Below, piece after piece: positions 1 through 64,000 of a stretch of DNA of 64,000 bases (position 1 is the first letter of the stretch; every line of letters starts with the position of its first letter). Origin of the DNA: Planktothrix rubescens CCAP 1459/22 (GTDB lineage: Bacteria > Cyanobacteriota > Cyanobacteriia > Cyanobacteriales > Microcoleaceae); the NCBI GenBank assembly GCA_904830895.1, contig LR882958.1, positions 5,041,501 through 5,105,500 of the forward strand. Direction: 5' to 3'. The notes beneath the pieces were generated by a model. It searched no databases. It was not told where the DNA came from and saw nothing but the letters and a program-made list of their open reading frames with translations. The position numbers and the translations under genes were made by a program.

Positions 1-518
1 TTTAGACCCAAGTTAGAACCAGCAGTAGTAGAGGGAGGAGGATTTTCAGAAACCGGATTGGGAAAATTGGAGGTTTTTGGGGAATTTTCCTCTACGGGAG
101 GTTGATTTGTTGAATTGGATGGGGGAAATAAACTATCCAATAAAGGATTAGACCGAGGACTGGGCTCAGATTTTTTATCTGTGTCTTGAGCTTGTTTAAA
201 TAAATCTTTATTAATCTCGATATTAGGGTTTAAAGGCGAAATTAAGGAATTATTACTCCCTAATGCCTCTAATAAAACCTTAGAGTTATCAATATCCGCA
301 GCAATCGCTTGTTGTTCTGGGGTGAGTTGACTGCCTGAATTGCTAGGATTTAGGGTTGATTCTGCGTCTAAACCAAACCATTCGGGGTTTTCGGAAAATT
401 GCCAAAAGAAAATCCCCACCACGGCCAGAACGCTGACGGAACCCCAAATACGAGGTTGTAGGAGAAACCGCAATTCCTCCCCTACGGCACGAATAGATTC
501 AGGAATTCGGTGTGACAT
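1..518 (-). CDS. Hypothetical single-pass membrane protein, 3' end outside window
   Basis: Reading the minus strand from an ATG at 518 gives an open frame of 172 codons that runs off the left edge, so the C-terminus is missing. The N-terminus is a short cytosolic stretch followed by one clear hydrophobic helix (about residues 24-42). A polar region rich in Ser, Asn and Pro follows, with no domain I recognise. This composition suggests an inner-membrane protein with a disordered extracytoplasmic part. It is transcribed divergently from the lactonase gene at 674. No function can be assigned. Confidence 0.6.
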   Translation of the reverse strand, partial: MSHRIPESIRAVGEELRFLLQPRIWGSVSVLAVVGIFFWQFSENPEWFGLDAESTLNPSNSGSQLTPEQQAIAADIDNSKVLLEALGSNNSLISPLNPNIEINKDLFKQAQDTDKKSEPSPRSNPLLDSLFPPSNSTNQPPVEENSPKTSNFPNPVSENPPPSTTAGSNLGL

Positions 519-673
519 AACTGACAAACAGCCGATTGCTGGGTTGAAAGGAACAGGGGTAGATAGTCAAATAAATACTAGGTTTTGTGTCTCAACCGCT
601 AACGAGCAAAACCCTCTATGATTATTATAGCCTGTAAATTCAATGTAGAAATTCATCTTGTGAGGCTATCCCA

Positions 674-1408
674 GTGGAAAAAAATATAGAAATTTTAGCG
701 AATCGAGAGGAACTCATTGATCGAGCTTTAGAAATCCTTCTGGCTAAAATCACAGAAGCAATTGAAACTCGGAATCAATTTACGATCGCCTTAGCCGGAG
801 GGAGTACCCCAAAACCCCTATATGAAGCCCTAGCCCAACAACCTTTACCCTGGGATAAAATTCATGTATTTTGGGGAGATGAACGCTATGTGGAACCGGA
901 TCACCCCGATAGTAACCAAAAAATGGCAGCGCAGGCTTGGCTGGATCGGGTAAATTTCCCCGCCACTAATATTCATCCGATGCCAACTTTAGCCAATAAT
1001 CCCATTGCCGATGCAGAACAATACAATAGGGAGTTAGTACAATTCTTTGCGCTCAATGCCGGAGAGTTCCCCGCTTTTGATGTGGTTTTATTAGGGATGG
1101 GAGATGATGCTCACACCGCATCTTTATTTCCCCATACCGATGCCTTAACCGTTGAGGATCGCTTAATTACCGTTGGCAATAAGGATGGCCAGCCCCGAAT
1201 TACCTTTACAGTTCCTTTGATTAATCATGCCCGTTGTGTCCTGTTTCTGGTCACCGGGTCGAATAAACAAGAACCGTTAGCCCAGGTGTTCGCCACCGAG
1301 GGGGATGCCATCACCTATCCCAGCCGCCTAATTCAACCCGTGGGAGAACTTTGGTGGTTATTGGATCAAGAAGCGGGAGCCAAACTCGCTGAAAATTTGC
1401 CAAATTAA
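674..1408 (+). CDS. pgl: 6-phosphogluconolactonase
   Basis: Hydrolyses 6-phosphogluconolactone to 6-phosphogluconate, the second step of the oxidative pentose phosphate pathway, in the cytosol. The 244 residues fit the DevB/Pgl family length. Visible family motifs are GGSTPK near residues 42-47, GDERYV at 68-73 and GMGDDAHTASLFP at 141-153, which holds the conserved catalytic-region Asp and His. Translation starts at GTG 674; I see no better upstream ATG. The next gene begins 50 bp downstream. Nothing looks degenerate. Confidence 0.95.
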   Translation: MEKNIEILANREELIDRALEILLAKITEAIETRNQFTIALAGGSTPKPLYEALAQQPLPWDKIHVFWGDERYVEPDHPDSNQKMAAQAWLDRVNFPATNIHPMPTLANNPIADAEQYNRELVQFFALNAGEFPAFDVVLLGMGDDAHTASLFPHTDALTVEDRLITVGNKDGQPRITFTVPLINHARCVLFLVTGSNKQEPLAQVFATEGDAITYPSRLIQPVGELWWLLDQEAGAKLAENLPN

Positions 1409-1457
1409 GCATCTGAAACCCTAATTCTACTCAAGTTTGCTTATCCAAATTAATAAT

Positions 1458-2180
1458 ATGGTTGTTTGTCCGAATTGTAGTCATCAAAACCCAGAAGGCG
1501 CGACCCAATGTGAAGCCTGTTATACGCCTTTACCCACCACTACCAGTTGTCCCCATTGTGGGGCAACGATACAAACGGATGCGTCTTTCTGTGGTCAGTG
1601 TGGGTCAAATTTACAACCCGCTACGGTCAGTAATGAGGAGGAAATCCAAGGGGTAATTCCGACGGTGGTTTCGCCTCCGAATGAACCCACACCGGAAGTG
1701 GCGGTGAGTTCGGGGTTGAATTTGGAGAAATCTCCCCTTCCTGTAGCGATGGCAACGACTCCCCCAGAAGTTCCGGTGGTGATTCCTGAACCGCCTCCGA
1801 TCCCGATGAATCTGGGTTCCCAAAGTTCTGCTACCCAGTTACAGCAACAGACAGCTAAGTTAATTCATGTCCAAACCAGTACGGATCTGGAATTACCTCA
1901 AAATGTGTCGGTGATTCATTTGGGAAAACCGAATGATTTAGTCCCCCCCGATGTGGATGTTTCGGGATTCCCGAATTCGGAAATTGTGTCTCGTAGCCAT
2001 GCCGATATTCGCATTGAGGGAGATGCGTATTATATTGAAGATGTGGGCAGTTCCAATGGCACTTATATTAATAACACGGCTCTGCCCAAGGGGAATCGTC
2101 ATCGGTTAAAACCAGGCGATCGGATTTCTTTAGGAAAAGGGGATTTGGTTTCGTTTATTTTTCAACTTTCCAAGGGTTAG
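1458..2180 (+). CDS. Double zinc-ribbon plus FHA domain protein
   Basis: About 240 residues starting at ATG 1458, with MVVCPNC at the N-terminus; an in-frame TTG lies 21 bp upstream but is less likely. Two zinc ribbons are visible: CPNC...CEAC (residues about 4-24) and CPHC...CGQC (about 32-48). A long Pro/Val-rich linker follows, then a C-terminal FHA domain (about 140-238) with the phosphothreonine-binding signature residues in SRSHADI and SSNGTYIN. FHA domains bind phosphothreonine peptides, so a role in Ser/Thr kinase signalling is inferred. No kinase gene is adjacent, and a second FHA gene follows at 2386. Confidence 0.85.
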   Translation: MVVCPNCSHQNPEGATQCEACYTPLPTTTSCPHCGATIQTDASFCGQCGSNLQPATVSNEEEIQGVIPTVVSPPNEPTPEVAVSSGLNLEKSPLPVAMATTPPEVPVVIPEPPPIPMNLGSQSSATQLQQQTAKLIHVQTSTDLELPQNVSVIHLGKPNDLVPPDVDVSGFPNSEIVSRSHADIRIEGDAYYIEDVGSSNGTYINNTALPKGNRHRLKPGDRISLGKGDLVSFIFQLSKG

Positions 2181-2385
2181 GAGGGCTGAGAAAAAAGCGG
2201 GTTTTCCTGTTTTCAAATCGGGTGAAGCATGGGATTAGATCATTAATAGCTGATTGAAGGGAATTAGGAAATCTAACCCCTATTAAACCCCAAAATTGAG
2301 GAAATTTTTGATTCTATTCCCTATTCCCTAAATACCAAGAATTCAAAATTTCCGATTAAAAATAGGTTCATGACATAGCTGTTGA

Positions 2386-2901
2386 TTGTTGGATTGTCCC
2401 AATGTGATTAGACTAACGTTATTACATCCTCTCCAATCGATTCCTGTCCGCAGTTGGGTATTTGACAAGGACAATATGATTCGGATTGGGCGATCGCTCA
2501 AGAATGATGTTGTCCTCTATAGTGCGGTCGTTTCCCGTCATCATGTCGAGATTTGTCGTGTTGGAAAAAATTGGCTGGTCGTGAATCTAGGAACCAATGG
2601 AACCTATATCAATGGACAGGCGGTTAAACAAATTCTTTTAGTAGATGGACAGGTGATTCACTTGGCAATCTCTGGCCCTAGAATACTCTTAAATATTTTA
2701 CCCGATCCGACGGAAATGGTATTAACTGGAGGAATCGACCTCAATCGACCGGAACAGCAGAAGGAAGTAGAAACCCTATATTCTGGGGAAGTTAGGTCTT
2801 ATGAATCTACTGCTGAACCTCTATTTTCCCATCCCAACGATGAGATAACCAAGGTTGATAAGTATAAACACTTGAAACTTCCTACCAATCATTCGGTTTA
2901 A
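2386..2901 (+). CDS. FHA domain protein
   Basis: Up to 171 residues, with the FHA domain occupying roughly residues 15-105. The conserved FHA elements are visible: IRIGRS (strand and Arg), SRHHVEI (phosphate-binding Ser and His) and GTNGTYING (Asn turn). The C-terminal third is polar and looks disordered. The frame opens at TTG 2386; an in-frame GTG at 2404 is an equally plausible start, and neither has a strong ribosome binding site. The 3' end overlaps the convergent membrane-protein gene by 20 bp. A role in phosphopeptide recognition is inferred from the domain only. Confidence 0.8.
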   Translation: MLDCPNVIRLTLLHPLQSIPVRSWVFDKDNMIRIGRSLKNDVVLYSAVVSRHHVEICRVGKNWLVVNLGTNGTYINGQAVKQILLVDGQVIHLAISGPRILLNILPDPTEMVLTGGIDLNRPEQQKEVETLYSGEVRSYESTAEPLFSHPNDEITKVDKYKHLKLPTNHSV

Positions 2902-3490
2902 TCGGATACCACAATAACCGAGTCAGTGCTATTCCATTCAACGCCGCAACAATTGTCCAAACTAGGAATAACCCGAAAACGTCTCCGAGAAAGAAGCTTG
3001 TCCCCTGACGCATCATTCCTCCAAATATCCAACCGATGGGTAAGGCTACTCCCCAAGAGATGACACTGGCTACTATCCAACGCCAGGCGTGAAATACTTC
3101 GGTGCGTAAGACCAACCATTGTCCTAGGCTTAAACATAGTCCTAATTTCACTCCTTCTATCAACCCGTAGACAATTCTAGGGGTAAGATTTAAGGTGCGC
3201 GGAGCCACCCAACCCAAGAGTCCGAGGGGAGTTAAGGCGATGATACTGAATATGAAAACATGAACAAAAATCCATCGCCAACTTTGGGAAATATATTGTT
3301 TTAAAATAAACCATTGGGCTAGACTGATAATTAATCCGCCAATGGCTCCTTCTAAGGCTCCTAAATCCGGTTTTTCTCCAATTTCTATCCAAATTAAACT
3401 AACTACAAATCCAACCAAAGTTACAAACATCCACTGTAGAATAAATCCTAAATCTGTTTGTAAATCTAAATTATCACATACCCATTTCAT
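2882..3490 (-). CDS. Conserved multi-pass membrane protein, function unknown
   Basis: 202 residues with about five to six hydrophobic helices. Two internal segments look alike (LAQWFILKQYISQSWRW and LGQWLVLRTEVFHAWRW, about 50-66 and 122-138), suggesting an internal duplication. I recognise this type of protein in cyanobacteria but cannot give a function. Its ATG lies inside the last codons of the thiO gene (4-bp overlap at 3487-3490), so the two genes are translationally coupled in the order thiO then this gene. Confidence 0.75.
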   Translation of the reverse strand: MKWVCDNLDLQTDLGFILQWMFVTLVGFVVSLIWIEIGEKPDLGALEGAIGGLIISLAQWFILKQYISQSWRWIFVHVFIFSIIALTPLGLLGWVAPRTLNLTPRIVYGLIEGVKLGLCLSLGQWLVLRTEVFHAWRWIVASVISWGVALPIGWIFGGMMRQGTSFFLGDVFGLFLVWTIVAALNGIALTRLLWYPIKPNDW

Positions 3491-4584
3491 AATAATTGAA
3501 AGCGATCGCCTTTAAAATAATTTAATAACGGATCATATTGTTGATATAATACCAAATTAGAAATTAATTGAGCCGTAATCGGAGCTAATAGAATCCCATT
3601 GCGATAATGACCCGTTGCTAAAGTTAAGTTTTGCCAAGAACTAGGCCCTAATATTGGGCATAAATCTGGGGTTTCCGGTCGAAATCCCCACCAAAATTCC
3701 TGAATTTCAAACTCTTTTAATCCTGGGTATAATCGAATAGCTCCTGAGAGTAAATTTTCAATTCCATTCGGGGTTAAACCGGAGGTAAAACCCACCTGTT
3801 CGGATGTGGCTCCAATCACAATTAAACCATCTCGACGCGGTACAATATAAATATCTGAACCGAATAAAACCTGTTTTAAAGGTAATGGTTTAATATTATC
3901 TGGAACCCGCACTGATAACATTTGTCCCTTTCGGGGATATACGGGAATTGATAATAATTTTCCCGACCAAGCACCCGCCGTTAAAATATAATGATCTGCT
4001 CTAAATTTACCTTGATTTGTCTGAACTTCTGTGATAATTTGATTAGGAAAAATAACTAATTTTTCTACCGTAACTCCCTCAACTATTTTAACCCCTAATT
4101 CCTGAGCCGCCCTTTGTAATATATTGATTAACCCCCGACGGTTATCAACTTGACCATCTTGGGGAAACCACCAACCCCCGACAACATCATCCCCTAACCC
4201 TGGTTGTTGTTGTAAAATGGCTTCGGGCTCTAACCAATAGCTGGGGGTGTCTGGAGTGGCCTCTAAACGGGTACAGGGAGGACGTTCATAAACCGGGGCT
4301 AAGATCCCACAGGGCCAATATCCCGTATCTAACCCGGTGATTTCCTCCAGTTTGCGCGTCCAGTCATTGTAAAGGGCGCGACTGCGTAAACACAATTCCA
4401 GCATAGGGCCAGGGGGAATTTGTTCGGCTTGGGGTGCTAACATTCCCGCTCCGACTAAACCCGCCGATTCTTGGACGTCCCGACTCAAAACCGTTACCGT
4501 TGCTCCCTGTAATTTTAACTCGACGGCGAGGGATAAGCCAATTAAACCGCCACCGATTAGAATAATTTCACTATGTTGTTGCAT
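3487..4584 (-). CDS. thiO: Glycine oxidase ThiO (thiamine thiazole synthesis)
   Basis: FAD-dependent amine oxidase that converts glycine to dehydroglycine, feeding the thiazole synthase ThiG. The 365 residues match the DAO family. The N-terminus carries the dinucleotide-binding motif GGGLIG at residues 12-17, and the C-terminus has the typical RPETPDLCPILGP and LATGHYRNGILLAP segments of ThiO. In several cyanobacteria ThiO is fused to ThiG; here it ends as a stand-alone enzyme. It overlaps the downstream membrane-protein gene by 4 bp. I see no thiamine riboswitch in the short upstream region. Confidence 0.88.
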   Translation of the reverse strand: MQQHSEIILIGGGLIGLSLAVELKLQGATVTVLSRDVQESAGLVGAGMLAPQAEQIPPGPMLELCLRSRALYNDWTRKLEEITGLDTGYWPCGILAPVYERPPCTRLEATPDTPSYWLEPEAILQQQPGLGDDVVGGWWFPQDGQVDNRRGLINILQRAAQELGVKIVEGVTVEKLVIFPNQIITEVQTNQGKFRADHYILTAGAWSGKLLSIPVYPRKGQMLSVRVPDNIKPLPLKQVLFGSDIYIVPRRDGLIVIGATSEQVGFTSGLTPNGIENLLSGAIRLYPGLKEFEIQEFWWGFRPETPDLCPILGPSSWQNLTLATGHYRNGILLAPITAQLISNLVLYQQYDPLLNYFKGDRFQLL

Positions 4585-4663
4585 AAAATTTAAAAGTTCA
4601 TCTTAGGAATTGAATCTGTTTTATAGTTTAAACTTTTAGGGTTTGTTTTTCTATAGGTTAACA

Positions 4664-5035
4664 ATGATTAAACATTTTTTTACAACTACAGTCTCCGCTC
4701 TGTGTTATTCTTTGATTGATTATCGGTTTAAAGATTCTCCAATTATCCAGTATTTCCCTAATAATTCAGCCGTTAATTTTGTGATTGAACAACAGAATCG
4801 AATGCCCGATTATCTGCAATTTCCCTTGTTTATATTAACATTAATTTTTGATATTTGGGGACTGCTGCGTACAGGTTTATTCTTTCATTCTCAATCCCCA
4901 TCTATGCGTCAACAGCAAATTCAAGCCTGGAAAAATTCCCGTTTTCAAATTTGCCGAGACTTGATCCGATTTTATGAAAGTCTAGTGGTATTATATTGGC
5001 AATCTGATTATATAAAATCTTTGGATTCTATCTAA
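4664..5035 (+). CDS. Small protein preceding GMC oxidoreductase, possible companion subunit
   Basis: 123 residues from ATG 4664; an in-frame TTG 21 bp upstream is less likely. It has a hydrophobic central segment (about residues 52-72), several aromatic residues and a C-terminal helix rich in Arg and Phe, with no catalytic motif. It ends 8 bp before the GMC oxidoreductase start, so the two are almost certainly co-transcribed. Some GMC dehydrogenases have a small partner subunit (gluconate 2-dehydrogenase subunit 3 type). The layout suggests the same here, but sequence similarity to that family is not clear by eye. Confidence 0.6.
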   Translation: MIKHFFTTTVSALCYSLIDYRFKDSPIIQYFPNNSAVNFVIEQQNRMPDYLQFPLFILTLIFDIWGLLRTGLFFHSQSPSMRQQQIQAWKNSRFQICRDLIRFYESLVVLYWQSDYIKSLDSI

Positions 5036-5043
5036 TAATTATC

Positions 5044-6513
5044 ATGTCTGAATCTAACCTAATTTCCCCATCCGAATCTCCTTTAAAAGTTGAAATTGCC
5101 GTGATTGGTTCTGGCCCAGGAGGAGCGATTACCGCCTGTTTATTGGCTGAAGCTGGACGGAATGTTTTATTAATTGAAGAAGGAGCCTATTTATCCTTAG
5201 AATCCTGTCAGCCATTTTCCGTTGAAGAAATGGTGCAAAAATATCGTAATGGCGGTATAACAGCAGCCTTTGGTCAACCTAAAATTCAATATGTGGAAGG
5301 TAAATGTGTGGGGGGAGGAAGTGAAATTAATAGCGGATTATATCATCGGACACCCCCTGATATTTTAGCACAATGGAGTCAAGAATTTCAAGTAGAATCT
5401 TTAACAGAAGCCGATTTAATTCCACATTTTGAAGCCTGCGAACAAGCGGTTAATGTCTGTTATTTACCCGGAAAAGCTCCCACTGCTTCCTTGAAATTAC
5501 ACGAAGGCGCAACCCGTTTAAATTGGCAATCTTTAGAAGTTCCTCGCTGGTTTCGTTATCAAGAATTAGATGAAACCGCAATTCCTAAAGGAACTCGACA
5601 ATCCATGACGGAAACCTTTATTCCCAGAGCTTTAAAAGCTGGGTGTAAACTATTAGTAAATACTAGAATTAAAAAAATTAATCAAAGCGATAAAAACTGG
5701 GTTTTAACAGGTTATTATCAAGCGAATAATTCTGATCAACAACCGGTCAAAATTCAAGCAGAAACAGTATTTGTTTGCTGTGGTGCAATTCAAACCCCAG
5801 CGTTATTAAGAAGAAGTGGAATTAAAAATAATATTGGTAATGCTTTAAGAATGCACCCAACTGTTAAAATAATTGCTCAATTTGATCAAGATATTAACAC
5901 CTTGGATATGGGAGTTCCCGTCCATCAAGTTAAAGAATTTTCCCCTAAATTTAGTTTTGGTTGTTCAATTAGTTCTCCCCCCTATTTATCCGTGGGAATG
6001 ACTGACCATCCTAATTATACTCAAGAAGTGCAAAAAAATTGGCATAAAATGGCAATTTATTATGCTATGATTGTAGGGGAAGGTTATGGTACAGTGAGAA
6101 ATATTCCCTTTTTTCGCGATCCTTTAGTTAGTTATAAATTAACATCTCAAGACTTAAAAAATTTATCAGAAGCATTACAAAAATTAGCCCTATTATTATT
6201 TGAAGCGGATGCTAAAATTCTCTATCCTAGTATTTCCAATAGTTTGACCTTGACCCATCCGAAAGATTTAGTTAAAATTCCAGAACAACTTCCGATTAAA
6301 CAAACTAATTTAATGACAGTTCATATTTTTTCCTCTTGTCCAATGGGAGAAAATCTACAAAAATGTGCGGTTAATTCCTTTGGTAAAGTTCATGGATTCA
6401 ATAATTTATATATTGCAGATGCTAGTTTACTTTGTACCGCCCCTGGAGTCAATCCTCAAGGTACAATTATGGCGATCGCGCGTCGAAATGCGTTAAAATT
6501 CCTAAATCCCTAA
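5044..6513 (+). CDS. GMC-family FAD oxidoreductase
   Basis: 489 residues of the glucose-methanol-choline oxidoreductase family, which oxidise alcohol groups of sugars, sterols or choline using FAD. The Rossmann motif IGSGPGG is at residues 21-27, and VGGGSEINSG matches the family's FAD-pyrophosphate loop. The C-terminal GMC signature includes HIFSSCPMG, IADASLL and NPQGTIMAIA, the segments carrying the catalytic His and Asn region. The substrate is unknown. As part of a cluster with two sugar-nucleotide-type epimerases and a UbiA enzyme, it could oxidise a lipid-linked sugar (inference). No signal peptide is evident. Confidence 0.85.
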   Translation: MSESNLISPSESPLKVEIAVIGSGPGGAITACLLAEAGRNVLLIEEGAYLSLESCQPFSVEEMVQKYRNGGITAAFGQPKIQYVEGKCVGGGSEINSGLYHRTPPDILAQWSQEFQVESLTEADLIPHFEACEQAVNVCYLPGKAPTASLKLHEGATRLNWQSLEVPRWFRYQELDETAIPKGTRQSMTETFIPRALKAGCKLLVNTRIKKINQSDKNWVLTGYYQANNSDQQPVKIQAETVFVCCGAIQTPALLRRSGIKNNIGNALRMHPTVKIIAQFDQDINTLDMGVPVHQVKEFSPKFSFGCSISSPPYLSVGMTDHPNYTQEVQKNWHKMAIYYAMIVGEGYGTVRNIPFFRDPLVSYKLTSQDLKNLSEALQKLALLLFEADAKILYPSISNSLTLTHPKDLVKIPEQLPIKQTNLMTVHIFSSCPMGENLQKCAVNSFGKVHGFNNLYIADASLLCTAPGVNPQGTIMAIARRNALKFLNP

Positions 6514-6632
6514 GTTGTTGCGCCGTTGTTGCGCTTAAGCGCATCTTATCAACATAAGATGGTGCTAAAGCACAACAACTATGATGGTGCTAAAGCACAA
6601 CAACTGTAATTGTGCTGAAGCACAACAACAAA
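6514..6632. repeat. Short tandem and palindromic intergenic repeats
   Basis: The gap between the GMC oxidoreductase and the epimerase is filled by a motif read three times: GGTGCTAAAGCACAACAACT at about 6561-6580 and 6585-6604, then a diverged copy near 6612-6629. Each copy contains the small palindrome GTGCTAAAGCAC. A further inverted pair (GCGCTTAAGC / CATCTTATC...GATAAGATG-like) precedes them. It belongs to the dispersed repeats common in filamentous cyanobacteria, and a transcript hairpin role is possible. Confidence 0.7.
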
Positions 6633-6639
6633 TAAAATT

Positions 6640-7707
6640 ATGATAGAATTCAACACAAATTTAGTTTTAATAACTGGTGCATTAGGTTGGTTAGGAATTA
6701 ATTTAGTCGAATCTTTAGTCAAAGGATTAGCAGATTTTGAACCCCTAAGTCAACCTCAAAATAATTTAAAAATTCGCTGTTTAATTTTACCAGATCAAAA
6801 CCCAAAAGTATTAAATAAAATATCAGATCAGATTGAAGTTTATCAAGGAGATTTAAGAAATCCCCAAGATTGCGATCGCTTTTGTGAAAATGCTGAAAAT
6901 GCTATTTTATTTCATACCGCAGGAATTATTCATCCTCAAAAAATAGCAGAATTTTATAAAATCAATGTCGAAGGAACAAAAAATCTATTAAATTCCGCCA
7001 TTTCTGCTAGAATAAAACGAGCTATTATTGTATCTTCAAATTCTCCCTGTGGTTGTAATCCCCATCCCGATCATTTATTTGATGAAACCTCTCCCTATCA
7101 TCCCTATATGAACTATGGCCGCTCAAAAATGTTAATGGAATTAGCCGTAAATAACTATCAGCAACAGGGAAAAATTGAAACCGTTATTATCCGTCCTCCT
7201 TGGTTTTATGGCCCCCATCAACCCCAACGTCAAACCCTATTTTTTAAGATGATTAGAGATGGGAAAGGGCCAATTGTTGGAGATGGGAATAATTTACGAT
7301 CTATGGCCTATGTGGATAATATTTGTCAAGGATTGATATTAGCAGCTATCACCGAAAAAGCTAACGGAGAAACCTATTGGATAGCTGATAAACAAGCCTA
7401 CTCAATGAATGATGTTATTAATACAATAGAACATTTATTAGAAACAGAATTTCAGCAATCTTGCATCCATAAACGCTTAAAATTACCAGGGTTAGCGAGT
7501 GAAATTGCTTTAGTTGTTGATGGAACATTACAAACCATAGGATTTTATCATCAAAAAATTCATGTTCTTTCAGAAATGAATAAAACCATTGCTTGCTCTA
7601 TTGCGAAAGCTCAACGAGAATTAGGTTATAATCCGACAATTGCTTTAGAAGAAGGAATGCGAAGAAGTTTAAAATGGATCTTTGAGAATTATGGAGGATT
7701 AGATTAA
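6640..7707 (+). CDS. NAD-dependent epimerase/dehydratase (extended SDR)
   Basis: 355 residues of the extended short-chain dehydrogenase family (sugar epimerases, 3-beta-hydroxysteroid dehydrogenases). The N-terminal NAD site reads TGALGWLG (about residues 13-20). The active-site tetrad is represented by VSSNSP and YGRSK (Tyr-x3-Lys). RPPWFYGP and the C-terminal YNPTIALEEGM pattern are typical. The stop is 2 bp before the next gene, so it lies within an operon. It may act with the GMC enzyme as the reductase half of an oxidation/reduction epimerisation (inference). Confidence 0.85.
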   Translation: MIEFNTNLVLITGALGWLGINLVESLVKGLADFEPLSQPQNNLKIRCLILPDQNPKVLNKISDQIEVYQGDLRNPQDCDRFCENAENAILFHTAGIIHPQKIAEFYKINVEGTKNLLNSAISARIKRAIIVSSNSPCGCNPHPDHLFDETSPYHPYMNYGRSKMLMELAVNNYQQQGKIETVIIRPPWFYGPHQPQRQTLFFKMIRDGKGPIVGDGNNLRSMAYVDNICQGLILAAITEKANGETYWIADKQAYSMNDVINTIEHLLETEFQQSCIHKRLKLPGLASEIALVVDGTLQTIGFYHQKIHVLSEMNKTIACSIAKAQRELGYNPTIALEEGMRRSLKWIFENYGGLD

Positions 7708-7709
7708 TT

Positions 7710-8255
7710 ATGGTTAGCCATATTGTCGTGACAGAAGGATTAGTTTTTAGAGAAGACTTTGCCCAAAATTATTTTTTATCCAATTATTTTGAAGAAGTTT
7801 TAAAACTTGTTTTAAAACAGGTTTCAGAAAATGAAAAAGTGTATATTTCTCCAGGGAATTGTTTTGGTTGTCCAGAATCAGAAGAAGATTATGCGGCAAG
7901 ATATCTCCTAAATCATCGTCCCGAACTCCAGATTTTTGTTCCTGAAAATGTTAAAGATCGTCCCTATTTGGATACTTTTGATAATGCTAGATTATTAAGA
8001 AAATGGTTAGAAAAACAGGAACAATGGCCCTTAGAAGAAGTGATTTTATATTGTAATAAACCCCATGCACTTAGGAGTAAGTTAATGTTTAAACTCTGTG
8101 GTTATAAGGTTCAACAGGTGATTACTTCTTATCCTGAACTGGCGAATCGAACAATGCCACTACGTCTTGTATTTTATCATTATTTACCTGCTCATTTACT
8201 TTACGAATGGGGAGCTTTGGTGTATAATTTAATTAGATTTTATCAATATAAATAA
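7710..8255 (+). CDS. DUF218/YdcF (SanA/ElyC)-like protein
   Basis: 181 residues starting 2 bp after the upstream stop. The core has a Rossmann-like pattern with SPGNCFGC, an acidic EEDYAARYLL segment and DTFDNARLLRKWL, which resembles the DUF218 signature in which a Thr/Asp-x-x-Asn-Ala follows a conserved acidic pair. A C-terminal amphipathic stretch (LLYEWGALVYNLIRF) could contact the membrane. ElyC/SanA relatives in enterobacteria are linked to undecaprenyl-phosphate and envelope homeostasis, which suits the neighbourhood, but the biochemical role is unknown. Family assignment is moderate. Confidence 0.55.
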   Translation: MVSHIVVTEGLVFREDFAQNYFLSNYFEEVLKLVLKQVSENEKVYISPGNCFGCPESEEDYAARYLLNHRPELQIFVPENVKDRPYLDTFDNARLLRKWLEKQEQWPLEEVILYCNKPHALRSKLMFKLCGYKVQQVITSYPELANRTMPLRLVFYHYLPAHLLYEWGALVYNLIRFYQYK

Positions 8256-8259
8256 AAAA

Positions 8260-8952
8260 ATGCTCAAACAAACTATGATTAAAAATCGGCACGGATTGGG
8301 AATTTTAATTTTATATATTATTCTTAGTCTTATTATTTACTCGACGATTATCAATTCTTTTTTTCTGGCTGATGATTTTACCTGGGTTTATCAAATTAAA
8401 ACCAGAGGAATATTTGGGGTCTGGACAACTGCGCCCGATGTTTTTTTTAGACCAATAATTTCCATACTTTTATTTTTAGATTATCAAATTTGGGGACTAA
8501 ATCCTGTAGGCTATCATCTCACTAACATTATTTTTCATGGAATCAGTTGCTTTTTTGTGTATTTGATTTCCTCTCAGCTATTAATCCATAGTCATTTATC
8601 TAAAAAACTGAGTCAATCCATTTCTATGATTGCAGGTTTTTTGTTTTTAGTTTTACCCAGTCATGTAGAAGCAGTTACTTGGATTTCGGGTCGTTCTGAT
8701 GTAGTAGCAACTTGTTTTTTTCTAGCGGCTTTTAGTAGTTATTTACATTACAAAAATAACTCTAATAAGTTATGGATATTCAGTTCTTATATCTTATTTG
8801 CATTCGCTTTATTGTCCAAAGAATCAGTAATTATCTATCCCGGCTTAATTTTAGGCTATGAAATTTATAGATTTTTCCAAGACAAACAACCCCTTAATCA
8901 GCTTTATAATTCGATTTTAAAACTTATCAATCTTATCAAATTAAAATACTGA
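8260..8952 (+). CDS. Truncated GT-C (PMT/TMTC-type) membrane glycosyltransferase
   Basis: 230 residues with about six hydrophobic helices. The first extracytoplasmic loop carries FLADDFTWVY, matching the acidic pair GT-C enzymes use with lipid-phosphate sugar donors. HLTNIIFHG and HVEAVTWISGRSDV are typical of the O-mannosyltransferase-like TMTC group, whose bacterial members are usually 500 residues or more. The reading frame stops after the N-terminal half, and the following 150 bp hold only broken fragments. It is therefore probably a truncated or non-functional gene, although the N-terminal part is intact. It starts 5 bp after the previous stop. Confidence 0.6.
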   Translation: MLKQTMIKNRHGLGILILYIILSLIIYSTIINSFFLADDFTWVYQIKTRGIFGVWTTAPDVFFRPIISILLFLDYQIWGLNPVGYHLTNIIFHGISCFFVYLISSQLLIHSHLSKKLSQSISMIAGFLFLVLPSHVEAVTWISGRSDVVATCFFLAAFSSYLHYKNNSNKLWIFSSYILFAFALLSKESVIIYPGLILGYEIYRFFQDKQPLNQLYNSILKLINLIKLKY

Positions 8953-8988
8953 ACGCAAATCCGATTGATCAAATTTTCTATTATTCTC

Positions 8989-9103
8989 AGGGTCAACTTC
9001 TACCTGTTTCCCACCGCAAGTTAAGTTAAACCTTTACGAATGGGTAACTTTTGTTTATGATACAAGGAAACAAGTGGTGTCGAGGAAAAACAGAAATTTA
9101 TGA
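8989..9103 (+). pseudogene. Probable remnant of a second DUF218-like gene 3' end
   Basis: A short frame ending at TGA 9101-9103 reads LYEWVTFVYDTRKQ from 9032, resembling the C-terminus of the intact gene at 7710 (LYEWGALVYN). The preceding bases, in a shifted frame, read VNFYLFPTA, like that protein's LVFYHYLPA. The stop overlaps the ATG of the next epimerase (ATGA), as in a tight operon. I infer the decayed tail of a second DUF218-type gene whose front was lost together with the glycosyltransferase 3' half. The similarity is short, so this is tentative. Confidence 0.35.
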
Positions 9104-10125
9104 AGCACTTAATTACGGGAGGATCGGGATTTTTAGGCAATTTAATTGCACGACGATTATATCAACGGGGAGAAGAAGTTAGAATTTTAGATATTTGGGA
9201 AGATCCTACCCGTCCCCCAGAGATTGAATTTATTAACTGTGATATTTGCGATCGCAACCGGGTAGAAAAAGCCATGAAAGATATTGATATTGTCCATCAT
9301 AACGTGGCTTTAGTTCCCCTAACAAAATCCGGTAATAAATTCTGGGAAGTCAACGTAGAAGGCAGTAAAATCGCCGCCGAAGCAGCAGTAAAAGCCGGAG
9401 TTAAAACTTTTATTCACATGAGTTCTAGCGCCCTATTTGGGGAGGCTGAATGTCCGATTAATAATAATACCCCTACTAAAGCGGTTGAAATTTATGGACG
9501 GGCAAAATTAGCGGGGGAATTAGCCGTTAGAGACATCTGTGATCAAGCTGGTTTACCATTAATTGTAATTCGTCCCCGAACTATTTTAGGAGAAGGAAGA
9601 TTAGGGATTTTTCAGATATTATTTGAATGGATTCAAGCAGGAAAAAACGTTTATGTGATTGGCAGTGGGAACGTTCAATTTCAATTTGTCCATGCCCATG
9701 ATTTGATGGATGCCTATCTTTTAGCTCTGGATTTAGGTCAACCAGGGATCTATAATGTAGGAAGCGATCGCTTTGGCACATTACGAGAAGGATTAGAACA
9801 TTTAATTGAGTATGCAGGAACAGATTCTCAGGTTAAAAGTTTACCAACAGGATTAACAATTGGCACTTTACAACTGTTAGACTGGATGGGATTAAGTCCC
9901 CTAGCTCCTTGGCATTATTTAACCTATCACAAAGAATTTTATTTTGATGTCGATCCTCTGCTAAAATTAGGCTGGAAACCCAAATATTCTAATGATGAAA
10001 TGTTCCGAGAAAGTTATGATTGGTTCAAAAACAACTATAATCAACTACAAGCGGAAAAAGCGGGATCTGCCCATCGTCGCCCCGTGAAAGAAAAACTACT
10101 CTGGGTATTAAAACAACTCTCCTAA
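9100..10125 (+). CDS. NAD-dependent epimerase/dehydratase (extended SDR)
   Basis: 341 residues, a second extended SDR in the same cluster. GGSGFLG at residues 7-13 is the NAD-binding glycine motif; SSSALFG and YGRAK supply the Ser and Tyr-x3-Lys of the active site, and RPRTILGEGRLG matches the RP-x-x-x-G substrate loop. The C-terminal 40 residues are basic (HRRPVKEKLL), possibly for membrane association. Its ATG overlaps the remnant stop upstream. Likely acts on a nucleotide- or lipid-linked sugar; the exact substrate cannot be read from sequence. Confidence 0.85.
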   Translation: MKHLITGGSGFLGNLIARRLYQRGEEVRILDIWEDPTRPPEIEFINCDICDRNRVEKAMKDIDIVHHNVALVPLTKSGNKFWEVNVEGSKIAAEAAVKAGVKTFIHMSSSALFGEAECPINNNTPTKAVEIYGRAKLAGELAVRDICDQAGLPLIVIRPRTILGEGRLGIFQILFEWIQAGKNVYVIGSGNVQFQFVHAHDLMDAYLLALDLGQPGIYNVGSDRFGTLREGLEHLIEYAGTDSQVKSLPTGLTIGTLQLLDWMGLSPLAPWHYLTYHKEFYFDVDPLLKLGWKPKYSNDEMFRESYDWFKNNYNQLQAEKAGSAHRRPVKEKLLWVLKQLS

Positions 10126-10131
10126 CTGTAG

Positions 10132-10156
10132 GGTGCGTAAGCGCAGCGCACGCACC
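10132..10156. repeat. GGTGCGT...ACGCACC dispersed palindrome
   Basis: A 7-bp inverted repeat, GGTGCGT at 10132-10138 and ACGCACC at 10150-10156, enclosing a GC-rich loop that is itself nearly palindromic (GCGCAGCGC). It lies just after the epimerase stop and would form a stable hairpin in the transcript, but no U-tract follows, so a terminator role is doubtful. Confidence 0.6.
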
Positions 10157-10213
10157 ATCTAACATTTTAAGGATAATTAAGAATAATTAAATCCCCTATT
10201 CTAATAACAAACC

Positions 10214-10576
10214 GTGAACAATATCAACTCAATTAACTGGATTTCATGGAGTTTAGTTTTAATCGCCGCTATTAATAGTGGAATTGGTAATTTATTACTG
10301 AAAAAATCCAGAATAGAAGCCGCCGACCCGAGTTTATTAACCCTGTTATTATCTCCTTGGTTTATGGCAGCAATTTTAGTCTATGGAATTAATTTAATTG
10401 TTTTTGCCAAAGCTCTTGATAGTTTACCTGTTTCTGTTGCTTATCCAGTATTTGCTGCCATTGGTTTTAGCTTAGTTGCCTTGATGGGAAACCTATTTTT
10501 AGGAGAGCGTTTTGGATTAAATCAAATCATAGGATTAAGTTTAATTATTGCTGGAATTATTATTATGTCTCGTTAA
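10214..10576 (+). CDS. Small EamA/SMR-type membrane protein (ArnE/ArnF-like)
   Basis: 120 residues from GTG 10214 with four hydrophobic helices, the size and layout of small multidrug resistance/DMT proteins. The last helix pair has the characteristic ALDSLPVSVAYPVFAAIGF and GERFGLNQIIGLSLIIAG pattern. Members include drug exporters and the ArnE/ArnF undecaprenyl-phosphate-aminoarabinose flippase. Lying between a sugar epimerase and a polyprenyl-phosphate phosphoribosyltransferase-like gene, a lipid-linked sugar flippase is the better inference here. Proteins of this kind usually work as dimers. Confidence 0.75.
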   Translation: MNNINSINWISWSLVLIAAINSGIGNLLLKKSRIEAADPSLLTLLLSPWFMAAILVYGINLIVFAKALDSLPVSVAYPVFAAIGFSLVALMGNLFLGERFGLNQIIGLSLIIAGIIIMSR

Positions 10577-10604
10577 AATATTAACATTTTTTTAGGAAAT
10601 TGCA

Positions 10605-11690
10605 ATGATTATGGAAAAACCAGATCAAGACCATTATTTGGGTGATTCTAAATCTATATTAGAAACCAATGATAATTCAACTGATCCCGTATTTGTAGCC
10701 GTTAAATCCTCAAATTTGTCCCCCCTAATTAAACTTCTTCGTCCCCACCAATGGACAAAAAATTTATTCTGTTTAGCGGGACTTTTGTTTGGGGGGAGAC
10801 TGTTACAACCCCAGGCAATTCTGTTATCAATATTAACGGTAATTTTTTTCTCGTTAATGGCATCGGCAATTTATATTTTCAATGATATTCAAGATCGAAA
10901 ATGCGATCGCTTGCATCCGAAAAAAAAGTATCGCCCTATTGCCAGTGGTCAAGTTTCAATTAAAATAGGATTAGCGATCGCATTCTGTTTAACAATACTT
11001 TCCCTTTTAGGTTCTTATAGCTTAGGAATAGCCACATTTATTTGTATTTTACTCTATGCTATCAATAATATTATTTATTCTCTAAAACTCAAAAATTTAG
11101 CCCTATTTGATGTTAGTTGTATTGCCTTTGGTTTTGTTCTCAGACTATTAGCGGGAATTTATGCGTTAGGAGATATGCCGACGGCTTGGATTGTTTTATG
11201 TACGTTTTTCCTAACTCTATTTTTAGGATTTTCTAAACGACGTTCGGAATTATTGTCTTTATTACATCTTCAAACTAATCAAGAAAGTTTTGATCCTGAA
11301 ACATCCCTACAGCCCGATTTAAAATCAGCCAATTCAGAACCATCTTATTTGGAGTTATTCTATCAACGGGGAAGCAAAAACCAACAACGTCCGGTGCTGT
11401 CTGAATATACCTTACCCTATTTAGATTCTCTCCTGAATAGTACAGCAACCATGACGATTATGTGCTATGCTTTATTTACGATAACATCGGGTAAAAATCC
11501 CTCCTTAGTGATTACAGTTCCGATAGTTTATTATGCGGTCATGCACTACAAATGGTTAGTTACGGTTTTAGCCGATGGAGAAGAACCCAGCCGAATTTTA
11601 ATTCAAGATCCGACAATTAAATTGAGTTTGATCATCTGGCTAATTTCTTACTTAGTAATTTTGTATTTTGATATTCATTTATTTGATTAA
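10605..11690 (+). CDS. UbiA-family, decaprenyl-phosphate phosphoribosyltransferase-like
   Basis: 361 residues (ATG at 10605; a second ATG at 10611). After a polar N-terminus of about 40 residues come RPHQWTKN (46-53), then the first Asp-rich motif ND-x2-D-x3-DR-x-HP (93-105) followed by K-x2-RPIASG. That combination, with HP-x-K-x2-RP after the aspartates, is typical of decaprenyl-phosphate phosphoribosyltransferases that make polyprenyl-phosphoryl-5-phosphoribose. A cytosolic loop ending RPVLSEYTLPYLD is the second conserved region. About eight transmembrane helices. Closing gene of the 4664-11690 cluster. Confidence 0.8.
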   Translation: MIMEKPDQDHYLGDSKSILETNDNSTDPVFVAVKSSNLSPLIKLLRPHQWTKNLFCLAGLLFGGRLLQPQAILLSILTVIFFSLMASAIYIFNDIQDRKCDRLHPKKKYRPIASGQVSIKIGLAIAFCLTILSLLGSYSLGIATFICILLYAINNIIYSLKLKNLALFDVSCIAFGFVLRLLAGIYALGDMPTAWIVLCTFFLTLFLGFSKRRSELLSLLHLQTNQESFDPETSLQPDLKSANSEPSYLELFYQRGSKNQQRPVLSEYTLPYLDSLLNSTATMTIMCYALFTITSGKNPSLVITVPIVYYAVMHYKWLVTVLADGEEPSRILIQDPTIKLSLIIWLISYLVILYFDIHLFD

Positions 11691-11710
11691 TTTATTCTCC
11701 AATAAAAATA

Positions 11711-11740
11711 AACCACAAAGACACGAAGACACGAAGGCAG
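11711..11740. repeat. ACCACAAAGACACGAAGACAC dispersed repeat, copy 1
   Basis: The sequence AACCACAAAGACACGAAGAC at 11711 onward recurs at 33592-33613 with a few changes. It is a dispersed intergenic repeat of unknown function, not a gene. At 33592 it also creates a spurious N-terminal extension of a hypothetical gene. Confidence 0.6.
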
Positions 11741-11850
11741 CAACTTCTAATACTTCCGAGGCAATTTCTTCTGGAATTTTAGAGTGATCACCGATTAATC
11801 ACTTATGATTTAATTAGAGTAGATTAGCTAGAACTTTTAGGACTTAGACA

Positions 11851-14649
11851 ATGGTATCTCCCGAATCCTCATCAATGTCTTCTGATTCAACCTTAGCACC
11901 CCTCAAAACCTGGCATACCTTGAGTGCTGACAAAGCTCTCCAGATCCTTGATACAGATAGTGAAACCGGGTTAACGCCACAACAAGTGATTGGGCGTCAA
12001 CAACAGTATGGTCTAAATGAATTAAAAGAAGTTCCCGGTCGCAGTACCTTGGAAATTTTATGGGATCAGTTCACGAATATTATGCTCGTGATGTTGATTG
12101 CTGTAGCCATTGTCTCCGCCGTGATTGATTTTCGCAAAGGAAACTTCCCCAAGGATGCCGTTGCTATTTTTTCGATTGTGATTTTGAATGGGATGTTGGG
12201 CTATTTCCAAGAAAGTCGTGCAGAACAGGCTTTAGCCGCCCTGAAACGAATGTCTTCCCCTAGAGTTCGGGTAGTGCGGGACGACAAAATGCTAGAACTG
12301 GCAGCGAAAGAACTGGTTCCAGGGGATATCATGTTTCTGGAGGCTGGGGTGCAAATTCCGGCCGATGGTCGCCTAGTTGAAGCCCAAAATTTGCAAGTGC
12401 GGGAGGCGGCCTTAACGGGGGAAGCAGAAGCGGTAATTAAAAAACCTAGTATGGAGTTGACCGAAGATGCTCCTTTAGGCGATCGCCTGAATATGGTATT
12501 TATGGGGACGGAAGTGATCCAGGGACGGGGACAAGTGATCGTCACCAATACGGGGATGACCACGGAACTCGGACGCATCGCGGAAATGATCCAGGGGGTA
12601 GAAACGGAACCGACTCCCCTCCAGCAACGGATGACCCAGTTAGGGAATGTTTTAGTTAGTGGGTCTTTGGCCTTGGTTGCCCTAATTGTAGTGGGTGGCG
12701 TGATCAGAACAGGCAGTTTTCAGAGTTTAGAAGATTTATTAGAAGTATCCCTGAGTATGGCGGTGGCCGTGGTTCCAGAGGGTTTACCTGCGGTGGTGAC
12801 AGTTACTCTGGCTATTGGTACACAAAGAATGGTCAAACGCCATGCTTTAATTCGGAAACTTCCGGCGGTGGAAACCTTGGGTTCTGTGACGACTATTTGT
12901 TCGGATAAAACCGGAACTCTGACCCAAAATAAAATGGTGGTGCAATCGGTTCAAACCTTTGATCAAGTGTTTCAAGTTACGGGAGAAGGGTATGATCCGG
13001 TTGGGGAATTACAACTGATAACCTCGGAACAAAATAACACAATTTCCTCGGATTCTGAAGTTTTAGAACCGATTTTAACCGCTTGTGTTTTGTGCAATGA
13101 TGCTCAATTACAACAAGATGATAATAAATGGCATATTTTGGGAGATCCCACGGAAGGGGCGTTATTATCCTTAGCTGGAAAAGTAGGTTTATTTAGAAAC
13201 ATTCATAATCACAAAAATCCTCGTCTTGCTGAAATTCCTTTCTCCTCAGAACGGAAGCGGATGAGTGTTATTTGTCAAATTAACAACCATGAAAATCCAG
13301 AATGTGTGATGTTTACTAAAGGATCACCGGAGTTAATTTTAGCTCAATGTACTTCGGTTCTTGTGGGCAATCAAAATGTTTTGTTAGCAGAATCAGACCG
13401 TCAAATAATTCTCGAACAAAATAATGCAATGGCCGGGAAAGGTTTACGGGTTTTAGGATTTGCCACCCGCCCTTTAACAATATTACCGCCAGAAGGCGAG
13501 GAAGAAAGTGCCGAACAGGAATTAGTTTGGTTAGGATTAGTAGGAATGTTAGACGCGCCTCGTCCTGAAGTTCGAGAAGCGGTTAAACTATGTCGAGAAG
13601 CGGGGATTCGTCCAGTAATGATTACTGGAGATCATCAATTAACTGCGAAGGTAATTGCTCAAGATTTAGGAATTGCCGAATTAGATTCTTTAAGTTTAAC
13701 AGGTCAGGAATTACAGAAATTAACTCAAACGGAATTAGAACAACAAGTTGAACAGGTTAGTGTTTATGCCAGGGTTTCTCCTGAACATAAACTGCGGATT
13801 GTTCAAGCGTTACAAAAAAATGGTGAATTTGTCGCCATGACCGGGGATGGTGTTAATGATGCTCCAGCTTTGAAACAGGCAGATATCGGTATTGCCATGG
13901 GAATTACTGGAACTGATGTTAGTAAAGAAGCCAGTGATATGATTTTATTGGATGATAACTTTGCTACCATTGTTGCTGCTACGGAAGAAGGGCGAGTTGT
14001 TTATAGTAATATTCGTCGTTTTATTAAATATATTCTCGGTAGTAATATTGGGGAAGTATTAGTAATTGCGGCCTCTCCAATTTTAGGCTTAGGTGGTGTG
14101 CCGTTAATCCCGTTACAAATTTTATGGATGAACCTTGTTACCGATGGTTTACCCGCTTTAGCATTAGCAATGGAACCTGCTGAACCTGCGGTAATGCAAC
14201 GTCCTCCCTACAATCCCCGTGAAAGTATTTTTGCGCGAGGATTAGGGTTATATATGGTCAGAATTGGGATTGTTTTTGCTATTTTAACGATTGTTTTGAT
14301 GGTTTGGGCTTACAACTATACTCAAGACACTCCTGACCCTGAACGTTGGAAAACGATGGTGTTTACAACCTTATGTTTAGCCCAAATGGGTCATGCTTTA
14401 GCGGTACGTTCCGATACTCAACTAACTTTTCAAATGAATCCTAAAACCAATCTTTATTTGTGGGGTGCTGTGGGATTAACTACAATTCTGCAATTACTCT
14501 TGATTTATGTTCCGCCCCTACAAAGTTTCTTTGGAACTCACTTTTTGAGTTTCACTGAATTATCAATTTGTCTTGGTTTTAGTGCATTAATGTTTGTCTG
14601 GATTGAAATGGAAAAAGTGGTTTATAAGTGGTTTATCAATCGTCGCTAA
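11851..14649 (+). CDS. pacL: P-type calcium-transporting ATPase (PacL-like)
   Basis: 932 residues, normal length for a type IIA P-ATPase, which exports Ca2+ (or Mn2+) across the cytoplasmic membrane using ATP. Visible landmarks in order: actuator motif LTGEAEAV, helix M4 [12 protein letters not shown] with the PEGL ion-binding element, phosphorylation motif DKTGTLT with Asp352, KGSPE nucleotide site, [17 protein letters not shown] hinge, and the M5-M6 segment [15 protein letters not shown]. About ten transmembrane helices. Starts at ATG 11851 after a 160-bp gap with a dispersed repeat. PEGL and the M6 NLVTDG favour calcium; the ion is not proven. Confidence 0.92.
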
Positions 14650-14692
14650 TTGATAAGTACCTAAACAAAATTAATTACACATCCTCTACCCT

Positions 14693-14752
14693 GTTCCCTC
14701 CCCCCCTAGCCCCCCGTGCACGGGGGGTTTGGGGGGGCTGTTCCGGTGTTCC
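14693..14752. repeat. C/G-rich palindromic element, copy 1
   Basis: The segment contains CCCCCTAGCCCCCCGTGCAC followed by the complementary G-run, a long inverted repeat around GTGCAC, flanked by GTTCCCTC and TTCCGGTGTTCCCTC. The same element occurs in opposite orientation at 32336-32393. It could form a very stable hairpin after the ATPase gene. Confidence 0.75.
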
Positions 14753-14909
14753 CTCTCTCAACTAGATAATTTATTTTGTGCAACTACTTATTGAAAATAG
14801 AACCCGTGTTTATCCAGATTGACGTTTGACAGCGTTAATGGTAGCTTTGCACAAGAACAAAAGCCAAACGAAATCAGAATACAATCAATAAATCCTTCAA
14901 AAACCACTT

Positions 14910-16376
14910 ATGACTTACCTGAATCTTATTTCATTTTTGGGAATTTTTGGCCTTTGCTTTATTGCTTGGTTATTTTCAGAAAATAGACGAGTCGTCCCCT
15001 GGCGAACCATGGGTTTAGGCATTGGCCTACAGTTAGTTTTAGCCTTTCTGGTCTTTCTATTTCCGCCTACAAGAACCGGCTTAGAATGGTTTAGCAGTCT
15101 GCTCGATAGTTTGTTTTATGCTGCTGATACCGGGGCTAGATTTGTCTTTGGAAAAAATATTGTTCCCATTCCCGGGCAAACCCCCGATGTCAATTTAGGT
15201 TATATTTTTGCCTTTAGAGCATTACCAACGGTAATCTTTTTCTCTGGTTTAATGGCACTGTTATATAACTTAGGGGTGATTCAAGTCGTTACTAATGTTT
15301 TTGCCAAGTTATTCTATAAAACCATGCGTTTAAGTGGGGCAGAAGCATTAAGCGGGGCGGCGAATATTTTTGTCGGAATTGAAGCCGCCATTGTGGTTAA
15401 GCCCTATTTAGAAAAGATGACTCGTTCCGAACTATGTGCGATTTTAACTTGTTGTTTTGGAACGGCTGCTTCATCAACTCTAGCGATTTATGTTAGTTTT
15501 CTAAAACCAGTTTTTCCTAATATTTTAGGACATTTAGTTTCGGCTTCAATTATGGCAATTCCCGCCTGTTTTGTCATTTCTAAAATATTAGTTCCTGAAA
15601 CCGAAAAACCCCTGACATTAGGGATGCTGCCCGAAGAAAAAGCCGAAGACAACTTAATTACGCATGAAGATGGAACCCATGAATTACAAACCATTGGTGG
15701 AGAATTAATTGATCAAATTAGCCCCTTAGATTCAGCAATTATTGGAGCATTAGATGGCGTAAAAATGTCCGTTGCCATTGCTGCAATTTTAATCTTAATT
15801 TTGGGATTACTCTCTTTGGTTAATCAATTCTCAGCTTGGTTGGGTTTATTACCAAGTCCAGCAGGAGACTTTTTTCAAGTTGTCACCTTAGCGAATATTT
15901 TGGGATTTATTTTTTATCCCGTAACCATTTTAACTGGAGTTCCCTTTGAGGATTCTTGGACAGCCTCAGTAATTATTGGTCGTCGTTTATTAGAAACAGC
16001 AATTCCCCCCTATCAAGCCCTAGCAGAAGCCGCCAAAGCCGGGTCAATTACACCTCGAACAGTGTTAATTGTTAGTTATGCTTTATCCGGTTTTGCCCAT
16101 GTTGCTTCGGTGGGAATTTTTGTCGGCGGAATGGTCGGTTTAGTCCCATCACGCCGGAAAGACATTTCCGAATTGGGTTGGAAAGCCCTATTAGGGGGAA
16201 CTTTAGCCACGCTGATGATTGCCTGTTTAGCCGGATTCTATGATAATGGAAATCCCAGTATTATGGGCGAACCCGCGGCCACTCCTCCGGCCATCAGTAC
16301 CCCAGCCGCCCCTAATACAACGGTTTCACCCGCCCCAACTCCAGCACCCAAGGTCAGTCCTTCTCCTAAATCTTAA
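14910..16376 (+). CDS. CNT-family nucleoside transporter (NupC-like)
   Basis: 488 residues with about ten hydrophobic helices. The C-terminal half shows the concentrative nucleoside transporter pattern: LSGAEALSGAANIFVGIEA (QTEAP-like gate region), ALSGFAHVASVGIFVGGMVG and LVPSRRKDISELGWKALLGG, close to the NupC family ending. Such proteins import nucleosides with H+ or Na+. The last 40 residues after the final helix are a Pro/Ala/Ser-rich tail not normal for NupC, likely disordered. Directly followed by an intergenic repeat field. Confidence 0.85.
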   Translation: MTYLNLISFLGIFGLCFIAWLFSENRRVVPWRTMGLGIGLQLVLAFLVFLFPPTRTGLEWFSSLLDSLFYAADTGARFVFGKNIVPIPGQTPDVNLGYIFAFRALPTVIFFSGLMALLYNLGVIQVVTNVFAKLFYKTMRLSGAEALSGAANIFVGIEAAIVVKPYLEKMTRSELCAILTCCFGTAASSTLAIYVSFLKPVFPNILGHLVSASIMAIPACFVISKILVPETEKPLTLGMLPEEKAEDNLITHEDGTHELQTIGGELIDQISPLDSAIIGALDGVKMSVAIAAILILILGLLSLVNQFSAWLGLLPSPAGDFFQVVTLANILGFIFYPVTILTGVPFEDSWTASVIIGRRLLETAIPPYQALAEAAKAGSITPRTVLIVSYALSGFAHVASVGIFVGGMVGLVPSRRKDISELGWKALLGGTLATLMIACLAGFYDNGNPSIMGEPAATPPAISTPAAPNTTVSPAPTPAPKVSPSPKS

Positions 16377-16377
16377 T

Positions 16378-16518
16378 AGAGCAGGGGGAGCAGGGGAGGC
16401 AGGGGGAGCAGGGGAGGTCAACTATTACCCATTACCTATTACCTATTACCTATTACCTATTACCCATTACCTATTACCTATTACCTATTCGTAATTCGTA
16501 ATTCGTAATTCGTAATTC
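16378..16518. repeat. Three adjacent short tandem repeats
   Basis: Immediately after the nucleoside transporter stop lie, in order, a G-rich tandem (AGGGGGAGCAGGGGAGGC, two copies, about 16381-16417), a heptamer array of TATTACC with occasional CATTACC (16424-16489), and four copies of CGTAATT (16490-16517). The heptamer and CGTAATT arrays recur in reverse complement at 22831-22899 and 27359-27395. These are non-coding microsatellite-like spacers. Confidence 0.85.
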
Positions 16519-16570
16519 CCTACTATAACCGATAACCACAAACCAAAACTTAACAATTTATTTCACTTAC

Positions 16571-18364
16571 ATGACGAACATTGTTCTAACCCTTAGTATT
16601 GTTATTCTAGCCTTAATTGCCTTCATTTTTGAGTGGCTTCCTGTCGATTTAACGGCGCTTACCGTTACCGTTGTTTTAATGCTTTTGAAGTTAGTCACAC
16701 CCGAAGAAGGCATATCAGGGTTTGGCAACCCAGCCACAATTACAGTCATGGCAATGTTTATTTTAAGTGCTGGAATTACAAAAACAGGAGTTGTACAAAC
16801 TGTTCGAGATTGGTTACTGAAATGGGGAGGAACAACGGCCAGCCAACAAATTTTAGTTATGGGATTAATTGTTGGGCCGATTACCGCTTTTATTAATAAT
16901 ACAGCCGTTGTTGCTATTTTCTTACCCATTGTAGAAGATTGGTGTCGCAAACAAAAAATTTCTCCCTCTAAATTATTAATTCCCCTATCTTATGCGACGG
17001 TTTTGGGAGGGATGATTACGGTTATTGGCACTTCAACCAATGTTTTAGCTAGTGGCATTTCTAAACAACTGGGATATGGGGAATTTCAGTTATTTCAGTT
17101 TACTCGATTAGGAATTATTACCTTTATTATTGGGATTATTTATTTAGCTGTTGTTGCCCCTCGACTTTTACCCGACCGCAAACCAGCAAATTTTGACCTT
17201 ATGCAAACAGAATATGGGTTAAAAGATTATGTCAGCGAACTGGTAATTACTCCCCGTTCTAGCTTAGTGGGACAAACCCTTAAAGAAAGTGAAATTCAAC
17301 GCAAATTTGACTTAGATGTGTTAGAATTAATTCAAAATAATATGCGTTTTGCTCAACCTTTAGCCGATAAATTATTAGCTGCTGGAGATATTTTAATTGT
17401 TAGAAGTAGTCGAGAGGATTTACTAAAAATTAGAGATGAAAAAGGCTTAGATATTCTTCCCGATATTAAGTTTAAACAAGAATCTTTAGAAACTATTTTG
17501 AGTTCTGGACAAGAAAAAATAGCCGAAGTTTTGATTTTATCCAATTCTCGGTTAATCGGAACCACTTTAAAAGATTTAAGATTCCGTCAACGCTACAACG
17601 CCACGGTTTTAGCCATTCGTCGCGGTTCAGAATTAGTTCAAGGTCGATTAGGAAAAGTTACCCTACGATTTGGGGATTTATTATTACTTCAAGGGCCAAA
17701 ACAAAGTTTTATTGGGTTACAAACAACCAGGGAACTTCTGGTTTTAGAAGAAAGAGATGTAGAAACACTCAGACAGGATAAAGCTTGGATTGCCTTGGCG
17801 ATTGTTTTAGGTGTTATTATTCTCGCAGCCTTTGAAATTATGCCCATTTTAGTTAGTGCTTTAGCGGGTGTAATTTTAATGGTAATTACCGGATGTCTCA
17901 AACCCGGAGAAATTTATGGTTCTGTGCGTTGGGATGTGATATTTCTCTTAGCAGGATTAATTCCATTAGGAATAGCCATGGATAAATCTGGTGCAACCCA
18001 ATGGTTAGCCGATACTTTAGTCGGTTTTGGTGGTCATTTATCCGGTTATTGGATTCTATTATTATTCTATATTGCCACCTCGATTCTGACAGAAGTTCTT
18101 TCTAATAATGCCACCGTTGTATTGATGATTCCCATTGCGGTAAAAGTTTCCGTAGCATTAGGTTTAAATCCCTTTGCCTTTATGTATGCGGTGACTTTTG
18201 CGGCTTCTAATAGTTATATGACCCCGATTGGTTATCAAACAAATACAATGGTTTATAGTCCTGGGGGCTATAAGTTCTTTGATTTTACCCGGGTCGGTGC
18301 TCCCCTGAATCTAATCCTAACAATTGTTACCCCCTTATTAATTATTTGGCTATATGGATTATAG
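16571..18364 (+). CDS. SLC13/DASS-family permease with two TrkA-C domains
   Basis: 597 residues. Hydrophobic halves (about 1-200 and 400-597) flank a soluble middle with two RCK/TrkA-C domains (about 215-300 and 305-390), the usual layout of bacterial divalent-anion symporter relatives. The conserved substrate/Na+ loops are visible as NNTAVVAIFLPIV and GTSTNVLASG in the first half and SNNATVVLMIPIAV plus GYQTNTMVYSPGGY in the second. Sulfate, dicarboxylates or similar anions are possible substrates; the sequence does not decide. Starts at ATG 16571 after the repeat field. Confidence 0.85.
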   Translation: MTNIVLTLSIVILALIAFIFEWLPVDLTALTVTVVLMLLKLVTPEEGISGFGNPATITVMAMFILSAGITKTGVVQTVRDWLLKWGGTTASQQILVMGLIVGPITAFINNTAVVAIFLPIVEDWCRKQKISPSKLLIPLSYATVLGGMITVIGTSTNVLASGISKQLGYGEFQLFQFTRLGIITFIIGIIYLAVVAPRLLPDRKPANFDLMQTEYGLKDYVSELVITPRSSLVGQTLKESEIQRKFDLDVLELIQNNMRFAQPLADKLLAAGDILIVRSSREDLLKIRDEKGLDILPDIKFKQESLETILSSGQEKIAEVLILSNSRLIGTTLKDLRFRQRYNATVLAIRRGSELVQGRLGKVTLRFGDLLLLQGPKQSFIGLQTTRELLVLEERDVETLRQDKAWIALAIVLGVIILAAFEIMPILVSALAGVILMVITGCLKPGEIYGSVRWDVIFLLAGLIPLGIAMDKSGATQWLADTLVGFGGHLSGYWILLLFYIATSILTEVLSNNATVVLMIPIAVKVSVALGLNPFAFMYAVTFAASNSYMTPIGYQTNTMVYSPGGYKFFDFTRVGAPLNLILTIVTPLLIIWLYGL

Positions 18365-18442
18365 TAGTAAGCCCTTTAGGGCTAACTCTTTTCCCTATTG
18401 CCTTTTAAGTCTAAATTAGGATTACTATAAAAGGATTTTAAT

Positions 18443-19378
18443 ATGAAAAAATCAGCAATTTTATCGGGCTTAATTGGTGTTTGTGTTGGTGATGCTTTGG
18501 GTGTTCCGGTGGAATTTACCAGCCGACAAGAACGTCTAAAAAACCCCATCACAACCATGACTGGCTATGGAACCCATCGACAACCCCCCGGTACTTGGTC
18601 GGATGATAGTTCCTTGATGTTATGTTTAGCAGATAGTCTTTGTCAGGGCTATAATTTAAAAGCGATCGCAGCATCTTTTTGTCGTTGGCGCTATCATCAA
18701 GAATGGGCAGCCCATGGCGTTATATTTGATATTGGAGGAACCACTAATAACGCAATTAAAAACCTCCAAAATGGGGTAAATCCCGTGGAAGCTGGAGAAA
18801 CCGATGAACGCAGTAATGGTAATGGTTCTTTGATGCGAATTTTACCCATGGCCTATTTATATTCTTCGGTTTCATTCTATCAATTAATCCAGTGGGTGCA
18901 TGAATGTTCCTGTTTAACCCATGGTCATCTCCGTTCCCAAATTGCCTGCGGGATTTATATTAGTATTGCGGTTAAATTACTCCAAGGATTAGATCTAAAA
19001 TCCGCCTATATTCAAGGCATAGAAGCCGTAAAACCCATTTATTATCATCCTAGTTTAACCGTAGAATCTTCTCGATTTGACCGTATTTTTAGGGGTAATA
19101 TTGATCAGTTATCAATTGATGAAATTCAATCGGGCGGTTATGTGATTCATACTTTAGAAGCCTCGTTATGGTGTTTATTAACGACATCCTCATACCCAGA
19201 AGCTGTTCTTAAAGCCGTTAATTTAGGAGAAGATACCGATACAACAGCCGCAGTCACAGGAGGTTTAGCCGGAATTTATTATGGGTTTAACAATATTCCC
19301 TCGGAATGGGTGGAACAAATAGCCCGAAAAGATGATATTATTGCCTTAGCTAATCGATTAGAACAAACAATTGAGTGA
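18443..19378 (+). CDS. ADP-ribosylglycohydrolase family protein (DraG-like)
   Basis: 311 residues of the DraG/ARH family, which remove ADP-ribose from proteins or small molecules using two metal ions. Metal ligands are visible in GTWSDDSSLML and GEDTDTTAAVTGG, and the N-terminal GLIGVCVGDALGVPVEF is the family hallmark. DraG is best known from nitrogenase control, but no nitrogenase genes are seen here. With a NadD-like and an NrtR-like gene directly downstream, a general role in ADP-ribose/NAD turnover is the better inference. The RBS AAAAGGA precedes the ATG. Confidence 0.88.
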   Translation: MKKSAILSGLIGVCVGDALGVPVEFTSRQERLKNPITTMTGYGTHRQPPGTWSDDSSLMLCLADSLCQGYNLKAIAASFCRWRYHQEWAAHGVIFDIGGTTNNAIKNLQNGVNPVEAGETDERSNGNGSLMRILPMAYLYSSVSFYQLIQWVHECSCLTHGHLRSQIACGIYISIAVKLLQGLDLKSAYIQGIEAVKPIYYHPSLTVESSRFDRIFRGNIDQLSIDEIQSGGYVIHTLEASLWCLLTTSSYPEAVLKAVNLGEDTDTTAAVTGGLAGIYYGFNNIPSEWVEQIARKDDIIALANRLEQTIE

Positions 19379-19409
19379 TTATCTAAAATAATATTAACTC
19401 CGATTAAAA

Positions 19410-19973
19410 ATGACTCAAATCGCCCTCTTTGGAACCAGTGCAGATCCTCCCACTTCAGGACATCAAGCGATTCTGCTTTGGTTGTCTCAACGATTTGATA
19501 AAGTCGTGGTCTGGGCCTCGGATAATCCCTTTAAAACCCACCAAACTTTATTAGAACATCGGATGGCGATGCTATCATTATTAATAGAGGAAATTAACGC
19601 CCCAAAAGCAAATATTGCTTTGCATCCTGAACTCAGTAGTCGCCGAACCTTAGAAACTTTAAAAGGCGCTAAAAATTACTGGTCTGATGCTAAATATACT
19701 TTAGTAGTGGGTTCGGATTTAATTCAACAAATTCCCCAGTGGTATCAGATAGAAACCCTGTTAAAACAGGTAGAATTATTAATTATTCCGCGACCGGGTT
19801 ATCAGGTGGTAGAAATGGATTTAGATCACCTAAAAAAATTAGGTGCAACCTTAACTATTGCTACGGTTACGGGTTTACCCGTTTCCTCAAGTCACTATCG
19901 TCAAACAGGGAATAAAGAGGTTTTAACGACCCGGGTACAAGATTATATTAACCGAGAAAAATTATATGAATAA
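19410..19973 (+). CDS. nadD: Nicotinate-nucleotide adenylyltransferase-like (NadD family)
   Basis: 187 residues of the nucleotidyltransferase superfamily. The adenylyl-transfer motif (H/T)xGH appears as TSGH at 15-18 after FGTSADPP, and the C-terminal SSSHYR stands where the family has ISST-x-x-R. It should adenylate nicotinate (or nicotinamide) mononucleotide in NAD synthesis. The first motif position being Thr rather than His is allowed in the superfamily. The last 8 bp overlap the NrtR-like gene, so the two are co-translated. Substrate choice is inferred from family and context. Confidence 0.8.
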   Translation: MTQIALFGTSADPPTSGHQAILLWLSQRFDKVVVWASDNPFKTHQTLLEHRMAMLSLLIEEINAPKANIALHPELSSRRTLETLKGAKNYWSDAKYTLVVGSDLIQQIPQWYQIETLLKQVELLIIPRPGYQVVEMDLDHLKKLGATLTIATVTGLPVSSSHYRQTGNKEVLTTRVQDYINREKLYE

Positions 19974-20679
19974 AACTTTGATCCTAGAAGATTTTAAAGT
20001 GGGTGTTGATAATGTAATTTTTTCAGTCGATACCGAACAAAATCGTCTATTGGTTTTATTGGTTAAGCGAAAAGAAGAACCTTTTATCAATACTTGGAGT
20101 TTACCCGGAACTTTAGTTCAAAAAGGAGAATCTTTAGAAAATGCAGCCTATAGAATTTTAGCAGAAAAAATTCTAGTTGAGAATTTATATTTGGAACAAT
20201 TATATAGCTTTGGGGAGCCAGAACGTGACCCCAGAGAAGCCCCAGATTCCTATAATATTCGTTATTTATCCGTAAGTTATTTTGCCATAGTTCGGTTTGA
20301 AGAAGCGGAATTAATTACCGATAAAGTGACCGGAATTGCTTGGTATCCCATTGATCAAATTCCTGATTTAGCCTTTGATCATAATCAGATTTTAGACTAT
20401 GGTTATCGTCGATTAAAAAACAAATTAGAATATAGTCCCGTCGCTTTTGATGTTTTACCTGAATTATTTACATTAGGGGATTTATACCAATTTTATACAA
20501 CTATTTTAGGAGAAGGATTTTCCGATTATTCTAACTTTAGAACCCGGTTACTCAAGTTAGGATTTCTCTATGATACCGGGGTAAAAACATCCAGAGGAGC
20601 GGGTAGACCTGCGAGTTTATATAGATTTGATGCGGAAGCTTTTGCCCCATTAAAAGATAAACCCTTAGTGTTTGTTTGA
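19966..20679 (+). CDS. NrtR-like transcriptional regulator of NAD metabolism (Nudix plus winged helix)
   Basis: 237 residues: an N-terminal Nudix fold (about 10-145) and a C-terminal winged-helix region (about 150-230) containing FRTRLLKLGFLYDTG and the Gly/Arg-rich RGAGRPASLYRF wing. The Nudix box is degenerate: the leading Gly is Thr49, Glu55 and Arg63 remain, but the catalytic helix reads RILAEK, so two of the usual Glu residues are Ile64 and Lys68. Loss of catalysis with retained ADP-ribose sensing is the known NrtR pattern. It overlaps nadD, supporting control of NAD genes. Confidence 0.85.
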   Translation: MNKTLILEDFKVGVDNVIFSVDTEQNRLLVLLVKRKEEPFINTWSLPGTLVQKGESLENAAYRILAEKILVENLYLEQLYSFGEPERDPREAPDSYNIRYLSVSYFAIVRFEEAELITDKVTGIAWYPIDQIPDLAFDHNQILDYGYRRLKNKLEYSPVAFDVLPELFTLGDLYQFYTTILGEGFSDYSNFRTRLLKLGFLYDTGVKTSRGAGRPASLYRFDAEAFAPLKDKPLVFV

Positions 20680-20750
20680 ATTTAATCTTGAACTAAGCTA
20701 TACTAATTTCTGAGTTTTCACCCCTGCGATCGCAAAATCCCTTAAAGCCC

Positions 20751-22145
20751 ATGACCACCCTAAACACTATTTGGCAACAATTTACCCTGCAAAATCTATT
20801 ACTCTACCAATGGCGTAATAGTAGTTTTCTCTACCAGTTGACAGGATTTTTACATCAATGGCGACAGGGGAGTTGGTTATTGCAGTGGGGGGAACCCTTG
20901 GGGGCATTATTAATTACTATTGTATTTTGTTTAGCTCCTTTTGTGGGTACGGCATTAATCGGGGTTTTATTAATCGCTTGTGCCGGATGGTGGCTATTAT
21001 TAACCCTAACGGATGAACCCTCACAAACTGCCTTTACTCCCATTCATTTAATCGTTTTATTATATTGGGGAATTGCCACCATTGCCACGGCTTTATCTCC
21101 GGTGAAAACAGCCGCATTTAGTGGCTGGACGAAATTAACTCTGTATTTAATTTTATTCGCTTTCATGTCAAGAATATTGCGATCGCCAAAAATTCGCTCT
21201 ATTTTTATTACCCTATTTTTACACATAGCTTTAATCGTCAGTGTCTATGGTTTAAGACAATGGTTTTCCGGTGCAAAAGCCTTAGCCACTTGGGTTGACC
21301 CCACCTCTCCCCAATCTAACTTAACCCGGGTTTATAGTTATTTAGATAACCCGAATTTATTAGCCGCCTATTTATTACCCGCAGTTGGTTTAAGTTTGGC
21401 TGCATTCTTTGTTTGGAAAGGTATTTTACCGAAAGCCCTAGCATTAACAATGATCGTTGTCAACTCCTCCTGTTTAGTCTTAACCTTTAGTCGAGGAGGA
21501 TGGATTGGATTAGTCTTATTAACGTTTACTTTTTCCGTCTTATTATTATATTGGTTAAGTATTAGTTTTCCTCCCTTTTGGCGACAGTGGGCTTTACCAA
21601 TCGGATTAACAGGATTAACCCTTTTTCTTGTCTTAGCAGTAGTATTTGTTCCCGCTATTCGCGATCGGGTGGCGAGTATGTTTGTCGGACGAGGAGATAG
21701 TAGTAATAATTTTAGAATTAATGTTTGGATGGCAGTCATTGAAATGATTAAAGATCGTCCGATCTTAGGAATTGGCCCTGGAAACGTCGCTTTCAATAAG
21801 ATTTATCCCCTTTATATGCAGCCTCGCTATACGGCTTTGAGTGCCTATTCCGTGATGTTAGAAGTGGCAGTTGAAACCGGAATTATCGGTTTAAGTTGTT
21901 TTATCTGGTTATTAATCGTAAGTTTTAATCAAGGATGGGTACAATTAAAACAACTCAGAGCTTTAGGAAATACCCAAGGATTTTGGTTGATCGCAGCCAT
22001 TTCTGTCTTAATAGGACTGATAGGTCATGGTTTTGTTGATACGGTTTTATACCGTCCCCAAGTGAATACTTTATGGTGGTTAATGATTGCTTTAATTGCC
22101 AGCTATTATCAACCCAAGCCTCGGATTTTAGCCGATCAAGTTTAA
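20751..22145 (+). CDS. ictB: IctB-family O-antigen ligase-like membrane protein
   Basis: 464 residues with about ten to twelve transmembrane helices and the O-antigen ligase (Wzy/WaaL-like) core, including LDNPNLLAAYLLPAVGLSL, FSRGGWIGL and RPILGIGPGNVAFNKIYPLY. Cyanobacterial homologues are named IctB, first proposed to take part in inorganic carbon accumulation though transport activity is unproven. The N-terminal 50 soluble residues (WQQFTLQNLLLYQWRNSSFL) are typical of this family. ATG at 20751 is preceded by a HIP1-like GCGATCGC at about 20727. Function as a polymerase/ligase of glycans is an alternative. Confidence 0.85.
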   Translation: MTTLNTIWQQFTLQNLLLYQWRNSSFLYQLTGFLHQWRQGSWLLQWGEPLGALLITIVFCLAPFVGTALIGVLLIACAGWWLLLTLTDEPSQTAFTPIHLIVLLYWGIATIATALSPVKTAAFSGWTKLTLYLILFAFMSRILRSPKIRSIFITLFLHIALIVSVYGLRQWFSGAKALATWVDPTSPQSNLTRVYSYLDNPNLLAAYLLPAVGLSLAAFFVWKGILPKALALTMIVVNSSCLVLTFSRGGWIGLVLLTFTFSVLLLYWLSISFPPFWRQWALPIGLTGLTLFLVLAVVFVPAIRDRVASMFVGRGDSSNNFRINVWMAVIEMIKDRPILGIGPGNVAFNKIYPLYMQPRYTALSAYSVMLEVAVETGIIGLSCFIWLLIVSFNQGWVQLKQLRALGNTQGFWLIAAISVLIGLIGHGFVDTVLYRPQVNTLWWLMIALIASYYQPKPRILADQV

Positions 22146-22595
22146 AAGAATCATCAATCAATTCAGCCCATCGGGGCTGAGGCAGTCACGGGACATAGGG
22201 ACAACCCCTGAGAAAAAAGGCTGTAAGATTTAAAGCCCTGGACATCCGCAAATTTACGATGACAGAGAAACCGCGATCGCAAAAAATCCCAGTATTTTCC
22301 CTAGGGGATCTTCCATTTTTTTAAAAAACCTGTATTATGTGTAAGATGAACAATGGGAAATTTTAAATTTGCCTTAACTGCTCAGGAAAGTCGTGTTTTC
22401 TTCAGGGTATAGAAATCAAAAGTCTGCAACGGAATCACTCAAACTGAGTTGAAACTGTGGCGGTGCAAACTTGAATAGTTAAAATCTCTATTCTGGTTTA
22501 ATTTCTAACTTACCATTTAGGAGCATTCCTGGGATTATGGTACATTTTTTCTCAATCTTGTCACTCACCTACTTTCAATTTTCTTGAGATCTCCT
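22146..22595. other. 450-bp intergenic region upstream of small lipoprotein
   Basis: No reading frame here looks real. A small hairpin (CAGCCC-ATCG-GGGCTG, 22164-22179) follows the ictB stop but lacks a U-tract. A HIP1 palindrome is at 22273-22280. An AT-rich stretch around 22316-22345 (TTTTTTTAAAAAACC then TGTATTATGTGTAAGAT) could hold a promoter for the lipoprotein gene, which would then have a long 5' leader. No known riboswitch or tRNA was recognised. Confidence 0.5.
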
Positions 22596-22763
22596 ATGAA
22601 AAAGTTAGCCTTCTTGGTTACAGGTTTAGCCATAGCTTCTTCCTGTTTATTAACGAGTTGTGGTGGTGCTCCCACCCCAGAAACGACTACTCCTCCAGCA
22701 GCCACCACTCCTCCTCCTGCGGCTCCCGCCCCTGCTACCCCCGCTCCTGCTCCCAAAAAATAG
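22596..22763 (+). CDS. Small proline/alanine-rich lipoprotein
   Basis: 55 codons from ATG 22596 to TAG 22761-22763. The N-terminus MKKLAFLVTGLAIASSCLL is a signal peptide leading into the lipobox LTSC (Cys22), so the mature protein would be a lipid-anchored peptide of 34 residues made almost entirely of Pro, Ala and Thr and ending PAPKK. A purine-rich site is weak, but a strong terminator directly follows (22792), supporting a real monocistronic gene. It may act as a flexible cell-wall-associated lipoprotein; the function is unknown. Confidence 0.75.
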   Translation: MKKLAFLVTGLAIASSCLLTSCGGAPTPETTTPPAATTPPPAAPAPATPAPAPKK

Positions 22764-22791
22764 GGGAAATGATTTTAAGGGGTTAAAATTG

Positions 22792-22830
22792 ATTTCCTCT
22801 CCTAATGAATTAGGGGAGGAAATTGTTTAG
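22792..22830 (+). terminator. Rho-independent terminator after small lipoprotein
   Basis: Inverted repeat ATTTCCTCTCCTAAT / ATTAGGGGAGGAAAT (one mismatch that pairs as G-U) with a two-base loop, followed by TGTTT. It lies 28 bp after the lipoprotein stop. Confidence 0.75.
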
Positions 22831-22899
22831 TAATGGGTAATAGGTAATAGGTAATGGGTAATAGGTAATAGGTAATAGGTAATAGGTAATGGGTTATGG
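22831..22899. repeat. TAATAGG/TAATGGG heptamer array
   Basis: About nine tandem heptamers, mainly GGTAATA with some GGTAATG. This is the reverse complement of the array at 16424-16489. It separates the lipoprotein terminator from the convergent CDF transporter gene. Confidence 0.85.
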
Positions 22900-22909
22900 G
22901 TATATTCCT

Positions 22910-23824
22910 TTAGGATTCATAGGTAATTTGCTCCGATTTATATTGGGGGGGTTCAACGTGAATTAAAATTCTGACGGGGCTAAATTCTTTTCCTAATTCA
23001 GCTTCTACAGCTTCTGTAATACTGTGCGCCGTTTCTACATCCGTTGCTTCAACAATTAAGTGCATTTCAATAAAAACCTGTCGTCCAATCATCCCACGGG
23101 AAGCAATATCATGGCAGTTGATCACCCCCGGAACAGACATGACAATCTCTTTAATGGTTTCCGGTGCAATCACCATTTGATCCACTAACCAAGGTAAATT
23201 TTCCTTTAATACACTCCAACCACTTTTAAATACTAATAATGCCACAGGAAAGGCTAAAATTACGTCTAAATATTGTAGTTTTGGTAAATTCCAGACCTGT
23301 CCTTGCCAAATCCCAATTAATCCCGCAATCACCATAATTGTCACCCAAACATCACTCATTGTATGTTTAGCATCTGCTATTAAAATCGCACTGCCTAAAC
23401 GCTTTCCCTCCGCCCGTTCATAATAAGTCACAAAAATATTAATTCCTAAAACAATTAATAAAATCCATAATTCATTAGGAGAAATTGTCACGGGTTCACC
23501 GCCTTGAAATAAGCGTTTTATGGCACTACTGAAAATTTCAAAACAGGCAATTCCTAAAAAAACACCAATCCCTAATGCTCCCAAAGCATCGAATTTTTGA
23601 TGGCCATAGGGATGTTCCCGATCTGGATGGGGAGAGGCAAAATGATTCGTAACTAATCCTAAAACATTATTAGCACTATCGGTAACACTATGCAGAGCAT
23701 CAGCAAGTAAGCTCAAAGAACCTGTCATGTTGCCTACAATAATTTTAATCATCATGACTAACAGATTTAAACCCAGTGTTAGCAATAAAACAAATTGAAT
23801 TTTTGAACGATTATCCTGAGCCAT
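22910..23824 (-). CDS. Cation diffusion facilitator (CDF) metal transporter
   Basis: 304 residues with six transmembrane helices and a C-terminal cytosolic domain, as normal for CDF exporters of Zn2+, Fe2+, Co2+ or Mn2+. Metal-site signatures are DALHSVTD (His45, Asp49) in helix 2 and DAKHTMSD in helix 5, i.e. HxxxD in both; HPDREHPYGHQK is the conserved cytosolic loop. The C-terminal domain includes HLIVEATDVETAH. His/Asp pairs in both sites are common in zinc transporters, but the ion is not certain. Confidence 0.9.
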   Translation of the reverse strand: MAQDNRSKIQFVLLLTLGLNLLVMMIKIIVGNMTGSLSLLADALHSVTDSANNVLGLVTNHFASPHPDREHPYGHQKFDALGALGIGVFLGIACFEIFSSAIKRLFQGGEPVTISPNELWILLIVLGINIFVTYYERAEGKRLGSAILIADAKHTMSDVWVTIMVIAGLIGIWQGQVWNLPKLQYLDVILAFPVALLVFKSGWSVLKENLPWLVDQMVIAPETIKEIVMSVPGVINCHDIASRGMIGRQVFIEMHLIVEATDVETAHSITEAVEAELGKEFSPVRILIHVEPPQYKSEQITYES

Positions 23825-24001
23825 AAAATTTTTCCTTTGAAGTTTTGACGATGATCAAAAACTTTTTTTAATATATCACTCTGTTTGTATTAATTTGACT
23901 ATTGAGATTGATTTTCACTAAAAATATAAAAGTTAATTTAGGTTAATTTCACGGTAAAATTAGATTAAAGGATTTCAATTATCGTTTTAAATCGTTATTC
24001 T

Positions 24002-24358
24002 ATGTCTATTCCTCCACTCACGATTAATTTAACCCAAGGTTCGGTTTCCATACGTTTCACCCCCGAAGCGGCTCGGAATTTAAAAGGGGTACTAGATGAA
24101 TTAATGCAAAAACTCAAAACGGTGGCGGCAAAAACTGCTTCAGTTGGCGGTAAACCTACCCCTCAAAAGCCGATGGAATATCAATATACCGGAGATGTGT
24201 TTTTAGAGGTTTTCTGCAATCCTAATATTTGGCCCAGTCCCTTTGCTGCTAAAGTCTTAATTACTATCCGAGATGAACGGATTAAACTGACCACGGAAGC
24301 CGAACTCACCCGGATTATTGATGACGTGAATCAATACCTCGACCAAGTTAGGGAATAA
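24002..24358 (+). CDS. Conserved cyanobacterial hypothetical protein
   Basis: 118 residues, soluble, with an alpha/beta pattern: SVSIRFTPEAARNLKGVLDELMQ near the N-terminus and VFLEVFCNPNIWPSPFAAKVLITI in the middle, ending with an amphipathic helix. It has no catalytic motif I recognise. It is followed 96 bp later by another small gene in the same direction, which may share its transcript. Codon use and composition match the neighbours. Confidence 0.65.
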   Translation: MSIPPLTINLTQGSVSIRFTPEAARNLKGVLDELMQKLKTVAAKTASVGGKPTPQKPMEYQYTGDVFLEVFCNPNIWPSPFAAKVLITIRDERIKLTTEAELTRIIDDVNQYLDQVRE

Positions 24359-24454
24359 GCTGTTAGAATATATGGGAAAAATTGGTCTACTTCAGACCAT
24401 CCCCCAAAAATCCCTATAGCCAGATTGTTCTACTTGAAGAATTGTTTAACTATT

Positions 24455-24853
24455 ATGGATACTGAACAATTAACCGATTTATTCCATCAGGGATTTCGCG
24501 TTACCCTCGGCGCGACATCTTCCCTAATCGAGATCCTACAAAATCCTGACAAGCGCAGTGAGAATCTTGGAAAAATTCAGTCCCAGTTTAGCGAATTAGC
24601 CCAAGAATGGGCTGAAAAAGGAAAAACGACTGAACAGGAAGCTCGTAATTTTGTGGATACAATTCTTTCCCAGGGTTCCCAGAACCTGAATACATACACA
24701 ACAACCGTAACAACAGAAGCTGAAGTTGTTACCTCCACGATTCTCCTTGTGTCAGACCCAGAAACCGTTAAAGAAATTCAAGAACTCACAACCCAAATTT
24801 CTGAGTTACGAGAGGAATTAAAATGCCTACGAGAATCAAACTCCTCTGACTAA
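24455..24853 (+). CDS. Small helical protein, phasin-like or thylakoid-associated
   Basis: 132 residues from ATG 24455; a TTG 30 bp upstream in frame is less likely. Almost entirely predicted helix: a mixed hydrophobic first half (LTDLFHQGFRVTLGATSSLIEIL), a polar middle and a C-terminal coiled-coil-like heptad stretch (VKEIQELTTQISELREELKCL). That pattern resembles phasin-superfamily proteins and small thylakoid-associated proteins of cyanobacteria. I cannot name it with certainty. Confidence 0.6.
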   Translation: MDTEQLTDLFHQGFRVTLGATSSLIEILQNPDKRSENLGKIQSQFSELAQEWAEKGKTTEQEARNFVDTILSQGSQNLNTYTTTVTTEAEVVTSTILLVSDPETVKEIQELTTQISELREELKCLRESNSSD

Positions 24854-25330
24854 TATAACGATAAACCCCGCCTCCAGAACTCAACTGATAGAAATCAGAA
24901 ACAACATGAATCGGGTTCAAAATTGTGGGGCGGACTTATCGCTATTGGTATATTTATTGATATCTAATTGCAGAACCCATCCTAAAATTGTTCAACTTCA
25001 TGTTGCAACCGATATCTCATCGCACGCACTTAAATTGTAACTTTATTCTTGACCTCTGCATCCGGGAATCACTTTCCTTTATTTAACCCAGAAGGATAAA
25101 CCCTCTGAAATAAGACCAATTGCTAGAAGCAGTCCTAAGTTCCTCTATTTCAAGAATTTAAGATATTTTGAACTTAAAACAGCCAAGAAAGGGCTTTAAA
25201 GGATCGCGATTCTAGTCCCTCAATTCACCTAAATCGGCAGGCAAATCAGTTCTCAACCGCAGAAGTCAGCACTGAGCAAACTTAAATAATGTCTGAAAGA
25301 TTTTTTTTGTTTTCAAATTTAATTGGGATT
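24854..25330. other. 477-bp gap between convergent genes, no gene seen
   Basis: Neither strand has a convincing reading frame, and no tRNA, riboswitch or dispersed repeat was recognised. An oligo-T tract (GATTTTTTTTGTTTTC, about 25300-25315) lies near the 3' end of the DUF4327 gene. The gap is long for two convergent genes, so a small RNA cannot be excluded. Confidence 0.4.
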
Positions 25331-25555
25331 TTAGTCGTTATCCCAGGTTTCATGACCAATCAGGTCGCCAATTCGGTCTCGGAGTAAGAAGTCGCATTCT
25401 TCCAACTCACACTCTACACAAGCCCATTCCCGCGCGGAAATATATTGGCAGAGTGTATAGATGGGTTGCTGACGGCTAACAACCCCCTTATTGACAAGTT
25501 GGCGGGCTTCGTCTTTGATCACATCTAATGAAAATTGGACAGTTGTGTAAGTCAT
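25331..25555 (-). CDS. DUF4327 family protein
   Basis: 74 residues, the full length of this small cyanobacterial family. Recognisable by FSLDVIKDEARQLVNKGVV, the segment SRQQPIYTLCQYI, and a Cys-containing VECELEECDFLLRDRIGDLIG. The role is unknown. The protein is acidic and soluble, with three cysteines that could bind metal or form a disulfide (inference). It has about 200 bp of AT-rich upstream sequence that could hold its own promoter. Confidence 0.8.
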   Translation of the reverse strand: MTYTTVQFSLDVIKDEARQLVNKGVVSRQQPIYTLCQYISAREWACVECELEECDFLLRDRIGDLIGHETWDND

Positions 25556-25770
25556 AATTCGCCCTCTTTGGCGTTGCCGGAGAAGTTTTTGGCATCACAA
25601 CTAAGTGTAATCTAAAAATTGATTTTAGAAAATATTTTTTTTTCAGTATAGGCAAATACAAATACTCAGGGTTTTTCTATAACAATATGCAAAGTCACTG
25701 GACAGAAGCCCATAACTTATGTTAATCAACCAGTCTTCAATCAAGATACTGGGTTATTGTTAAATTCTGA

Positions 25771-27357
25771 TTAAATTCCCCAAAGGACTTTTAAGGCAAT
25801 CTCCTGGGCTGCGGGAGTCTGACCATAAGAGAAAACATAAGGAGTTTTGGGGGAAATTTGGGGCAAAAACTGTTCCAGGGTGTAGGGACTCCCGTAAATC
25901 ACCAAAGCTTGTAAATGATCCTGTTTTAAGAGAATATTTAGCCAATTCTGAGCAATTTGTGTTAATCCCGAACTATCACGGAAGGCATTAGCTCGAATAA
26001 AAATTTGCAGTAAGGTGGGTTCAGAAGACTGCTCAAGATCAGAAAATTCTTGATCATGACAATCAATCAGTTGTAAGCGATAACCAAACTGAGTTGGACG
26101 GGCGATCGCCGGGGTATGATTTCCCAAAATAGAACAATTGAGTAAATCATCCACAATCACTAAATTGCGACAGGGTTGGGGTGGATTTAGAACTACTAAC
26201 GGTAAAGTTCCCCCCTGTTTGAGAGAATCCTGCAAAATGGTTTGAACTAGAACTTGAGAAGATGGTTGAGATAGAGAATAAAATAATTTCTGGGGATCTC
26301 GACTGGGGGGAGAATAGGGCGTATTCGGTTGCCAGTCGGGGAATACCTTCGCCTTAGCCTTCCTAATGCGCTGTACAGAGGCTTCAATTCGTTCACGGGA
26401 AATTCTACCCTCCTTCACCGCCGTACAGACTGCATCAATAGTAACTTGGGGATCAAGAGGCATTAATAAAACATCAGCCCCAGCTTCAACGGCTAAAATT
26501 GCGGCTTCTTCGGGAGTATAAAGTTTAGCGATCGCCCCCATCACCAAGGCATCCGTCACCACTAACCCTTGAAAGCCCAACCGTTGTCTTAACTGTTCTT
26601 GAACAATCACCGGGGATAGGGTCGCGGGATTTTTACTATCCCAAGCCGGGATCAACAAATGAGCCATCATCACCGAGTCCACACCCGCAGCAATACTGGC
26701 CACAAACGGAGGTAATTCCACTTCAGCTAAACGCTGATCACTATGGGGAATTACAGGTAATTCCAAATGGGAATCAATCGCCGTATCCCCATGACCGGGG
26801 AAATGTTTAGCCGTCGTTAACACCGGATATCCTTGACATCCCCGAATAAAAGCCGTCGCTAAGTGACTGACCCGTTCTGGAGTTTCCCCAAAAGAACGAA
26901 CATTAATCACCGGATTTTTAGGATTATTATTCACATCAACCACCGGAGCCAAAACCCAATTTAGGCCCACGGTTAAGGCTTCTTGGGCCGTAATTCCCCC
27001 CATTTTTTCCGCATACAATTGTGCTTGTTCTAGGGAGTGATCAGCCAATGCTCCAATCGCCATCAAGGGTGGAAACCAAGTCGCCCCGGCAAAGCGCTGA
27101 CCGACACCTTCCTCCACGTCCGCCGCTACTAACAGGGGAAATTTAGCCCAGGACTGCAACAACTGAGTTCTAATCGCCAACTCCGCCGCACTGCCATCCA
27201 CCAAAATCACCCCACCCACACCCAAGTCATGTAACCAATGCTCTAATTTCTGTGCAGGAGGTTCCCAAAGGGAGTAACGAATTTGATGATCAAACAAAAA
27301 ACCAGAGGCGCGAACCACGACCATCTGGGCAACTTGTTCAGCGAGAGAAAAAGTCAT
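25771..27357 (-). CDS. nagZ: Glycoside hydrolase family 3, beta-N-acetylhexosaminidase-like
   Basis: 528 residues. The N-terminal GH3 barrel (about 1-330) contains the NagZ signature KHFPGHGDTAIDSH, whose Asp-His pair is part of the catalytic loop, plus VVTDALVMGAI with the nucleophile Asp. The C-terminal 190 residues form an extra domain absent from the short enterobacterial NagZ (about 340 residues). Likely cleaves N-acetylglucosamine from cell-wall muropeptides. No signal peptide is seen, so it is probably cytosolic. It is followed on the same strand side by repeats, and rbfA lies upstream. Confidence 0.85.
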   Translation of the reverse strand: MTFSLAEQVAQMVVVRASGFLFDHQIRYSLWEPPAQKLEHWLHDLGVGGVILVDGSAAELAIRTQLLQSWAKFPLLVAADVEEGVGQRFAGATWFPPLMAIGALADHSLEQAQLYAEKMGGITAQEALTVGLNWVLAPVVDVNNNPKNPVINVRSFGETPERVSHLATAFIRGCQGYPVLTTAKHFPGHGDTAIDSHLELPVIPHSDQRLAEVELPPFVASIAAGVDSVMMAHLLIPAWDSKNPATLSPVIVQEQLRQRLGFQGLVVTDALVMGAIAKLYTPEEAAILAVEAGADVLLMPLDPQVTIDAVCTAVKEGRISRERIEASVQRIRKAKAKVFPDWQPNTPYSPPSRDPQKLFYSLSQPSSQVLVQTILQDSLKQGGTLPLVVLNPPQPCRNLVIVDDLLNCSILGNHTPAIARPTQFGYRLQLIDCHDQEFSDLEQSSEPTLLQIFIRANAFRDSSGLTQIAQNWLNILLKQDHLQALVIYGSPYTLEQFLPQISPKTPYVFSYGQTPAAQEIALKVLWGI

Positions 27358-27358
27358 A

Positions 27359-27395
27359 TTACGAATTACAAATTACGAATTACGAATTACGAATG
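27359..27395. repeat. AATTACG tandem repeat
   Basis: About five copies of AATTACG (with AATTACA variants) between nagZ and rbfA, the reverse complement of the CGTAATT array at 16490-16517, and followed by the heptamer-like GGGTAATAAT. Confidence 0.75.
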
Positions 27396-27431
27396 GGTAA
27401 TAATAAAAAGGGTTTACCTCCCATGCTCCTC

Positions 27432-27830
27432 CTACTCCTCCTCGCCATAATCGCTAAATTCCTCCTCATCCGGTTTGCGGTTCTGGGAGAGTTCGTTTAA
27501 TAGATTTAACATTTTGTCACCCCTTTCCAGAGAACGATCTTCAAGGAAAACTACTTCTGGAGTCCGACGCAGACGAACTCGTTGACCTAAAGAAGAACGA
27601 ACATAACCCGTTGCTGATTTTAAGCCTTCCATCGTTTCTCGTCTGGCTTCTTCGGTTCCATAAATACTGACAAAAATTTTGGCGTGTTGGAGGTCGCCAG
27701 AAACATCGACATCGGTAATACTCACCATTCCGATTCCAACCCGGTCATCTTTGATCCCATCCAGTAATATCTGGCTGACCTCCCGTTTAATTTGTGCAGC
27801 CACCCGAGAAACTCGGCGATCTGTAGCCAT
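27432..27830 (-). CDS. rbfA: Ribosome-binding factor A
   Basis: 132 residues, full length for RbfA, a KH-fold protein that binds the 30S subunit and helps 16S rRNA 5' end maturation and cold adaptation. Recognised from [18 protein letters not shown] at the N-terminus, [20 protein letters not shown] in the middle and [20 protein letters not shown]. The acidic C-terminal tail ([12 protein letters not shown]) is a common extension in cyanobacteria. Transcribed toward nagZ; whether they share a transcript is unclear. Confidence 0.93.
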
Positions 27831-27974
27831 AATTACTACCCCTTCAAACGGTCTTGTTCTTCGATAGTCTCAAGTTTAGCGCGGTTATTTATCTTTTTGG
27901 CGACAAAATCCCGATGAATTAAGGGACAAAGCCCCGTGATATCTTACAAGAAAATTAATTTTTATGGTTGATCA

Positions 27975-28196
27975 ATGGAAAAAGAGTTTGAAATCCGGCA
28001 AAAAGTTAGGGTGATAGCGATTCCTCCCTATCTAAAAACAGCAGAACCAATGCCGATTTTACGTCCATCCAGCGTGATTAAACTCGGTGAAATTGGGACT
28101 GTAATTGATAGGCGACCCGGTGGCTATTGGGGAGTTTTATTTCAGGGGGGAGCCTTTTTAATTGATAGCCCGTATATCGAAGGGGTAAAATCCTGA
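27975..28196 (+). CDS. sipA: SipA, NblS-interacting regulatory protein
   Basis: 73 residues, the whole of the DUF3148 SH3-like family. Recognised by VRVIAIPPYLKTAEPMP, LRPSSVIKLGE and RRPGGYWGVLFQGGAFLID. In Synechococcus SipA binds the histidine kinase NblS (Hik33) and modulates high-light and nutrient-stress signalling, including control of RpaB targets. It stands alone between divergent rbfA and a convergent gene. Nothing unusual. Confidence 0.92.
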   Translation: MEKEFEIRQKVRVIAIPPYLKTAEPMPILRPSSVIKLGEIGTVIDRRPGGYWGVLFQGGAFLIDSPYIEGVKS

Positions 28197-28290
28197 ATAG
28201 ATTGTAATTTTAGCCAAAAACTAAAGTGATGCCACCTATTGAATAGATGGCATCGCCAGAATCAAAGGATGATTCTAGTGACTCATGCGC

Positions 28291-29121
28291 TTACCACAAA
28301 CCTCTAACTGGTGGGGGTGGTGGTGGTGGCTGTAGTCGTGGGGGTGGCGGTGGGAGTTGGGGTCGTGGCGCTGGGGGTGCCACTGGGGGTGCGGCTGGGA
28401 AATCTACTTGTTGTAGAGAACACCCGCCTTTCCCAAATTGAGAAGCCTTCTTAAACAGAGAATCGAGATTCCCCGCTAGGCCTTTGACTTTATCAACGGT
28501 CTCGGGAATATTAGCGACATCAACATACATTCCAGGGACAGGATAGTAGCTGACAATATCCAAGAAGGAGAGCTTACCATCGGCACTTAGGGCATTGATT
28601 AGAGCCGCACGGATGGCTTTACCATTAACCGCTTCAGTGCTGTTTGGGATTCCTGGTTTTCCACGATGGGTTCTAATCGTTGTCCCAATGGTATTGGTTA
28701 ACTCTTGACCTTCTGGGGCATAGATAATGCAAGCAAAGGGAACTAAATCAAAGCCGACTTCTAAGGTCATCAGACCGCGAAGGGTATCCGGCTCCATTTT
28801 GGATGCCTTAACGATTTGGCTAATCGTTTTGGTCATTTCCCCGGTTTCAGCAAAATTCTTTAAGTCACTGACTAAAATCGGGACTTGGAAGGGGCCATAA
28901 GTCAGAATTACGCGATTTTCCCCACAGAATACAGTACGATCCGGGTTAGGAAAGTCGGCAATCGCTGAAGGAACTCTGGCATAATCCGATGATGGCGGAC
29001 AGGCGCCAGGGTGGTGAGCTTGGGCTTGGGGAATAGGTACAGCAGCGTTGCTAATGAATGCTCCGGCTAGTACCCCCAAAATCCATTTTGGTTGTAGTCT
29101 TTGAGGTTTTGGTATTTTCAT
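28291..29121 (-). CDS. Exported DUF1400-type protein with polyproline tail
   Basis: 276 residues. A signal peptide (about 1-36, cleaved near QAQAHH) directs export. The middle shows the DUF1400 pattern, VILTYGPFQVPILVSDLKNFAETG, found at the N-terminus of cyanobacterial predicted alpha/beta hydrolases; here no hydrolase domain follows. The last 40 residues are a polyproline-rich tract (PPPPPR and similar) encoded by a GGTGG-rich tract on the plus strand. Possibly a periplasmic or cell-wall protein. The function is unknown. Confidence 0.7.
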   Translation of the reverse strand: MKIPKPQRLQPKWILGVLAGAFISNAAVPIPQAQAHHPGACPPSSDYARVPSAIADFPNPDRTVFCGENRVILTYGPFQVPILVSDLKNFAETGEMTKTISQIVKASKMEPDTLRGLMTLEVGFDLVPFACIIYAPEGQELTNTIGTTIRTHRGKPGIPNSTEAVNGKAIRAALINALSADGKLSFLDIVSYYPVPGMYVDVANIPETVDKVKGLAGNLDSLFKKASQFGKGGCSLQQVDFPAAPPVAPPAPRPQLPPPPPRLQPPPPPPPVRGLW

Positions 29122-29345
29122 CGCTTAAAAGAGATAGTCAAATATCCCACTAGACGCTAAAAACAACGACGGGAAAAACCCAGTATTGCAATTGCGCTTA
29201 CTTTCGTGTTTTGACTTAATAGCTTAAAGGGTGTTGCTCAGTTTCACAAGGGCAAAGTCGAACTTTTTATCAAAAATTGGGAATCGGACATCGAAAATCC
29301 TTTGTGGGTGGGGGGTGTAGGCAACAAGAAAGTTAATTCACCAGA

Positions 29346-30242
29346 TCACTTGGGTAACAAAATTAATAGGGATTTCAGAGCTTGCAGTGCTAACAGCAGG
29401 ACAACTGTACCTGCCATCAGAATTGTCGCAGGAACTAAAACAGATTGTAGACGACGCAGGGTTTGTTCAAGTTCCTCCTCATAGTAATTGGTTAGTTTTT
29501 GCAGGGCCAAATCTAATTGTCCTGTGACTTCCCCCGTGCGTAACATTTGCAGGGCGACCGCAGGTAAACGACCTTCTAGGCTTTGACTTAGGGTTTTTTC
29601 GGCGGGAATTTGGCCTAATGCAATAGTAATAGTAGCTTTCATTTCCGATTTAGGAATATGGGAGCGAATCAGTTCTAATCCAGCTAATAGGGACATCCCA
29701 CAACTCAAGGGTAATTTTAATTCTCCCAAATACAACATCATCCGGGCGGTGGAAATTTTTTTAATTATTGATAGCCGAGGCAAAATTTTAGGAATAGCTA
29801 ATATAATGATTGCGAAAATTCCTAATACTAAAAACCACCCTCTACCCGATAAACCTGATAAGTAACAAAGGGTGAGAATCAACAGGATAATACTAATTCC
29901 CGTAGCAATTGCCGCAATGGTTACAGACCGATACAGATTTTGATGACGTGCTTTTCGTTCTTCAATTTCGGAAATTCGATAGCAAATTTCGGGTAACATT
30001 CCTTGGGATTCTCCCAGGGAAATTAAACCAATTGTCCAACGATCAAAATATCTGGACGCCAAAGCCAAAGCAGAAGCTAAATCAGCCCCCCTTGATGTGG
30101 CTGCGGTCATTTTGTTGAGATAGCGTCCGAGTTGCGGGTAGCTATCTTTCCCCACCAACGTTAAGCTCTGTTCTACAGTTAAACCAGAGTTTAACAAGGT
30201 TGCTAATTGAAAGAAAAAAAGAGCCTTTTCGCGGGGATTCAT
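29346..30242 (-). CDS. Type II secretion/type IV pilus F-family inner-membrane protein (PilC/GspF-like, short)
   Basis: About 298 residues from ATG 30242; an in-frame TTG at 30320 would add 26. Two F domains are present, FFFQLATLLNSGLTVEQSL... (about 10-100) and MLYLGELKLPLSCGMSLLAGLEL... (about 170-280), each followed by membrane helices. PilC/GspF proteins are usually near 400 residues, so this one lacks the N-terminal cytosolic part. No pilB or pilT is adjacent. The upstream region is a repeat array (30330-30541), and a TPR gene lies beyond. It is probably an accessory paralogue of PilC. Confidence 0.75.
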   Translation of the reverse strand: MNPREKALFFFQLATLLNSGLTVEQSLTLVGKDSYPQLGRYLNKMTAATSRGADLASALALASRYFDRWTIGLISLGESQGMLPEICYRISEIEERKARHQNLYRSVTIAAIATGISIILLILTLCYLSGLSGRGWFLVLGIFAIIILAIPKILPRLSIIKKISTARMMLYLGELKLPLSCGMSLLAGLELIRSHIPKSEMKATITIALGQIPAEKTLSQSLEGRLPAVALQMLRTGEVTGQLDLALQKLTNYYEEELEQTLRRLQSVLVPATILMAGTVVLLLALQALKSLLILLPK

Positions 30243-30329
30243 TCGGGAACTGGGTATTACTGCATTAGGCAGAGGTTGGACTGAATGCTCTATTTTGGCA
30301 AAAAGGAACCCCAGAATCAAGAGGTTATC

Positions 30330-30541
30330 GTAGTAAGCCCTTCAGGGCTATTTTTCCCCAATTGAGTTAAGAGGTATTAACCCAACGTAGTAAGCCCTTC
30401 AGAGCTATCTTTTCTCAATTGAGTTAAGAGGTATTAACCCAACGTAGTAAGCCCTTCAGAGCTATCTTTTCTCAATTGAGTTAAGAGAGCCCTGAAGGGC
30501 TCACTACGGGGTTAAGAGAGCCCTTCAGGGCTCACTACGGG
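30330..30541. repeat. 57-bp tandem repeat array plus inverted copies
   Basis: Three direct copies of a 57-bp unit begin at 30330, 30387 and 30444, each starting GTAGTAAGCCCTTCAG and ending near TTAACCCAAC. They are followed by two inverted copies of the same core (AGAGCCCTGAAGGGCTCACTACG, 30486-30541). The core palindrome AGCCCTTCAGGGCT also occurs singly at 18365-18390 and 49591-49612. It forms strong hairpins between the TPR gene and the PilC-like gene. Confidence 0.85.
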
Positions 30542-30543
30542 AG

Positions 30544-32238
30544 TTAGTTTGGATTATTTTTTAACTTCAAATTCACTCGATTTCGATGAATAACTGCTTC
30601 GGCAGAATTAGGTTGCATTTCTAATGCTACACCATAGGAACGGTTAGCATCCTGATAGCAATTCATCTGTTCAAAGGTCATACCTCGACGAATCCAGGCC
30701 GCATAATAATCGGGTTTTCTTTGAATAATTTTATCATAAACAGTTAACGCATCTTGATAGCGTTGGGCTGATTCTAATGCTAATCCCCACTGTAACCAAG
30801 TCCCATAGGAATCGGGCCAAATTTTAACAGCTTGATTAAAGGCTTCTGCTGCTTCTAAATGCTTTTGAACCGCTTCTAGGGTTTTTCCTAAATGTAACCA
30901 GGCTTCAAAATTATTCGGTTGCACCCGAATCACTTTTTTATAAGCAATAATCGCCTCATCATAACGTTCTAATTTTTCTAAGGCTTCTCCCCGTTGGAGT
31001 CCGGATTTTGTAGCTAATTCCGTATCTTCTGTGGTCATTTGTACCACTTTATCATAGGCAATTAAGGCTTCTTCAAATCGATCTAATTTTTCTAAGGCTT
31101 CTCCCCGACAATTCCAAGCATCCATGAAATCCGGTTGAATTTGCAAGGCATTATCATAGGCAATAATTGCTTCTTGATATTGTTTTAATTCACACAGGGC
31201 TTTACCTCGACCTAACCAAGCTTCGGGAAAATTAGAGTTTAATTGAGTGGCTTTATCAAAAGATGCGATCGCCGATTGATATTGTTTTAATTCTAATAAA
31301 TTTTGAGCACGACTAATCCAAATGGCAGCTAAATTAGGATTGATTTGTAAGGCTTGATTTAAGCAGGTTAAGGCTTCTTGATGCTGTTGACTATTTAACA
31401 AAGCCATGCCTTTATAAAACCAAACTTCATAATCCTGGGGTTGTAGTTGAATTACGGTATCATAGGAGATAATCGCTTCTTGATAACGTCGTAATTTTTG
31501 TAATGAAATTCCTCGATTAAACCAGGCTTGATAACTTTTGGGTTGTAGTTTAATCGCTTGGTCATAGGATGTAATAGCCTCAGAATATTTTTGTTGACTT
31601 AATAACATTTCACCTCGATTAAACCAGGCTTCATAATTAGCAGGTTGCAGTTGAATTGAACGATCATAAGAAGCCACGGCATCGCTATAACGTTCTTCAT
31701 TCATTAAAGCATTGCCTTGATGATACCAAATAGCAGAAACATTCGGTTTAATTTCAATTGCTCGCTTATAAGAAGCCGATGCTGCTTTATATTGTAATAA
31801 CGTTTCTAATGCCAAGCCACGTTCATACCAAGATTCAAAATTTTCGGGTTCAATAGTAATAGCTTTATCAAAGGATGCAACTGCTTCTTCAAATCGTTCT
31901 AATTTGGCTAAAGCAATACCTCGAAATGTCCAAGCCCAATAATCTTCGGGTTTAATTTTAATGGCTCGGTCATAGGAAGCTAGGGCATCTTTATATTGTT
32001 TTAATTTGCGTAAACTATTACCCCGTCGTAACCAGGCGGAATACCAATTAGGTTTAAGATTAACAGCTTGATCATAACGTTGAAAGGCTAATTCATAGCG
32101 TCCTAATTTATAGAAGCGATTGCCTTGATTATATTCAGGCCATGCTTTCAAAATGCCTAAAAATCCTAATCCCGAAGTGGGGGGAGTTTGTGGGGGGGTT
32201 TCCAGAGGAAATAAGGAGGAGGTTAATTCTTCCGACAT
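30544..32238 (-). CDS. TPR-repeat protein
   Basis: 564 residues made of about 14-15 tetratricopeptide repeats of 34 residues, each with the pattern W-x2-RG-x-L-x3-x-Y-x2-A-x2-SYD-A. Examples are AWLRRGNSLRKLKQYKDALA and AWTFRGIALAKLERFEEAVA. TPR arrays form a superhelix that binds other proteins. There is no catalytic domain and no obvious membrane anchor or signal peptide. Partner unknown. The repeats have diverged, unlike the WD40 blades at 40929-42646, so this is an old array. Confidence 0.85.
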   Translation of the reverse strand: MSEELTSSLFPLETPPQTPPTSGLGFLGILKAWPEYNQGNRFYKLGRYELAFQRYDQAVNLKPNWYSAWLRRGNSLRKLKQYKDALASYDRAIKIKPEDYWAWTFRGIALAKLERFEEAVASFDKAITIEPENFESWYERGLALETLLQYKAASASYKRAIEIKPNVSAIWYHQGNALMNEERYSDAVASYDRSIQLQPANYEAWFNRGEMLLSQQKYSEAITSYDQAIKLQPKSYQAWFNRGISLQKLRRYQEAIISYDTVIQLQPQDYEVWFYKGMALLNSQQHQEALTCLNQALQINPNLAAIWISRAQNLLELKQYQSAIASFDKATQLNSNFPEAWLGRGKALCELKQYQEAIIAYDNALQIQPDFMDAWNCRGEALEKLDRFEEALIAYDKVVQMTTEDTELATKSGLQRGEALEKLERYDEAIIAYKKVIRVQPNNFEAWLHLGKTLEAVQKHLEAAEAFNQAVKIWPDSYGTWLQWGLALESAQRYQDALTVYDKIIQRKPDYYAAWIRRGMTFEQMNCYQDANRSYGVALEMQPNSAEAVIHRNRVNLKLKNNPN

Positions 32239-32757
32239 GGGATGGTTGACTCCTGACCATTGAGTGCTGATATCAATTCTACTAGGGTTCTAGTCTGACT
32301 GTTGCAATGTTTGGTTATAGCGGGGAATAGGGAATAGCCCCCCCAAACCCCCCGTACACGGGGGGCTAGGGGGGAGGGAACACCGGAACACCGTAGGAAA
32401 AGATTTTTGGTGTTTGGGTTTGCTGCATCAGTCTATGTCCTAACTGCCTTGGTGACTGCCTCATATCAAATTTTAATCATTTTGTCAAGCTCTAAGCAGT
32501 AATTTTATATTTGTATTTATTATAATAAAAATTTTTAATTTCAATAAAACTTATGAGAAAACTCTGTAGATTTAGGGCATCATGATCACAGAAGGGGGCA
32601 AACCTTTACTAAGGACTTGATTCTGGCCAGATATCTCGTTGCTTAGGCTTTGAAACCTTTAATCTCTGTAGTGGACTTATATATCTTTTACGGGAACTTA
32701 CAACAATATTTCGTAGACACTACATAAGCGGTTGCCCACGTTTGGTTTTTATTCCAA
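32239..32757. other. 519-bp intergenic region with palindromic element
   Basis: Divergent region between the TPR gene and the Mo_nitro_C gene. The left half holds the C/G palindromic element (separate entry, 32336-32393). The right half has AT-rich stretches (TTTATTTATTATAATAAAAA near 32512) and a possible -10-like TATATA near 32669 that could serve the gene at 32758. No coding frame or RNA gene was recognised. Confidence 0.45.
32336..32393. repeat. C/G-rich palindromic element, copy 2 (inverted relative to copy 1)
   Basis: AGCCCCCCCAAACCCCCCGT then the complementary half, with GAGGGAACACCGGAACACCG after it. This is the reverse complement of the element at 14693-14752, including the flanking TTCCGGTGTTCCCTC, with one central base changed (GTACAC against GTGCAC). 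Confidence 0.75.
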
Positions 32758-33135
32758 ATGAAAACAATAAATAAGGTTAATGCTACCATGTCCCACCTGA
32801 CTTTTCTGATTCGCGGCATAACTGGTGTTGAATCCTCTCCGGCATCCCAGTCTAGCCCTTTCCACCCACAACGTCGATTTACACCCCTACGTCCAGTTCG
32901 CCATTGGTTAGAAAGCATTAAAATCCAAGACCCCCAGTTTGCCCACCGTTTGTGTCAACTGATTCCCTCTCAATGTCCATTTGAACGAGATATTAAAGTA
33001 TTAGGTCGTGTGATTTTGCATATTCCACCTTTATGTAAACTCAACCCTTTTTATGAAGAATTAGTCTATCTCCGCTTTCAAGCATTGTGTTATTTGGCGG
33101 ATGAATGTGGAGAAGATATTTCGGCCTATTGTTAG
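32758..33135 (+). CDS. Mo-dependent nitrogenase C-terminal domain-like protein
   Basis: 125 residues (ATG 32758, with a second in-frame ATG at 32788). The C-terminal half, around RVILHIPPLCKLNPFYEELV and LRFQALCYLADECGED, matches the small cyanobacterial family named for similarity to the end of a Mo-nitrogenase-associated protein. It occurs in non-fixing cyanobacteria, so it is not evidence for nitrogen fixation. Five or so cysteines are spread through it. Function unknown. A strong terminator follows at 33140. Confidence 0.75.
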   Translation: MKTINKVNATMSHLTFLIRGITGVESSPASQSSPFHPQRRFTPLRPVRHWLESIKIQDPQFAHRLCQLIPSQCPFERDIKVLGRVILHIPPLCKLNPFYEELVYLRFQALCYLADECGEDISAYC

Positions 33136-33139
33136 AATA

Positions 33140-33184
33140 GTTGACGGTTGATTGTTAACAGTTAACCGTCAACCTCTTTTTTAT
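33140..33184 (+). terminator. Terminator hairpin between convergent genes
   Basis: Perfect 10-bp stem GTTGACGGTT (33140-33149) and AACCGTCAAC (33164-33173), with further internal pairing of TTAAC/GTTAA, followed by CTCTTTTTTATTTTT. It ends the plus-strand gene and overlaps the end of the minus-strand gene at 33181. Confidence 0.8.
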
Positions 33185-33534
33185 TTTTCAACTAACCATT
33201 GACCGGAAAAAATACTTTTAACCGCTAGGGAAATACGCTGTAAATCTTCTTGTAATAATGGTGGCCATTCAACGCCTCGGTTACGACCCGCAGCAAATTG
33301 TTGCTGACTTTCCATGACTAACTGATGTAGGGCTAAGACTAAAATTTTCTCAAATTTTGAATTATCTTTTAAGCTATCATAAGCAATTTTTAAGGATAAT
33401 AAAATAGAGGTGACTTGACCCGGAATGGGGGGATGACCCTGTTTCAAGCGGATTAAAAACGCATCTGGGTTTTTTTGGGTTTCTAATGCCATGCCTTGGT
33501 CAATTAAGAAGTTATAGGCTGTTTTGTAGTCCAT
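33181..33534 (-). CDS. Conserved cyanobacterial hypothetical protein
   Basis: 117 residues from ATG 33534 (MDYKTAYNFLIDQG). The frame stays open a further 32 codons upstream, but that part is encoded by the dispersed ACCACAAAGACACGAAG repeat, so I reject the longer start. Conserved-looking segments are RLKQGHPPIPGQVTSILLSLK and GVEWPPLLQEDLQRISLAVKSIFSG. Homologues are sometimes labelled dethiobiotin synthetase, but no Walker motif or other feature of that enzyme is present, so that name is not supported. Confidence 0.7.
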   Translation of the reverse strand: MDYKTAYNFLIDQGMALETQKNPDAFLIRLKQGHPPIPGQVTSILLSLKIAYDSLKDNSKFEKILVLALHQLVMESQQQFAAGRNRGVEWPPLLQEDLQRISLAVKSIFSGQWLVEK

Positions 33535-33591
33535 TGCAATTAATTTGTTAAGTTGTCTACAGTCAAATTCTATAGCAATAAAGCGTAATTT

Positions 33592-33620
33592 AACCACAAA
33601 GACACGAAGACACAAAGAAG
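33592..33620. repeat. ACCACAAAGACACGAAGACAC dispersed repeat, copy 2
   Basis: AACCACAAAGACACGAAGAC recurs here as at 11711-11740, just upstream of the hypothetical gene ending at 33181. Confidence 0.6.
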
Positions 33621-33687
33621 TTATAAACAATCATTTGCTTATTGATATAATGGGGGATGGGCAATAATATTATATTTCATAAAATGA

Positions 33688-35274
33688 TTATAAAAACAGA
33701 ATTGGGGATTGGAGATGAGAACTATAACTTCCCTGAATTTTGACTGTAGATTCAGCTAAACGTAGTGTTAAGGATAGACGTACTTTACCACTAATATTAC
33801 ATATAGAACGATGAATTAAATCATCGGTAAAAAAGATAAATTCTCCGGGTTTTAAAATTACTGGTAAGGCGGATTTTTCGATTTCTGTTTTAACTTCAAA
33901 AAAAGGATTTCCACTAAAAGGATCATTCATTTTTACAGGACATAAATTATGGTATTTTTTCGGTAAATATTCAAAACCATTTCCGGCATTGACTTCGGTT
34001 AAAGCAATATAAACATTAATTGTTTTTCCGGTTTTTGTTAATAATTGAGGATAATGATCTTGATGCCAAAGGGGAATTAACTGTTTTGCTGGATAATTAA
34101 CCCATAATTCTGAACGCCAAAGAAAGGGCGATTCTCCTAAATATTCCCTGGCTTTTTCTAGTAAATATTGATTTTTACATAGTTCTAAAATTACGGGGGA
34201 ATCTAAGTGTCTTTCCATATTAAATTGTCTTTTATATCCTTGAATTAATAATAATATTAATGAACCAAAATCTGCTTTTTTTATAAATTGATAACTATTA
34301 GAAAATACATGAATTGGAGAACGGGGTAAAACAGTTGTAAAGATCTGTTTTTGAATGTTTTGCAGTTCGGTTTCAGTTAAGTTTAAAGAATAGGGCCCCC
34401 AGATACCGTCCTCTGAATTATAAATAGTTGGGGTTTGGGAAATAGGGTTAGATAGTCCTGTCCAGAATAAACTCTTTTGCCATAATTCCTGGGCTAAATG
34501 ATCATTTTTCGCCAAATCTGTTAAAGGGATATGTTGAAAATTTCGGTTTAAAAATTCACCATTGATTAATTTATATTCGGGGTTAGTTAAAAATTTAATA
34601 ATATTACGACTAATGGTTTGAGGAGAGTTTCCAATCTTTAAAAACTGGCTTAAACGATGGGATAGACTAATATTAGATTGGACAAAACCCGGATGTAAGG
34701 CATTAATTCTGACAGAGGTTTGATTTAATTCATTTTGCAGAAGATATCGCATTAATAATAATAAACAAACTTTAGAATCAGCATATAATTTGAGAAAGTT
34801 AAAGGGGGTTTTTTGTATCCATAATTTCCAGCCTAGATTTTTTGACCATAAAGCCATATCGGAAGCTATAAATAAAATTTGACTTGCTGCTGATGCTTTG
34901 AGTTTATCTAAGAGTAAATAAGTTAGTAAAAAATGCCCTAAATAATTAGTTCCCCAAATTAGTTCAAATCCTTCTTGAGTAGTTCCAGATTGATTAAAAA
35001 TTCCAGCATTATTAATTAATATATTTAAAGGAAGTTGACGTTCTAAGAATAAATTAACACAGGCACGAATTGAATCTAAAGAGGCTAAATCTAAAGGCAA
35101 AAATTCAACTTTTCCTTGATTGGTTTGTGCTATAATATAATTAATTGCTTGCTGGGCTTTTTGTTCAGAACGACAGGCAATAAAAACATGGTTTCCCTGT
35201 TTTACGAGTTCTAATGCCGTCATTAAACCGATGCCAGAAGTTCCCCCTGTGACTAGACAAATTTGTGGGTTCAT
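33688..35274 (-). CDS. Fusion of short-chain dehydrogenase and phytanoyl-CoA dioxygenase-like domain
   Basis: 528 residues. The N-terminal half (about 1-250) is an SDR of the retinol dehydrogenase/protochlorophyllide reductase-like kind: TGGTSGIG at 9-16, NNAG at 88-91, Ser138 in FIASD and Tyr164-x3-Lys168. The C-terminal half (about 290-528) carries the iron and 2-oxoglutarate ligands of the PhyH family: HQD at 404-406, His488 in DLIHRS and Arg499. Both active sites look intact, so an NAD(P)-linked redox step joined to a hydroxylation is possible. The substrate is unknown. It lies 68 bp downstream of guaA with a hairpin repeat between. Confidence 0.82.
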   Translation of the reverse strand: MNPQICLVTGGTSGIGLMTALELVKQGNHVFIACRSEQKAQQAINYIIAQTNQGKVEFLPLDLASLDSIRACVNLFLERQLPLNILINNAGIFNQSGTTQEGFELIWGTNYLGHFLLTYLLLDKLKASAASQILFIASDMALWSKNLGWKLWIQKTPFNFLKLYADSKVCLLLLMRYLLQNELNQTSVRINALHPGFVQSNISLSHRLSQFLKIGNSPQTISRNIIKFLTNPEYKLINGEFLNRNFQHIPLTDLAKNDHLAQELWQKSLFWTGLSNPISQTPTIYNSEDGIWGPYSLNLTETELQNIQKQIFTTVLPRSPIHVFSNSYQFIKKADFGSLILLLIQGYKRQFNMERHLDSPVILELCKNQYLLEKAREYLGESPFLWRSELWVNYPAKQLIPLWHQDHYPQLLTKTGKTINVYIALTEVNAGNGFEYLPKKYHNLCPVKMNDPFSGNPFFEVKTEIEKSALPVILKPGEFIFFTDDLIHRSICNISGKVRLSLTLRLAESTVKIQGSYSSHLQSPILFL

Positions 35275-35302
35275 ATCAAATGTTATTCAATAACAATAAA
35301 TA

Positions 35303-35330
35303 AGAGAGACGCGCCGTGGCACGTCTCTAC
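35303..35330. repeat. AGAGACG...CGTCTCT hairpin repeat
   Basis: Inverted repeat AGAGACG / CGTCTCT around a GC-rich loop, followed on the plus strand by ACGGGG. It is related to the perfect palindrome at 50398-50425. On the minus strand it sits between guaA and the SDR fusion gene and may act as a transcript hairpin. Confidence 0.6.
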
Positions 35331-35342
35331 GGGGGGTTTATT

Positions 35343-36962
35343 CTATTCCCATTCGATAGTTCCAGGGGGTTTAGAAGTAATATCATAAACCACTCGATTC
35401 ACGCCGCGAACTTCATTAACAATCCGATTAGAAATCAATTCTAATAAATCATAGGGAACCCGTGACCAATCGGCGGTCATCCCATCTTCACTACTAACAA
35501 ATCGTAGTACAATTGGATAGGCATAGGTACGATGATCTCCCATTACTCCCACACTTCGCACCGGAAGTAATACGGCAAAAGCTTGCCAATAATCGTGATA
35601 AACTCCACGTCTATTGATTTCTTCTCGGACAATTAAATCCGCATCTCGGAGAATATTTAACCTTTCCGCCGTGACTTCTCCTAATATCCGAATCGCTAAA
35701 CCTGGGCCGGGAAAAGGATGACGTCGGACAATTTCTTCGGGTAAACCAATCGAACGTCCGACTTTTCTGACTTCATCTTTAAACAGTTTCCGCAGAGGTT
35801 CTACTAATTTAAACCGTAAATCTTTTGGTAATCCCCCCACATTATGATGGCTTTTAATTTTAACCGCCACCCGTTCCCCACTTTTGGGGTCAACATTAGT
35901 ATCGGCTGACTCAATTACATCAGGATATAATGTTCCTTGGGCTAAATAATCAAAGGGCCCTAAACGCACAGATTCTTCTTCAAAAACCTGAATAAATTCT
36001 CCCCCAATGCGTTTACGTTTTTCTTCGGGGTCGGTAATTCCTTCTAGTTTTTTTAAGAACCGTTCCCGGGCATTTACATACTCAACGGGAATGTGAAATT
36101 GTTCATGGAATAGTTTAACTAATCGTTCCGGTTCTAGCTTCCGCATAAACCCTTGATCGATAAACATACAAGTTAATTTATCACCAATAGCACGGTGCAG
36201 TAAAAATGCTAAAGTTGAAGAATCAACACCACCAGAAAGGGCTAATAAAACCCGTTTCTCCCCAACTTGGTTACGAATTTCTCGAATAGATTCTTCTACA
36301 AAAGCTTCCGTTGTCCAAGTAGGATGACAGCGACAAATATGGTAAACAAAATTCCGAATTAGGGCTTGACCCCCAATAGAATGAACGACTTCGGGATGGA
36401 ATTGTACCCCGTACATTTTGTTTTCATGGTCAGCAATCGCCGCAGAGGGGGTATTTTCGGTATGGGCTAAAATCTCAAATCCAGGGGGTAACTGGTTACA
36501 GGAGTCGGCGTGACTCATCCACATGGTCGCCCCCTGTTCGACGTTGGTGAGGAGGTCGGTGGGGTCATCAATATGTAAGGAGGCTTTTCCGTATTCGGCC
36601 CTTTTAGCCCGTTCTACGCTACCCCCTAGCTGTTTGACCATTAGCTGCATTCCGTAGCAAACCCCTAAAACCGGAATTCCTAACTCCCAGATTTTAGGGT
36701 CACATTCGGGCGCCCCGTCATCATAGACGGAATTGGGGCCACCGGAGAGAATAATGCCCTTGGGGTTGATTTCCTTGAGTTTTTCGGCGGTTGTCCGGTA
36801 GGAAATGACTTCGGAATAAACCTCAGTTTCCCGAATGCGGCGGGCGATTAACTCGGAATATTGGGAACCGAAATCGAGAATCACGATCATTTGTCGGTTC
36901 AATTTTTCTACTGAAATATCAGTATTTTCAGTTTGAGTTGGGATTTGAGTCTGGGGAGACAT
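35343..36962 (-). CDS. guaA: GMP synthase (glutamine-hydrolysing)
   Basis: 539 residues, the standard length. Converts XMP to GMP with glutamine and ATP. The class I amidotransferase domain (about 25-210) shows [12 protein letters not shown] and GVCYGMQL with the catalytic Cys, and FHPEVVHS with the His-Glu pair. The ATP pyrophosphatase domain has the P-loop [16 protein letters not shown]. The C-terminal dimerisation domain ends with the usual [13 protein letters not shown]. The N-terminal 20 residues are a polar extension. Nothing unusual. Confidence 0.97.
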
Positions 36963-37039
36963 ATTGAGTTTAATGGGTTTTAATTTTAATTGTCAACCAA
37001 GGATAAACCTGATTGTTGTATCCGATTAGAATAACAAAT

Positions 37040-38236
37040 TTACCCCAAAATTATATCAGCATTTTCACTTTTAATGATAATTTTACGCTGGCGGTCGAAC
37101 ATTACCGAACCAACCTTAATATTTTTTTCACAATGGGTGTAAATATAGTTCTGGGATCGTTGATCAATCGTCTTTGTTATTTCTCCATAGACCCGAATGA
37201 CCCAATTTTCTCCTTTGATTGCGTCTAATTCTCGCAGATATTGTAAAGCATCTTCGGCCGTTGAACAATTAAAAACTCTTTGTAGATCGAAGGTGGGTAA
37301 TCCTAAGTTAGCACAGTGGGCGGTTAATATTTCTAATCGTCCATCGGCAATATGATGATGGGTATGGAAAATTCCTCCGGCTAATTTGATTAATTTACCA
37401 TGATAACCAAATAATAAGATTGACTTAACCTCTGCTAAGGAGGCACAGACTAACATTGGCCCTAACCAATTGGCGGTTTTAATCATTTGGTGGGGGGAAA
37501 TCCCCATTTTTGCAGCTAATTCTAATCCATTTTCACCAATACAAAATACTAAAGAATTAAATTTTTTTGCTTTTTCTTGGAGTTGAATTTTATACTGTTC
37601 TAATTGTTCGGGAACAGTTAAGGGTTGAGAAATTCCTGTTGTTCCCAGTAAAGATAATCCTTCAACTATTCCAAAAGCAGCGTTAGAAGTTCGGGTTGCT
37701 AGTCGTTTTCCTTGGGGTAAAATAAAGGTAATTAAAATAGATTTATTTGGTGGTAATATTTTCTCAATGTTGGCTAATAATAAAGTTTTAGCATAACGAT
37801 ATATTGCTGTTTGTCCGGTCTTTTGATCATAGCCAATTCCTTCTCCTCCTTTGATAAAAATAGTATCAGAAAGTTGACCCCCCCTAGCCCCCCCTTGGTA
37901 GGGTGGGGAACTTTGTTCTTTAGCCCCCCCTTGACAAGGGGGGGTTGGGGGGGGTTCCGAACTATCCCACCATTCCACCATTGCCCAAATCGGAGTATTT
38001 CGGGTTAAATCTAAATTATCCCCCGGATCAGAACGAGTAATTGCTAAAGCAGAATTATCGGTTAAAATTGCTATTTGTTCAATCGGAATATTAACGATTT
38101 CTGTCGGATCAATTAAATCAATAGATACCTGTTCAATAGACTGATTTCTAGTTTGTAAATATTCCAAAGCCGCCATCGCCGCCGCACAAGCAAAAACGGG
38201 TAGAGTGTATCCAGAACGAGGTTGATTTGTGATCAT
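37040..38236 (-). CDS. cbiD: Cobalt-precorrin-5B C1-methyltransferase CbiD with repeat-derived insertion
   Basis: 398 residues. The N-terminus (RSGYTLPVFACAAAMAALEYL) and IKGGEGIGYDQKTGQ match CbiD, which methylates C1 of cobalt-precorrin-5B in the anaerobic cobalamin pathway. Between residues 93 and 121 the protein contains SSEPPPTPPCQGGAKEQSS and SPPYQGGARGG, encoded by two copies of the dispersed C/G-rich palindrome (37874-37957). CbiD normally passes directly from the preceding strand to the GGEG loop. The frame is kept, so the enzyme may still work with a surface loop added. No cobalamin riboswitch is seen upstream. Confidence 0.85.
   Translation of the reverse strand: MITNQPRSGYTLPVFACAAAMAALEYLQTRNQSIEQVSIDLIDPTEIVNIPIEQIAILTDNSALAITRSDPGDNLDLTRNTPIWAMVEWWDSSEPPPTPPCQGGAKEQSSPPYQGGARGGQLSDTIFIKGGEGIGYDQKTGQTAIYRYAKTLLLANIEKILPPNKSILITFILPQGKRLATRTSNAAFGIVEGLSLLGTTGISQPLTVPEQLEQYKIQLQEKAKKFNSLVFCIGENGLELAAKMGISPHQMIKTANWLGPMLVCASLAEVKSILLFGYHGKLIKLAGGIFHTHHHIADGRLEILTAHCANLGLPTFDLQRVFNCSTAEDALQYLRELDAIKGENWVIRVYGEITKTIDQRSQNYIYTHCEKNIKVGSVMFDRQRKIIIKSENADIILG
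37874..37962. repeat. C/G-rich palindromic repeat inside cbiD
   Basis: Two neighbouring copies of a C-run/G-run palindrome, CCCCCCTAGCCCCCCCTTGG and GCCCCCCCTTGACAAGGGGG, inserted in frame in cbiD. Related elements lie at 49309-49355, 51971-52050 and 56657-56692 in intergenic DNA. Confidence 0.8.
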
Positions 38237-38341
38237 ATTTTAGTCGTTTAGTTAATATTTTAAGATTTTAGACTATTTTGAGTAACTACCACCACAGATC
38301 CGTTATCCTATAATTTAAACGAATTACCCTAAAAAATAATT

Positions 38342-39694
38342 ATGACTGATATTAACTGGGATAACTTCCGTGCTGAACTCTCAGGAATTGAAATGATTAC
38401 GGATAAAACTCAAGTTAAAAAACTTTCCCAAGACTATTACCATTTTAGCCCAATTTTGCAACATGAACTCAAGGATAAAACCGGAGATATTGTGGTGCGT
38501 CCCACAACGGAAGCCGAAATTTTACAAGTGGCTAAAGTTTGTGTGAAATATAAAATTCCACTCACGGTTCGAGGTGCGGGAACTGGAAATTATGGACAGT
38601 GTATTCCCTTGGAAGGAGGGGTGATTTTAGATGTCTCTAAATTGAATAATATTAAGTGGATAAAACCAGGGTTAGCTTGTGTCGAACCTGGGGTAAAAAT
38701 GGCAGCATTTGATAAACAAGCGCGGGAAATGGGGTGGGAATTACGCATGGTTCCTTCTACCTATCGGACAGCAACAATTGGGGGATTTATTGAGGGAGGA
38801 AGTGGGGGAATTGGTTCGATTACCTATGGACAATTACGCGATCGCGGTAACTTACAAGCAGCACGAGTAGTAACCCTAGAAGATGAACCAAAAGTTATTC
38901 AATTAAGAGGGGATGATGTGCAGAAAGTCAATCATGCTTATGGTACAAATGGGATTATTACCGAGTTAGAAATACCCCTTGCTTCCGCCTATCCTTGGTC
39001 AGAAATAATTGTTACCTTTGATGATTTTATGACCTCGGCTCGATTTGGTCAAGATTTAGCTTTGTCCGATGGAATTATTAAAAAATTAGTCTGTGTTTGT
39101 GCGTCTCCTATTCCCTCCTATTTTACTGCATTTAAAGATATAATTCCAGAAGGAAAACACGTAGCATTATTAATAGTATCCGAAACCAGCTTAGAACCTT
39201 TTCAAGAATTAGTTAAACAGTATAACGGTGAAGTTTGTTATCAGAAATCATCCCAAGAAACGGGGAAAGGAACAACAATAATAGAATATAGTTGGAACCA
39301 TACCACCTTACACGCCCGAAGTGTTGATCCGTCTATTACCTATTTACAAACCCTCTTACCTGCGGATCGAAAATTGGAATTATTGGAACATCTTTATACT
39401 CATTTTGGGGATGAAGTTATGCAGCATTTAGAGTTTTTAAGACTTCATGGAGAAATGCACCCCGCATCTTTACAATTAGTGCGATTTACAACAGAAGAAA
39501 GGTTAAATGAAATTATTCGTTACCATGAAGAACGGGGGGCGGTTATTTTTAATCCCCATACCTATATTTTAGAGGATGGTGGCATGAAAATGATCAATTT
39601 AGAACAATTACAATTTAAACAAGAAGTTGACCCCTATGGGTTATTAAATCCTGGAAAAATGAGAGCTTGGTTAGAACGTGAAAAACATCTTTAA
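38342..39694 (+). CDS. FAD-binding oxidoreductase (GlcD/FAD_binding_4 type)
   Basis: 450 residues. The FAD-binding PCMH domain (about 40-220) shows VVRPTTEAEILQVAKVC, the pyrophosphate loop VRGAGTGNYGQ and GGFIEGGSGGIGSITYG. The C-terminal part ends EVDPYGLLNPGKM, typical of flavoenzymes such as glycolate/lactate dehydrogenases and related aldonolactone oxidases. The substrate is unknown. Divergent from cbiD, with a 105-bp shared promoter region. Some distant relatives (DprE1-type) oxidise polyprenyl-phosphoribose, but nothing specific ties this gene to the cluster at 4664-11690. Confidence 0.8.
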   Translation: MTDINWDNFRAELSGIEMITDKTQVKKLSQDYYHFSPILQHELKDKTGDIVVRPTTEAEILQVAKVCVKYKIPLTVRGAGTGNYGQCIPLEGGVILDVSKLNNIKWIKPGLACVEPGVKMAAFDKQAREMGWELRMVPSTYRTATIGGFIEGGSGGIGSITYGQLRDRGNLQAARVVTLEDEPKVIQLRGDDVQKVNHAYGTNGIITELEIPLASAYPWSEIIVTFDDFMTSARFGQDLALSDGIIKKLVCVCASPIPSYFTAFKDIIPEGKHVALLIVSETSLEPFQELVKQYNGEVCYQKSSQETGKGTTIIEYSWNHTTLHARSVDPSITYLQTLLPADRKLELLEHLYTHFGDEVMQHLEFLRLHGEMHPASLQLVRFTTEERLNEIIRYHEERGAVIFNPHTYILEDGGMKMINLEQLQFKQEVDPYGLLNPGKMRAWLEREKHL

Positions 39695-39708
39695 CTAGCA
39701 ACTCCTAG

Positions 39709-39772
39709 AAATCGGGTTTCTCAATCAAAAATATTGATTCTATCCCATAAATAAGGGCTAGAAACCCGATTT
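39709..39772. terminator. Inverted repeat after FAD oxidoreductase gene
   Basis: Perfect 13-bp inverted repeat AAATCGGGTTTCT (39709-39721) and AGAAACCCGATTT (39760-39772), 38 bp apart, located 15 bp after the stop and before the convergent DUF29 gene. A bidirectional terminator or dispersed repeat; similar GGGTTTCTTAGTCAA sequence recurs near 47521. Confidence 0.55.
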
Positions 39773-39782
39773 ATGTTATGAT

Positions 39783-40208
39783 TTATTTATCTTTAATTAA
39801 CTCCATAGCTTGATTTAATATTTCTTCTTTGTTGGCTAATTTTTCTAATTCTTTAGCTTCATAAATTCCTTCAGAAACCTCTAAAGATGCTTTATTAATC
39901 GCTTGTTTATAAGCAACTTCTAAAACTTCGTCAAGTTCTTCTGGAGACAGATAATAACTTTGGGAGCAAGGACGTTTATTTTCATCCCTGATTTCAAAAA
40001 TAGCATTCTGAATTGAAACATCCCAAGACCGAGTTGTTCGTTTTTCAACTTGACGTTTAATTAAATGAATTAATAAAACGATAGCATAGCTACGAATGGT
40101 TTTAATAATATCTTTTCGACCCATTTCTTCTAATTCTTCAACAATAGCAAGGGAACCCGGAATATCCCCTTTTAGCAATAATTCCTTTAGGGTTAGTATT
40201 TCTTCCAT
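39783..40208 (-). CDS. DUF29-like protein, copy B
   Basis: 141 residues. The core AIVEELEEMGRKDIIKTIRS with LLIHLIKRQVEKR and TRSWDVSI matches the DUF29 helical pattern, a family common in cyanobacteria with no established function. Residues 1-66 are identical to those of the neighbour at 40251; the C-terminal half has diverged. The unit including about 45 bp of upstream DNA is duplicated. Likely soluble and helical. It sits at the edge of the defence-like region. Confidence 0.72.
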   Translation of the reverse strand: MEEILTLKELLLKGDIPGSLAIVEELEEMGRKDIIKTIRSYAIVLLIHLIKRQVEKRTTRSWDVSIQNAIFEIRDENKRPCSQSYYLSPEELDEVLEVAYKQAINKASLEVSEGIYEAKELEKLANKEEILNQAMELIKDK

Positions 40209-40250
40209 AATATTTGGAATTGATTAGGGTTGGTTTTATTATAACATAAT

Positions 40251-40670
40251 TTATGTAATTAACTGAAAAGCTTGATTTAATAGCTCTTCACGATTGACTA
40301 ACTTTTCTAATTCTTTAGCTTCATAAATTCCTTCAGAAACCTCTAGGGATGCTTGATCAATAGCGTTGAGGTAAGCTTCTTCCAAAGTTTCCATTAACTC
40401 TTGATGATCGAGATAATATCCTCCAGATTTTCGGCGTTTATTTTCCTGTTGAATTTCTCGAATTGAATTGCGAATTGAAACATCCCAAGACCGAGTTGTT
40501 CGTTTTTCAACTTGACGTTTAATTAAATGAATTAATAAAACGATAGCATAGCTACGAATGGTTTTAATAATATCTTTTCGACCCATTTCTTCTAATTCTT
40601 CAACAATAGCAAGGGAACCCGGAATATCCCCTTTTAACAATAATTCCTTTAGGGTTAGGATTTCTTCCAT
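40251..40670 (-). CDS. DUF29-like protein, copy A
   Basis: 139 residues, paralogue of the gene at 39783. The first 66 residues are the same and the DNA over 40518-40670 differs from 40056-40208 at only about two positions, whereas the region coding for residues 67-110 is divergent (REIQQENKRRKSGGYYLD against a shorter, different segment). The last 30 residues are again similar. This mosaic points to recent gene conversion or unequal exchange. Function unknown. Confidence 0.72.
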   Translation of the reverse strand: MEEILTLKELLLKGDIPGSLAIVEELEEMGRKDIIKTIRSYAIVLLIHLIKRQVEKRTTRSWDVSIRNSIREIQQENKRRKSGGYYLDHQELMETLEEAYLNAIDQASLEVSEGIYEAKELEKLVNREELLNQAFQLIT

Positions 40671-40804
40671 AATATCTGGAATTGATTAGGGTTAGTTTTA
40701 TTATCACACAAAATATGATTTTTTTTGAAGATAGCGATGGCGTAGCCGCCGCCTTGGAGCATCGCATTTGGGAAAATGAAAACACCCTGCTTAAAAAAGG
40801 GATC

Positions 40805-43800
40805 TCACTGCGGTTTATTCACCGTCACCCCATCACACAAACGTCTATCCTCCTCACTCACACTCGAACTATTCTCCAGATAATCCTTCATCCACTCACA
40901 AGCCGATACCATTAATAGATCTAAATCCAAATGCCACAGCTTGATAGTCTTGTCTTCACTCCCAGAAGCCAATGTTTTACCGTCGGGACTCCAACTCACA
41001 CTACTGACCGACTCCTCATGGCCCTTGAGAGTCTGCAACAGTTGACCCTCTCGACTCCACAGCTTAATGGTGTTGTCTAAACTCCCAGAAGCCAGGGTTT
41101 GACCATCGGGACTCCAACTCACACTATAGACCGAACTCTTATGGCCGTTAAGAGTCTGCAACAGTTGACCCTCTCGACTCCACAGCTTAATGGTGTTGTC
41201 TTCACTCCCAGAAGCCAAGGTTTTACCGTCGGGACTCCAACTCACACTCCAGACCGACTCCTCATGGCCGTTAAGAGTCTGCAACAGTTGACCCTCTCGA
41301 CTCCACAGCTTAATGGTCTTGTCACGACTCCCAGAAGCCAGGGTTTGGCTGTCGGGACTCCAACTCACACTATAGACCCCACTCTCATGACCCTTGAGGG
41401 TTTGCAACAGTTGACCATCTCGACTCCACAGCTTGATGGTCTTGTCACGACTCCCAGAAGCCAGGGTTTGGCTGTCGGGACTCCAACTCACACTATAGAC
41501 CTGATTCTCATGGCCGTTGAGAGTCCGCAACAGTTGACCCTCTCGACTCCACAGCTTAATGGTGTTGTCAAGACTCCCAGAAGCCAGGGTTTTACCGTCG
41601 GGACTCCAACTCACACTCATGACCGACTCCTCATGGCCGTTGAGAGTCTGCAACAGTTGACCCTCTCGACTCCACAGCTTAATGGTGTTGTCTAAACTCC
41701 CAGAAGCCAGGGTTTGACCATCGGGACTCCAACTCACACTATAGACCAAATTCTCATGGCCGTTGAGAGTCCGCAACAGTTTACGCTCTCGACTCCACCA
41801 CAGCTTAATGGTGTTGTCTTCACTCCCAGAAGCCAGGGTTTTACCGTCGGGACTCCAACTCACACTCATGACCGACTCCTCATGGCCGTTGAGAGTCCGC
41901 AACAGTTGACCCTCTCGACTCCACAACTTCATGGTCTTGTCTAAACTCCCAGAAGCCAGGGTTTGGCCGTCGGGACTCCAACTCACACTATAGACCCCAC
42001 TCTCATGACCCTTGAGGGTTTGCAACAGTTGACCCTCTCGACTCCACAGCTTAATGGTGTTGTCCCAACTCCCAGAAGCCAGGGTTTGGCTGTCGGGACT
42101 CCAACTCACACTATAGACCCGCTCTTCATGACCCTTGAGAGTCCGCAACAACTTGCCCTCTCGACTCCACAGCTTAATGGTCTTGTCTAAACTCCCAGAA
42201 GCCAAGGTTTTACCGTCAGGACTCCAACTCACACTCCAGACCGACTCCTCATGGCCGTTAAGAGTCTGCAACAGTTGACCCTCTCGACTCCACAGCTTAA
42301 TGGTCTTGTCTAAACTCCCAGAAGCCAGGGTTTGGCCGTCGGGACTCCAACTCACACTATAGACCTGATTCTCATCGCCATTGAGAGTCCGCAACAGTTG
42401 ACCCTCTCGACTCCACAGCTTAATGGTCTTGTCTAAACTCCCAGAAGCCAGGGTTTGGCCGTCGGGACTCCAACTCACACTCCAGACCGACTCCTCATGA
42501 CCCTTGAGAGTCTGCAACAGTTTACCCTCTCGACTCCACACCTTAATGGTGCTGTCATAATCCAGCTTAAATGGGGTTTTATAACTCCCAGAAGCCAGGG
42601 TTTGGCCGTCGGGACTCCAACTCACACTCATGACCAACTCCTCATGGCTCTTCCAGCTATTCTGCTCTCTGATGTTATACAACGTCTTCTCAAGGGTGGT
42701 AATTGTTTGCAAACGGGTATCATTTTTTTCCCAAACAGAAGGATCTAATTTTTTCAGTTGTTTGGCTGTGGTTAAGGCTTCTTTTAGGGCTAATAATTCT
42801 TGACCCTGACTGAATAATTCCCTCGCAGAAGAAGCTTTTAACCTGACTTCTGTGGCTGCTAAAGTTAACTTTGCTTCTCTGACTGCAATCGTAACTCCAA
42901 CGAAAGCAACGAAAGCAACGGCAAAGGCGACACCAGAAATCAGCCCGATTAAAGTAGCTCGTTGTTTGGCTTTTGATAAAATTTCATAAGCTTTTTGTTT
43001 AGCATCTAATTCTACTTGCATCGCCCGTTTATCTAATTCTTCACTGGCTGCTAAATATTGATAATCTTCACTACTCAGGCTTTTTCCCTCAGCCCATTTT
43101 TTCGCTTCTTTTAACGCTTCCCCCAGCAACAACCGGGACTCATCCTGACGTCCTGACTTTTCCCAAGCACTAAACGCTTCTGCATAAGGTCGTAAATCTG
43201 CTAAAGCTGTTTCTACCCAAGTTAAATTAAAAACCGTTGCATATATTTGATTATAAACGTTGAGTTTTCCCTCATGTTTAACCACTAATCCTGATAGCCG
43301 CAACATCACTTGATCAGAGTTATCTTCCGCCGGAATTCCCTGTTGTTGTAAGATTTGTTGATAGAGTCCGAGAAGTCGTCCCGTGCGTTGATGTCCGGCA
43401 TAAAAAATGCGAGATCGAATTGTTCTTAAATGTTCGGGAGTGTCCTGTCCTTCCCAGTTGGTAATAATTCGCTCGTGAACTAAATTTTCCACCCATTCTG
43501 TCTCTTTATTTAGGGGAATTTTCTGCTCCGTTTCTCGAATCAGTTTACAGAGTTTTTGGGTTAAAAACGGTTGTCCTCCCGACCAATATAAGACCGCTTC
43601 TAATACCTTTTCTGGGTTATCAGTTTGAGCTATAAATCCATCGGCGAGGGGCTGAGATTCTGTTAACTGAAATCCGGTTAATTCTATCCCTCGACCAATA
43701 TTAAAGGGAGTGCGTCGTTTATCTTGAATTAAATCCGGTGGCGTTGTCACTCCTAATAAGGCAAAGGTTAACCGTTGATAAATCGGTTGATCTGCACGAT

Positions 43801-44311
43801 GATTATAACATTCTCGAATTAAGGCAAAAAAGTCATCAATTTTAAAGGGTAAACTTAAAATACTATCAATTTCATCAATAAAAATTACAATCGGTTTTGT
43901 AATTAATTTCAGAAGAATGTCTTCTAAAAACCTGCCAAACCGTTGCGTAAAGGATAAATGTTGATGATTTTCCCACCATTCCTCCGAGTCAAATTCCGTA
44001 TATAATTCTAAGCTATTACTAATTTCTTCAATCATCCCTCGATACCACTGTTCGGGGGTAATTTCTAAAGTTCCAATGGCGGTAATATCAATCGCCACAC
44101 AAGCATATCCTTCCTCGTCTAACCGTCGCCTGGTTTGCACCCTTAAACTGGATTTTCCCATCTGACGACAGTTAAGAACATAACAAAATTCTCCCTGTTT
44201 TAAAGCCTCGTAAAATTCCTGATCAGCCGCTCTTTTAATATAGGTGGGAGCATCAACGGGAAGACTCCCCCCCACTTGATAATCATAGCGAGATTGGGAA
44301 TTATTATTCAT
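40805..44311 (-). CDS. STAND-type AAA-like ATPase, transmembrane helix and 14 WD40 repeats
   Basis: 1168 residues. The N-terminal AAA-like ATPase domain (about 10-330) has Walker A RQMGKSS at 49-55 and Walker B VIFIDEID near 142. A single transmembrane helix lies at about 450-473, then a short helical linker, then 14 WD40 blades (about 555-1128) of 41 residues each, all matching HE-x2[17 protein letters not shown]. Fourteen blades would make two seven-bladed propellers. STAND ATPases with WD40 sensors are signal-transducing switches, including in innate immunity-like systems. It starts 2 bp after the CHAT gene stop. Confidence 0.85.
40929..42646. repeat. Fourteen near-identical 123-bp WD40-coding tandem repeats
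   Basis: The coding DNA for the WD40 blades is a tandem array of a 123-bp unit, with many blocks (for example CTCCCAGAAGCCAGGGTTT) identical between units. Blade 1 contains an 8-residue insertion (YKTPFKLD region) and blade 7 one extra Trp. Variation is concentrated at a few codons: after HE, two residues later, and the D-K/N pair. Because of the regular composition the opposite strand also stays open, creating false reading frames. Confidence 0.9.
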
Positions 44312-44313
44312 AA

Positions 44314-46032
44314 TTATACCCCCAAGCGATCGCTAAAATAAAGCCGATAAAGATTACACAACGGAATCACATCATTTCCCCGAAATTTAACTAAACCCAT
44401 ACTTCTAAGTTTAAAGCCTAAATTGCCTTCTAACCGCACAGGATTCTCAGAAGCAACAACTCTTTTCATCGCATTAGCTAATTCCCCATCGTTTTGATTT
44501 AAGTTAGATAAAAGACGACGTAAATGATCACTATATAACCCTTCTTCTGTCGGAGAAATTGTGATAAATTCTTCTAGTGTTAAACGCGATCGCGCCATTT
44601 CATACAACGCTTTTCTAACTAAATAGGGGTGTCCATCTACCATTCCCATTAAAGTTTCTATTTCTGAATTTGACCAGTTTAAACCATGTCGTTTAACTAA
44701 ATCTGTAACTTGTTCTCCCGTTAATTCTGGTAATTCAATCGGTAAACCCACATTAAAGGGAGATTGATTAATATTTAAGGGGATATACACTTCTTTAGAA
44801 TGGGCAATCACTAGCCGTAACCGTTGCCATACAGGTTCATTTTTGCCCTTTTCGTGCCAAGTTCGCAGTAACGCAAAAAATTCTTGAGCAATTTCAAGAT
44901 GTTGAAACACCTGATCAACTTCATCTAATCCTAACGTTAACGGTTCAGAAATTGTTTTCAATAAATACCGTTGAAAATAGTTACTACATTTGGTTTTACT
45001 CCCTAAACCTCCTTTCCAAAAATCCGATAATTTATCCTCTAATTCTAACTCATTGGCAACATTAGCACAAAATCCTTGTAAAAACAAATCAAGACTATTG
45101 AGAGAATCATGATCAAATTCTTGAAAATTCAGATAGGCGGTTTGATGTTGATGTTCTTTTGCAGAGTTTAGAATCCGTTGCATTAAAGATGTTTTTCCCA
45201 TTTGTCGGGGAGCTTTAATTCTAATTAATGCCCCTGTTTTTAAGATCGTTTCATAACAATCTGATTCAATGGGAGGACGTTCAATATAAAGGGAAGAATC
45301 CAAACGCACCGATCCTTCTGGACTATCCAAACTTTGAGAACAAATGGTTGATTCTGTTAAAGAATCTGGATGTTCAATAATCGTTTCAAACGCTCTTGTA
45401 TTCTCGTGATTTGTAATCGTCTCTGCGATTTCTAATTCTACTGAAGGATCTAAATCACATTGTCGTTTAATAATCGGGTTTAATTCCTCTGGAATTCCTG
45501 CCATACTAATACTCGTACAGCCATATTTATAAGCAAATTCAAAGTCTTTACCAGCACCCAAAGCATCATAAAATCCTATCGCAAACTCAATGGCTGCTTT
45601 ATCTCCTACCGCCTGTTTCATCCCAATTACATAAGGGATATGATGAACAATTCCTTGGGCTTGTATTTCCGAGTAACAGGCATTTAAAACCACACATTCT
45701 ATATGCTCTTTAAACAGTTTAAATAAACTCGCCAACGCCTTCGCATTCACCAGTTGAACTTGTCCATTTTTATCTTCTAAAGCTAACCCCCCTTCTCCCA
45801 CTCCATGACCAGAAAAGTGAATAATTTGAGGGTTTAATTCTAAAACCGCACGCTGCATATCTCTGGGAGTAACCGCCCATCTTTGCTCTAAATTAAATTC
45901 GGCTCTTTTTTTAGATCGTTTTAATCCTTCTTCAATTTCTCTAACTTCTTCATCTAAACGCAATGGAGTAGAAGATTTAGGATTTGCGGCTAAAAATAAA
46001 ATTGTTTTCTTCTTGCGACTGACACCACTCAT
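44314..46032 (-). CDS. CHAT (caspase-like) protease and AAA-like ATPase protein
   Basis: 572 residues from ATG 46032, chosen because AGGAG lies 8 bp upstream; a GTG start at 46056 would add 8. The N-terminal CHAT domain (about 10-190) has the caspase-type dyad, His76 in HFSGHG and Cys119 in VVLNACYS. It is followed by a variable linker and a STAND-like ATPase (about 245-540) with Walker [10 protein letters not shown] and Walker B TLGLDEVD. The gene ends 2 bp before the WD40-ATPase gene. CHAT proteases act in bacterial gasdermin and Craspase-type immunity, so a stress- or phage-triggered protease is inferred. Confidence 0.85.
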
Positions 46033-46298
46033 CAATAAAACTCCTACTATACACACTATACGAGGTGAAAAATTCTCAATTTCCTACGATTGAGTTTAAT
46101 TTTAAACCCTATTGTCCAGAATTCACCTCTGTTTTAACATAAAAATATTAATCCGCCTAGAAATTGCATTCCCAGGTGGGTGAAAGCTAAGAGAGTTAAG
46201 TTTCCCAATCCCTACCCTAAACCGATTTAGGATTGCTATCCCACTCCCACCCCAGTTGAATTGGGTATAATTAAAAAATCTCTCAAACATCAGATGTT

Positions 46299-46565
46299 AT
46301 GAATACTCTTAAATACAAGACAACTATTAAAAACGGTAAACTCGATTTACCCTCCCTCGATTTACCCTCCCTCGATTTGCCAGAAGGAACTGTTGTTGAG
46401 GCAATTTTATTAATTGGCAAATCAACCGAAACCGATGAAACAGATTATCTACTATCTACAGAAGCTAATCGCCACCATCTAAAAGAAGCTGTAGAATCAC
46501 TTAAACATCCTGAGAACTATATTTATGTCGATATTCTGAGTAACCCCATAGCTTCAAACCACTGA
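46299..46565 (+). CDS. Phd/YefM-like antitoxin candidate
   Basis: 88 residues. The C-terminal part LLSTEANRHHLKEAVESLKH followed by ENYIYVDI resembles the toxin-binding end of the Phd/YefM antitoxin group. The N-terminus contains a perfect triplicated pentapeptide, LDLPS-LDLPS-LDLPE, from a 15-bp DNA tandem repeat. It sits 2 bp before a DUF4926-type gene, forming a small two-gene operon divergent from the CHAT gene. A possible -10 (TATAAT, 46266-46271) lies upstream. The toxin partner is not certain. Confidence 0.6.
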   Translation: MNTLKYKTTIKNGKLDLPSLDLPSLDLPEGTVVEAILLIGKSTETDETDYLLSTEANRHHLKEAVESLKHPENYIYVDILSNPIASNH

Positions 46566-46567
46566 TT

Positions 46568-46864
46568 ATGAACGAAATTCAAGAATACGATTTGGTGGCT
46601 CTAACCGAAGATGCGATCGCTACCCACAAAGTCACCAATCAGCAAATCCTACTCCGTCGAGGGCAAATGGGAACAGTTTTGATGTCTTTTGATCAAAAAG
46701 CATTTTTAATTGACTTTACAGATCAAGAAGGCAATACTTTTGCAATGGAAACTATCGAAACCGTTAAACTTTTACGCCTTATTAATGAACCTGAATTAGT
46801 AGGGTGTTCCATCGCAGCGCCCGCACCAATATTAGATCACAATCACAGAGAAACGTTTAATTAA
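46568..46864 (+). CDS. DUF4926-like protein
   Basis: 98 residues. YDLVALTEDAIATHKVTNQQ, then LLRRGQMGTVLMSF and KAFLIDFTDQEGNTFAMETIE, match the small beta-rich DUF4926 family, often found beside antitoxin-like genes. The last 20 residues (GCSIAAPAPILDHNHRETFN) look like read-through beyond the family end. They overlap the convergent TumE-like gene by 33 bp. Co-transcribed with the Phd-like gene. Function unknown. Confidence 0.6.
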   Translation: MNEIQEYDLVALTEDAIATHKVTNQQILLRRGQMGTVLMSFDQKAFLIDFTDQEGNTFAMETIETVKLLRLINEPELVGCSIAAPAPILDHNHRETFN

Positions 46865-47098
46865 TTGTCTATCATCTTTTTGCCAATGAAAACTATACTT
46901 AATTATTTTTACTTGTTCTGATTGAATTTCAAAAAATTCAAACATTTCTAAAAAACTACGATCTTTTAAAGTTAGTCGGTATCGCCATAGTCCTTTAGTG
47001 ACTTGTACTTCTTCTCTAAGAATGGTGAAACCTATCACTTCTGGACAAAGAGCAATTAACGATTTTATCAAAGCTAAATAATCTTCAGCATTGATCAT
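46832..47098 (-). CDS. TumE-like (DUF6516) toxin candidate, shortened C-terminus
   Basis: 88 residues. LRLT-type pattern YRLTLKDRSFLEMFEFFEI and IIKYSFHWQ match the DUF6516/TumE family of presumed toxins. Family members usually continue with a WDNAPHH-type ending; here the protein stops after LIKRFSVIVI, and the 3' 33 bp overlap the convergent DUF4926 gene. It may be truncated and inactive. It overlaps the upstream antitoxin-like gene by 4 bp (47095-47098), the usual toxin-antitoxin arrangement. Confidence 0.6.
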   Translation of the reverse strand: MINAEDYLALIKSLIALCPEVIGFTILREEVQVTKGLWRYRLTLKDRSFLEMFEFFEIQSEQVKIIKYSFHWQKDDRQLIKRFSVIVI

Positions 47099-47394
47099 AA
47101 TGCTTTCTCTAAATTACCAATTTTGACTAAAATATCTTGACGCAATTTACACAAACTAAACCACTCAAAAAAATCCATCTCATCCCCTAATATTCCCGCC
47201 TCAAATTGTTGTATAAACTGTTCAGAATCCAATTTATAAGTTTGCTCAAATTTGCTAATATCCTGATTATAAATTGCTAACTTCTGCTGATGACGAGTCA
47301 AAATAATGCTGAGAAGTTGCCCAATAATTCGATCTAATTCTGTGCAATCGCTACAATTTTCACTTAGGAGTTCTAATTTTTCTAATGTATTCAT
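47095..47394 (-). CDS. Antitoxin-like partner of the TumE-type gene
   Basis: 99 residues, helical. The C-terminal segment FEQTYKLDSEQFIQQFEAG then GDEMDFFEW resembles a small protein family that frequently precedes PIN or DUF6516 toxin genes in cyanobacteria, with a conserved FxxxY...F...F-x-G-x-x-GD-x-x-DFFEW pattern. No DNA-binding motif is evident. Its start codon sits within the first copy of a 102-bp repeat that also precedes the VapB-like gene, so the two operons may share promoter sequence. Confidence 0.6.
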   Translation of the reverse strand: MNTLEKLELLSENCSDCTELDRIIGQLLSIILTRHQQKLAIYNQDISKFEQTYKLDSEQFIQQFEAGILGDEMDFFEWFSLCKLRQDILVKIGNLEKAL

Positions 47395-47491
47395 AATTAC
47401 CCCGATTAACGGCTAAACTTGATTAATATTAACTCTAGTATACAATAGTTAAATCATTATCTTGAATTAACGTAATTGAACTCATGATCCA
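47390..47491. repeat. 102-bp direct repeat, left copy
   Basis: Runs from TTCATAATTACCCCGATTAA to CTCATGATCCA. It differs from the copy at 48276-48377 at two positions (AAACTT/AGACTT, AATATT/AATGTT). It contains the start codon of the gene ending at 47095 on the minus strand and a truncated copy of the start of the creatininase-family gene (CATGATCCA). Confidence 0.9.
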
Positions 47492-47549
47492 CAAGAAATT
47501 GTGATTGTTTACTCAGCAAACCGGGTTTCTTAGTCAAATCAAAATTAAA

Positions 47550-47978
47550 CTAGCGATTATCAACAAAAAGAATAACAAAACCCTCTTGAGTAAAATGATG
47601 ATCGTGAGTTAAAATTCGACTGATTTCCATTTGCTTCATCGTCATCATTGAAATACAATCTGTTAAACTATATCCCTTATCTAGTCGCTGTTCATATAAC
47701 TCCAAAGCACCTAAAAACGTTGACCGAGATTGAGATAATACTACCACCTTTTCTGAGTCAGCATTTAGTAACTGACGAACCGTAATAACCGCCTGTTCGC
47801 GCAACTTTGTACCACCATCAGATAAAAAATTAAGAACTTCAGTTAACACTTCATCAGTCGTAATAATTTTAGTCTTACCTAGTTTTGTTGTAAGTGCGAT
47901 CGCTTGACGGTGGAAAGTATCACGGGGACTGAGTAAGGCAACCCAATAAAAGGTATCAGCAAAAATTAGCTCAGTCAT
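47550..47978 (-). CDS. vapC: PIN-domain toxin (VapC-like)
   Basis: 142 residues of the PIN ribonuclease fold. Acidic metal-binding residues are visible: Asp8 in FADTFYW, Glu around 43 in TDEVLTEV, Asp in YSLTDCISM and Asp in THDHHF. VapC toxins cut tRNA or rRNA when freed from the antitoxin. Its ATG overlaps the antitoxin stop by 4 bp (47975-47978). The module lies between the two 102-bp direct repeats. Confidence 0.88.
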   Translation of the reverse strand: MTELIFADTFYWVALLSPRDTFHRQAIALTTKLGKTKIITTDEVLTEVLNFLSDGGTKLREQAVITVRQLLNADSEKVVVLSQSRSTFLGALELYEQRLDKGYSLTDCISMMTMKQMEISRILTHDHHFTQEGFVILFVDNR

Positions 47979-48280
47979 GATTGCGTATTTTTGTAGAGAT
48001 AGCGATCATGATGTTCTGCACCATCCCTTGGCAAAACATCCAAATCCTCATCCGATAAATTACTAACAAAAGAACTAGCAATTTCTAACAAAAATGCACC
48101 CGTATCTTCTGCCGGATCTAAAGGGTTTTCTGTTAAATTGGAACTGGGAAGTGGTTGCTGATTTGTATTGAGTCGCCATTCTAAAAAGCTAACAAAATCT
48201 AAAACCTCTTGCAAAACAGGTTCAGATAAAGTTTCTAAATGCTCTAATTTGTCTAAAATAAGCTCTTTGATTGCGTTCAT
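47975..48280 (-). CDS. Antitoxin of the PIN-domain pair (VapB-like, DUF2281-type)
   Basis: 101 residues. The N-terminal helices IKELILDKLEHLETLSEPV then EVLDFVSFLEWRL match the DUF2281-type antitoxins that pair with PIN toxins in cyanobacteria, with a flexible C-terminus that would cover the toxin. Not a ribbon-helix-helix or AbrB VapB by eye. The start codon lies inside the right 102-bp repeat, which supplies a possible promoter (TATACT with a TTCAAG 18 bp upstream on the minus strand). Confidence 0.75.
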   Translation of the reverse strand: MNAIKELILDKLEHLETLSEPVLQEVLDFVSFLEWRLNTNQQPLPSSNLTENPLDPAEDTGAFLLEIASSFVSNLSDEDLDVLPRDGAEHHDRYLYKNTQS

Positions 48281-48377
48281 AATTACCCCGATTAACGGCT
48301 AGACTTGATTAATGTTAACTCTAGTATACAATAGTTAAATCATTATCTTGAATTAACGTAATTGAACTCATGATCCA
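48276..48377. repeat. 102-bp direct repeat, right copy
   Basis: Second copy of the 47390-47491 repeat. It spans the divergent intergenic space between the VapB-like gene and the creatininase-family gene and includes both start codons. On the minus strand it carries TATACT (within TTGTATACTAGAG) as a candidate -10 element. Confidence 0.9.
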
Positions 48378-49182
48378 TAATTTTATTCCCCCAGAACGAT
48401 TTTTTCCCTATTTAACCTGGACAGAAATTGAATCAATGACTGATAAAAATAATGTGGTTATTTTACAACCGATTGGCTCAATTGAACAACATGGCCCTCA
48501 CTTACCGTTAATTGTTGATGCTGCGATCGCAACGGCTATAACAGGTCACGCCTTAGCCCAACTTAATCATAACATTCCTGCATACGCTTTGCCAACAATT
48601 TATTATGGAAAATCTAACGAGCATTGGCATTTTCCTGGTACAATAACGTTAAGTTCCCAAACTTTAATGGCGGTATTAATGGAATTAGGCGACAGTCTTT
48701 ATCGGGCTGGATTTAGAAAATTAGCTTTTATTAATGGTCATGGTGGACAACCGCAAATATTAGAGATGGTGGCGCGAGACTTACATCAAAAATATGAGGA
48801 TTTTTCCGTATTTCCTTTATTTGTTTGGCGGGTTCCAAATATTGCTGGGGAATTATTAACCCCGAAAGAATTAGAGTTAGGAATTCATGCCGCAGATGCG
48901 GAAACCAGTTTAATGTTATCTTTACTGCCAGAACAAGTTAAAATGGAGAAAGCTGTGTGTGAATATCCCCATAATTTACCCGAAAATAGTTTATTAAGTA
49001 TGGAGGGAAACTTACCCTTTGCTTGGGTAACAAAAGATTTAACCAAAAGTGGAGTTTTAGGTGATGCAACGGTGGCAACCAAGGAAAAAGGCGATCGCAT
49101 TTTAGCCTCTTTAGTTAATAGTTGGGTACAAGTTATTGAGGATTTATATAATTTTCAACAACCCCAAAGGTTTAGGGATTAA
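48370..49182 (+). CDS. Creatininase-family amidohydrolase
   Basis: 270 residues. Creatininase-family metal ligands are visible: Glu and His in GSIEQHGPHLPL, Asp in IVDAAIAT, and the INGHGG segment. Enzymes of this family act on cyclic amides, on formamides (FAPy deformylase in riboflavin/deazaflavin synthesis) or as the mycofactocin-associated peptidase. The specific substrate cannot be read. The start ATG at 48370 lies in the 102-bp repeat, and a truncated copy of its first codons remains at 47484. Confidence 0.85.
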   Translation: MIHNFIPPERFFPYLTWTEIESMTDKNNVVILQPIGSIEQHGPHLPLIVDAAIATAITGHALAQLNHNIPAYALPTIYYGKSNEHWHFPGTITLSSQTLMAVLMELGDSLYRAGFRKLAFINGHGGQPQILEMVARDLHQKYEDFSVFPLFVWRVPNIAGELLTPKELELGIHAADAETSLMLSLLPEQVKMEKAVCEYPHNLPENSLLSMEGNLPFAWVTKDLTKSGVLGDATVATKEKGDRILASLVNSWVQVIEDLYNFQQPQRFRD

Positions 49183-49627
49183 TTGAATATTAACGCAGTG
49201 CGAGCGTCCCCGCTCGCTAGTTTCTCTAACAATAGGTTTGGTTTTTATAACAATAGGTTTGGTTTTTATAATATAGCAATCTTAAATGATTTGCGATCAG
49301 AATATAGAACCCCACCCTAGCCCTCCCCTTACTAAGGGGAGGGTTGGGAGGGGTCGAGATAGATGGAAATATTACAACTGATTTAGGATTGCTATAATAG
49401 GTTTGATTTTTATAATAATAGGTTTGATTTTTATAACCAGCGAGCGAGGACGCTCGCACTACTTTAATTTATATAATTGCACACCAAACTCAAATAAAAA
49501 TGCTATAATTGCAGATAACAAATAATTTTTATGCTTACGATCACCGGAATGTTATCAATTGTGGCATAATGTTTTTTACCTAAGATAGATAGAGCCCTGA
49601 AGGGCTCACTACGTCAATAATCAAATT
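49183..49627. other. 445-bp intergenic region, mostly nested repeats
   Basis: Contains the nested repeat element (49197-49460) and a dispersed palindrome, AGAGCCCTGAAGGGCTCAC (49591 onward), that recurs at 30330-30541. The AT-rich interval 49461-49590 has a TATAAT-like sequence (GCTATAATTGC, near 49502) that may serve the ycf23 gene. No coding frame. Confidence 0.6.
49197..49460. mobile_element. Nested MITE-like repeat with 22-bp terminal inverted repeats
   Basis: Terminal inverted repeats AGTGCGAGCGTCCCCGCTCG (49197-49218 for the full 22 bp) and its complement at 49439-49460, with one mismatch. Inside are direct repeats of AATAGGTTTG(G/A)TTTTTATA (two left, two right), then an inner inverted repeat TATAGCAATCTTAAAT / ATTTAGGATTGCTATA (49272-49287, 49381-49396), and at the centre the palindrome of CCCTAGCCCTCCCCTTACTA (49309-49355). 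No transposase. Likely successive insertions of non-autonomous repeats. Confidence 0.6.
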
Positions 49628-50374
49628 ATGATGAATTCATCCTTACAACGAGCATTCAACCAAGGTAACGCCCTAAAAGTAATTAGCGGTTTAACCAATT
49701 TCAACGTCGGACGGGTCGCTTCTGTGGTCAAAGCCGCAACCAAAGGCGGCGCAACTTTTGTGGATATTGGCGCTGACCCTAATTTAGTCGAAATCGTGCG
49801 TCAATTAACCCATCTTCCCATCTGTGTTTCTGCGGTTGAACCCGAAAAATTTGTAACTTGCGTAGACGCAGGTGCAGACCTGATTGAAATTGGCAACTTC
49901 GACGCTTTTTACACTCAAGGACGGCGTTTTGAGGCGGCGGAAGTGCTGCAACTAACCCACGAAACCCGGGCTTTACTGCCCCATATTACCCTATCTGTCA
50001 CCGTTCCCCATATCCTCGAACTCGACCAACAGGTTGAACTCGCCCTGGAACTCGTCAAAGCGGGTGCAGATATCATCCAAACCGAAGGCGGTACCAGTTC
50101 TTCCCCAATTCATGGCGGGACATTGGGACTAATTGAAAAAGCAGCCCCGACCTTAGCAGCAGCCTCGGAAATTTCTCGCGCCGTGTCCGTCCCGGTGTTA
50201 TGCGCTTCGGGTATTTCTAATATTACTGCTCCGATGGCGATTGCGGCTGGTGCTGCGGGCGTTGGTGTGGGTTCAGCTATTAACCGCCTCGATAACGAAG
50301 TGGCGATGCTGGCGGTAGTTCGGAGTTTAGTCGAAGCCTTAGCAACGGTTAAAGCTAACCGAGTTTACGCTTAA
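49628..50374 (+). CDS. ycf23: Ycf23 (DUF561) family protein
   Basis: 248 residues forming a TIM-barrel-like pattern: KVISGLTNFNVGRVASVVKA, FVDIGADPNLV, GADLIEIGNFDAFY, GADIIQTEGGTSS and the phosphate-binding-like AAGAAGVGVGSAIN near the end. The family is conserved in cyanobacteria and red-algal plastids. Its enzymatic role is not established. Followed by a perfect palindrome (50398) that may end transcription. Confidence 0.88.
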   Translation: MMNSSLQRAFNQGNALKVISGLTNFNVGRVASVVKAATKGGATFVDIGADPNLVEIVRQLTHLPICVSAVEPEKFVTCVDAGADLIEIGNFDAFYTQGRRFEAAEVLQLTHETRALLPHITLSVTVPHILELDQQVELALELVKAGADIIQTEGGTSSSPIHGGTLGLIEKAAPTLAAASEISRAVSVPVLCASGISNITAPMAIAAGAAGVGVGSAINRLDNEVAMLAVVRSLVEALATVKANRVYA

Positions 50375-50397
50375 TATTTTTTTGGAAATCAAAAAAT

Positions 50398-50425
50398 GTA
50401 GAGACGTGAAATTTCACGTCTCTAC
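50398..50425. repeat. Perfect GTAGAGACGTG palindrome
   Basis: 28-bp perfect inverted repeat with arms of GTAGAGACGTGAAA and no loop, between convergent genes. Related to 35303-35330 and to a half copy (GAGACGTGATTAG) at 51180. It could act as a bidirectional terminator but lacks a clear U-tract. Confidence 0.7.
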
Positions 50426-50444
50426 GGGATTTAAACATAACGAC

Positions 50445-51101
50445 TTATGAATAATTTATAAACCAGATTGAATAATCTTCTAGCAAAATATAGTTTGGAG
50501 AATCTTCATCTGATGGTTCTAATTCCGCTAAAGAAAGGGTAAATTCTCGTTGATCACTCACCCGTTTAACATCTACCATAATCCCATCCGTTTCATCAAA
50601 TTTAGGCTGAAAATTTTCTAATACAAAAACATCGGTGTAAGAGGGATTAGTTTTTTTTAATTTCTCATACTCTTTGGTTTTTCCTGGGCCATAAAGATAT
50701 TCTTCTTCCCATAAAAATTCTTCTGACCCACCCAAATAACAAGGTAATTCAAGATTTTCTTTCAAATACTTAAAATATTTATTTAAAGTTTTTTGATTAA
50801 CCTTGATCCGGCTATTACCTAAAATTTTCTTGATTTTTCCTTCAAATTGTTCAACATCAAAGGTTTCATCGTCATCGTCATCGTCATCTTCAACATCAAA
50901 AAAATCTTTATTAATTAATCCCAATGACTCCATCTGTTCAATCATACTTTTCAGTATCATTCTGGGATCGGAGGAGTCCAGACTATTTCGTCGCTTATTC
51001 ACTAAACCGGATACAATCGTTTCATCAATTTGAATAGGTTTCAAATCATCTCCAGGTGGCTGTAATTTGTTTTTGTTTTTGTTTTGATATAGTTTAGACA
51101 T
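50445..51101 (-). CDS. Conserved hypothetical protein with Asp-rich linker
   Basis: 218 residues. The N-terminal third is basic and helical. An acidic run VEDDDDDDDE (about residues 70-79) follows, and the C-terminal domain (about 115-218) contains LELPCYLGGSEEFLWEEEYL, EYEKLKKTNPSYTD and DYSIWFINYS. I recognise that C-terminal pattern as a recurring bacterial domain of unknown function, sometimes near DNA-handling genes. The Asp run is encoded by a TCATCG-type trinucleotide repeat. No catalytic residues are identified. Confidence 0.6.
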   Translation of the reverse strand: MSKLYQNKNKNKLQPPGDDLKPIQIDETIVSGLVNKRRNSLDSSDPRMILKSMIEQMESLGLINKDFFDVEDDDDDDDETFDVEQFEGKIKKILGNSRIKVNQKTLNKYFKYLKENLELPCYLGGSEEFLWEEEYLYGPGKTKEYEKLKKTNPSYTDVFVLENFQPKFDETDGIMVDVKRVSDQREFTLSLAELEPSDEDSPNYILLEDYSIWFINYS

Positions 51102-51300
51102 TCTGTTACACCAAGCACAGTAGTTCTTCGTCTCAACCCTAGATGATTTTAATTAATCTGGTTTAAGGTTTATAGTGATAGAGACGTGATTAGTTTACAC
51201 ATCTACCTACTTTCAGCCTTAAGATTTTTCTATGGGGAAGGGAGTAGAATTTAGTATATCGTGCCACAGGTATTTTTGATATTCTCAAGGGGAAAAAATT

Positions 51301-51957
51301 ATGGTACAAACACAGCAGGACTCTATACCCGTTATTTATCAAGGACAGTTTGGCAATTATACAATTAACGATCACGATCGCCAAAGTGTGATTATTTACC
51401 GCACGGGCATAATTATAGCAGCCCTGTGCTTCACCGTCGCCACCGGATTAGTTTTATTCCAACTCAATACCCCCGGGGTTCTACAAGCATTAACCCCCAT
51501 CTACTTCTGTTTTTGGTTAGGTTTAGGAGTGAGTTTATTCACAATTCATATCTATTTAATTCAGTTACATCAACTCCTAGAACTGTTTTGGTTAATTGGT
51601 GGAATTGCTTCGGTAGTTTTCGCTGTGGTCGATGCAGAACCCTTAGCATTAACAATTTATCACAATCCTTATAGCTTATTTGGAGTGGGATTTACCTTTG
51701 TGGCGTTAACAGGAATTTATTTTAAAGAAGCCTTCTGTTTTAATCGGGTGGAAACGAAACTCCTAACTCCTTTGGTTCCGATTTTGTTATTAGGATTTAT
51801 GGCTGGTTTGTGGTCAGTTGATGCTCAAAAAATTTTACTGGCATTTTGGGCGATTCAATTTATCATTTTTGCAGGTCGGAAAATATTCCAAGGAATTCCA
51901 GGGGATATTGGGGATAAAAGCGTTTTTGATTATTTAAAAAATCAACAGTTAGCCTAA
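51301..51957 (+). CDS. DUF2301 integral membrane protein
   Basis: 218 residues with six to seven transmembrane helices. The N-terminal VIYQGQFGNYTINDHDRQSV followed by IYRTGII is the DUF2301 hallmark. Conserved in cyanobacteria and plant plastids; function unknown. A half copy of the GAGACGTG repeat lies upstream. ATG 51301 is preceded by AAGGGGAAAAA. Confidence 0.8.
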   Translation: MVQTQQDSIPVIYQGQFGNYTINDHDRQSVIIYRTGIIIAALCFTVATGLVLFQLNTPGVLQALTPIYFCFWLGLGVSLFTIHIYLIQLHQLLELFWLIGGIASVVFAVVDAEPLALTIYHNPYSLFGVGFTFVALTGIYFKEAFCFNRVETKLLTPLVPILLLGFMAGLWSVDAQKILLAFWAIQFIIFAGRKIFQGIPGDIGDKSVFDYLKNQQLA

Positions 51958-51970
51958 TACAAAAATTGTT

Positions 51971-52050
51971 GATCCCCCCCTAACCCCCTTAAAAAAAGGG
52001 AGGAACAAGACTTCAAAGTCCCCCTTTTTAATGGGGATTTAGGGGGATCG
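51971..52050. repeat. Palindromic C-run/G-run repeat
   Basis: GATCCCCCCCTAACCCCCTT at 51971 and its inverted partner ATGGGGATTTAGGGGGATC ending at 52050, enclosing a smaller AAGGGAGG/CCCCTTTTT pair. Located between convergent DUF2301 and cytosine-deaminase-like genes. Confidence 0.75.
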
Positions 52051-52064
52051 TATCTGGGCTGTAA

Positions 52065-53393
52065 TCAAAAGTTATCAAAAATAAGCGGATCTAATTCTGA
52101 ATAATCGGGTAATTTTTCTTCTAATATTTTACCATTTCTAATCACAATCCGATCGCTTTGACACCGAGATAATATTTCACTCAAATAACGTCCTTGAAAA
52201 ATAATAAAATCCGCAACCATTCCCACACCAATGCGTCCTGTATCGACTAAACCCATAAAATCCGCCGGGGTTTTGGTGACACTCGATAACCAATCTTGAA
52301 ACGGTCGATCTAAATGACAAATTCTCACCGCCATTTTAAATACTTCTAACTCATCATGGTCACCAAAACCATAAAACGGATCACGACAATTATCACTAGC
52401 AAAAGCCACGGAAATCCCCGCTTGTTTCAATTCATGGACTAAGGTTGTTCCCCGCCAACGGGGGGTTTTTGGAAGTTCAGAGGGATGATATTGACGATCT
52501 TGTAAATAGAGATTACACATCGGTAAACTGACAATTCCAATATTCGCGGCTTTCACCAATTCTAGGATTTTTTGAACAATATCCTGCGGTTGTACGGCTA
52601 AACTACAACAATGTCCGCAAATAATTTTACCTTCAAATTGATATTTTAAAGCTGCTTCCGCAATTTTATATAAACAAACAGATTCCGCTTCTCCTGTTTC
52701 ATCAACATGAAAATCTAAGTTCAAATTCCGATCTTTAGCAATGGCAAAAATTCGCTCAATTTGTTGCTCTAAATCAGGATTAATATAGGCAAAACCACCT
52801 AAAATTCCGCCTGAATCTGCTACTTTATTAACTAATTTTTCCCCTTCTATCGTTAAATAATAGTCTAAAGTGGCTAAGGAAACACCTTGCAAAATTAAGC
52901 GATCTTCCCATGCTTTTCTTAATGTGTTAAAAACATCCCAGTTTATATCTATCAATCTTCCCGCCGAATCTAAATGGGTTCTAATGGCTTTAGTTCCATG
53001 GATATAACTACACTTTAAACCAAATTCCATTCGTCGGTAAATATCTTCGGTAGTCCAGGTTTCTTCATCTTTAAATATAGCGGTTAAGGCATCTGCAAAG
53101 GTTCCTTTAATATTTGGCGATCGCTCCCAAATATGACCCTTATCTAAATGAGTATGAACATCCACAAAACAGGGCCAAATTTGTTTCCCATGTAAATCCA
53201 CCGTTGGGATATTTTCTAACTCAACAGATCCAGTAACAACAATCTGATTAATAATTTCTGAGACAATTTTAATATCAACTAAAGCCATACCCTCCATATT
53301 AGCTGAATTTGCGATCGCCCTATCAACATCGGTGAGTACACAAACCGGGACACGAACATTTTTCAGCCAGTAACAAGCAGTATTTGGAATCAT
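52065..53393 (-). CDS. codA: Cytosine deaminase-like amidohydrolase
   Basis: 442 residues of the metal-dependent amidohydrolase superfamily. Metal ligands appear in FVDVHTHLDKGH (HxH), FHVDETGEAES and ICGHCCSLA, plus the Asp in FASDNCRDPF. VDVHTHLDKGHIW with the later NCRDPFYGFGDHD is typical of CodA. It would deaminate cytosine to uracil, or a related ring amine, releasing ammonium. Divergent from the NtcA-controlled nitrate operon, so a nitrogen-scavenging role is plausible. Full length. Confidence 0.82.
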   Translation of the reverse strand: MIPNTACYWLKNVRVPVCVLTDVDRAIANSANMEGMALVDIKIVSEIINQIVVTGSVELENIPTVDLHGKQIWPCFVDVHTHLDKGHIWERSPNIKGTFADALTAIFKDEETWTTEDIYRRMEFGLKCSYIHGTKAIRTHLDSAGRLIDINWDVFNTLRKAWEDRLILQGVSLATLDYYLTIEGEKLVNKVADSGGILGGFAYINPDLEQQIERIFAIAKDRNLNLDFHVDETGEAESVCLYKIAEAALKYQFEGKIICGHCCSLAVQPQDIVQKILELVKAANIGIVSLPMCNLYLQDRQYHPSELPKTPRWRGTTLVHELKQAGISVAFASDNCRDPFYGFGDHDELEVFKMAVRICHLDRPFQDWLSSVTKTPADFMGLVDTGRIGVGMVADFIIFQGRYLSEILSRCQSDRIVIRNGKILEEKLPDYSELDPLIFDNF

Positions 53394-53476
53394 AGAGCTA
53401 GGGAATAGGGAATAGGATTGCTATATGCAAAAAATGTATCGTATCAATGCTAAATCTTCATAAAACTTTAAGTTTT

Positions 53477-53518
53477 GTAACATTAGCTACGATTGCATCG
53501 GGTATAGGGGTCTAACTT
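53477..53518 (+). promoter_or_regulatory. Canonical NtcA-activated promoter upstream of nirA
   Basis: NtcA box GTAACATTAGCTAC (GTA-N8-TAC, 53477-53490), then exactly 22 bp, then a -10 element TAACTT (TA-N3-T, 53513-53518). This is the textbook class II NtcA promoter layout, with the box replacing the -35 element. Transcription would begin near 53525, leaving a 140-bp leader before the nirA ATG at 53666. Confidence 0.9.
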
Positions 53519-53665
53519 AGTCACATTGCTTAACCTTTGGGTTGAGGCCAAAAACCTCCCAGTTCAAACACAAAAGGTCAATACTCTGATTTTAGATGAC
53601 AGACCCGTTAATGTTTGGCCAAATTTGATCCAAATTCGAGACATAGCAACACCGAGGAATCCGCT

Positions 53666-55201
53666 ATGACCAGCACAGTCCCGCAAAAAACAGCCACAAA
53701 CAAATTTGAAAAACTCAAAGCCGAAAAAGACGGTTTAGCGGTTAAAGATGAACTAGAAACCTTCGCCCAACTAGGCTGGGAAGCTATGGACGAAACCGAC
53801 CGAGACCACCGCCTGAAATGGCTAGGGGTGTTTTTCCGTCCGGTGACTCCGGGGAAATTTATGATGCGGTTGCGTTTACCAAATGGGGTGATCACCAGTG
53901 AGCAGATGCGGGTTTTGGGCGAAATCGTGCAACGCTACGGTGATGACGGTAGTGCTGATATTACCACAAGACAGAACCTTCAGTTAAGGGGAATTAGAAT
54001 TGAGGATCTCAGCGATATTTTTCAGAGGTTTGAAAGGGTTGGACTAACGAGCATTCAGTCGGGAATGGATAACGTCCGTAATATTACGGGTTCACCCGTT
54101 GCTGGATTAGATGCCGATGAACTCTATGATACCAGGGAGTTAGTGCAACAGGTTCAAGACATGATTACCAACGAAGGAAAAGGGAATCCTGAGTTTAGTA
54201 ATTTACCTCGAAAATTCAATATTGCGATCGCAGGCTGTCGAGATAATTCAATTCACGCCGAAATTAATGATATTGCCTTTATTCCCGCATTTAAACAGGA
54301 AACTTTTGGCTTCAATGTCATAGTTGGAGGATTCTTTTCTGCCACCCGTTGTGAAGCCGCTATTCCCCTAAATGTTTGGGTAAAACCCGAACAAGTTGTC
54401 GGTCTTTGTCGAGGAATTTTAGAAGTCTTTCGAGACAATGGGCCCAGGGGAGTTCGCCAAAAAACTCGGTTAATGTGGTTAATTGATGAATGGGGAATTG
54501 AGAAGTTTCGTTCTGAAGTTGAAAAACAAATCGGTTATGCTTTAGAATTAGAAGCCGAAAAAGATGAAATTCTTTGGGAAAAACGGGATCATTTGGGAAT
54601 TTATAAACAAAAACAACCCGGATTAAACTATGTAGGATTAAATGTTCCCGTTGGACGTTTATATGCTAACGAAATGTTAGAATTATCCCGCATTGCTGAA
54701 GTTTATGGTAGTGGAGAAATCCGCTTAACCGTTGAACAGAATGTGATTATTCCCAATATTTCTGATAGTCGGTTAGAGGCGTTTTTAACCGAACCGATTT
54801 TAGAAAAATTCTCCGTTAATCCCTCCGCCTTAAGTCGAGGATTAGTTTCCTGTACCGGATCACAATTCTGTAACTTTGCTTTAGTAGAAACTAAAAATCG
54901 GGCTGTCGAATTAGTTAAGGAATTAGAAGCGGAATTAACCGTCGAAAAAACCGTCAGAATTCACTGGACAGGCTGCCCTAATTCCTGCGGACAACCCCAA
55001 GTAGCTGATATTGGATTAATGGGAACAAAAGCCCGTAAAGAGGGCAAAACCGTTGAAGGAGTAAACCTTTATATGGGCGGAAAAGTCGGTAAAGATGCCC
55101 AACTAGGTGAATGTGTACAAAAATCCATTCCCTGTGAGGATCTCAAACCCGTTTTGCGACAAATTTTAGTGGAACAATTTGGCGCCAGAGTCAAAGAATA
55201 A
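53666..55201 (+). CDS. nirA: Ferredoxin-nitrite reductase
   Basis: 511 residues from ATG 53666, preceded by GAGGAA; an upstream in-frame TTG at 53615 would add 17 residues and is unlikely. Reduces nitrite to ammonium with six electrons from ferredoxin. The siroheme-[4Fe-4S] ligands are visible as SCTGSQFCNFA and HWTGCPNSCGQ, and the N-terminal KWLGVFFRPVTPGKFMMRL matches cyanobacterial NirA. First gene of the nirA-nrtABCD-narB operon, behind the NtcA promoter. Confidence 0.96.
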   Translation: MTSTVPQKTATNKFEKLKAEKDGLAVKDELETFAQLGWEAMDETDRDHRLKWLGVFFRPVTPGKFMMRLRLPNGVITSEQMRVLGEIVQRYGDDGSADITTRQNLQLRGIRIEDLSDIFQRFERVGLTSIQSGMDNVRNITGSPVAGLDADELYDTRELVQQVQDMITNEGKGNPEFSNLPRKFNIAIAGCRDNSIHAEINDIAFIPAFKQETFGFNVIVGGFFSATRCEAAIPLNVWVKPEQVVGLCRGILEVFRDNGPRGVRQKTRLMWLIDEWGIEKFRSEVEKQIGYALELEAEKDEILWEKRDHLGIYKQKQPGLNYVGLNVPVGRLYANEMLELSRIAEVYGSGEIRLTVEQNVIIPNISDSRLEAFLTEPILEKFSVNPSALSRGLVSCTGSQFCNFALVETKNRAVELVKELEAELTVEKTVRIHWTGCPNSCGQPQVADIGLMGTKARKEGKTVEGVNLYMGGKVGKDAQLGECVQKSIPCEDLKPVLRQILVEQFGARVKE

Positions 55202-55255
55202 TCAATTTCAAAATCCACATCAACACCCTACTAATACGGAATCAAAACACATAAC

Positions 55256-56584
55256 ATGAGTAAACTTTCACGACGGAAATTCCTGTTTACAGCCGGTGCA
55301 ACAGCGGCCGGAACTCTCATCATTCATGGTTGTGCTGCTAATAACAATCCTTCCACAACCACCACTACAACCTCTAGTCCAGCCCCGGCGGTTAATATTA
55401 ATCCGGCGGATGCTCCAGAAATAGCAACAGCAACATTAGGATTTATTGCCTTAACCGACTCCGCCCCCCTAATTATTGCCTTAGAAAAAGGCTTATTTGC
55501 TAAGTATGGAATGTCGGATGTTAAGGTGCTTAAACAAGCCTCTTGGCCAGTAACACGGGATAACCTAGAATTAGGTTCCGGTGGAGGCGGAATTGATGGG
55601 GCGCATATTTTATCCCCCATGCCCTATTTAATGACATTAGGAACTATTACCAAACAACCCGTTCCGATGTATCTTTTAGCCCGATTAAATACTAATGGTC
55701 AGGCAATTTCTTTAGGTAAAGAATATCTGGATGCTAAAATTACCGTTAATGATAGTGCCAAATTCAAAGATATTTTATTAACCGCTAAAAATGCAGGAAA
55801 AGAACTCAAAGCTGCCATTACATTCCCCGGAGGAACTCACGATTTATGGATGCGGTATTGGTTAGCATCCGGGGGGACTGTTCCAGATACTGATATTTCC
55901 ATTATTCCGGTGCCACCTCCCCAAATGGTAGCAAATATGAAAGTCGGAAATATGGAAGGTTTCTGTGTTGGTGAACCTTGGAATGCCCAATTGGTTAATC
56001 AAAAAGCAGGATATACCGCATTAATTACCGGAGAATTATGGAAAGATCACCCCGAAAAAGCCTTTACCATGCGGGCAGATTGGGTTGATAAAAACCCCAA
56101 AGCCGCTAAAGCTTTAACTATGGCTGTATTAGAAGCGCAACAATGGTGTGATAAACCGGAAAATATTGAGGAAATGTGTAAAATTGTTTCCCAAGATAAA
56201 TGGTTTAAAGTGCCTTTTGAAGATATTATTGAGCGATCTAGGGGAAATATTGATTTTGGGGATGGTCGGGTGATCACCGCCAGTCCCATCGCCATGAAAT
56301 TCTGGAGAGATAATGCCTCTTATCCCTATAAGAGCCATGATAGTTGGTTCCTAACCGAAGATATTCGCTGGGGATATTTACCAGCCGATTTAGATATTAA
56401 AGCCACCGTTGATAAGGTCAACCGCGAAGATTTATGGCGGGAAGCGGCGAAGTCTTTAAATGTTCCCGCAGCCGAAATTCCTGCTACTCCTTCTCGTGGC
56501 ATTGAAACCTTCTTTGATGGCGTACAATTTAACCCCGAAGATCCTAAAGCCTATCTCAATAGTTTAGCGATCAAAAAGGTCTAA
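55256..56584 (+). CDS. nrtA: Nitrate ABC transporter substrate-binding lipoprotein NrtA
   Basis: 442 residues. The N-terminus SRRKFLFTAGATAAG is a twin-arginine-like signal ending in a lipobox (IHGC, Cys26), so the protein is exported and lipid-anchored, followed by a short Thr/Ser-rich linker. The binding domain has LGFIALTDSAPLIIALEKGL, YWLASGGTVPDTD and GFCVGEPWNAQLV, all typical of NrtA. Binds nitrate (and nitrite) in the periplasm for NrtB. Confidence 0.95.
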   Translation: MSKLSRRKFLFTAGATAAGTLIIHGCAANNNPSTTTTTTSSPAPAVNINPADAPEIATATLGFIALTDSAPLIIALEKGLFAKYGMSDVKVLKQASWPVTRDNLELGSGGGGIDGAHILSPMPYLMTLGTITKQPVPMYLLARLNTNGQAISLGKEYLDAKITVNDSAKFKDILLTAKNAGKELKAAITFPGGTHDLWMRYWLASGGTVPDTDISIIPVPPPQMVANMKVGNMEGFCVGEPWNAQLVNQKAGYTALITGELWKDHPEKAFTMRADWVDKNPKAAKALTMAVLEAQQWCDKPENIEEMCKIVSQDKWFKVPFEDIIERSRGNIDFGDGRVITASPIAMKFWRDNASYPYKSHDSWFLTEDIRWGYLPADLDIKATVDKVNREDLWREAAKSLNVPAAEIPATPSRGIETFFDGVQFNPEDPKAYLNSLAIKKV

Positions 56585-56656
56585 TTTTCCCATATTTTCT
56601 GTAGCGGCGGGTTATTCAAGGTCTAACAATTCCTACAGATAATATTAATAAACAAT

Positions 56657-56692
56657 GATCCCCCCTAACCCCTGCTTGGTAAAGGGGGGCTG
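56657..56692. repeat. C-run/G-run palindrome between nrtA and nrtB
   Basis: GATCCCCCCTAACCCCTGCT followed by TGGTAAAGGGGGGC, a short version of the dispersed palindrome found at 51971. It sits in the nrtA-nrtB gap and could reduce expression of the downstream genes relative to nrtA. Confidence 0.65.
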
Positions 56693-56725
56693 CAAGAGAA
56701 AAAAACTAACTAATTTATAATCATC

Positions 56726-57565
56726 ATGACTACTGGCACTAAAACCACTTCTAATAGTAATAATCCTTTGAATTTTGTTTTCAATTGGTTTAATAAAAAT
56801 CGTAATCAAATTATTCGTCCTTTGATTGGGGTCTTTATTTTTCTGGCAATTTGGCAACTATTATGTTCAGGAGAAAATCCTAATTTACCTTCTCCCATTA
56901 CAACAGTTAAAGAATCTTGGAATTTAATTATTAACCCATTTTTCGATAATGGGGGCACAGATAAAGGGTTAGGTTGGCAAGTCATCGCCAGTTTACAACG
57001 GGTGGCGGTTGGCTTTAGCTTATCGGTGGTCGTGGGAATTTCCCTAGGGATTTTAGTGGGGAGTAATAGCTTTATGTATGATGCCTTAGATCCCCTATTT
57101 CAAATTCTCAGAACAATTCCGCCTTTAGCTTGGTTACCTATTGCTTTAGCTGCCTTACAACAATCGAATCCTGCGGCTATTTTTGTGATTTTTATTACGG
57201 CAATTTGGCCGATTATTATTAATACCACCGTTGGGGTACAACAAATTCCTCAAGACTATAAAAACGTGGCTAGAGTCTTACGTTTACCCAAACATAAATA
57301 CTTCTTTAAAGTATTATTTCCCTCCGCAGTTCCCTATATTTTCACCGGATTAAGAATTGGGATTGGTCTATCTTGGTTAGCGATTATTGCGGCGGAAATG
57401 TTAGTCGGTGGAGTTGGGATTGGATTCTTTATTTGGGATGCCTATAATAGTTCTCGAATGAGTGCAATTATCGTGGCTTTAATTTATGTCGGAGTCGTCG
57501 GTTTAATCCTAGATAGAACCATTGGTTTTATTGCTTCTAAAGTGGTTCCCGCCGACCAGAAATAA
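56726..57565 (+). CDS. nrtB: Nitrate ABC transporter permease NrtB
   Basis: 279 residues with about six transmembrane helices. The permease EAA-type loop is visible in VLRLPKHKYFFKVLFPSAVP, and the C-terminus ends DRTIGFIASKVVP as in NrtB/SsuC relatives. Forms the membrane channel for nitrate uptake with NrtC and NrtD. The 140-bp gap upstream holds a palindromic repeat. Confidence 0.94.
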   Translation: MTTGTKTTSNSNNPLNFVFNWFNKNRNQIIRPLIGVFIFLAIWQLLCSGENPNLPSPITTVKESWNLIINPFFDNGGTDKGLGWQVIASLQRVAVGFSLSVVVGISLGILVGSNSFMYDALDPLFQILRTIPPLAWLPIALAALQQSNPAAIFVIFITAIWPIIINTTVGVQQIPQDYKNVARVLRLPKHKYFFKVLFPSAVPYIFTGLRIGIGLSWLAIIAAEMLVGGVGIGFFIWDAYNSSRMSAIIVALIYVGVVGLILDRTIGFIASKVVPADQK

Positions 57566-57611
57566 ACCCGAAACTATACTTGTTAACCCTTAACTAATCT
57601 AATCTTTAATT

Positions 57612-59615
57612 ATGTCTGTATTCGTACAAGTTGATCACGTCAATCGCGTTTTTAATCTTCCCAATGGAGAACAATATATTGCCCTAAAAAATATCGAACT
57701 CAAAATTGATAAAGGGGAATTTATTACCTTACTTGGACACTCTGGCTGTGGAAAATCTACCCTATTAAATATTATTGCGGGGTTAGATCAAGCCTCAGAA
57801 GGAGGGATTATTTTAGAAGGGCGAGAAGTTCGAGAACCTGGGCCAGATCGAATGGTGGTATTTCAAAATTATTCCCTATTACCGTGGTTAACCGTTAGGG
57901 AAAATATTGCCTTAGCGGTTGATGAAGTGTATCGTAAACTTCCTAAAACTGAACGAAAAGAAATTGTTGAAAAACATCTTAAATTAGTCGGTTTAAGACA
58001 GGCTGCGGATAAACGACCGGGGGAAATTTCGGGGGGGATGAAACAACGAGTCGCGATCGCTCGTGCCCTATCCATTCGACCCCAATTATTACTCCTAGAT
58101 GAACCCTTTGGAGCCTTAGATGCTTTAACTAGAGGTGGGTTACAAGAGCAGTTAATGAAAATCTGTGAAGCCAACCAAGTCAGCGCCGTCATGGTGACCC
58201 ACGATGTCGATGAAGCCTTATTATTATCCGATCGGATTGTAATGTTAACTAACGGCCCAGAAGCTCATATTGGGCAAATTTTAGACGTGAATATTCCCCG
58301 TCCCCGTCAACGGATGGAAGTGGTAAATCATCCCAGCTATTATGCCTTGCGGAATGAAGTTGTTTATTTTCTCAATCAACAGAAAAAAGCCAAAAAATCA
58401 GTTACCAAAAAAGCACCTATGGTTATTGCTAAAAATGGCTTAGAAAAAGTCAATTTAGACCTGGGTTTTATTCCCCTAACAGACTGCGCCCCCCTAATTA
58501 TTGCTAAGGAAAAAGGGATCTTTGAGGAATATGGATTAAGCGAAGTTACCCTCAGTCGAGAAACCAGTTGGAAACTGTTAGGTCAAGGCGTAGTAGAAGG
58601 TCGTTTAGACGCGGCGCAAATGGTGGCAGGAATGCCCATAGCGATGACCTTGGGCTTTGGAAACAATCTACCCATTCCGATTGTTACGGCCATGACTCTC
58701 TCTCGAAATGGGAATGGGATTACCCTGAGTAAAAATTTATATGAACATGGGGTAAAAACCCTAGAAGATTTTAAAATTTATATCGAAAATAACCTTGACA
58801 AAGTGCATACTTTGGGTATGGTTCACCCCAGTTCGATGCACAATTTAATGTTGCGTTATTGGTTAGCATCCGGGGGTATTAATCCCGATCAAGATGTTAA
58901 TTTAACGGTGATTCCACCGCCCCAAATGCAAGCCAATTTAAAAGCCGGAAATATTGATGGGTATTGTGTGGGGGGGCCTTGGAATGCCCGATCTGTTCAT
59001 GAGGGGTTAGGATTTGTTATTGCTAATAGTTTTGATATTTTCCCGAATGGACACACGGAGAAAGTTTTAGGGGTGAAAGAGGAGTGGGCAAATCGCTATC
59101 CTAAAACCCATGTTGCTCTAGTAAAATCCTTAATTGATGCCTGTGACTATTGCGATGATCGGCGAAATCGAGAAGAAATTTTAGAGATCTTATGTCGGGA
59201 TGAATATATCGGATCGGCTCCAGAATATACCCGTTTAGGATTTATTGACCCCGTTGATCGGGGCAATGGTCAACCAGCCGAATTATTGATAAATTACAAT
59301 CAGTTTTATGTGGATAAAACTAATTACCCCGATGCTACAGAATTTCTCTGGATCATGGCAGAAATGGCTCGTTGGGGGATTACACCCTTCCCGAAAAACT
59401 GGGTTTCTATCCTAGAAAGGGTATTAAGAACTGATGTTTATGGCCAAGCAGCCCGGGAATTAGGATTGTCCGATACAGGACGCGATCGCCAAAGCGTTAA
59501 GCTACTTGATGGCACTATTTTTAATCCTAACGATCCGATTAAATATCTCAAAAATCTCAAGATTAAACAAGAAATTCGGATTGAAGAAATTATCCTAGAT
59601 CCCATAGCAGCCTAA
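57612..59615 (+). CDS. nrtC: Nitrate ABC transporter ATPase with NrtA-like regulatory domain, NrtC
   Basis: 667 residues. N-terminal ABC ATPase (about 1-255) with Walker [10 protein letters not shown], signature SGGMKQR and Walker [13 protein letters not shown]. The C-terminal domain (about 275-667) is NrtA-like (LGFIPLTDCAPLIIAKEKGI, YWLASGGINPDQD), the known regulatory half that mediates ammonium/nitrate inhibition of uptake in other cyanobacteria. Length and fusion are normal for NrtC. Confidence 0.95.
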   Translation: MSVFVQVDHVNRVFNLPNGEQYIALKNIELKIDKGEFITLLGHSGCGKSTLLNIIAGLDQASEGGIILEGREVREPGPDRMVVFQNYSLLPWLTVRENIALAVDEVYRKLPKTERKEIVEKHLKLVGLRQAADKRPGEISGGMKQRVAIARALSIRPQLLLLDEPFGALDALTRGGLQEQLMKICEANQVSAVMVTHDVDEALLLSDRIVMLTNGPEAHIGQILDVNIPRPRQRMEVVNHPSYYALRNEVVYFLNQQKKAKKSVTKKAPMVIAKNGLEKVNLDLGFIPLTDCAPLIIAKEKGIFEEYGLSEVTLSRETSWKLLGQGVVEGRLDAAQMVAGMPIAMTLGFGNNLPIPIVTAMTLSRNGNGITLSKNLYEHGVKTLEDFKIYIENNLDKVHTLGMVHPSSMHNLMLRYWLASGGINPDQDVNLTVIPPPQMQANLKAGNIDGYCVGGPWNARSVHEGLGFVIANSFDIFPNGHTEKVLGVKEEWANRYPKTHVALVKSLIDACDYCDDRRNREEILEILCRDEYIGSAPEYTRLGFIDPVDRGNGQPAELLINYNQFYVDKTNYPDATEFLWIMAEMARWGITPFPKNWVSILERVLRTDVYGQAARELGLSDTGRDRQSVKLLDGTIFNPNDPIKYLKNLKIKQEIRIEEIILDPIAA

Positions 59616-59654
59616 AACAGTCTAATCGTCAACCATTGTTTAGTCTAAAAAAAT

Positions 59655-61565
59655 ATGCAAATTTTAGATAGTATTTCTTCTAAACCAATGCCATTTTCAA
59701 AATCCGATGCTTTTTTGGTAATTGATCAAGTTTCTAAAGTCTATAACACAGCAAAAGGTGAATATGTTGTACTTGAAAACGTCAATCTTGAGGTGCAAGA
59801 AGGCGAATTTATCTGCATTATTGGTCACTCTGGTTGTGGAAAATCTACCCTATTAAATATGGTGGCGGGGTTTAATCAACCCACCACTGGGGTCGTATCA
59901 GTTCAGGGAAAAACTATCACCGAACCTGGGCCAGAACGGATGGTAGTATTTCAAAACTATTCCCTCCTACCCTGGTTAACCGCAAAAGAAAATATTCAGT
60001 TAGGAGTTGAGTCAGTATATCCTGACAAATCCGCCGCCGAACATAAAACCATTGTTCAGGAAAATTTAGAGTTAGTCGGGTTATCGGAAGCAGCGAATAA
60101 AAAACCCGCCCAACTCTCAGGAGGTATGAAACAACGGGTTTCCATCGCTAGAGCTTTAGCTACCCGTCCCCAAATGTTGATTTTGGACGAACCCTTTGGC
60201 GCCTTAGACCCCATCACCCGGGAAGAACTTCAGGAAGAACTACTAAGTATTTGGCAAGATCATCGAATTACGGTTCTGATGATTACCCATGATATCGATG
60301 AAGCCTTATTTTTAGCCGATCGTCTGGTGATGATGACCAATGGCCCAGCGGCTCAAATCGGGGAGGTACTAGATATTCCTTTCTCCCGTCCCCGTAACCG
60401 CGCCAAAATCACCGAAGATCCTCGATACTACGAATTACGCAACTATGCCCTCGATTTTCTATTCCGGCGCTTTGCCCACCATGAAGAAGATCAAGACACA
60501 ACTGAAGATACAACATCTGACATGGAATCGGCACAAAGCACTACAATATCACCCAGTTCTAGTCCTATAGCAACAGAGGTGCTGAATATGCAACCCGATA
60601 ATCCTAACCCTAATGAAAATCCTTATGCTAAACCTTCTGAACCTGAATTAATCCAGGAAGAAAGTTCCGCCACGATCTCGGAAGAAATGTCTCCATCGGC
60701 GAAAACCGGAGTGTTATTTGCCCTATGGGGAGTCATTCTCGCCACCTTAGTCGGATCATTAGTTTTTAACTCCTCTGCGCCTACTACCCCCAATAAAGAG
60801 GCAGAAACCCCAGAATCTTCCTCAACGACAATGGAGACGTCAACCCCTGTGATTGTGGAAACCGCGACTCCGATCACAACACCCTCTCCGACTTTATCGC
60901 CTAGTCCCACGGCGACTTTATCCCCAGGTACAGTTCCCTCCGTTAGTATTTCTCCATCCCCTGAGTCTGTCCCAGTGGCTTCTCCTAACCCGGTGGCAAC
61001 GACTTCCCCTAGTCCCACTAATAGCGTTGCATCTACCACAACAATAATAACAACAACCCCCTCTCCCAGTTCAACAACGGCGATCGCACCTACCACAAAT
61101 GTATCTCCAACGGTTTCTCCCTCACCCATTGCTACGGCGTCCCCAACCCCAGGGAGTTTAGCCGAGGCTACGGCATCTCCTTCTCCTGTTGCTACCGGAT
61201 CTCCGGCTACAACACCAACAACAACGTCTTCGCCTTCGCCTTCTCCTATGGCAACATCCCCCAGTAGCAGCACTACAGCCACTCCTAGTGCGGCGGATTT
61301 AGAAAAGTTGAATCAAGAGGTTTTTGCTAACATCAATGAGGCTTGGACAAGCACTCCCGTGACCGCAGTTTCTGTTTATTTAGTTAAGGTGAGTCAAACG
61401 GGGGAAATTTTGAGTTATGAGGCTAAATCTGCCGATGCAACTCAAAATCTGAACAATACCCCTCTGCCTAAGTTAGTGAAATCGGATGTGACCCAAACTC
61501 CCTATACGCAATTTGAGGTGACATTCACTCCCGTAGGAACCTTGGATCTAAAACCTGTTCCCTAG
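59655..61565 (+). CDS. nrtD: NrtD nitrate transporter ATPase with large C-terminal membrane-anchored extension
   Basis: 636 residues; NrtD is normally about 275. Residues 1-276 are a complete ABC ATPase: Walker [10 protein letters not shown] (57-65), signature LSGGMKQ (154-160), Walker B LILDEP (175-180). The typical NrtD end ([11 protein letters not shown]) then runs on, without a stop, into an acidic linker, one transmembrane helix (352-373), about 165 residues of Pro/Ser/Thr repeats and a terminal domain (547-636) beginning [17 protein letters not shown]. An internal ATG at 60588, preceded by AGAGG, could start the extension separately. The fusion may come from loss of a stop codon. Confidence 0.88.
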
Positions 61566-61655
61566 GGAATATTTTAAGAGGAATTGGGAGTTAATTATTA
61601 TCCCAATTTCTCACTCTGAGTTAACAATTTTTATATTAAATAAATTTTGGAATTC

Positions 61656-61739
61656 GTTGTTGGGCTTTAGCCCTCAATATTCCTGGGCTGAAGCCCCAAA
61701 AGATGAAGGGCTGAAGCCCAACAACTAGCCCAACAACTA
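61656..61739. repeat. GGGCTGAAGCCC palindromic repeats upstream of narB
   Basis: GTTGTTGGGCTTTAGCCCTC, CTGGGCTGAAGCCCCA and GGGCTGAAGCCCAACAAC follow one another before narB, each a small hairpin. They resemble dispersed repeats of filamentous cyanobacteria and may lower or tune read-through from nrtD into narB. Confidence 0.75.
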
Positions 61740-61751
61740 TTTTATAAAACA

Positions 61752-63944
61752 ATGAAATCAATTAAAACCCTTTGCCCTTTTTGTGGTGTCGGTTGTGGTT
61801 TAGAAATTCTATCCACAGCAACAGCCGATCAAGATATTAAACGAAATGAACAGGAAAACCCAGTTTGGAAGGTGAGAGGCGATCGCCAACATCCTTCTAG
61901 TTTGGGAATGGTCTGTGTTAAAGGAGCCACCGTCACCGAATCAATTCATCGCGATCGCCTTTTATACCCAATGATTCGAGAAACCCTAGATCAACCCTTC
62001 CGCCAGGGGAGTTGGGAGGAAGCTCTAACTTTGATCGTGGATCGGATCAAAACCGTTAGTCATGAATATGGTTCCGATGCCCTATGTATGTACGGTTCCG
62101 GTCAGTGTGTTACCGAAGATTATTATGTGGCACAAAAACTATTTAAAGGTTGTTTAGGAACCAATAATTTTGATGCCAATTCTCGTTTATGTATGTCATC
62201 TGCCGTTTCAGGTTATGTTCAGAGCTTGGGGGCTGATGGGCCGCCCTGTTGTTATGATGATTTAGAATTAACTGATTGTGCTTTTATTGTAGGTAGTAAT
62301 GCCGCCGAATGTCATCCAATTATATTTAATCGTTTAGCCAAATATCATAAAAAAAATCCCCACGTTAAACTAATTGTTGCTGATCCTCGATGCACCCAAA
62401 CCGCAGCAGTTGCCGACCTGCATTTACCGATTCGCCCCGGAACTGATATTGACCTATTTAATGGTATTGGTTATTTATTATTAAAATCGGGAAATATTGA
62501 TACCCTATTTGTGGAAGAATGTACCCGCAATTTTAAAGAATATGCTCAACTTTTACAATCTTATCCTCCCGAAAAAGTTGCCGAAACCTCTGGAATTACT
62601 ATCGAAGCCTTAGAAACCGCTGCCCGTTATTGGCAAGAATCTAAACGGATTTTATCTATGTGGTCAATGGGATTAAATCAATCCTCCGAGGGTACGGCAA
62701 AAGTGCGATCGCTAATTAATTTACACCTAATGACCGGTCAAATTGGTAAACCCGGTTCTGGCCCGTTTTCCCTCACCGGACAACCCAACGCCATGGGCGG
62801 ACGGGAAGCCGGAGGACTGGCCCATCTATTACCCGGCTATCGATCGGTAACTAACCCCCAACATCGGGCTCAAGTTGAACAGTTTTGGGGTATTCCCCCA
62901 GGTCGCATTTCCCCCCATACCGGACGCACCGTTTGGGATATGATTATCGGTTTAGAACAGAATCAGGTGCAGTTTCTCTGGATCGTCGCCACCAATCCGG
63001 CCGTGAGTATGCCTGACCTGAAACGCACCAAAGCCGCCCTATTAAAATCCCCCTTCACTGTCTATCAAGAAGCCTACTATCCCACGGAAACCGCCCCCTA
63101 CGCCCATATTTTACTCCCCGCTACCCAATGGAGTGAAAAAACCGGGGTGATGACCAACTCCGAAAGGCGTGTAACCTACTGTCCGGGGTTTGATATCCCT
63201 TTGGGAGAAGCCCGACATGACTGGGAGATTTTTGCTGATGTCGGTAGGCGTTTAGGGTTTAAGGAAGAATTTGCTTTCCAAACCTCGGCGGATGTCTATG
63301 CTGAATTTGTGCAGCTTACTCAAGGGCGTCCCTGTGATATGTCAGGGTTAAGCCATGACCGTTTGCAACAACAGGGGCCGACCCAATGGCCCTGTCCAGA
63401 AGGAGAAGTTGACTCTCGTATTTCCTCCAAACGCCTCTACACCAATAATTATTTTGCCACCCCCGACGGTCGGGCGATTTTTGGCCCTTACCATTCCAAG
63501 GGGTTAGCTGAACCCAGTGATCCCGATTATCCCTATGTGTTGACAACGGGGCGTTTATATGGGCATTGGCACACCCTCACCCGCACCGGGAGAACGGCAA
63601 AAACCCAACAAATGCACCCCGACCCATTTATAGAAATTCATCCCAAAGATGCAGCTAATTTGGGGATTGAAAATGGCGATATTGTGCAAGTCTGTTCTCG
63701 ACGGGGAAGTTGTCAATTTCCCGCTAAAGTCACTGCCTTTATTGCCCCTGGAACCGTCTTTGTCCCGATGCACTGGGGGGCGTTGTGGGCCGCAGATGCA
63801 GAAGCCAATAATTTAACCCATCCCCACGCCTGTCCTGACTCCCGCCAACCGGAATTAAAAGCCTGTGCAGTACAGTTATCAGTTATCAGTCATCAGTCAT
63901 CAGTTATCAGTTCAAGAGTTGACAGTCATCTAGGGAACCTTTGA
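61752..63944 (+). CDS. narB: Ferredoxin-nitrate reductase NarB
   Basis: 730 residues of the molybdopterin oxidoreductase family. The [4Fe-4S] site is Cys8, Cys11, Cys15 and Cys55, in CPFCGVGC and GMVCVKG. Mo-bis-MGD binding segments include [19 protein letters not shown] and [14 protein letters not shown]. Reduces nitrate to nitrite with ferredoxin as donor, feeding NirA. The last 18 or so residues ([19 protein letters not shown]) are encoded by a tandem CAGTTATCAGT-type repeat rather than normal NarB sequence, so the original stop was probably lost. Operon end. Confidence 0.94.
63873..63911. repeat. CAGTTATCAGT/CAGTCATCAGT tandem repeat within narB 3' end
   Basis: About five copies of the short unit (CAGTTAT or CAGTCAT) in a row, read in frame as [12 protein letters not shown]. 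This is the kind of sequence normally seen between genes in filamentous cyanobacteria. Confidence 0.75.
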
Positions 63945-64000
63945 TAATTTTTATCGACTATTAGAGTAAGTCAGGAATTAGAGAAACGACTAACTCCCAT

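Follow-up and report, generated by a model that had tools for sequence, protein, structure and literature searches.

A two-gene locus with paired AAA_35 ATPases

The window (the whole 64,000-nucleotide stretch of DNA that was analyzed) carries two genes on its minus strand, gene A first and gene B 2 bp downstream. The features of the pair and its setting, with the basis of each assignment, are as follows.

44314..46032, minus strand: gene A, CHAT-AAA_35 protein of 572 aa, the putative output half (ORF, Pfam, PADLOC)
45805..45807, minus strand: codon of the predicted catalytic His76, motif HFSGHG (motif kept in 21/22 CHAT-A)
45676..45678, minus strand: codon of the predicted catalytic Cys119, motif LNACYS (motif kept in 21/22 CHAT-A)
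44332..45321, minus strand: A-type AAA_35 NTPase domain, with Walker A RQMGKTS, Walker B LGLDEVD and a GHPYL motif (Pfam, motifs, compared model)
44312..44313, no strand: 2-bp gap from A to B (ORF ends)
40805..44311, minus strand: gene B, AAA_35-TM-14xWD40 protein of 1168 aa, the putative sensor half (ORF, Pfam)
43226..44272, minus strand: B-type AAA_35 NTPase domain (profile match, motifs, compared model)
42887..42964, minus strand: transmembrane helix predicted in B, roughly residues 450-475 (hydropathy)
40904..42658, minus strand: 14 WD40 blades, mean identity 83%, variation mainly at five columns (blade alignment)
40717..48357, no strand: accessory block of the pair and toxin-antitoxin-type genes (same-species genome comparison)

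The ORF ends confirm the same-strand, 2-bp spacing given in an initial annotation made from the sequence. A GTG 24 bp upstream of the ATG is an alternative start for A and would lengthen the protein from 572 to 580 aa.

The ATPases of A and B belong to one Pfam family, AAA_35, within which they form two separate sister subfamilies. Across 70 A domains and 50 B domains, Walker A, Walker B, and a GxP-type motif, the last of these a mark of STAND NTPases, are conserved. Predicted models of both ATPases match NLR/apoptosome and ORC folds, and the models have the NBD-helical-winged-helix arrangement of NLRs and Apaf-1; ORC proteins score on par with NLRs in the comparison of both models. Structures of Avs3, Avs4, or Avs5 are also among the fold matches. 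A phmmer search of the PDB with the B ATPase gave no match.

The CHAT protein

Pfam places a CHAT domain (PF12770) at residues 24-163 of A (E = 2.3e-10; 40.8 bits, gathering cut-off 24) and AAA_35 (PF14516) at residues 238-567 (E = 2.7e-142; 473.9 bits, cut-off 27). The PADLOC profile "chat" matches A as well (E = 2.2e-22), and an NCBIfam search returned no match. The sole clear PDB sequence match of A is the SAVED-CHAT protease 8tl0 (E = 1.2e-13), which appears among the fold matches too; that protein differs from A in having a SAVED domain, according to the entry title and PADLOC model name, and no AAA_35 ATPase was matched in it.

The proposed dyad, His76/Cys119, falls within the motifs HFSGHG and LNACYS, and these are intact in 21 of 22 CHAT-A proteins (the window's counted in), the exception being a truncated protein. 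The initial annotation had made its reading depend on conservation of the dyad among close homologues, and this is what we find; it speaks against an inactive CHAT domain, a reading we rejected. The CHAT part of the predicted A model is poor, with pLDDT <50 at residues 17-52 and 74-80. By its profile match and conserved dyad, the domain belongs to the CHAT protease family, and we regard A as a putative protease.

The WD40 protein

B matches the AAA_35 profile at 124.9 bits (cut-off 27) in a profile search of the genome, and Pfam marks 14 WD40 stretches in it, the number of blades first described and recovered by our blade count. An NCBIfam search with B gave below-cut-off matches only. A strong PADLOC match to HEAT-ARM_XIII falls in the WD40 part and was given no weight.

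Hydropathy, the only basis used here, identifies one strong hydrophobic segment in B, at about residues 450-475, in keeping with the single transmembrane helix noted earlier. Among B proteins ≥600 aa long, such a segment is present in 34 of 43 of the WD40 type and in 8 of 17 others. The B protein of a close relative (G008, L057), whose ATPase domain is 95% identical, has no helix and carries instead what by eye is a coiled-coil-like stretch; a strictly membrane-bound sensor was set aside on this account. With this helix, the WD40 array could be on either side of the membrane. In B of another CHAT pair (L146/L147), a periplasmic-binding-protein domain follows the hydrophobic segment (Pfam run on L146), which argues for an outside sensor there.

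The blades of the window array are near-identical except at the five columns, three of which are published binding hotspots. These hot columns were chosen from eight of nine CHAT-clade arrays (L015, at 37% identity, was left out) and were confirmed in six arrays not used for choosing them. Replacement changes are in modest excess at the hot columns: 17 of 157 variants there are synonymous, compared with an expected share of 0.178 (P = 0.02), and the arrays tested had also served to pick the columns. Homogenized WD40 arrays occur outside CHAT pairs too. A changing recognition surface of this kind points to a role in immunity or in telling self from non-self, more than to binding of a single, unvarying metabolic ligand.

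Pairing and coevolution of A and B

A partner B lies downstream on the same strand in 19 of the 20 CHAT genes with downstream sequence, including that of the window. The pair counts leave out L019 (CHAT gene in pieces, though B follows), L016 (no downstream sequence), and A fragments <350 aa. Over all output types, B is found within 2.5 kb downstream of A in 55 of 85 loci, the other 30 A genes having none within that distance. The fraction is low for some outputs (kinase1, 0/7; TIRb, 1/5; HTH3, 4/14), these labels being rough ones in which HTH-TIR proteins may appear as HTH3, so that the Pfam tally given below is preferred. The loci were picked from ranked match lists, not randomly (60 regions, then 20, 9 loci, and 6 regions of the own genome), and many are orthologues of each other; the CHAT-A counts of the genome survey are lower bounds, covering three scored candidates per genome and the matches listed.

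A and B partners coevolve, also against shuffling of partners within genomes, and one genome holds three separate A-B pairs. Linkage and co-transfer may account for the coevolution. Chance adjacency is ruled out by the order and strand counts together with partner shuffling. The genes behave as a directional, co-inherited unit. The initial annotation named rare co-occurrence in relatives as grounds for giving up its reading, and the counts for the CHAT genes show the opposite.

No third gene is conserved throughout the CHAT loci. In four loci (L142, L143, L148, and L149; Pfam run on L143 alone), an HSDR_N-like gene stands between A and B, and three loci related to one another (L012-L014; Pfam run on L012 alone) have a caspase gene after the pair. 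Related pairs were found on plasmids, and phage-borne copies were set aside after a search of 50,697 phage records gave no match.

Outputs, sensors, and genomic setting

Across the family, the outputs borne by A are TIR, kinase, CHAT, cyclase, HTH, and hydrolase domains, and also GGDEF, and B carries mostly sensors (WD40, GAF, GUN4, and periplasmic-binding protein, with His kinase also among them). Among the Pfam families listed (25 of 27), the 92 A segments, from 90 proteins, include 19 kinases, nine cyclases, four GerE, and one GGDEF; in L060, CHAT is fused to a cyclase. Since outputs are mostly on A and sensors mostly on B, a reading of the window pair as WD40 sensor and CHAT output fits, in line with the division of labor originally suggested, the effector being a putative protease. 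The kinases, cyclases, GGDEF, and HTH domains indicate that the A/B chassis is a general switch, and such outputs need not be immune.

A genome of the same species lacks the pair at the same site, where ~1.4 kb of other DNA replaces the block 40717..48357, and in two sister species the pair and the flanking gene are on different contigs. Both observations fit accessory conflict genes better than an environmental or metabolic switch. The flank holds toxin-antitoxin-type genes, two with PADLOC candidate matches (ten window neighbors scanned).

Comparison with known systems

The fungal HNWD/NWD NOD-like receptors, such as HET-E, likewise join a STAND ATPase to an internally conserved WD40 array. 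As described by Dyrka et al. (2014; PMC4986451), these arrays undergo concerted evolution with variation at few interface positions, and the receptors have death-type outputs. The window array resembles them in its mean blade identity combined with hot columns. The fungal receptors are, however, single polypeptides with NACHT, whereas the bacterial pair has AAA_35 on two chains. Avs proteins share the effector-NTPase-sensor logic (PMC10907252) but hold all three in one protein, here split over two; a PADLOC scan of the pair gave no Avs-named match, in a library that may not hold all Avs models.

Caspase-type protease genes adjoin NTPase or sensor genes in two sets of systems from multicellular prokaryotes: operons with AP-ATPase genes via Death-like adaptors (Kaur et al. 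2021; PMC8195603) and EACC1-caspase two-gene systems (Kaur et al. 2020; PMC7159879). Those systems rely on adaptor domains or on a caspase that stays constant, whereas A and B each have an NTPase of their own, both from one family. Near-identical repeats with variable hotspot sites also characterize the highly repetitive prokaryotic WD40 proteins of Hu et al. (2017; PMC5587647), which report caspase and kinase annotations among neighbors of cyanobacterial WD40 genes; the part of that description available to us contains no paired ATPase partner. We found no description of the A-B pair in the literature searched, and to that extent the initial suggestion that the pairing may be undescribed holds. 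The accession PF14516 was likewise absent from the 5.39 million papers covered.

Discussion

We lean toward the view that A and B make up a split NLR-like STAND receptor of two proteins, probably with an immune or self/non-self role. Support at the sequence level comes from the operon-like pairing, the sister ATPase subfamilies, the intact dyad and Walker motifs, the homogenized blades with hotspot-focused variation, and the presence of the pair in some but not all genomes of the species; to these can be added the NLR/ORC-type fold that both models show and the sensor/output division across the family. In such a receptor, a ligand would bind the variable top face of B's double WD40 propeller and switch B's ATPase. 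B would then recruit or co-assemble with A via the two related ATPase domains, as pairing, fold, and coevolution suggest. Crowding of the CHAT domains would activate the Cys/His protease, and cleavage of a target could lead to dormancy, death, or signaling.

A general switch for environmental or metabolic signaling, in which B responds to a cue from inside the cell or the periplasm, A relays it, and CHAT is a regulated protease and no defense effector, strikes us as rather unlikely. It draws on the kinase, cyclase, GerE, and GGDEF outputs, the CHAT-cyclase fusion, and the GAF, GUN4, periplasmic-binding-protein, and His kinase domains of B, but it has to contend with CHAT-pair arrays that are homogenized and vary at binding hotspots, and with the absence of the pair from the same site in a genome of the same species and, in two sister species, its location on contigs other than that of the flanking gene.

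B might instead keep a potentially toxic CHAT-A inactive and free it when disturbed, an improbable arrangement in our judgment: the adjacent, coupled genes, their toxin-antitoxin-type neighbors, and the single CHAT-A gene in 20 without a downstream B would suit a guard or antidote, yet in other output classes A often occurs with no B, and the conserved ATPase motifs and diversified sensor of B seem to exceed what an antidote needs. That the two genes travel together with no joint action is the least credible reading and a very improbable one. Linkage alone can yield matching trees, and related pairs are on plasmids; strict order and strand, recurrence with many domain combinations, and three separate pairs in one genome speak against it.

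Returning to the split receptor, the two genes look like members of a large family, little studied so far, in which these two ATPases recur with a wide range of sensors and outputs. We tentatively extend the proposal, at somewhat less than even confidence, to a whole class of STAND receptors built from two proteins, sensor and helper. In it B, whose sensors would be exchangeable and in some cases lie outside the membrane, would drive hetero-oligomers with A and its exchangeable outputs, the CHAT/WD40 version having a self-diversifying recognition array. On this proposed reading, the arrangement would be a bacterial parallel to paired plant NLRs. If true, filamentous cyanobacteria would have an NLR-like switch of two chains in many copies, with sensing kept apart from execution and the two recombined. 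Its outputs would include a caspase-like protease, its WD40 array would diversify as in fungal NLRs, and a common signaling or immune chassis would be opened to direct study.

Two coupled AAA_35 genes and their distribution

The initial annotation had proposed a coupled pair of CHAT and WD40 ATPase genes in the window, and we find both the coupling and the domain composition as described. The genes lie on the same strand with 2 bp between them, and their ATPase domains fall into two sister subfamilies of AAA_35 (PF14516), here termed A and B:

44314-46032, minus strand: gene A, upstream member of the pair; CHAT N-terminal, AAA_35 C-terminal
40805-44311, minus strand: gene B, downstream member; AAA_35, one predicted hydrophobic helix, 14 WD40 blades

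Against PDB sequences, the A protein has a single clear match, to SAVED-CHAT protease 8tl0 (E = 1.2e-13). The motifs around the putative dyad His76/Cys119, HFSGHG and LNACYS, are both kept in 21 of 22 CHAT-bearing A proteins (CHAT-A, window included), and the remaining one is truncated. A-type matches occur in 58 of 59 genomes (the window's own and its relatives), six of which, the window's own included, have a full-length CHAT-A match. Across the phylum, A-type matches were seen in 114 of 386 genomes and full-length CHAT-A matches, judged by aligned range, in at least 11; one additional CHAT-A genome (G235) was recognized from reading its locus.

Pairing and co-inheritance

A profile search gave 11 AAA_35 matches in the window's genome, including three A-then-B pairs; in the regions read, a further two A genes and a single B are unpaired. 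The pairs other than that of the window are:

Second pair: TIR-AAA_35 (A), then AAA_35-GAF (B)
Third pair: 434-aa A, then an AAA_35-WD40 partner (B)

Among the loci fetched, which were chosen from ranked match lists and include many orthologs, 85 A genes have at least 2.5 kb of downstream sequence. A same-strand B gene follows within 2.5 kb in 55 of these and within 150 bp in 32, whereas a downstream B on the opposite strand is seen once in the 85 and a same-strand B upstream of A in four out of 78. CHAT-A genes, 21 with the window, rarely lack a partner: B lies within 2,173 bp downstream in 19 of the 20 with downstream sequence (within 115 bp in 12), the sole exception being locus L145, with no B in its downstream sequence. 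There is a strong correlation between A and B distances over 29 pairs (r = 0.85; maximum over 5000 shuffles, 0.26). When partners were shuffled only within the seven multi-pair genomes, mean r was 0.41 (P = 0.0006), and the nearest relatives of both A and B share an operon in 19 of the 29 pairs. Order, strand, and correlated distances together indicate that the pair behaves as one inherited unit. A CHAT-free pair, its genes separated by 934 bp, is also found in Candidatus Parabeggiatoa, which is not a cyanobacterium.

Outputs and sensors

Pfam analysis of 92 N- or C-terminal segments from 90 A proteins identified TIR_2 (30), kinase (19), CHAT (18), and cyclase (nine) domains and, more rarely, GerE (four), PGAP1-like hydrolase (two), GGDEF (one), and trypsin (one). 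The B proteins carry WD40, GAF, PAS plus cyclase, GUN4, trypsin plus COP23, CHAT, kinase, periplasmic-binding protein, His kinase, or MORN with subthreshold TPR. Outputs sit on A and mostly sensors on B, although the CHAT, cyclase, kinase, and His kinase domains of some B proteins make this division less than absolute. Since several outputs are non-immune effectors, we regard the A/B chassis as a general switch.

A strong hydrophobic segment separates ATPase and sensor in 34 of the 43 WD40-type B proteins with 600 aa or more. One B protein (L146) has a Pfam periplasmic-binding protein domain beyond this segment, which suggests that its sensor lies outside the cytosol. In the B protein of a relative, G008, this segment is missing and a coiled-coil-like stretch is present.

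Several CHAT loci hold further genes. An HSDR_N-like gene (restriction-enzyme N-terminus; Pfam run on the L143 copy) lies between A and B in L142, L143, L148, and L149. Three related genomes have a caspase (Peptidase_C14) gene after the CHAT pair (L012 4247-6403, the copy used for Pfam, on the opposite strand; L013 from 13319; L014 from 14016). In L060 (797-10819), a CHAT-AAA_35-cyclase gene precedes two WD40-type B genes separated by a small A-type remnant.

Uniform WD40 arrays with variable hotspots

The window blades have a mean identity of 83%; the remaining CHAT-clade arrays range from 72% to 81%, except L015 (37%), and some arrays from outside CHAT pairs are comparably uniform. Arrays of close relatives lack positional blade counterparts: the best-matching blade occupies the same position in only one of 14 cases between the window and G001, one of 14 between the window and G008 (seven blades), one of 14 in L013/L014, and two of 14 in L060/L061. 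Blades of L060 and L061 are 80% alike within arrays and 58% between them, which indicates homogenization.

Blade variation clusters at columns 4, 5, 7, 23, and 25 of the 39-column profile. Leaving out each of the eight CHAT-clade arrays used to choose these hot columns (L015 not among them), the remaining seven return the same five every time, and each left-out array has three to five of them among its own top five. Across all 23 arrays of six or more blades the overlap is two to five, and in an out-of-sample test of six CHAT-pair arrays (71%-93% identity) it is three to five. Of five other arrays, L155 (82% identity) shares four columns, and four at 36%-49% identity share two. The sharpest case is the L143 array (4567-8625; 93% internal identity), one of the six out-of-sample arrays, with nearly all variation confined to the hot columns (mean entropy 1.12 vs. 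0.01).

In the eight arrays, pN/pS is 1.2-3.2 in the hot columns vs. 0.18-0.43 in the other columns; in four additional arrays the hot-column value is 0.8-1.9. Among distinct variants, 17 of 157 are synonymous in hot columns (expected share 0.178, P = 0.02), a modest replacement excess, and 127 of 256 in other columns, indicating strong constraint. In our mapping, columns 5, 7, and 23 correspond to R1-2, R1, and D-1, top-face binding hotspots under the rule of Wu (2012; PMC3419727). Dyrka (2014; PMC4986451) describes the WD40 repeats of fungal NLRs in terms that apply equally to the CHAT-pair arrays, and Hu (2017; PMC5587647) noted that hotspots vary in highly repetitive WD40 proteins, of which half are bacterial. 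Hotspot variability is therefore not new in itself; what we did not find in print is a connection between it and a paired STAND-CHAT system.

Genomic context

The pair lies in an accessory block (about 40717-48357) that is absent from a same-species genome (G422), where about 1.4 kb of other DNA takes its place between flanks aligning at about 95%-98% identity on both sides. None of the seven AAA_35 matches in G422 is at the window pair's site, and the CHAT profile has no match in the loci around them. Matches to A, B, or CHAT are also absent from the flanking-gene stretches of G008, G003, G006, G001, and G005; G008 and G001 carry the CHAT pair on a different contig from the flanking gene. Also in the block are a gene for a TumE-type toxin and its partner (PADLOC candidates PDC-M44B and A, E about 1e-7), a DUF4926 gene, and a PIN-domain gene paired with a DUF2281-like one (below cut-off). 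It begins immediately after a tandem DUF29 gene pair (39783-40208 and 40251-40670) with near-identical N-terminal halves. Nearby, an in-frame series of short SPPYQGGAQEQ-like repeats adds 110 aa to cbiD of G422 (L167 3584-5110) relative to the copy at 37040-38236.

On the Nostoc plasmid pTCL26-01_A (L173), a CHAT-TIR-AAA_35 A gene and its B adjoin a second A/B pair, both accompanied by NACHT, WD40, and pentapeptide genes, and on a Calothrix plasmid a MORN-type B follows CHAT-A. A-type AAA_35 proteins are encoded on Candidatus Chlorohelix allophototropha plasmids (NZ_CP128401, NZ_CP128402).

A probable split receptor

The accession PF14516 is mentioned in none of 5.39 million papers, a collection with subscription papers and preprints mostly outside its coverage, and searches there brought up no account of the A/B pair; the pairing may, as first suggested, be undescribed. 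A/B is a real, conserved, modular two-gene system. Its CHAT/WD40 version is most likely a split NLR-like receptor whose output is caspase-like; hetero-oligomerization of A and B, a trigger, a target, and an immune role are inferred.
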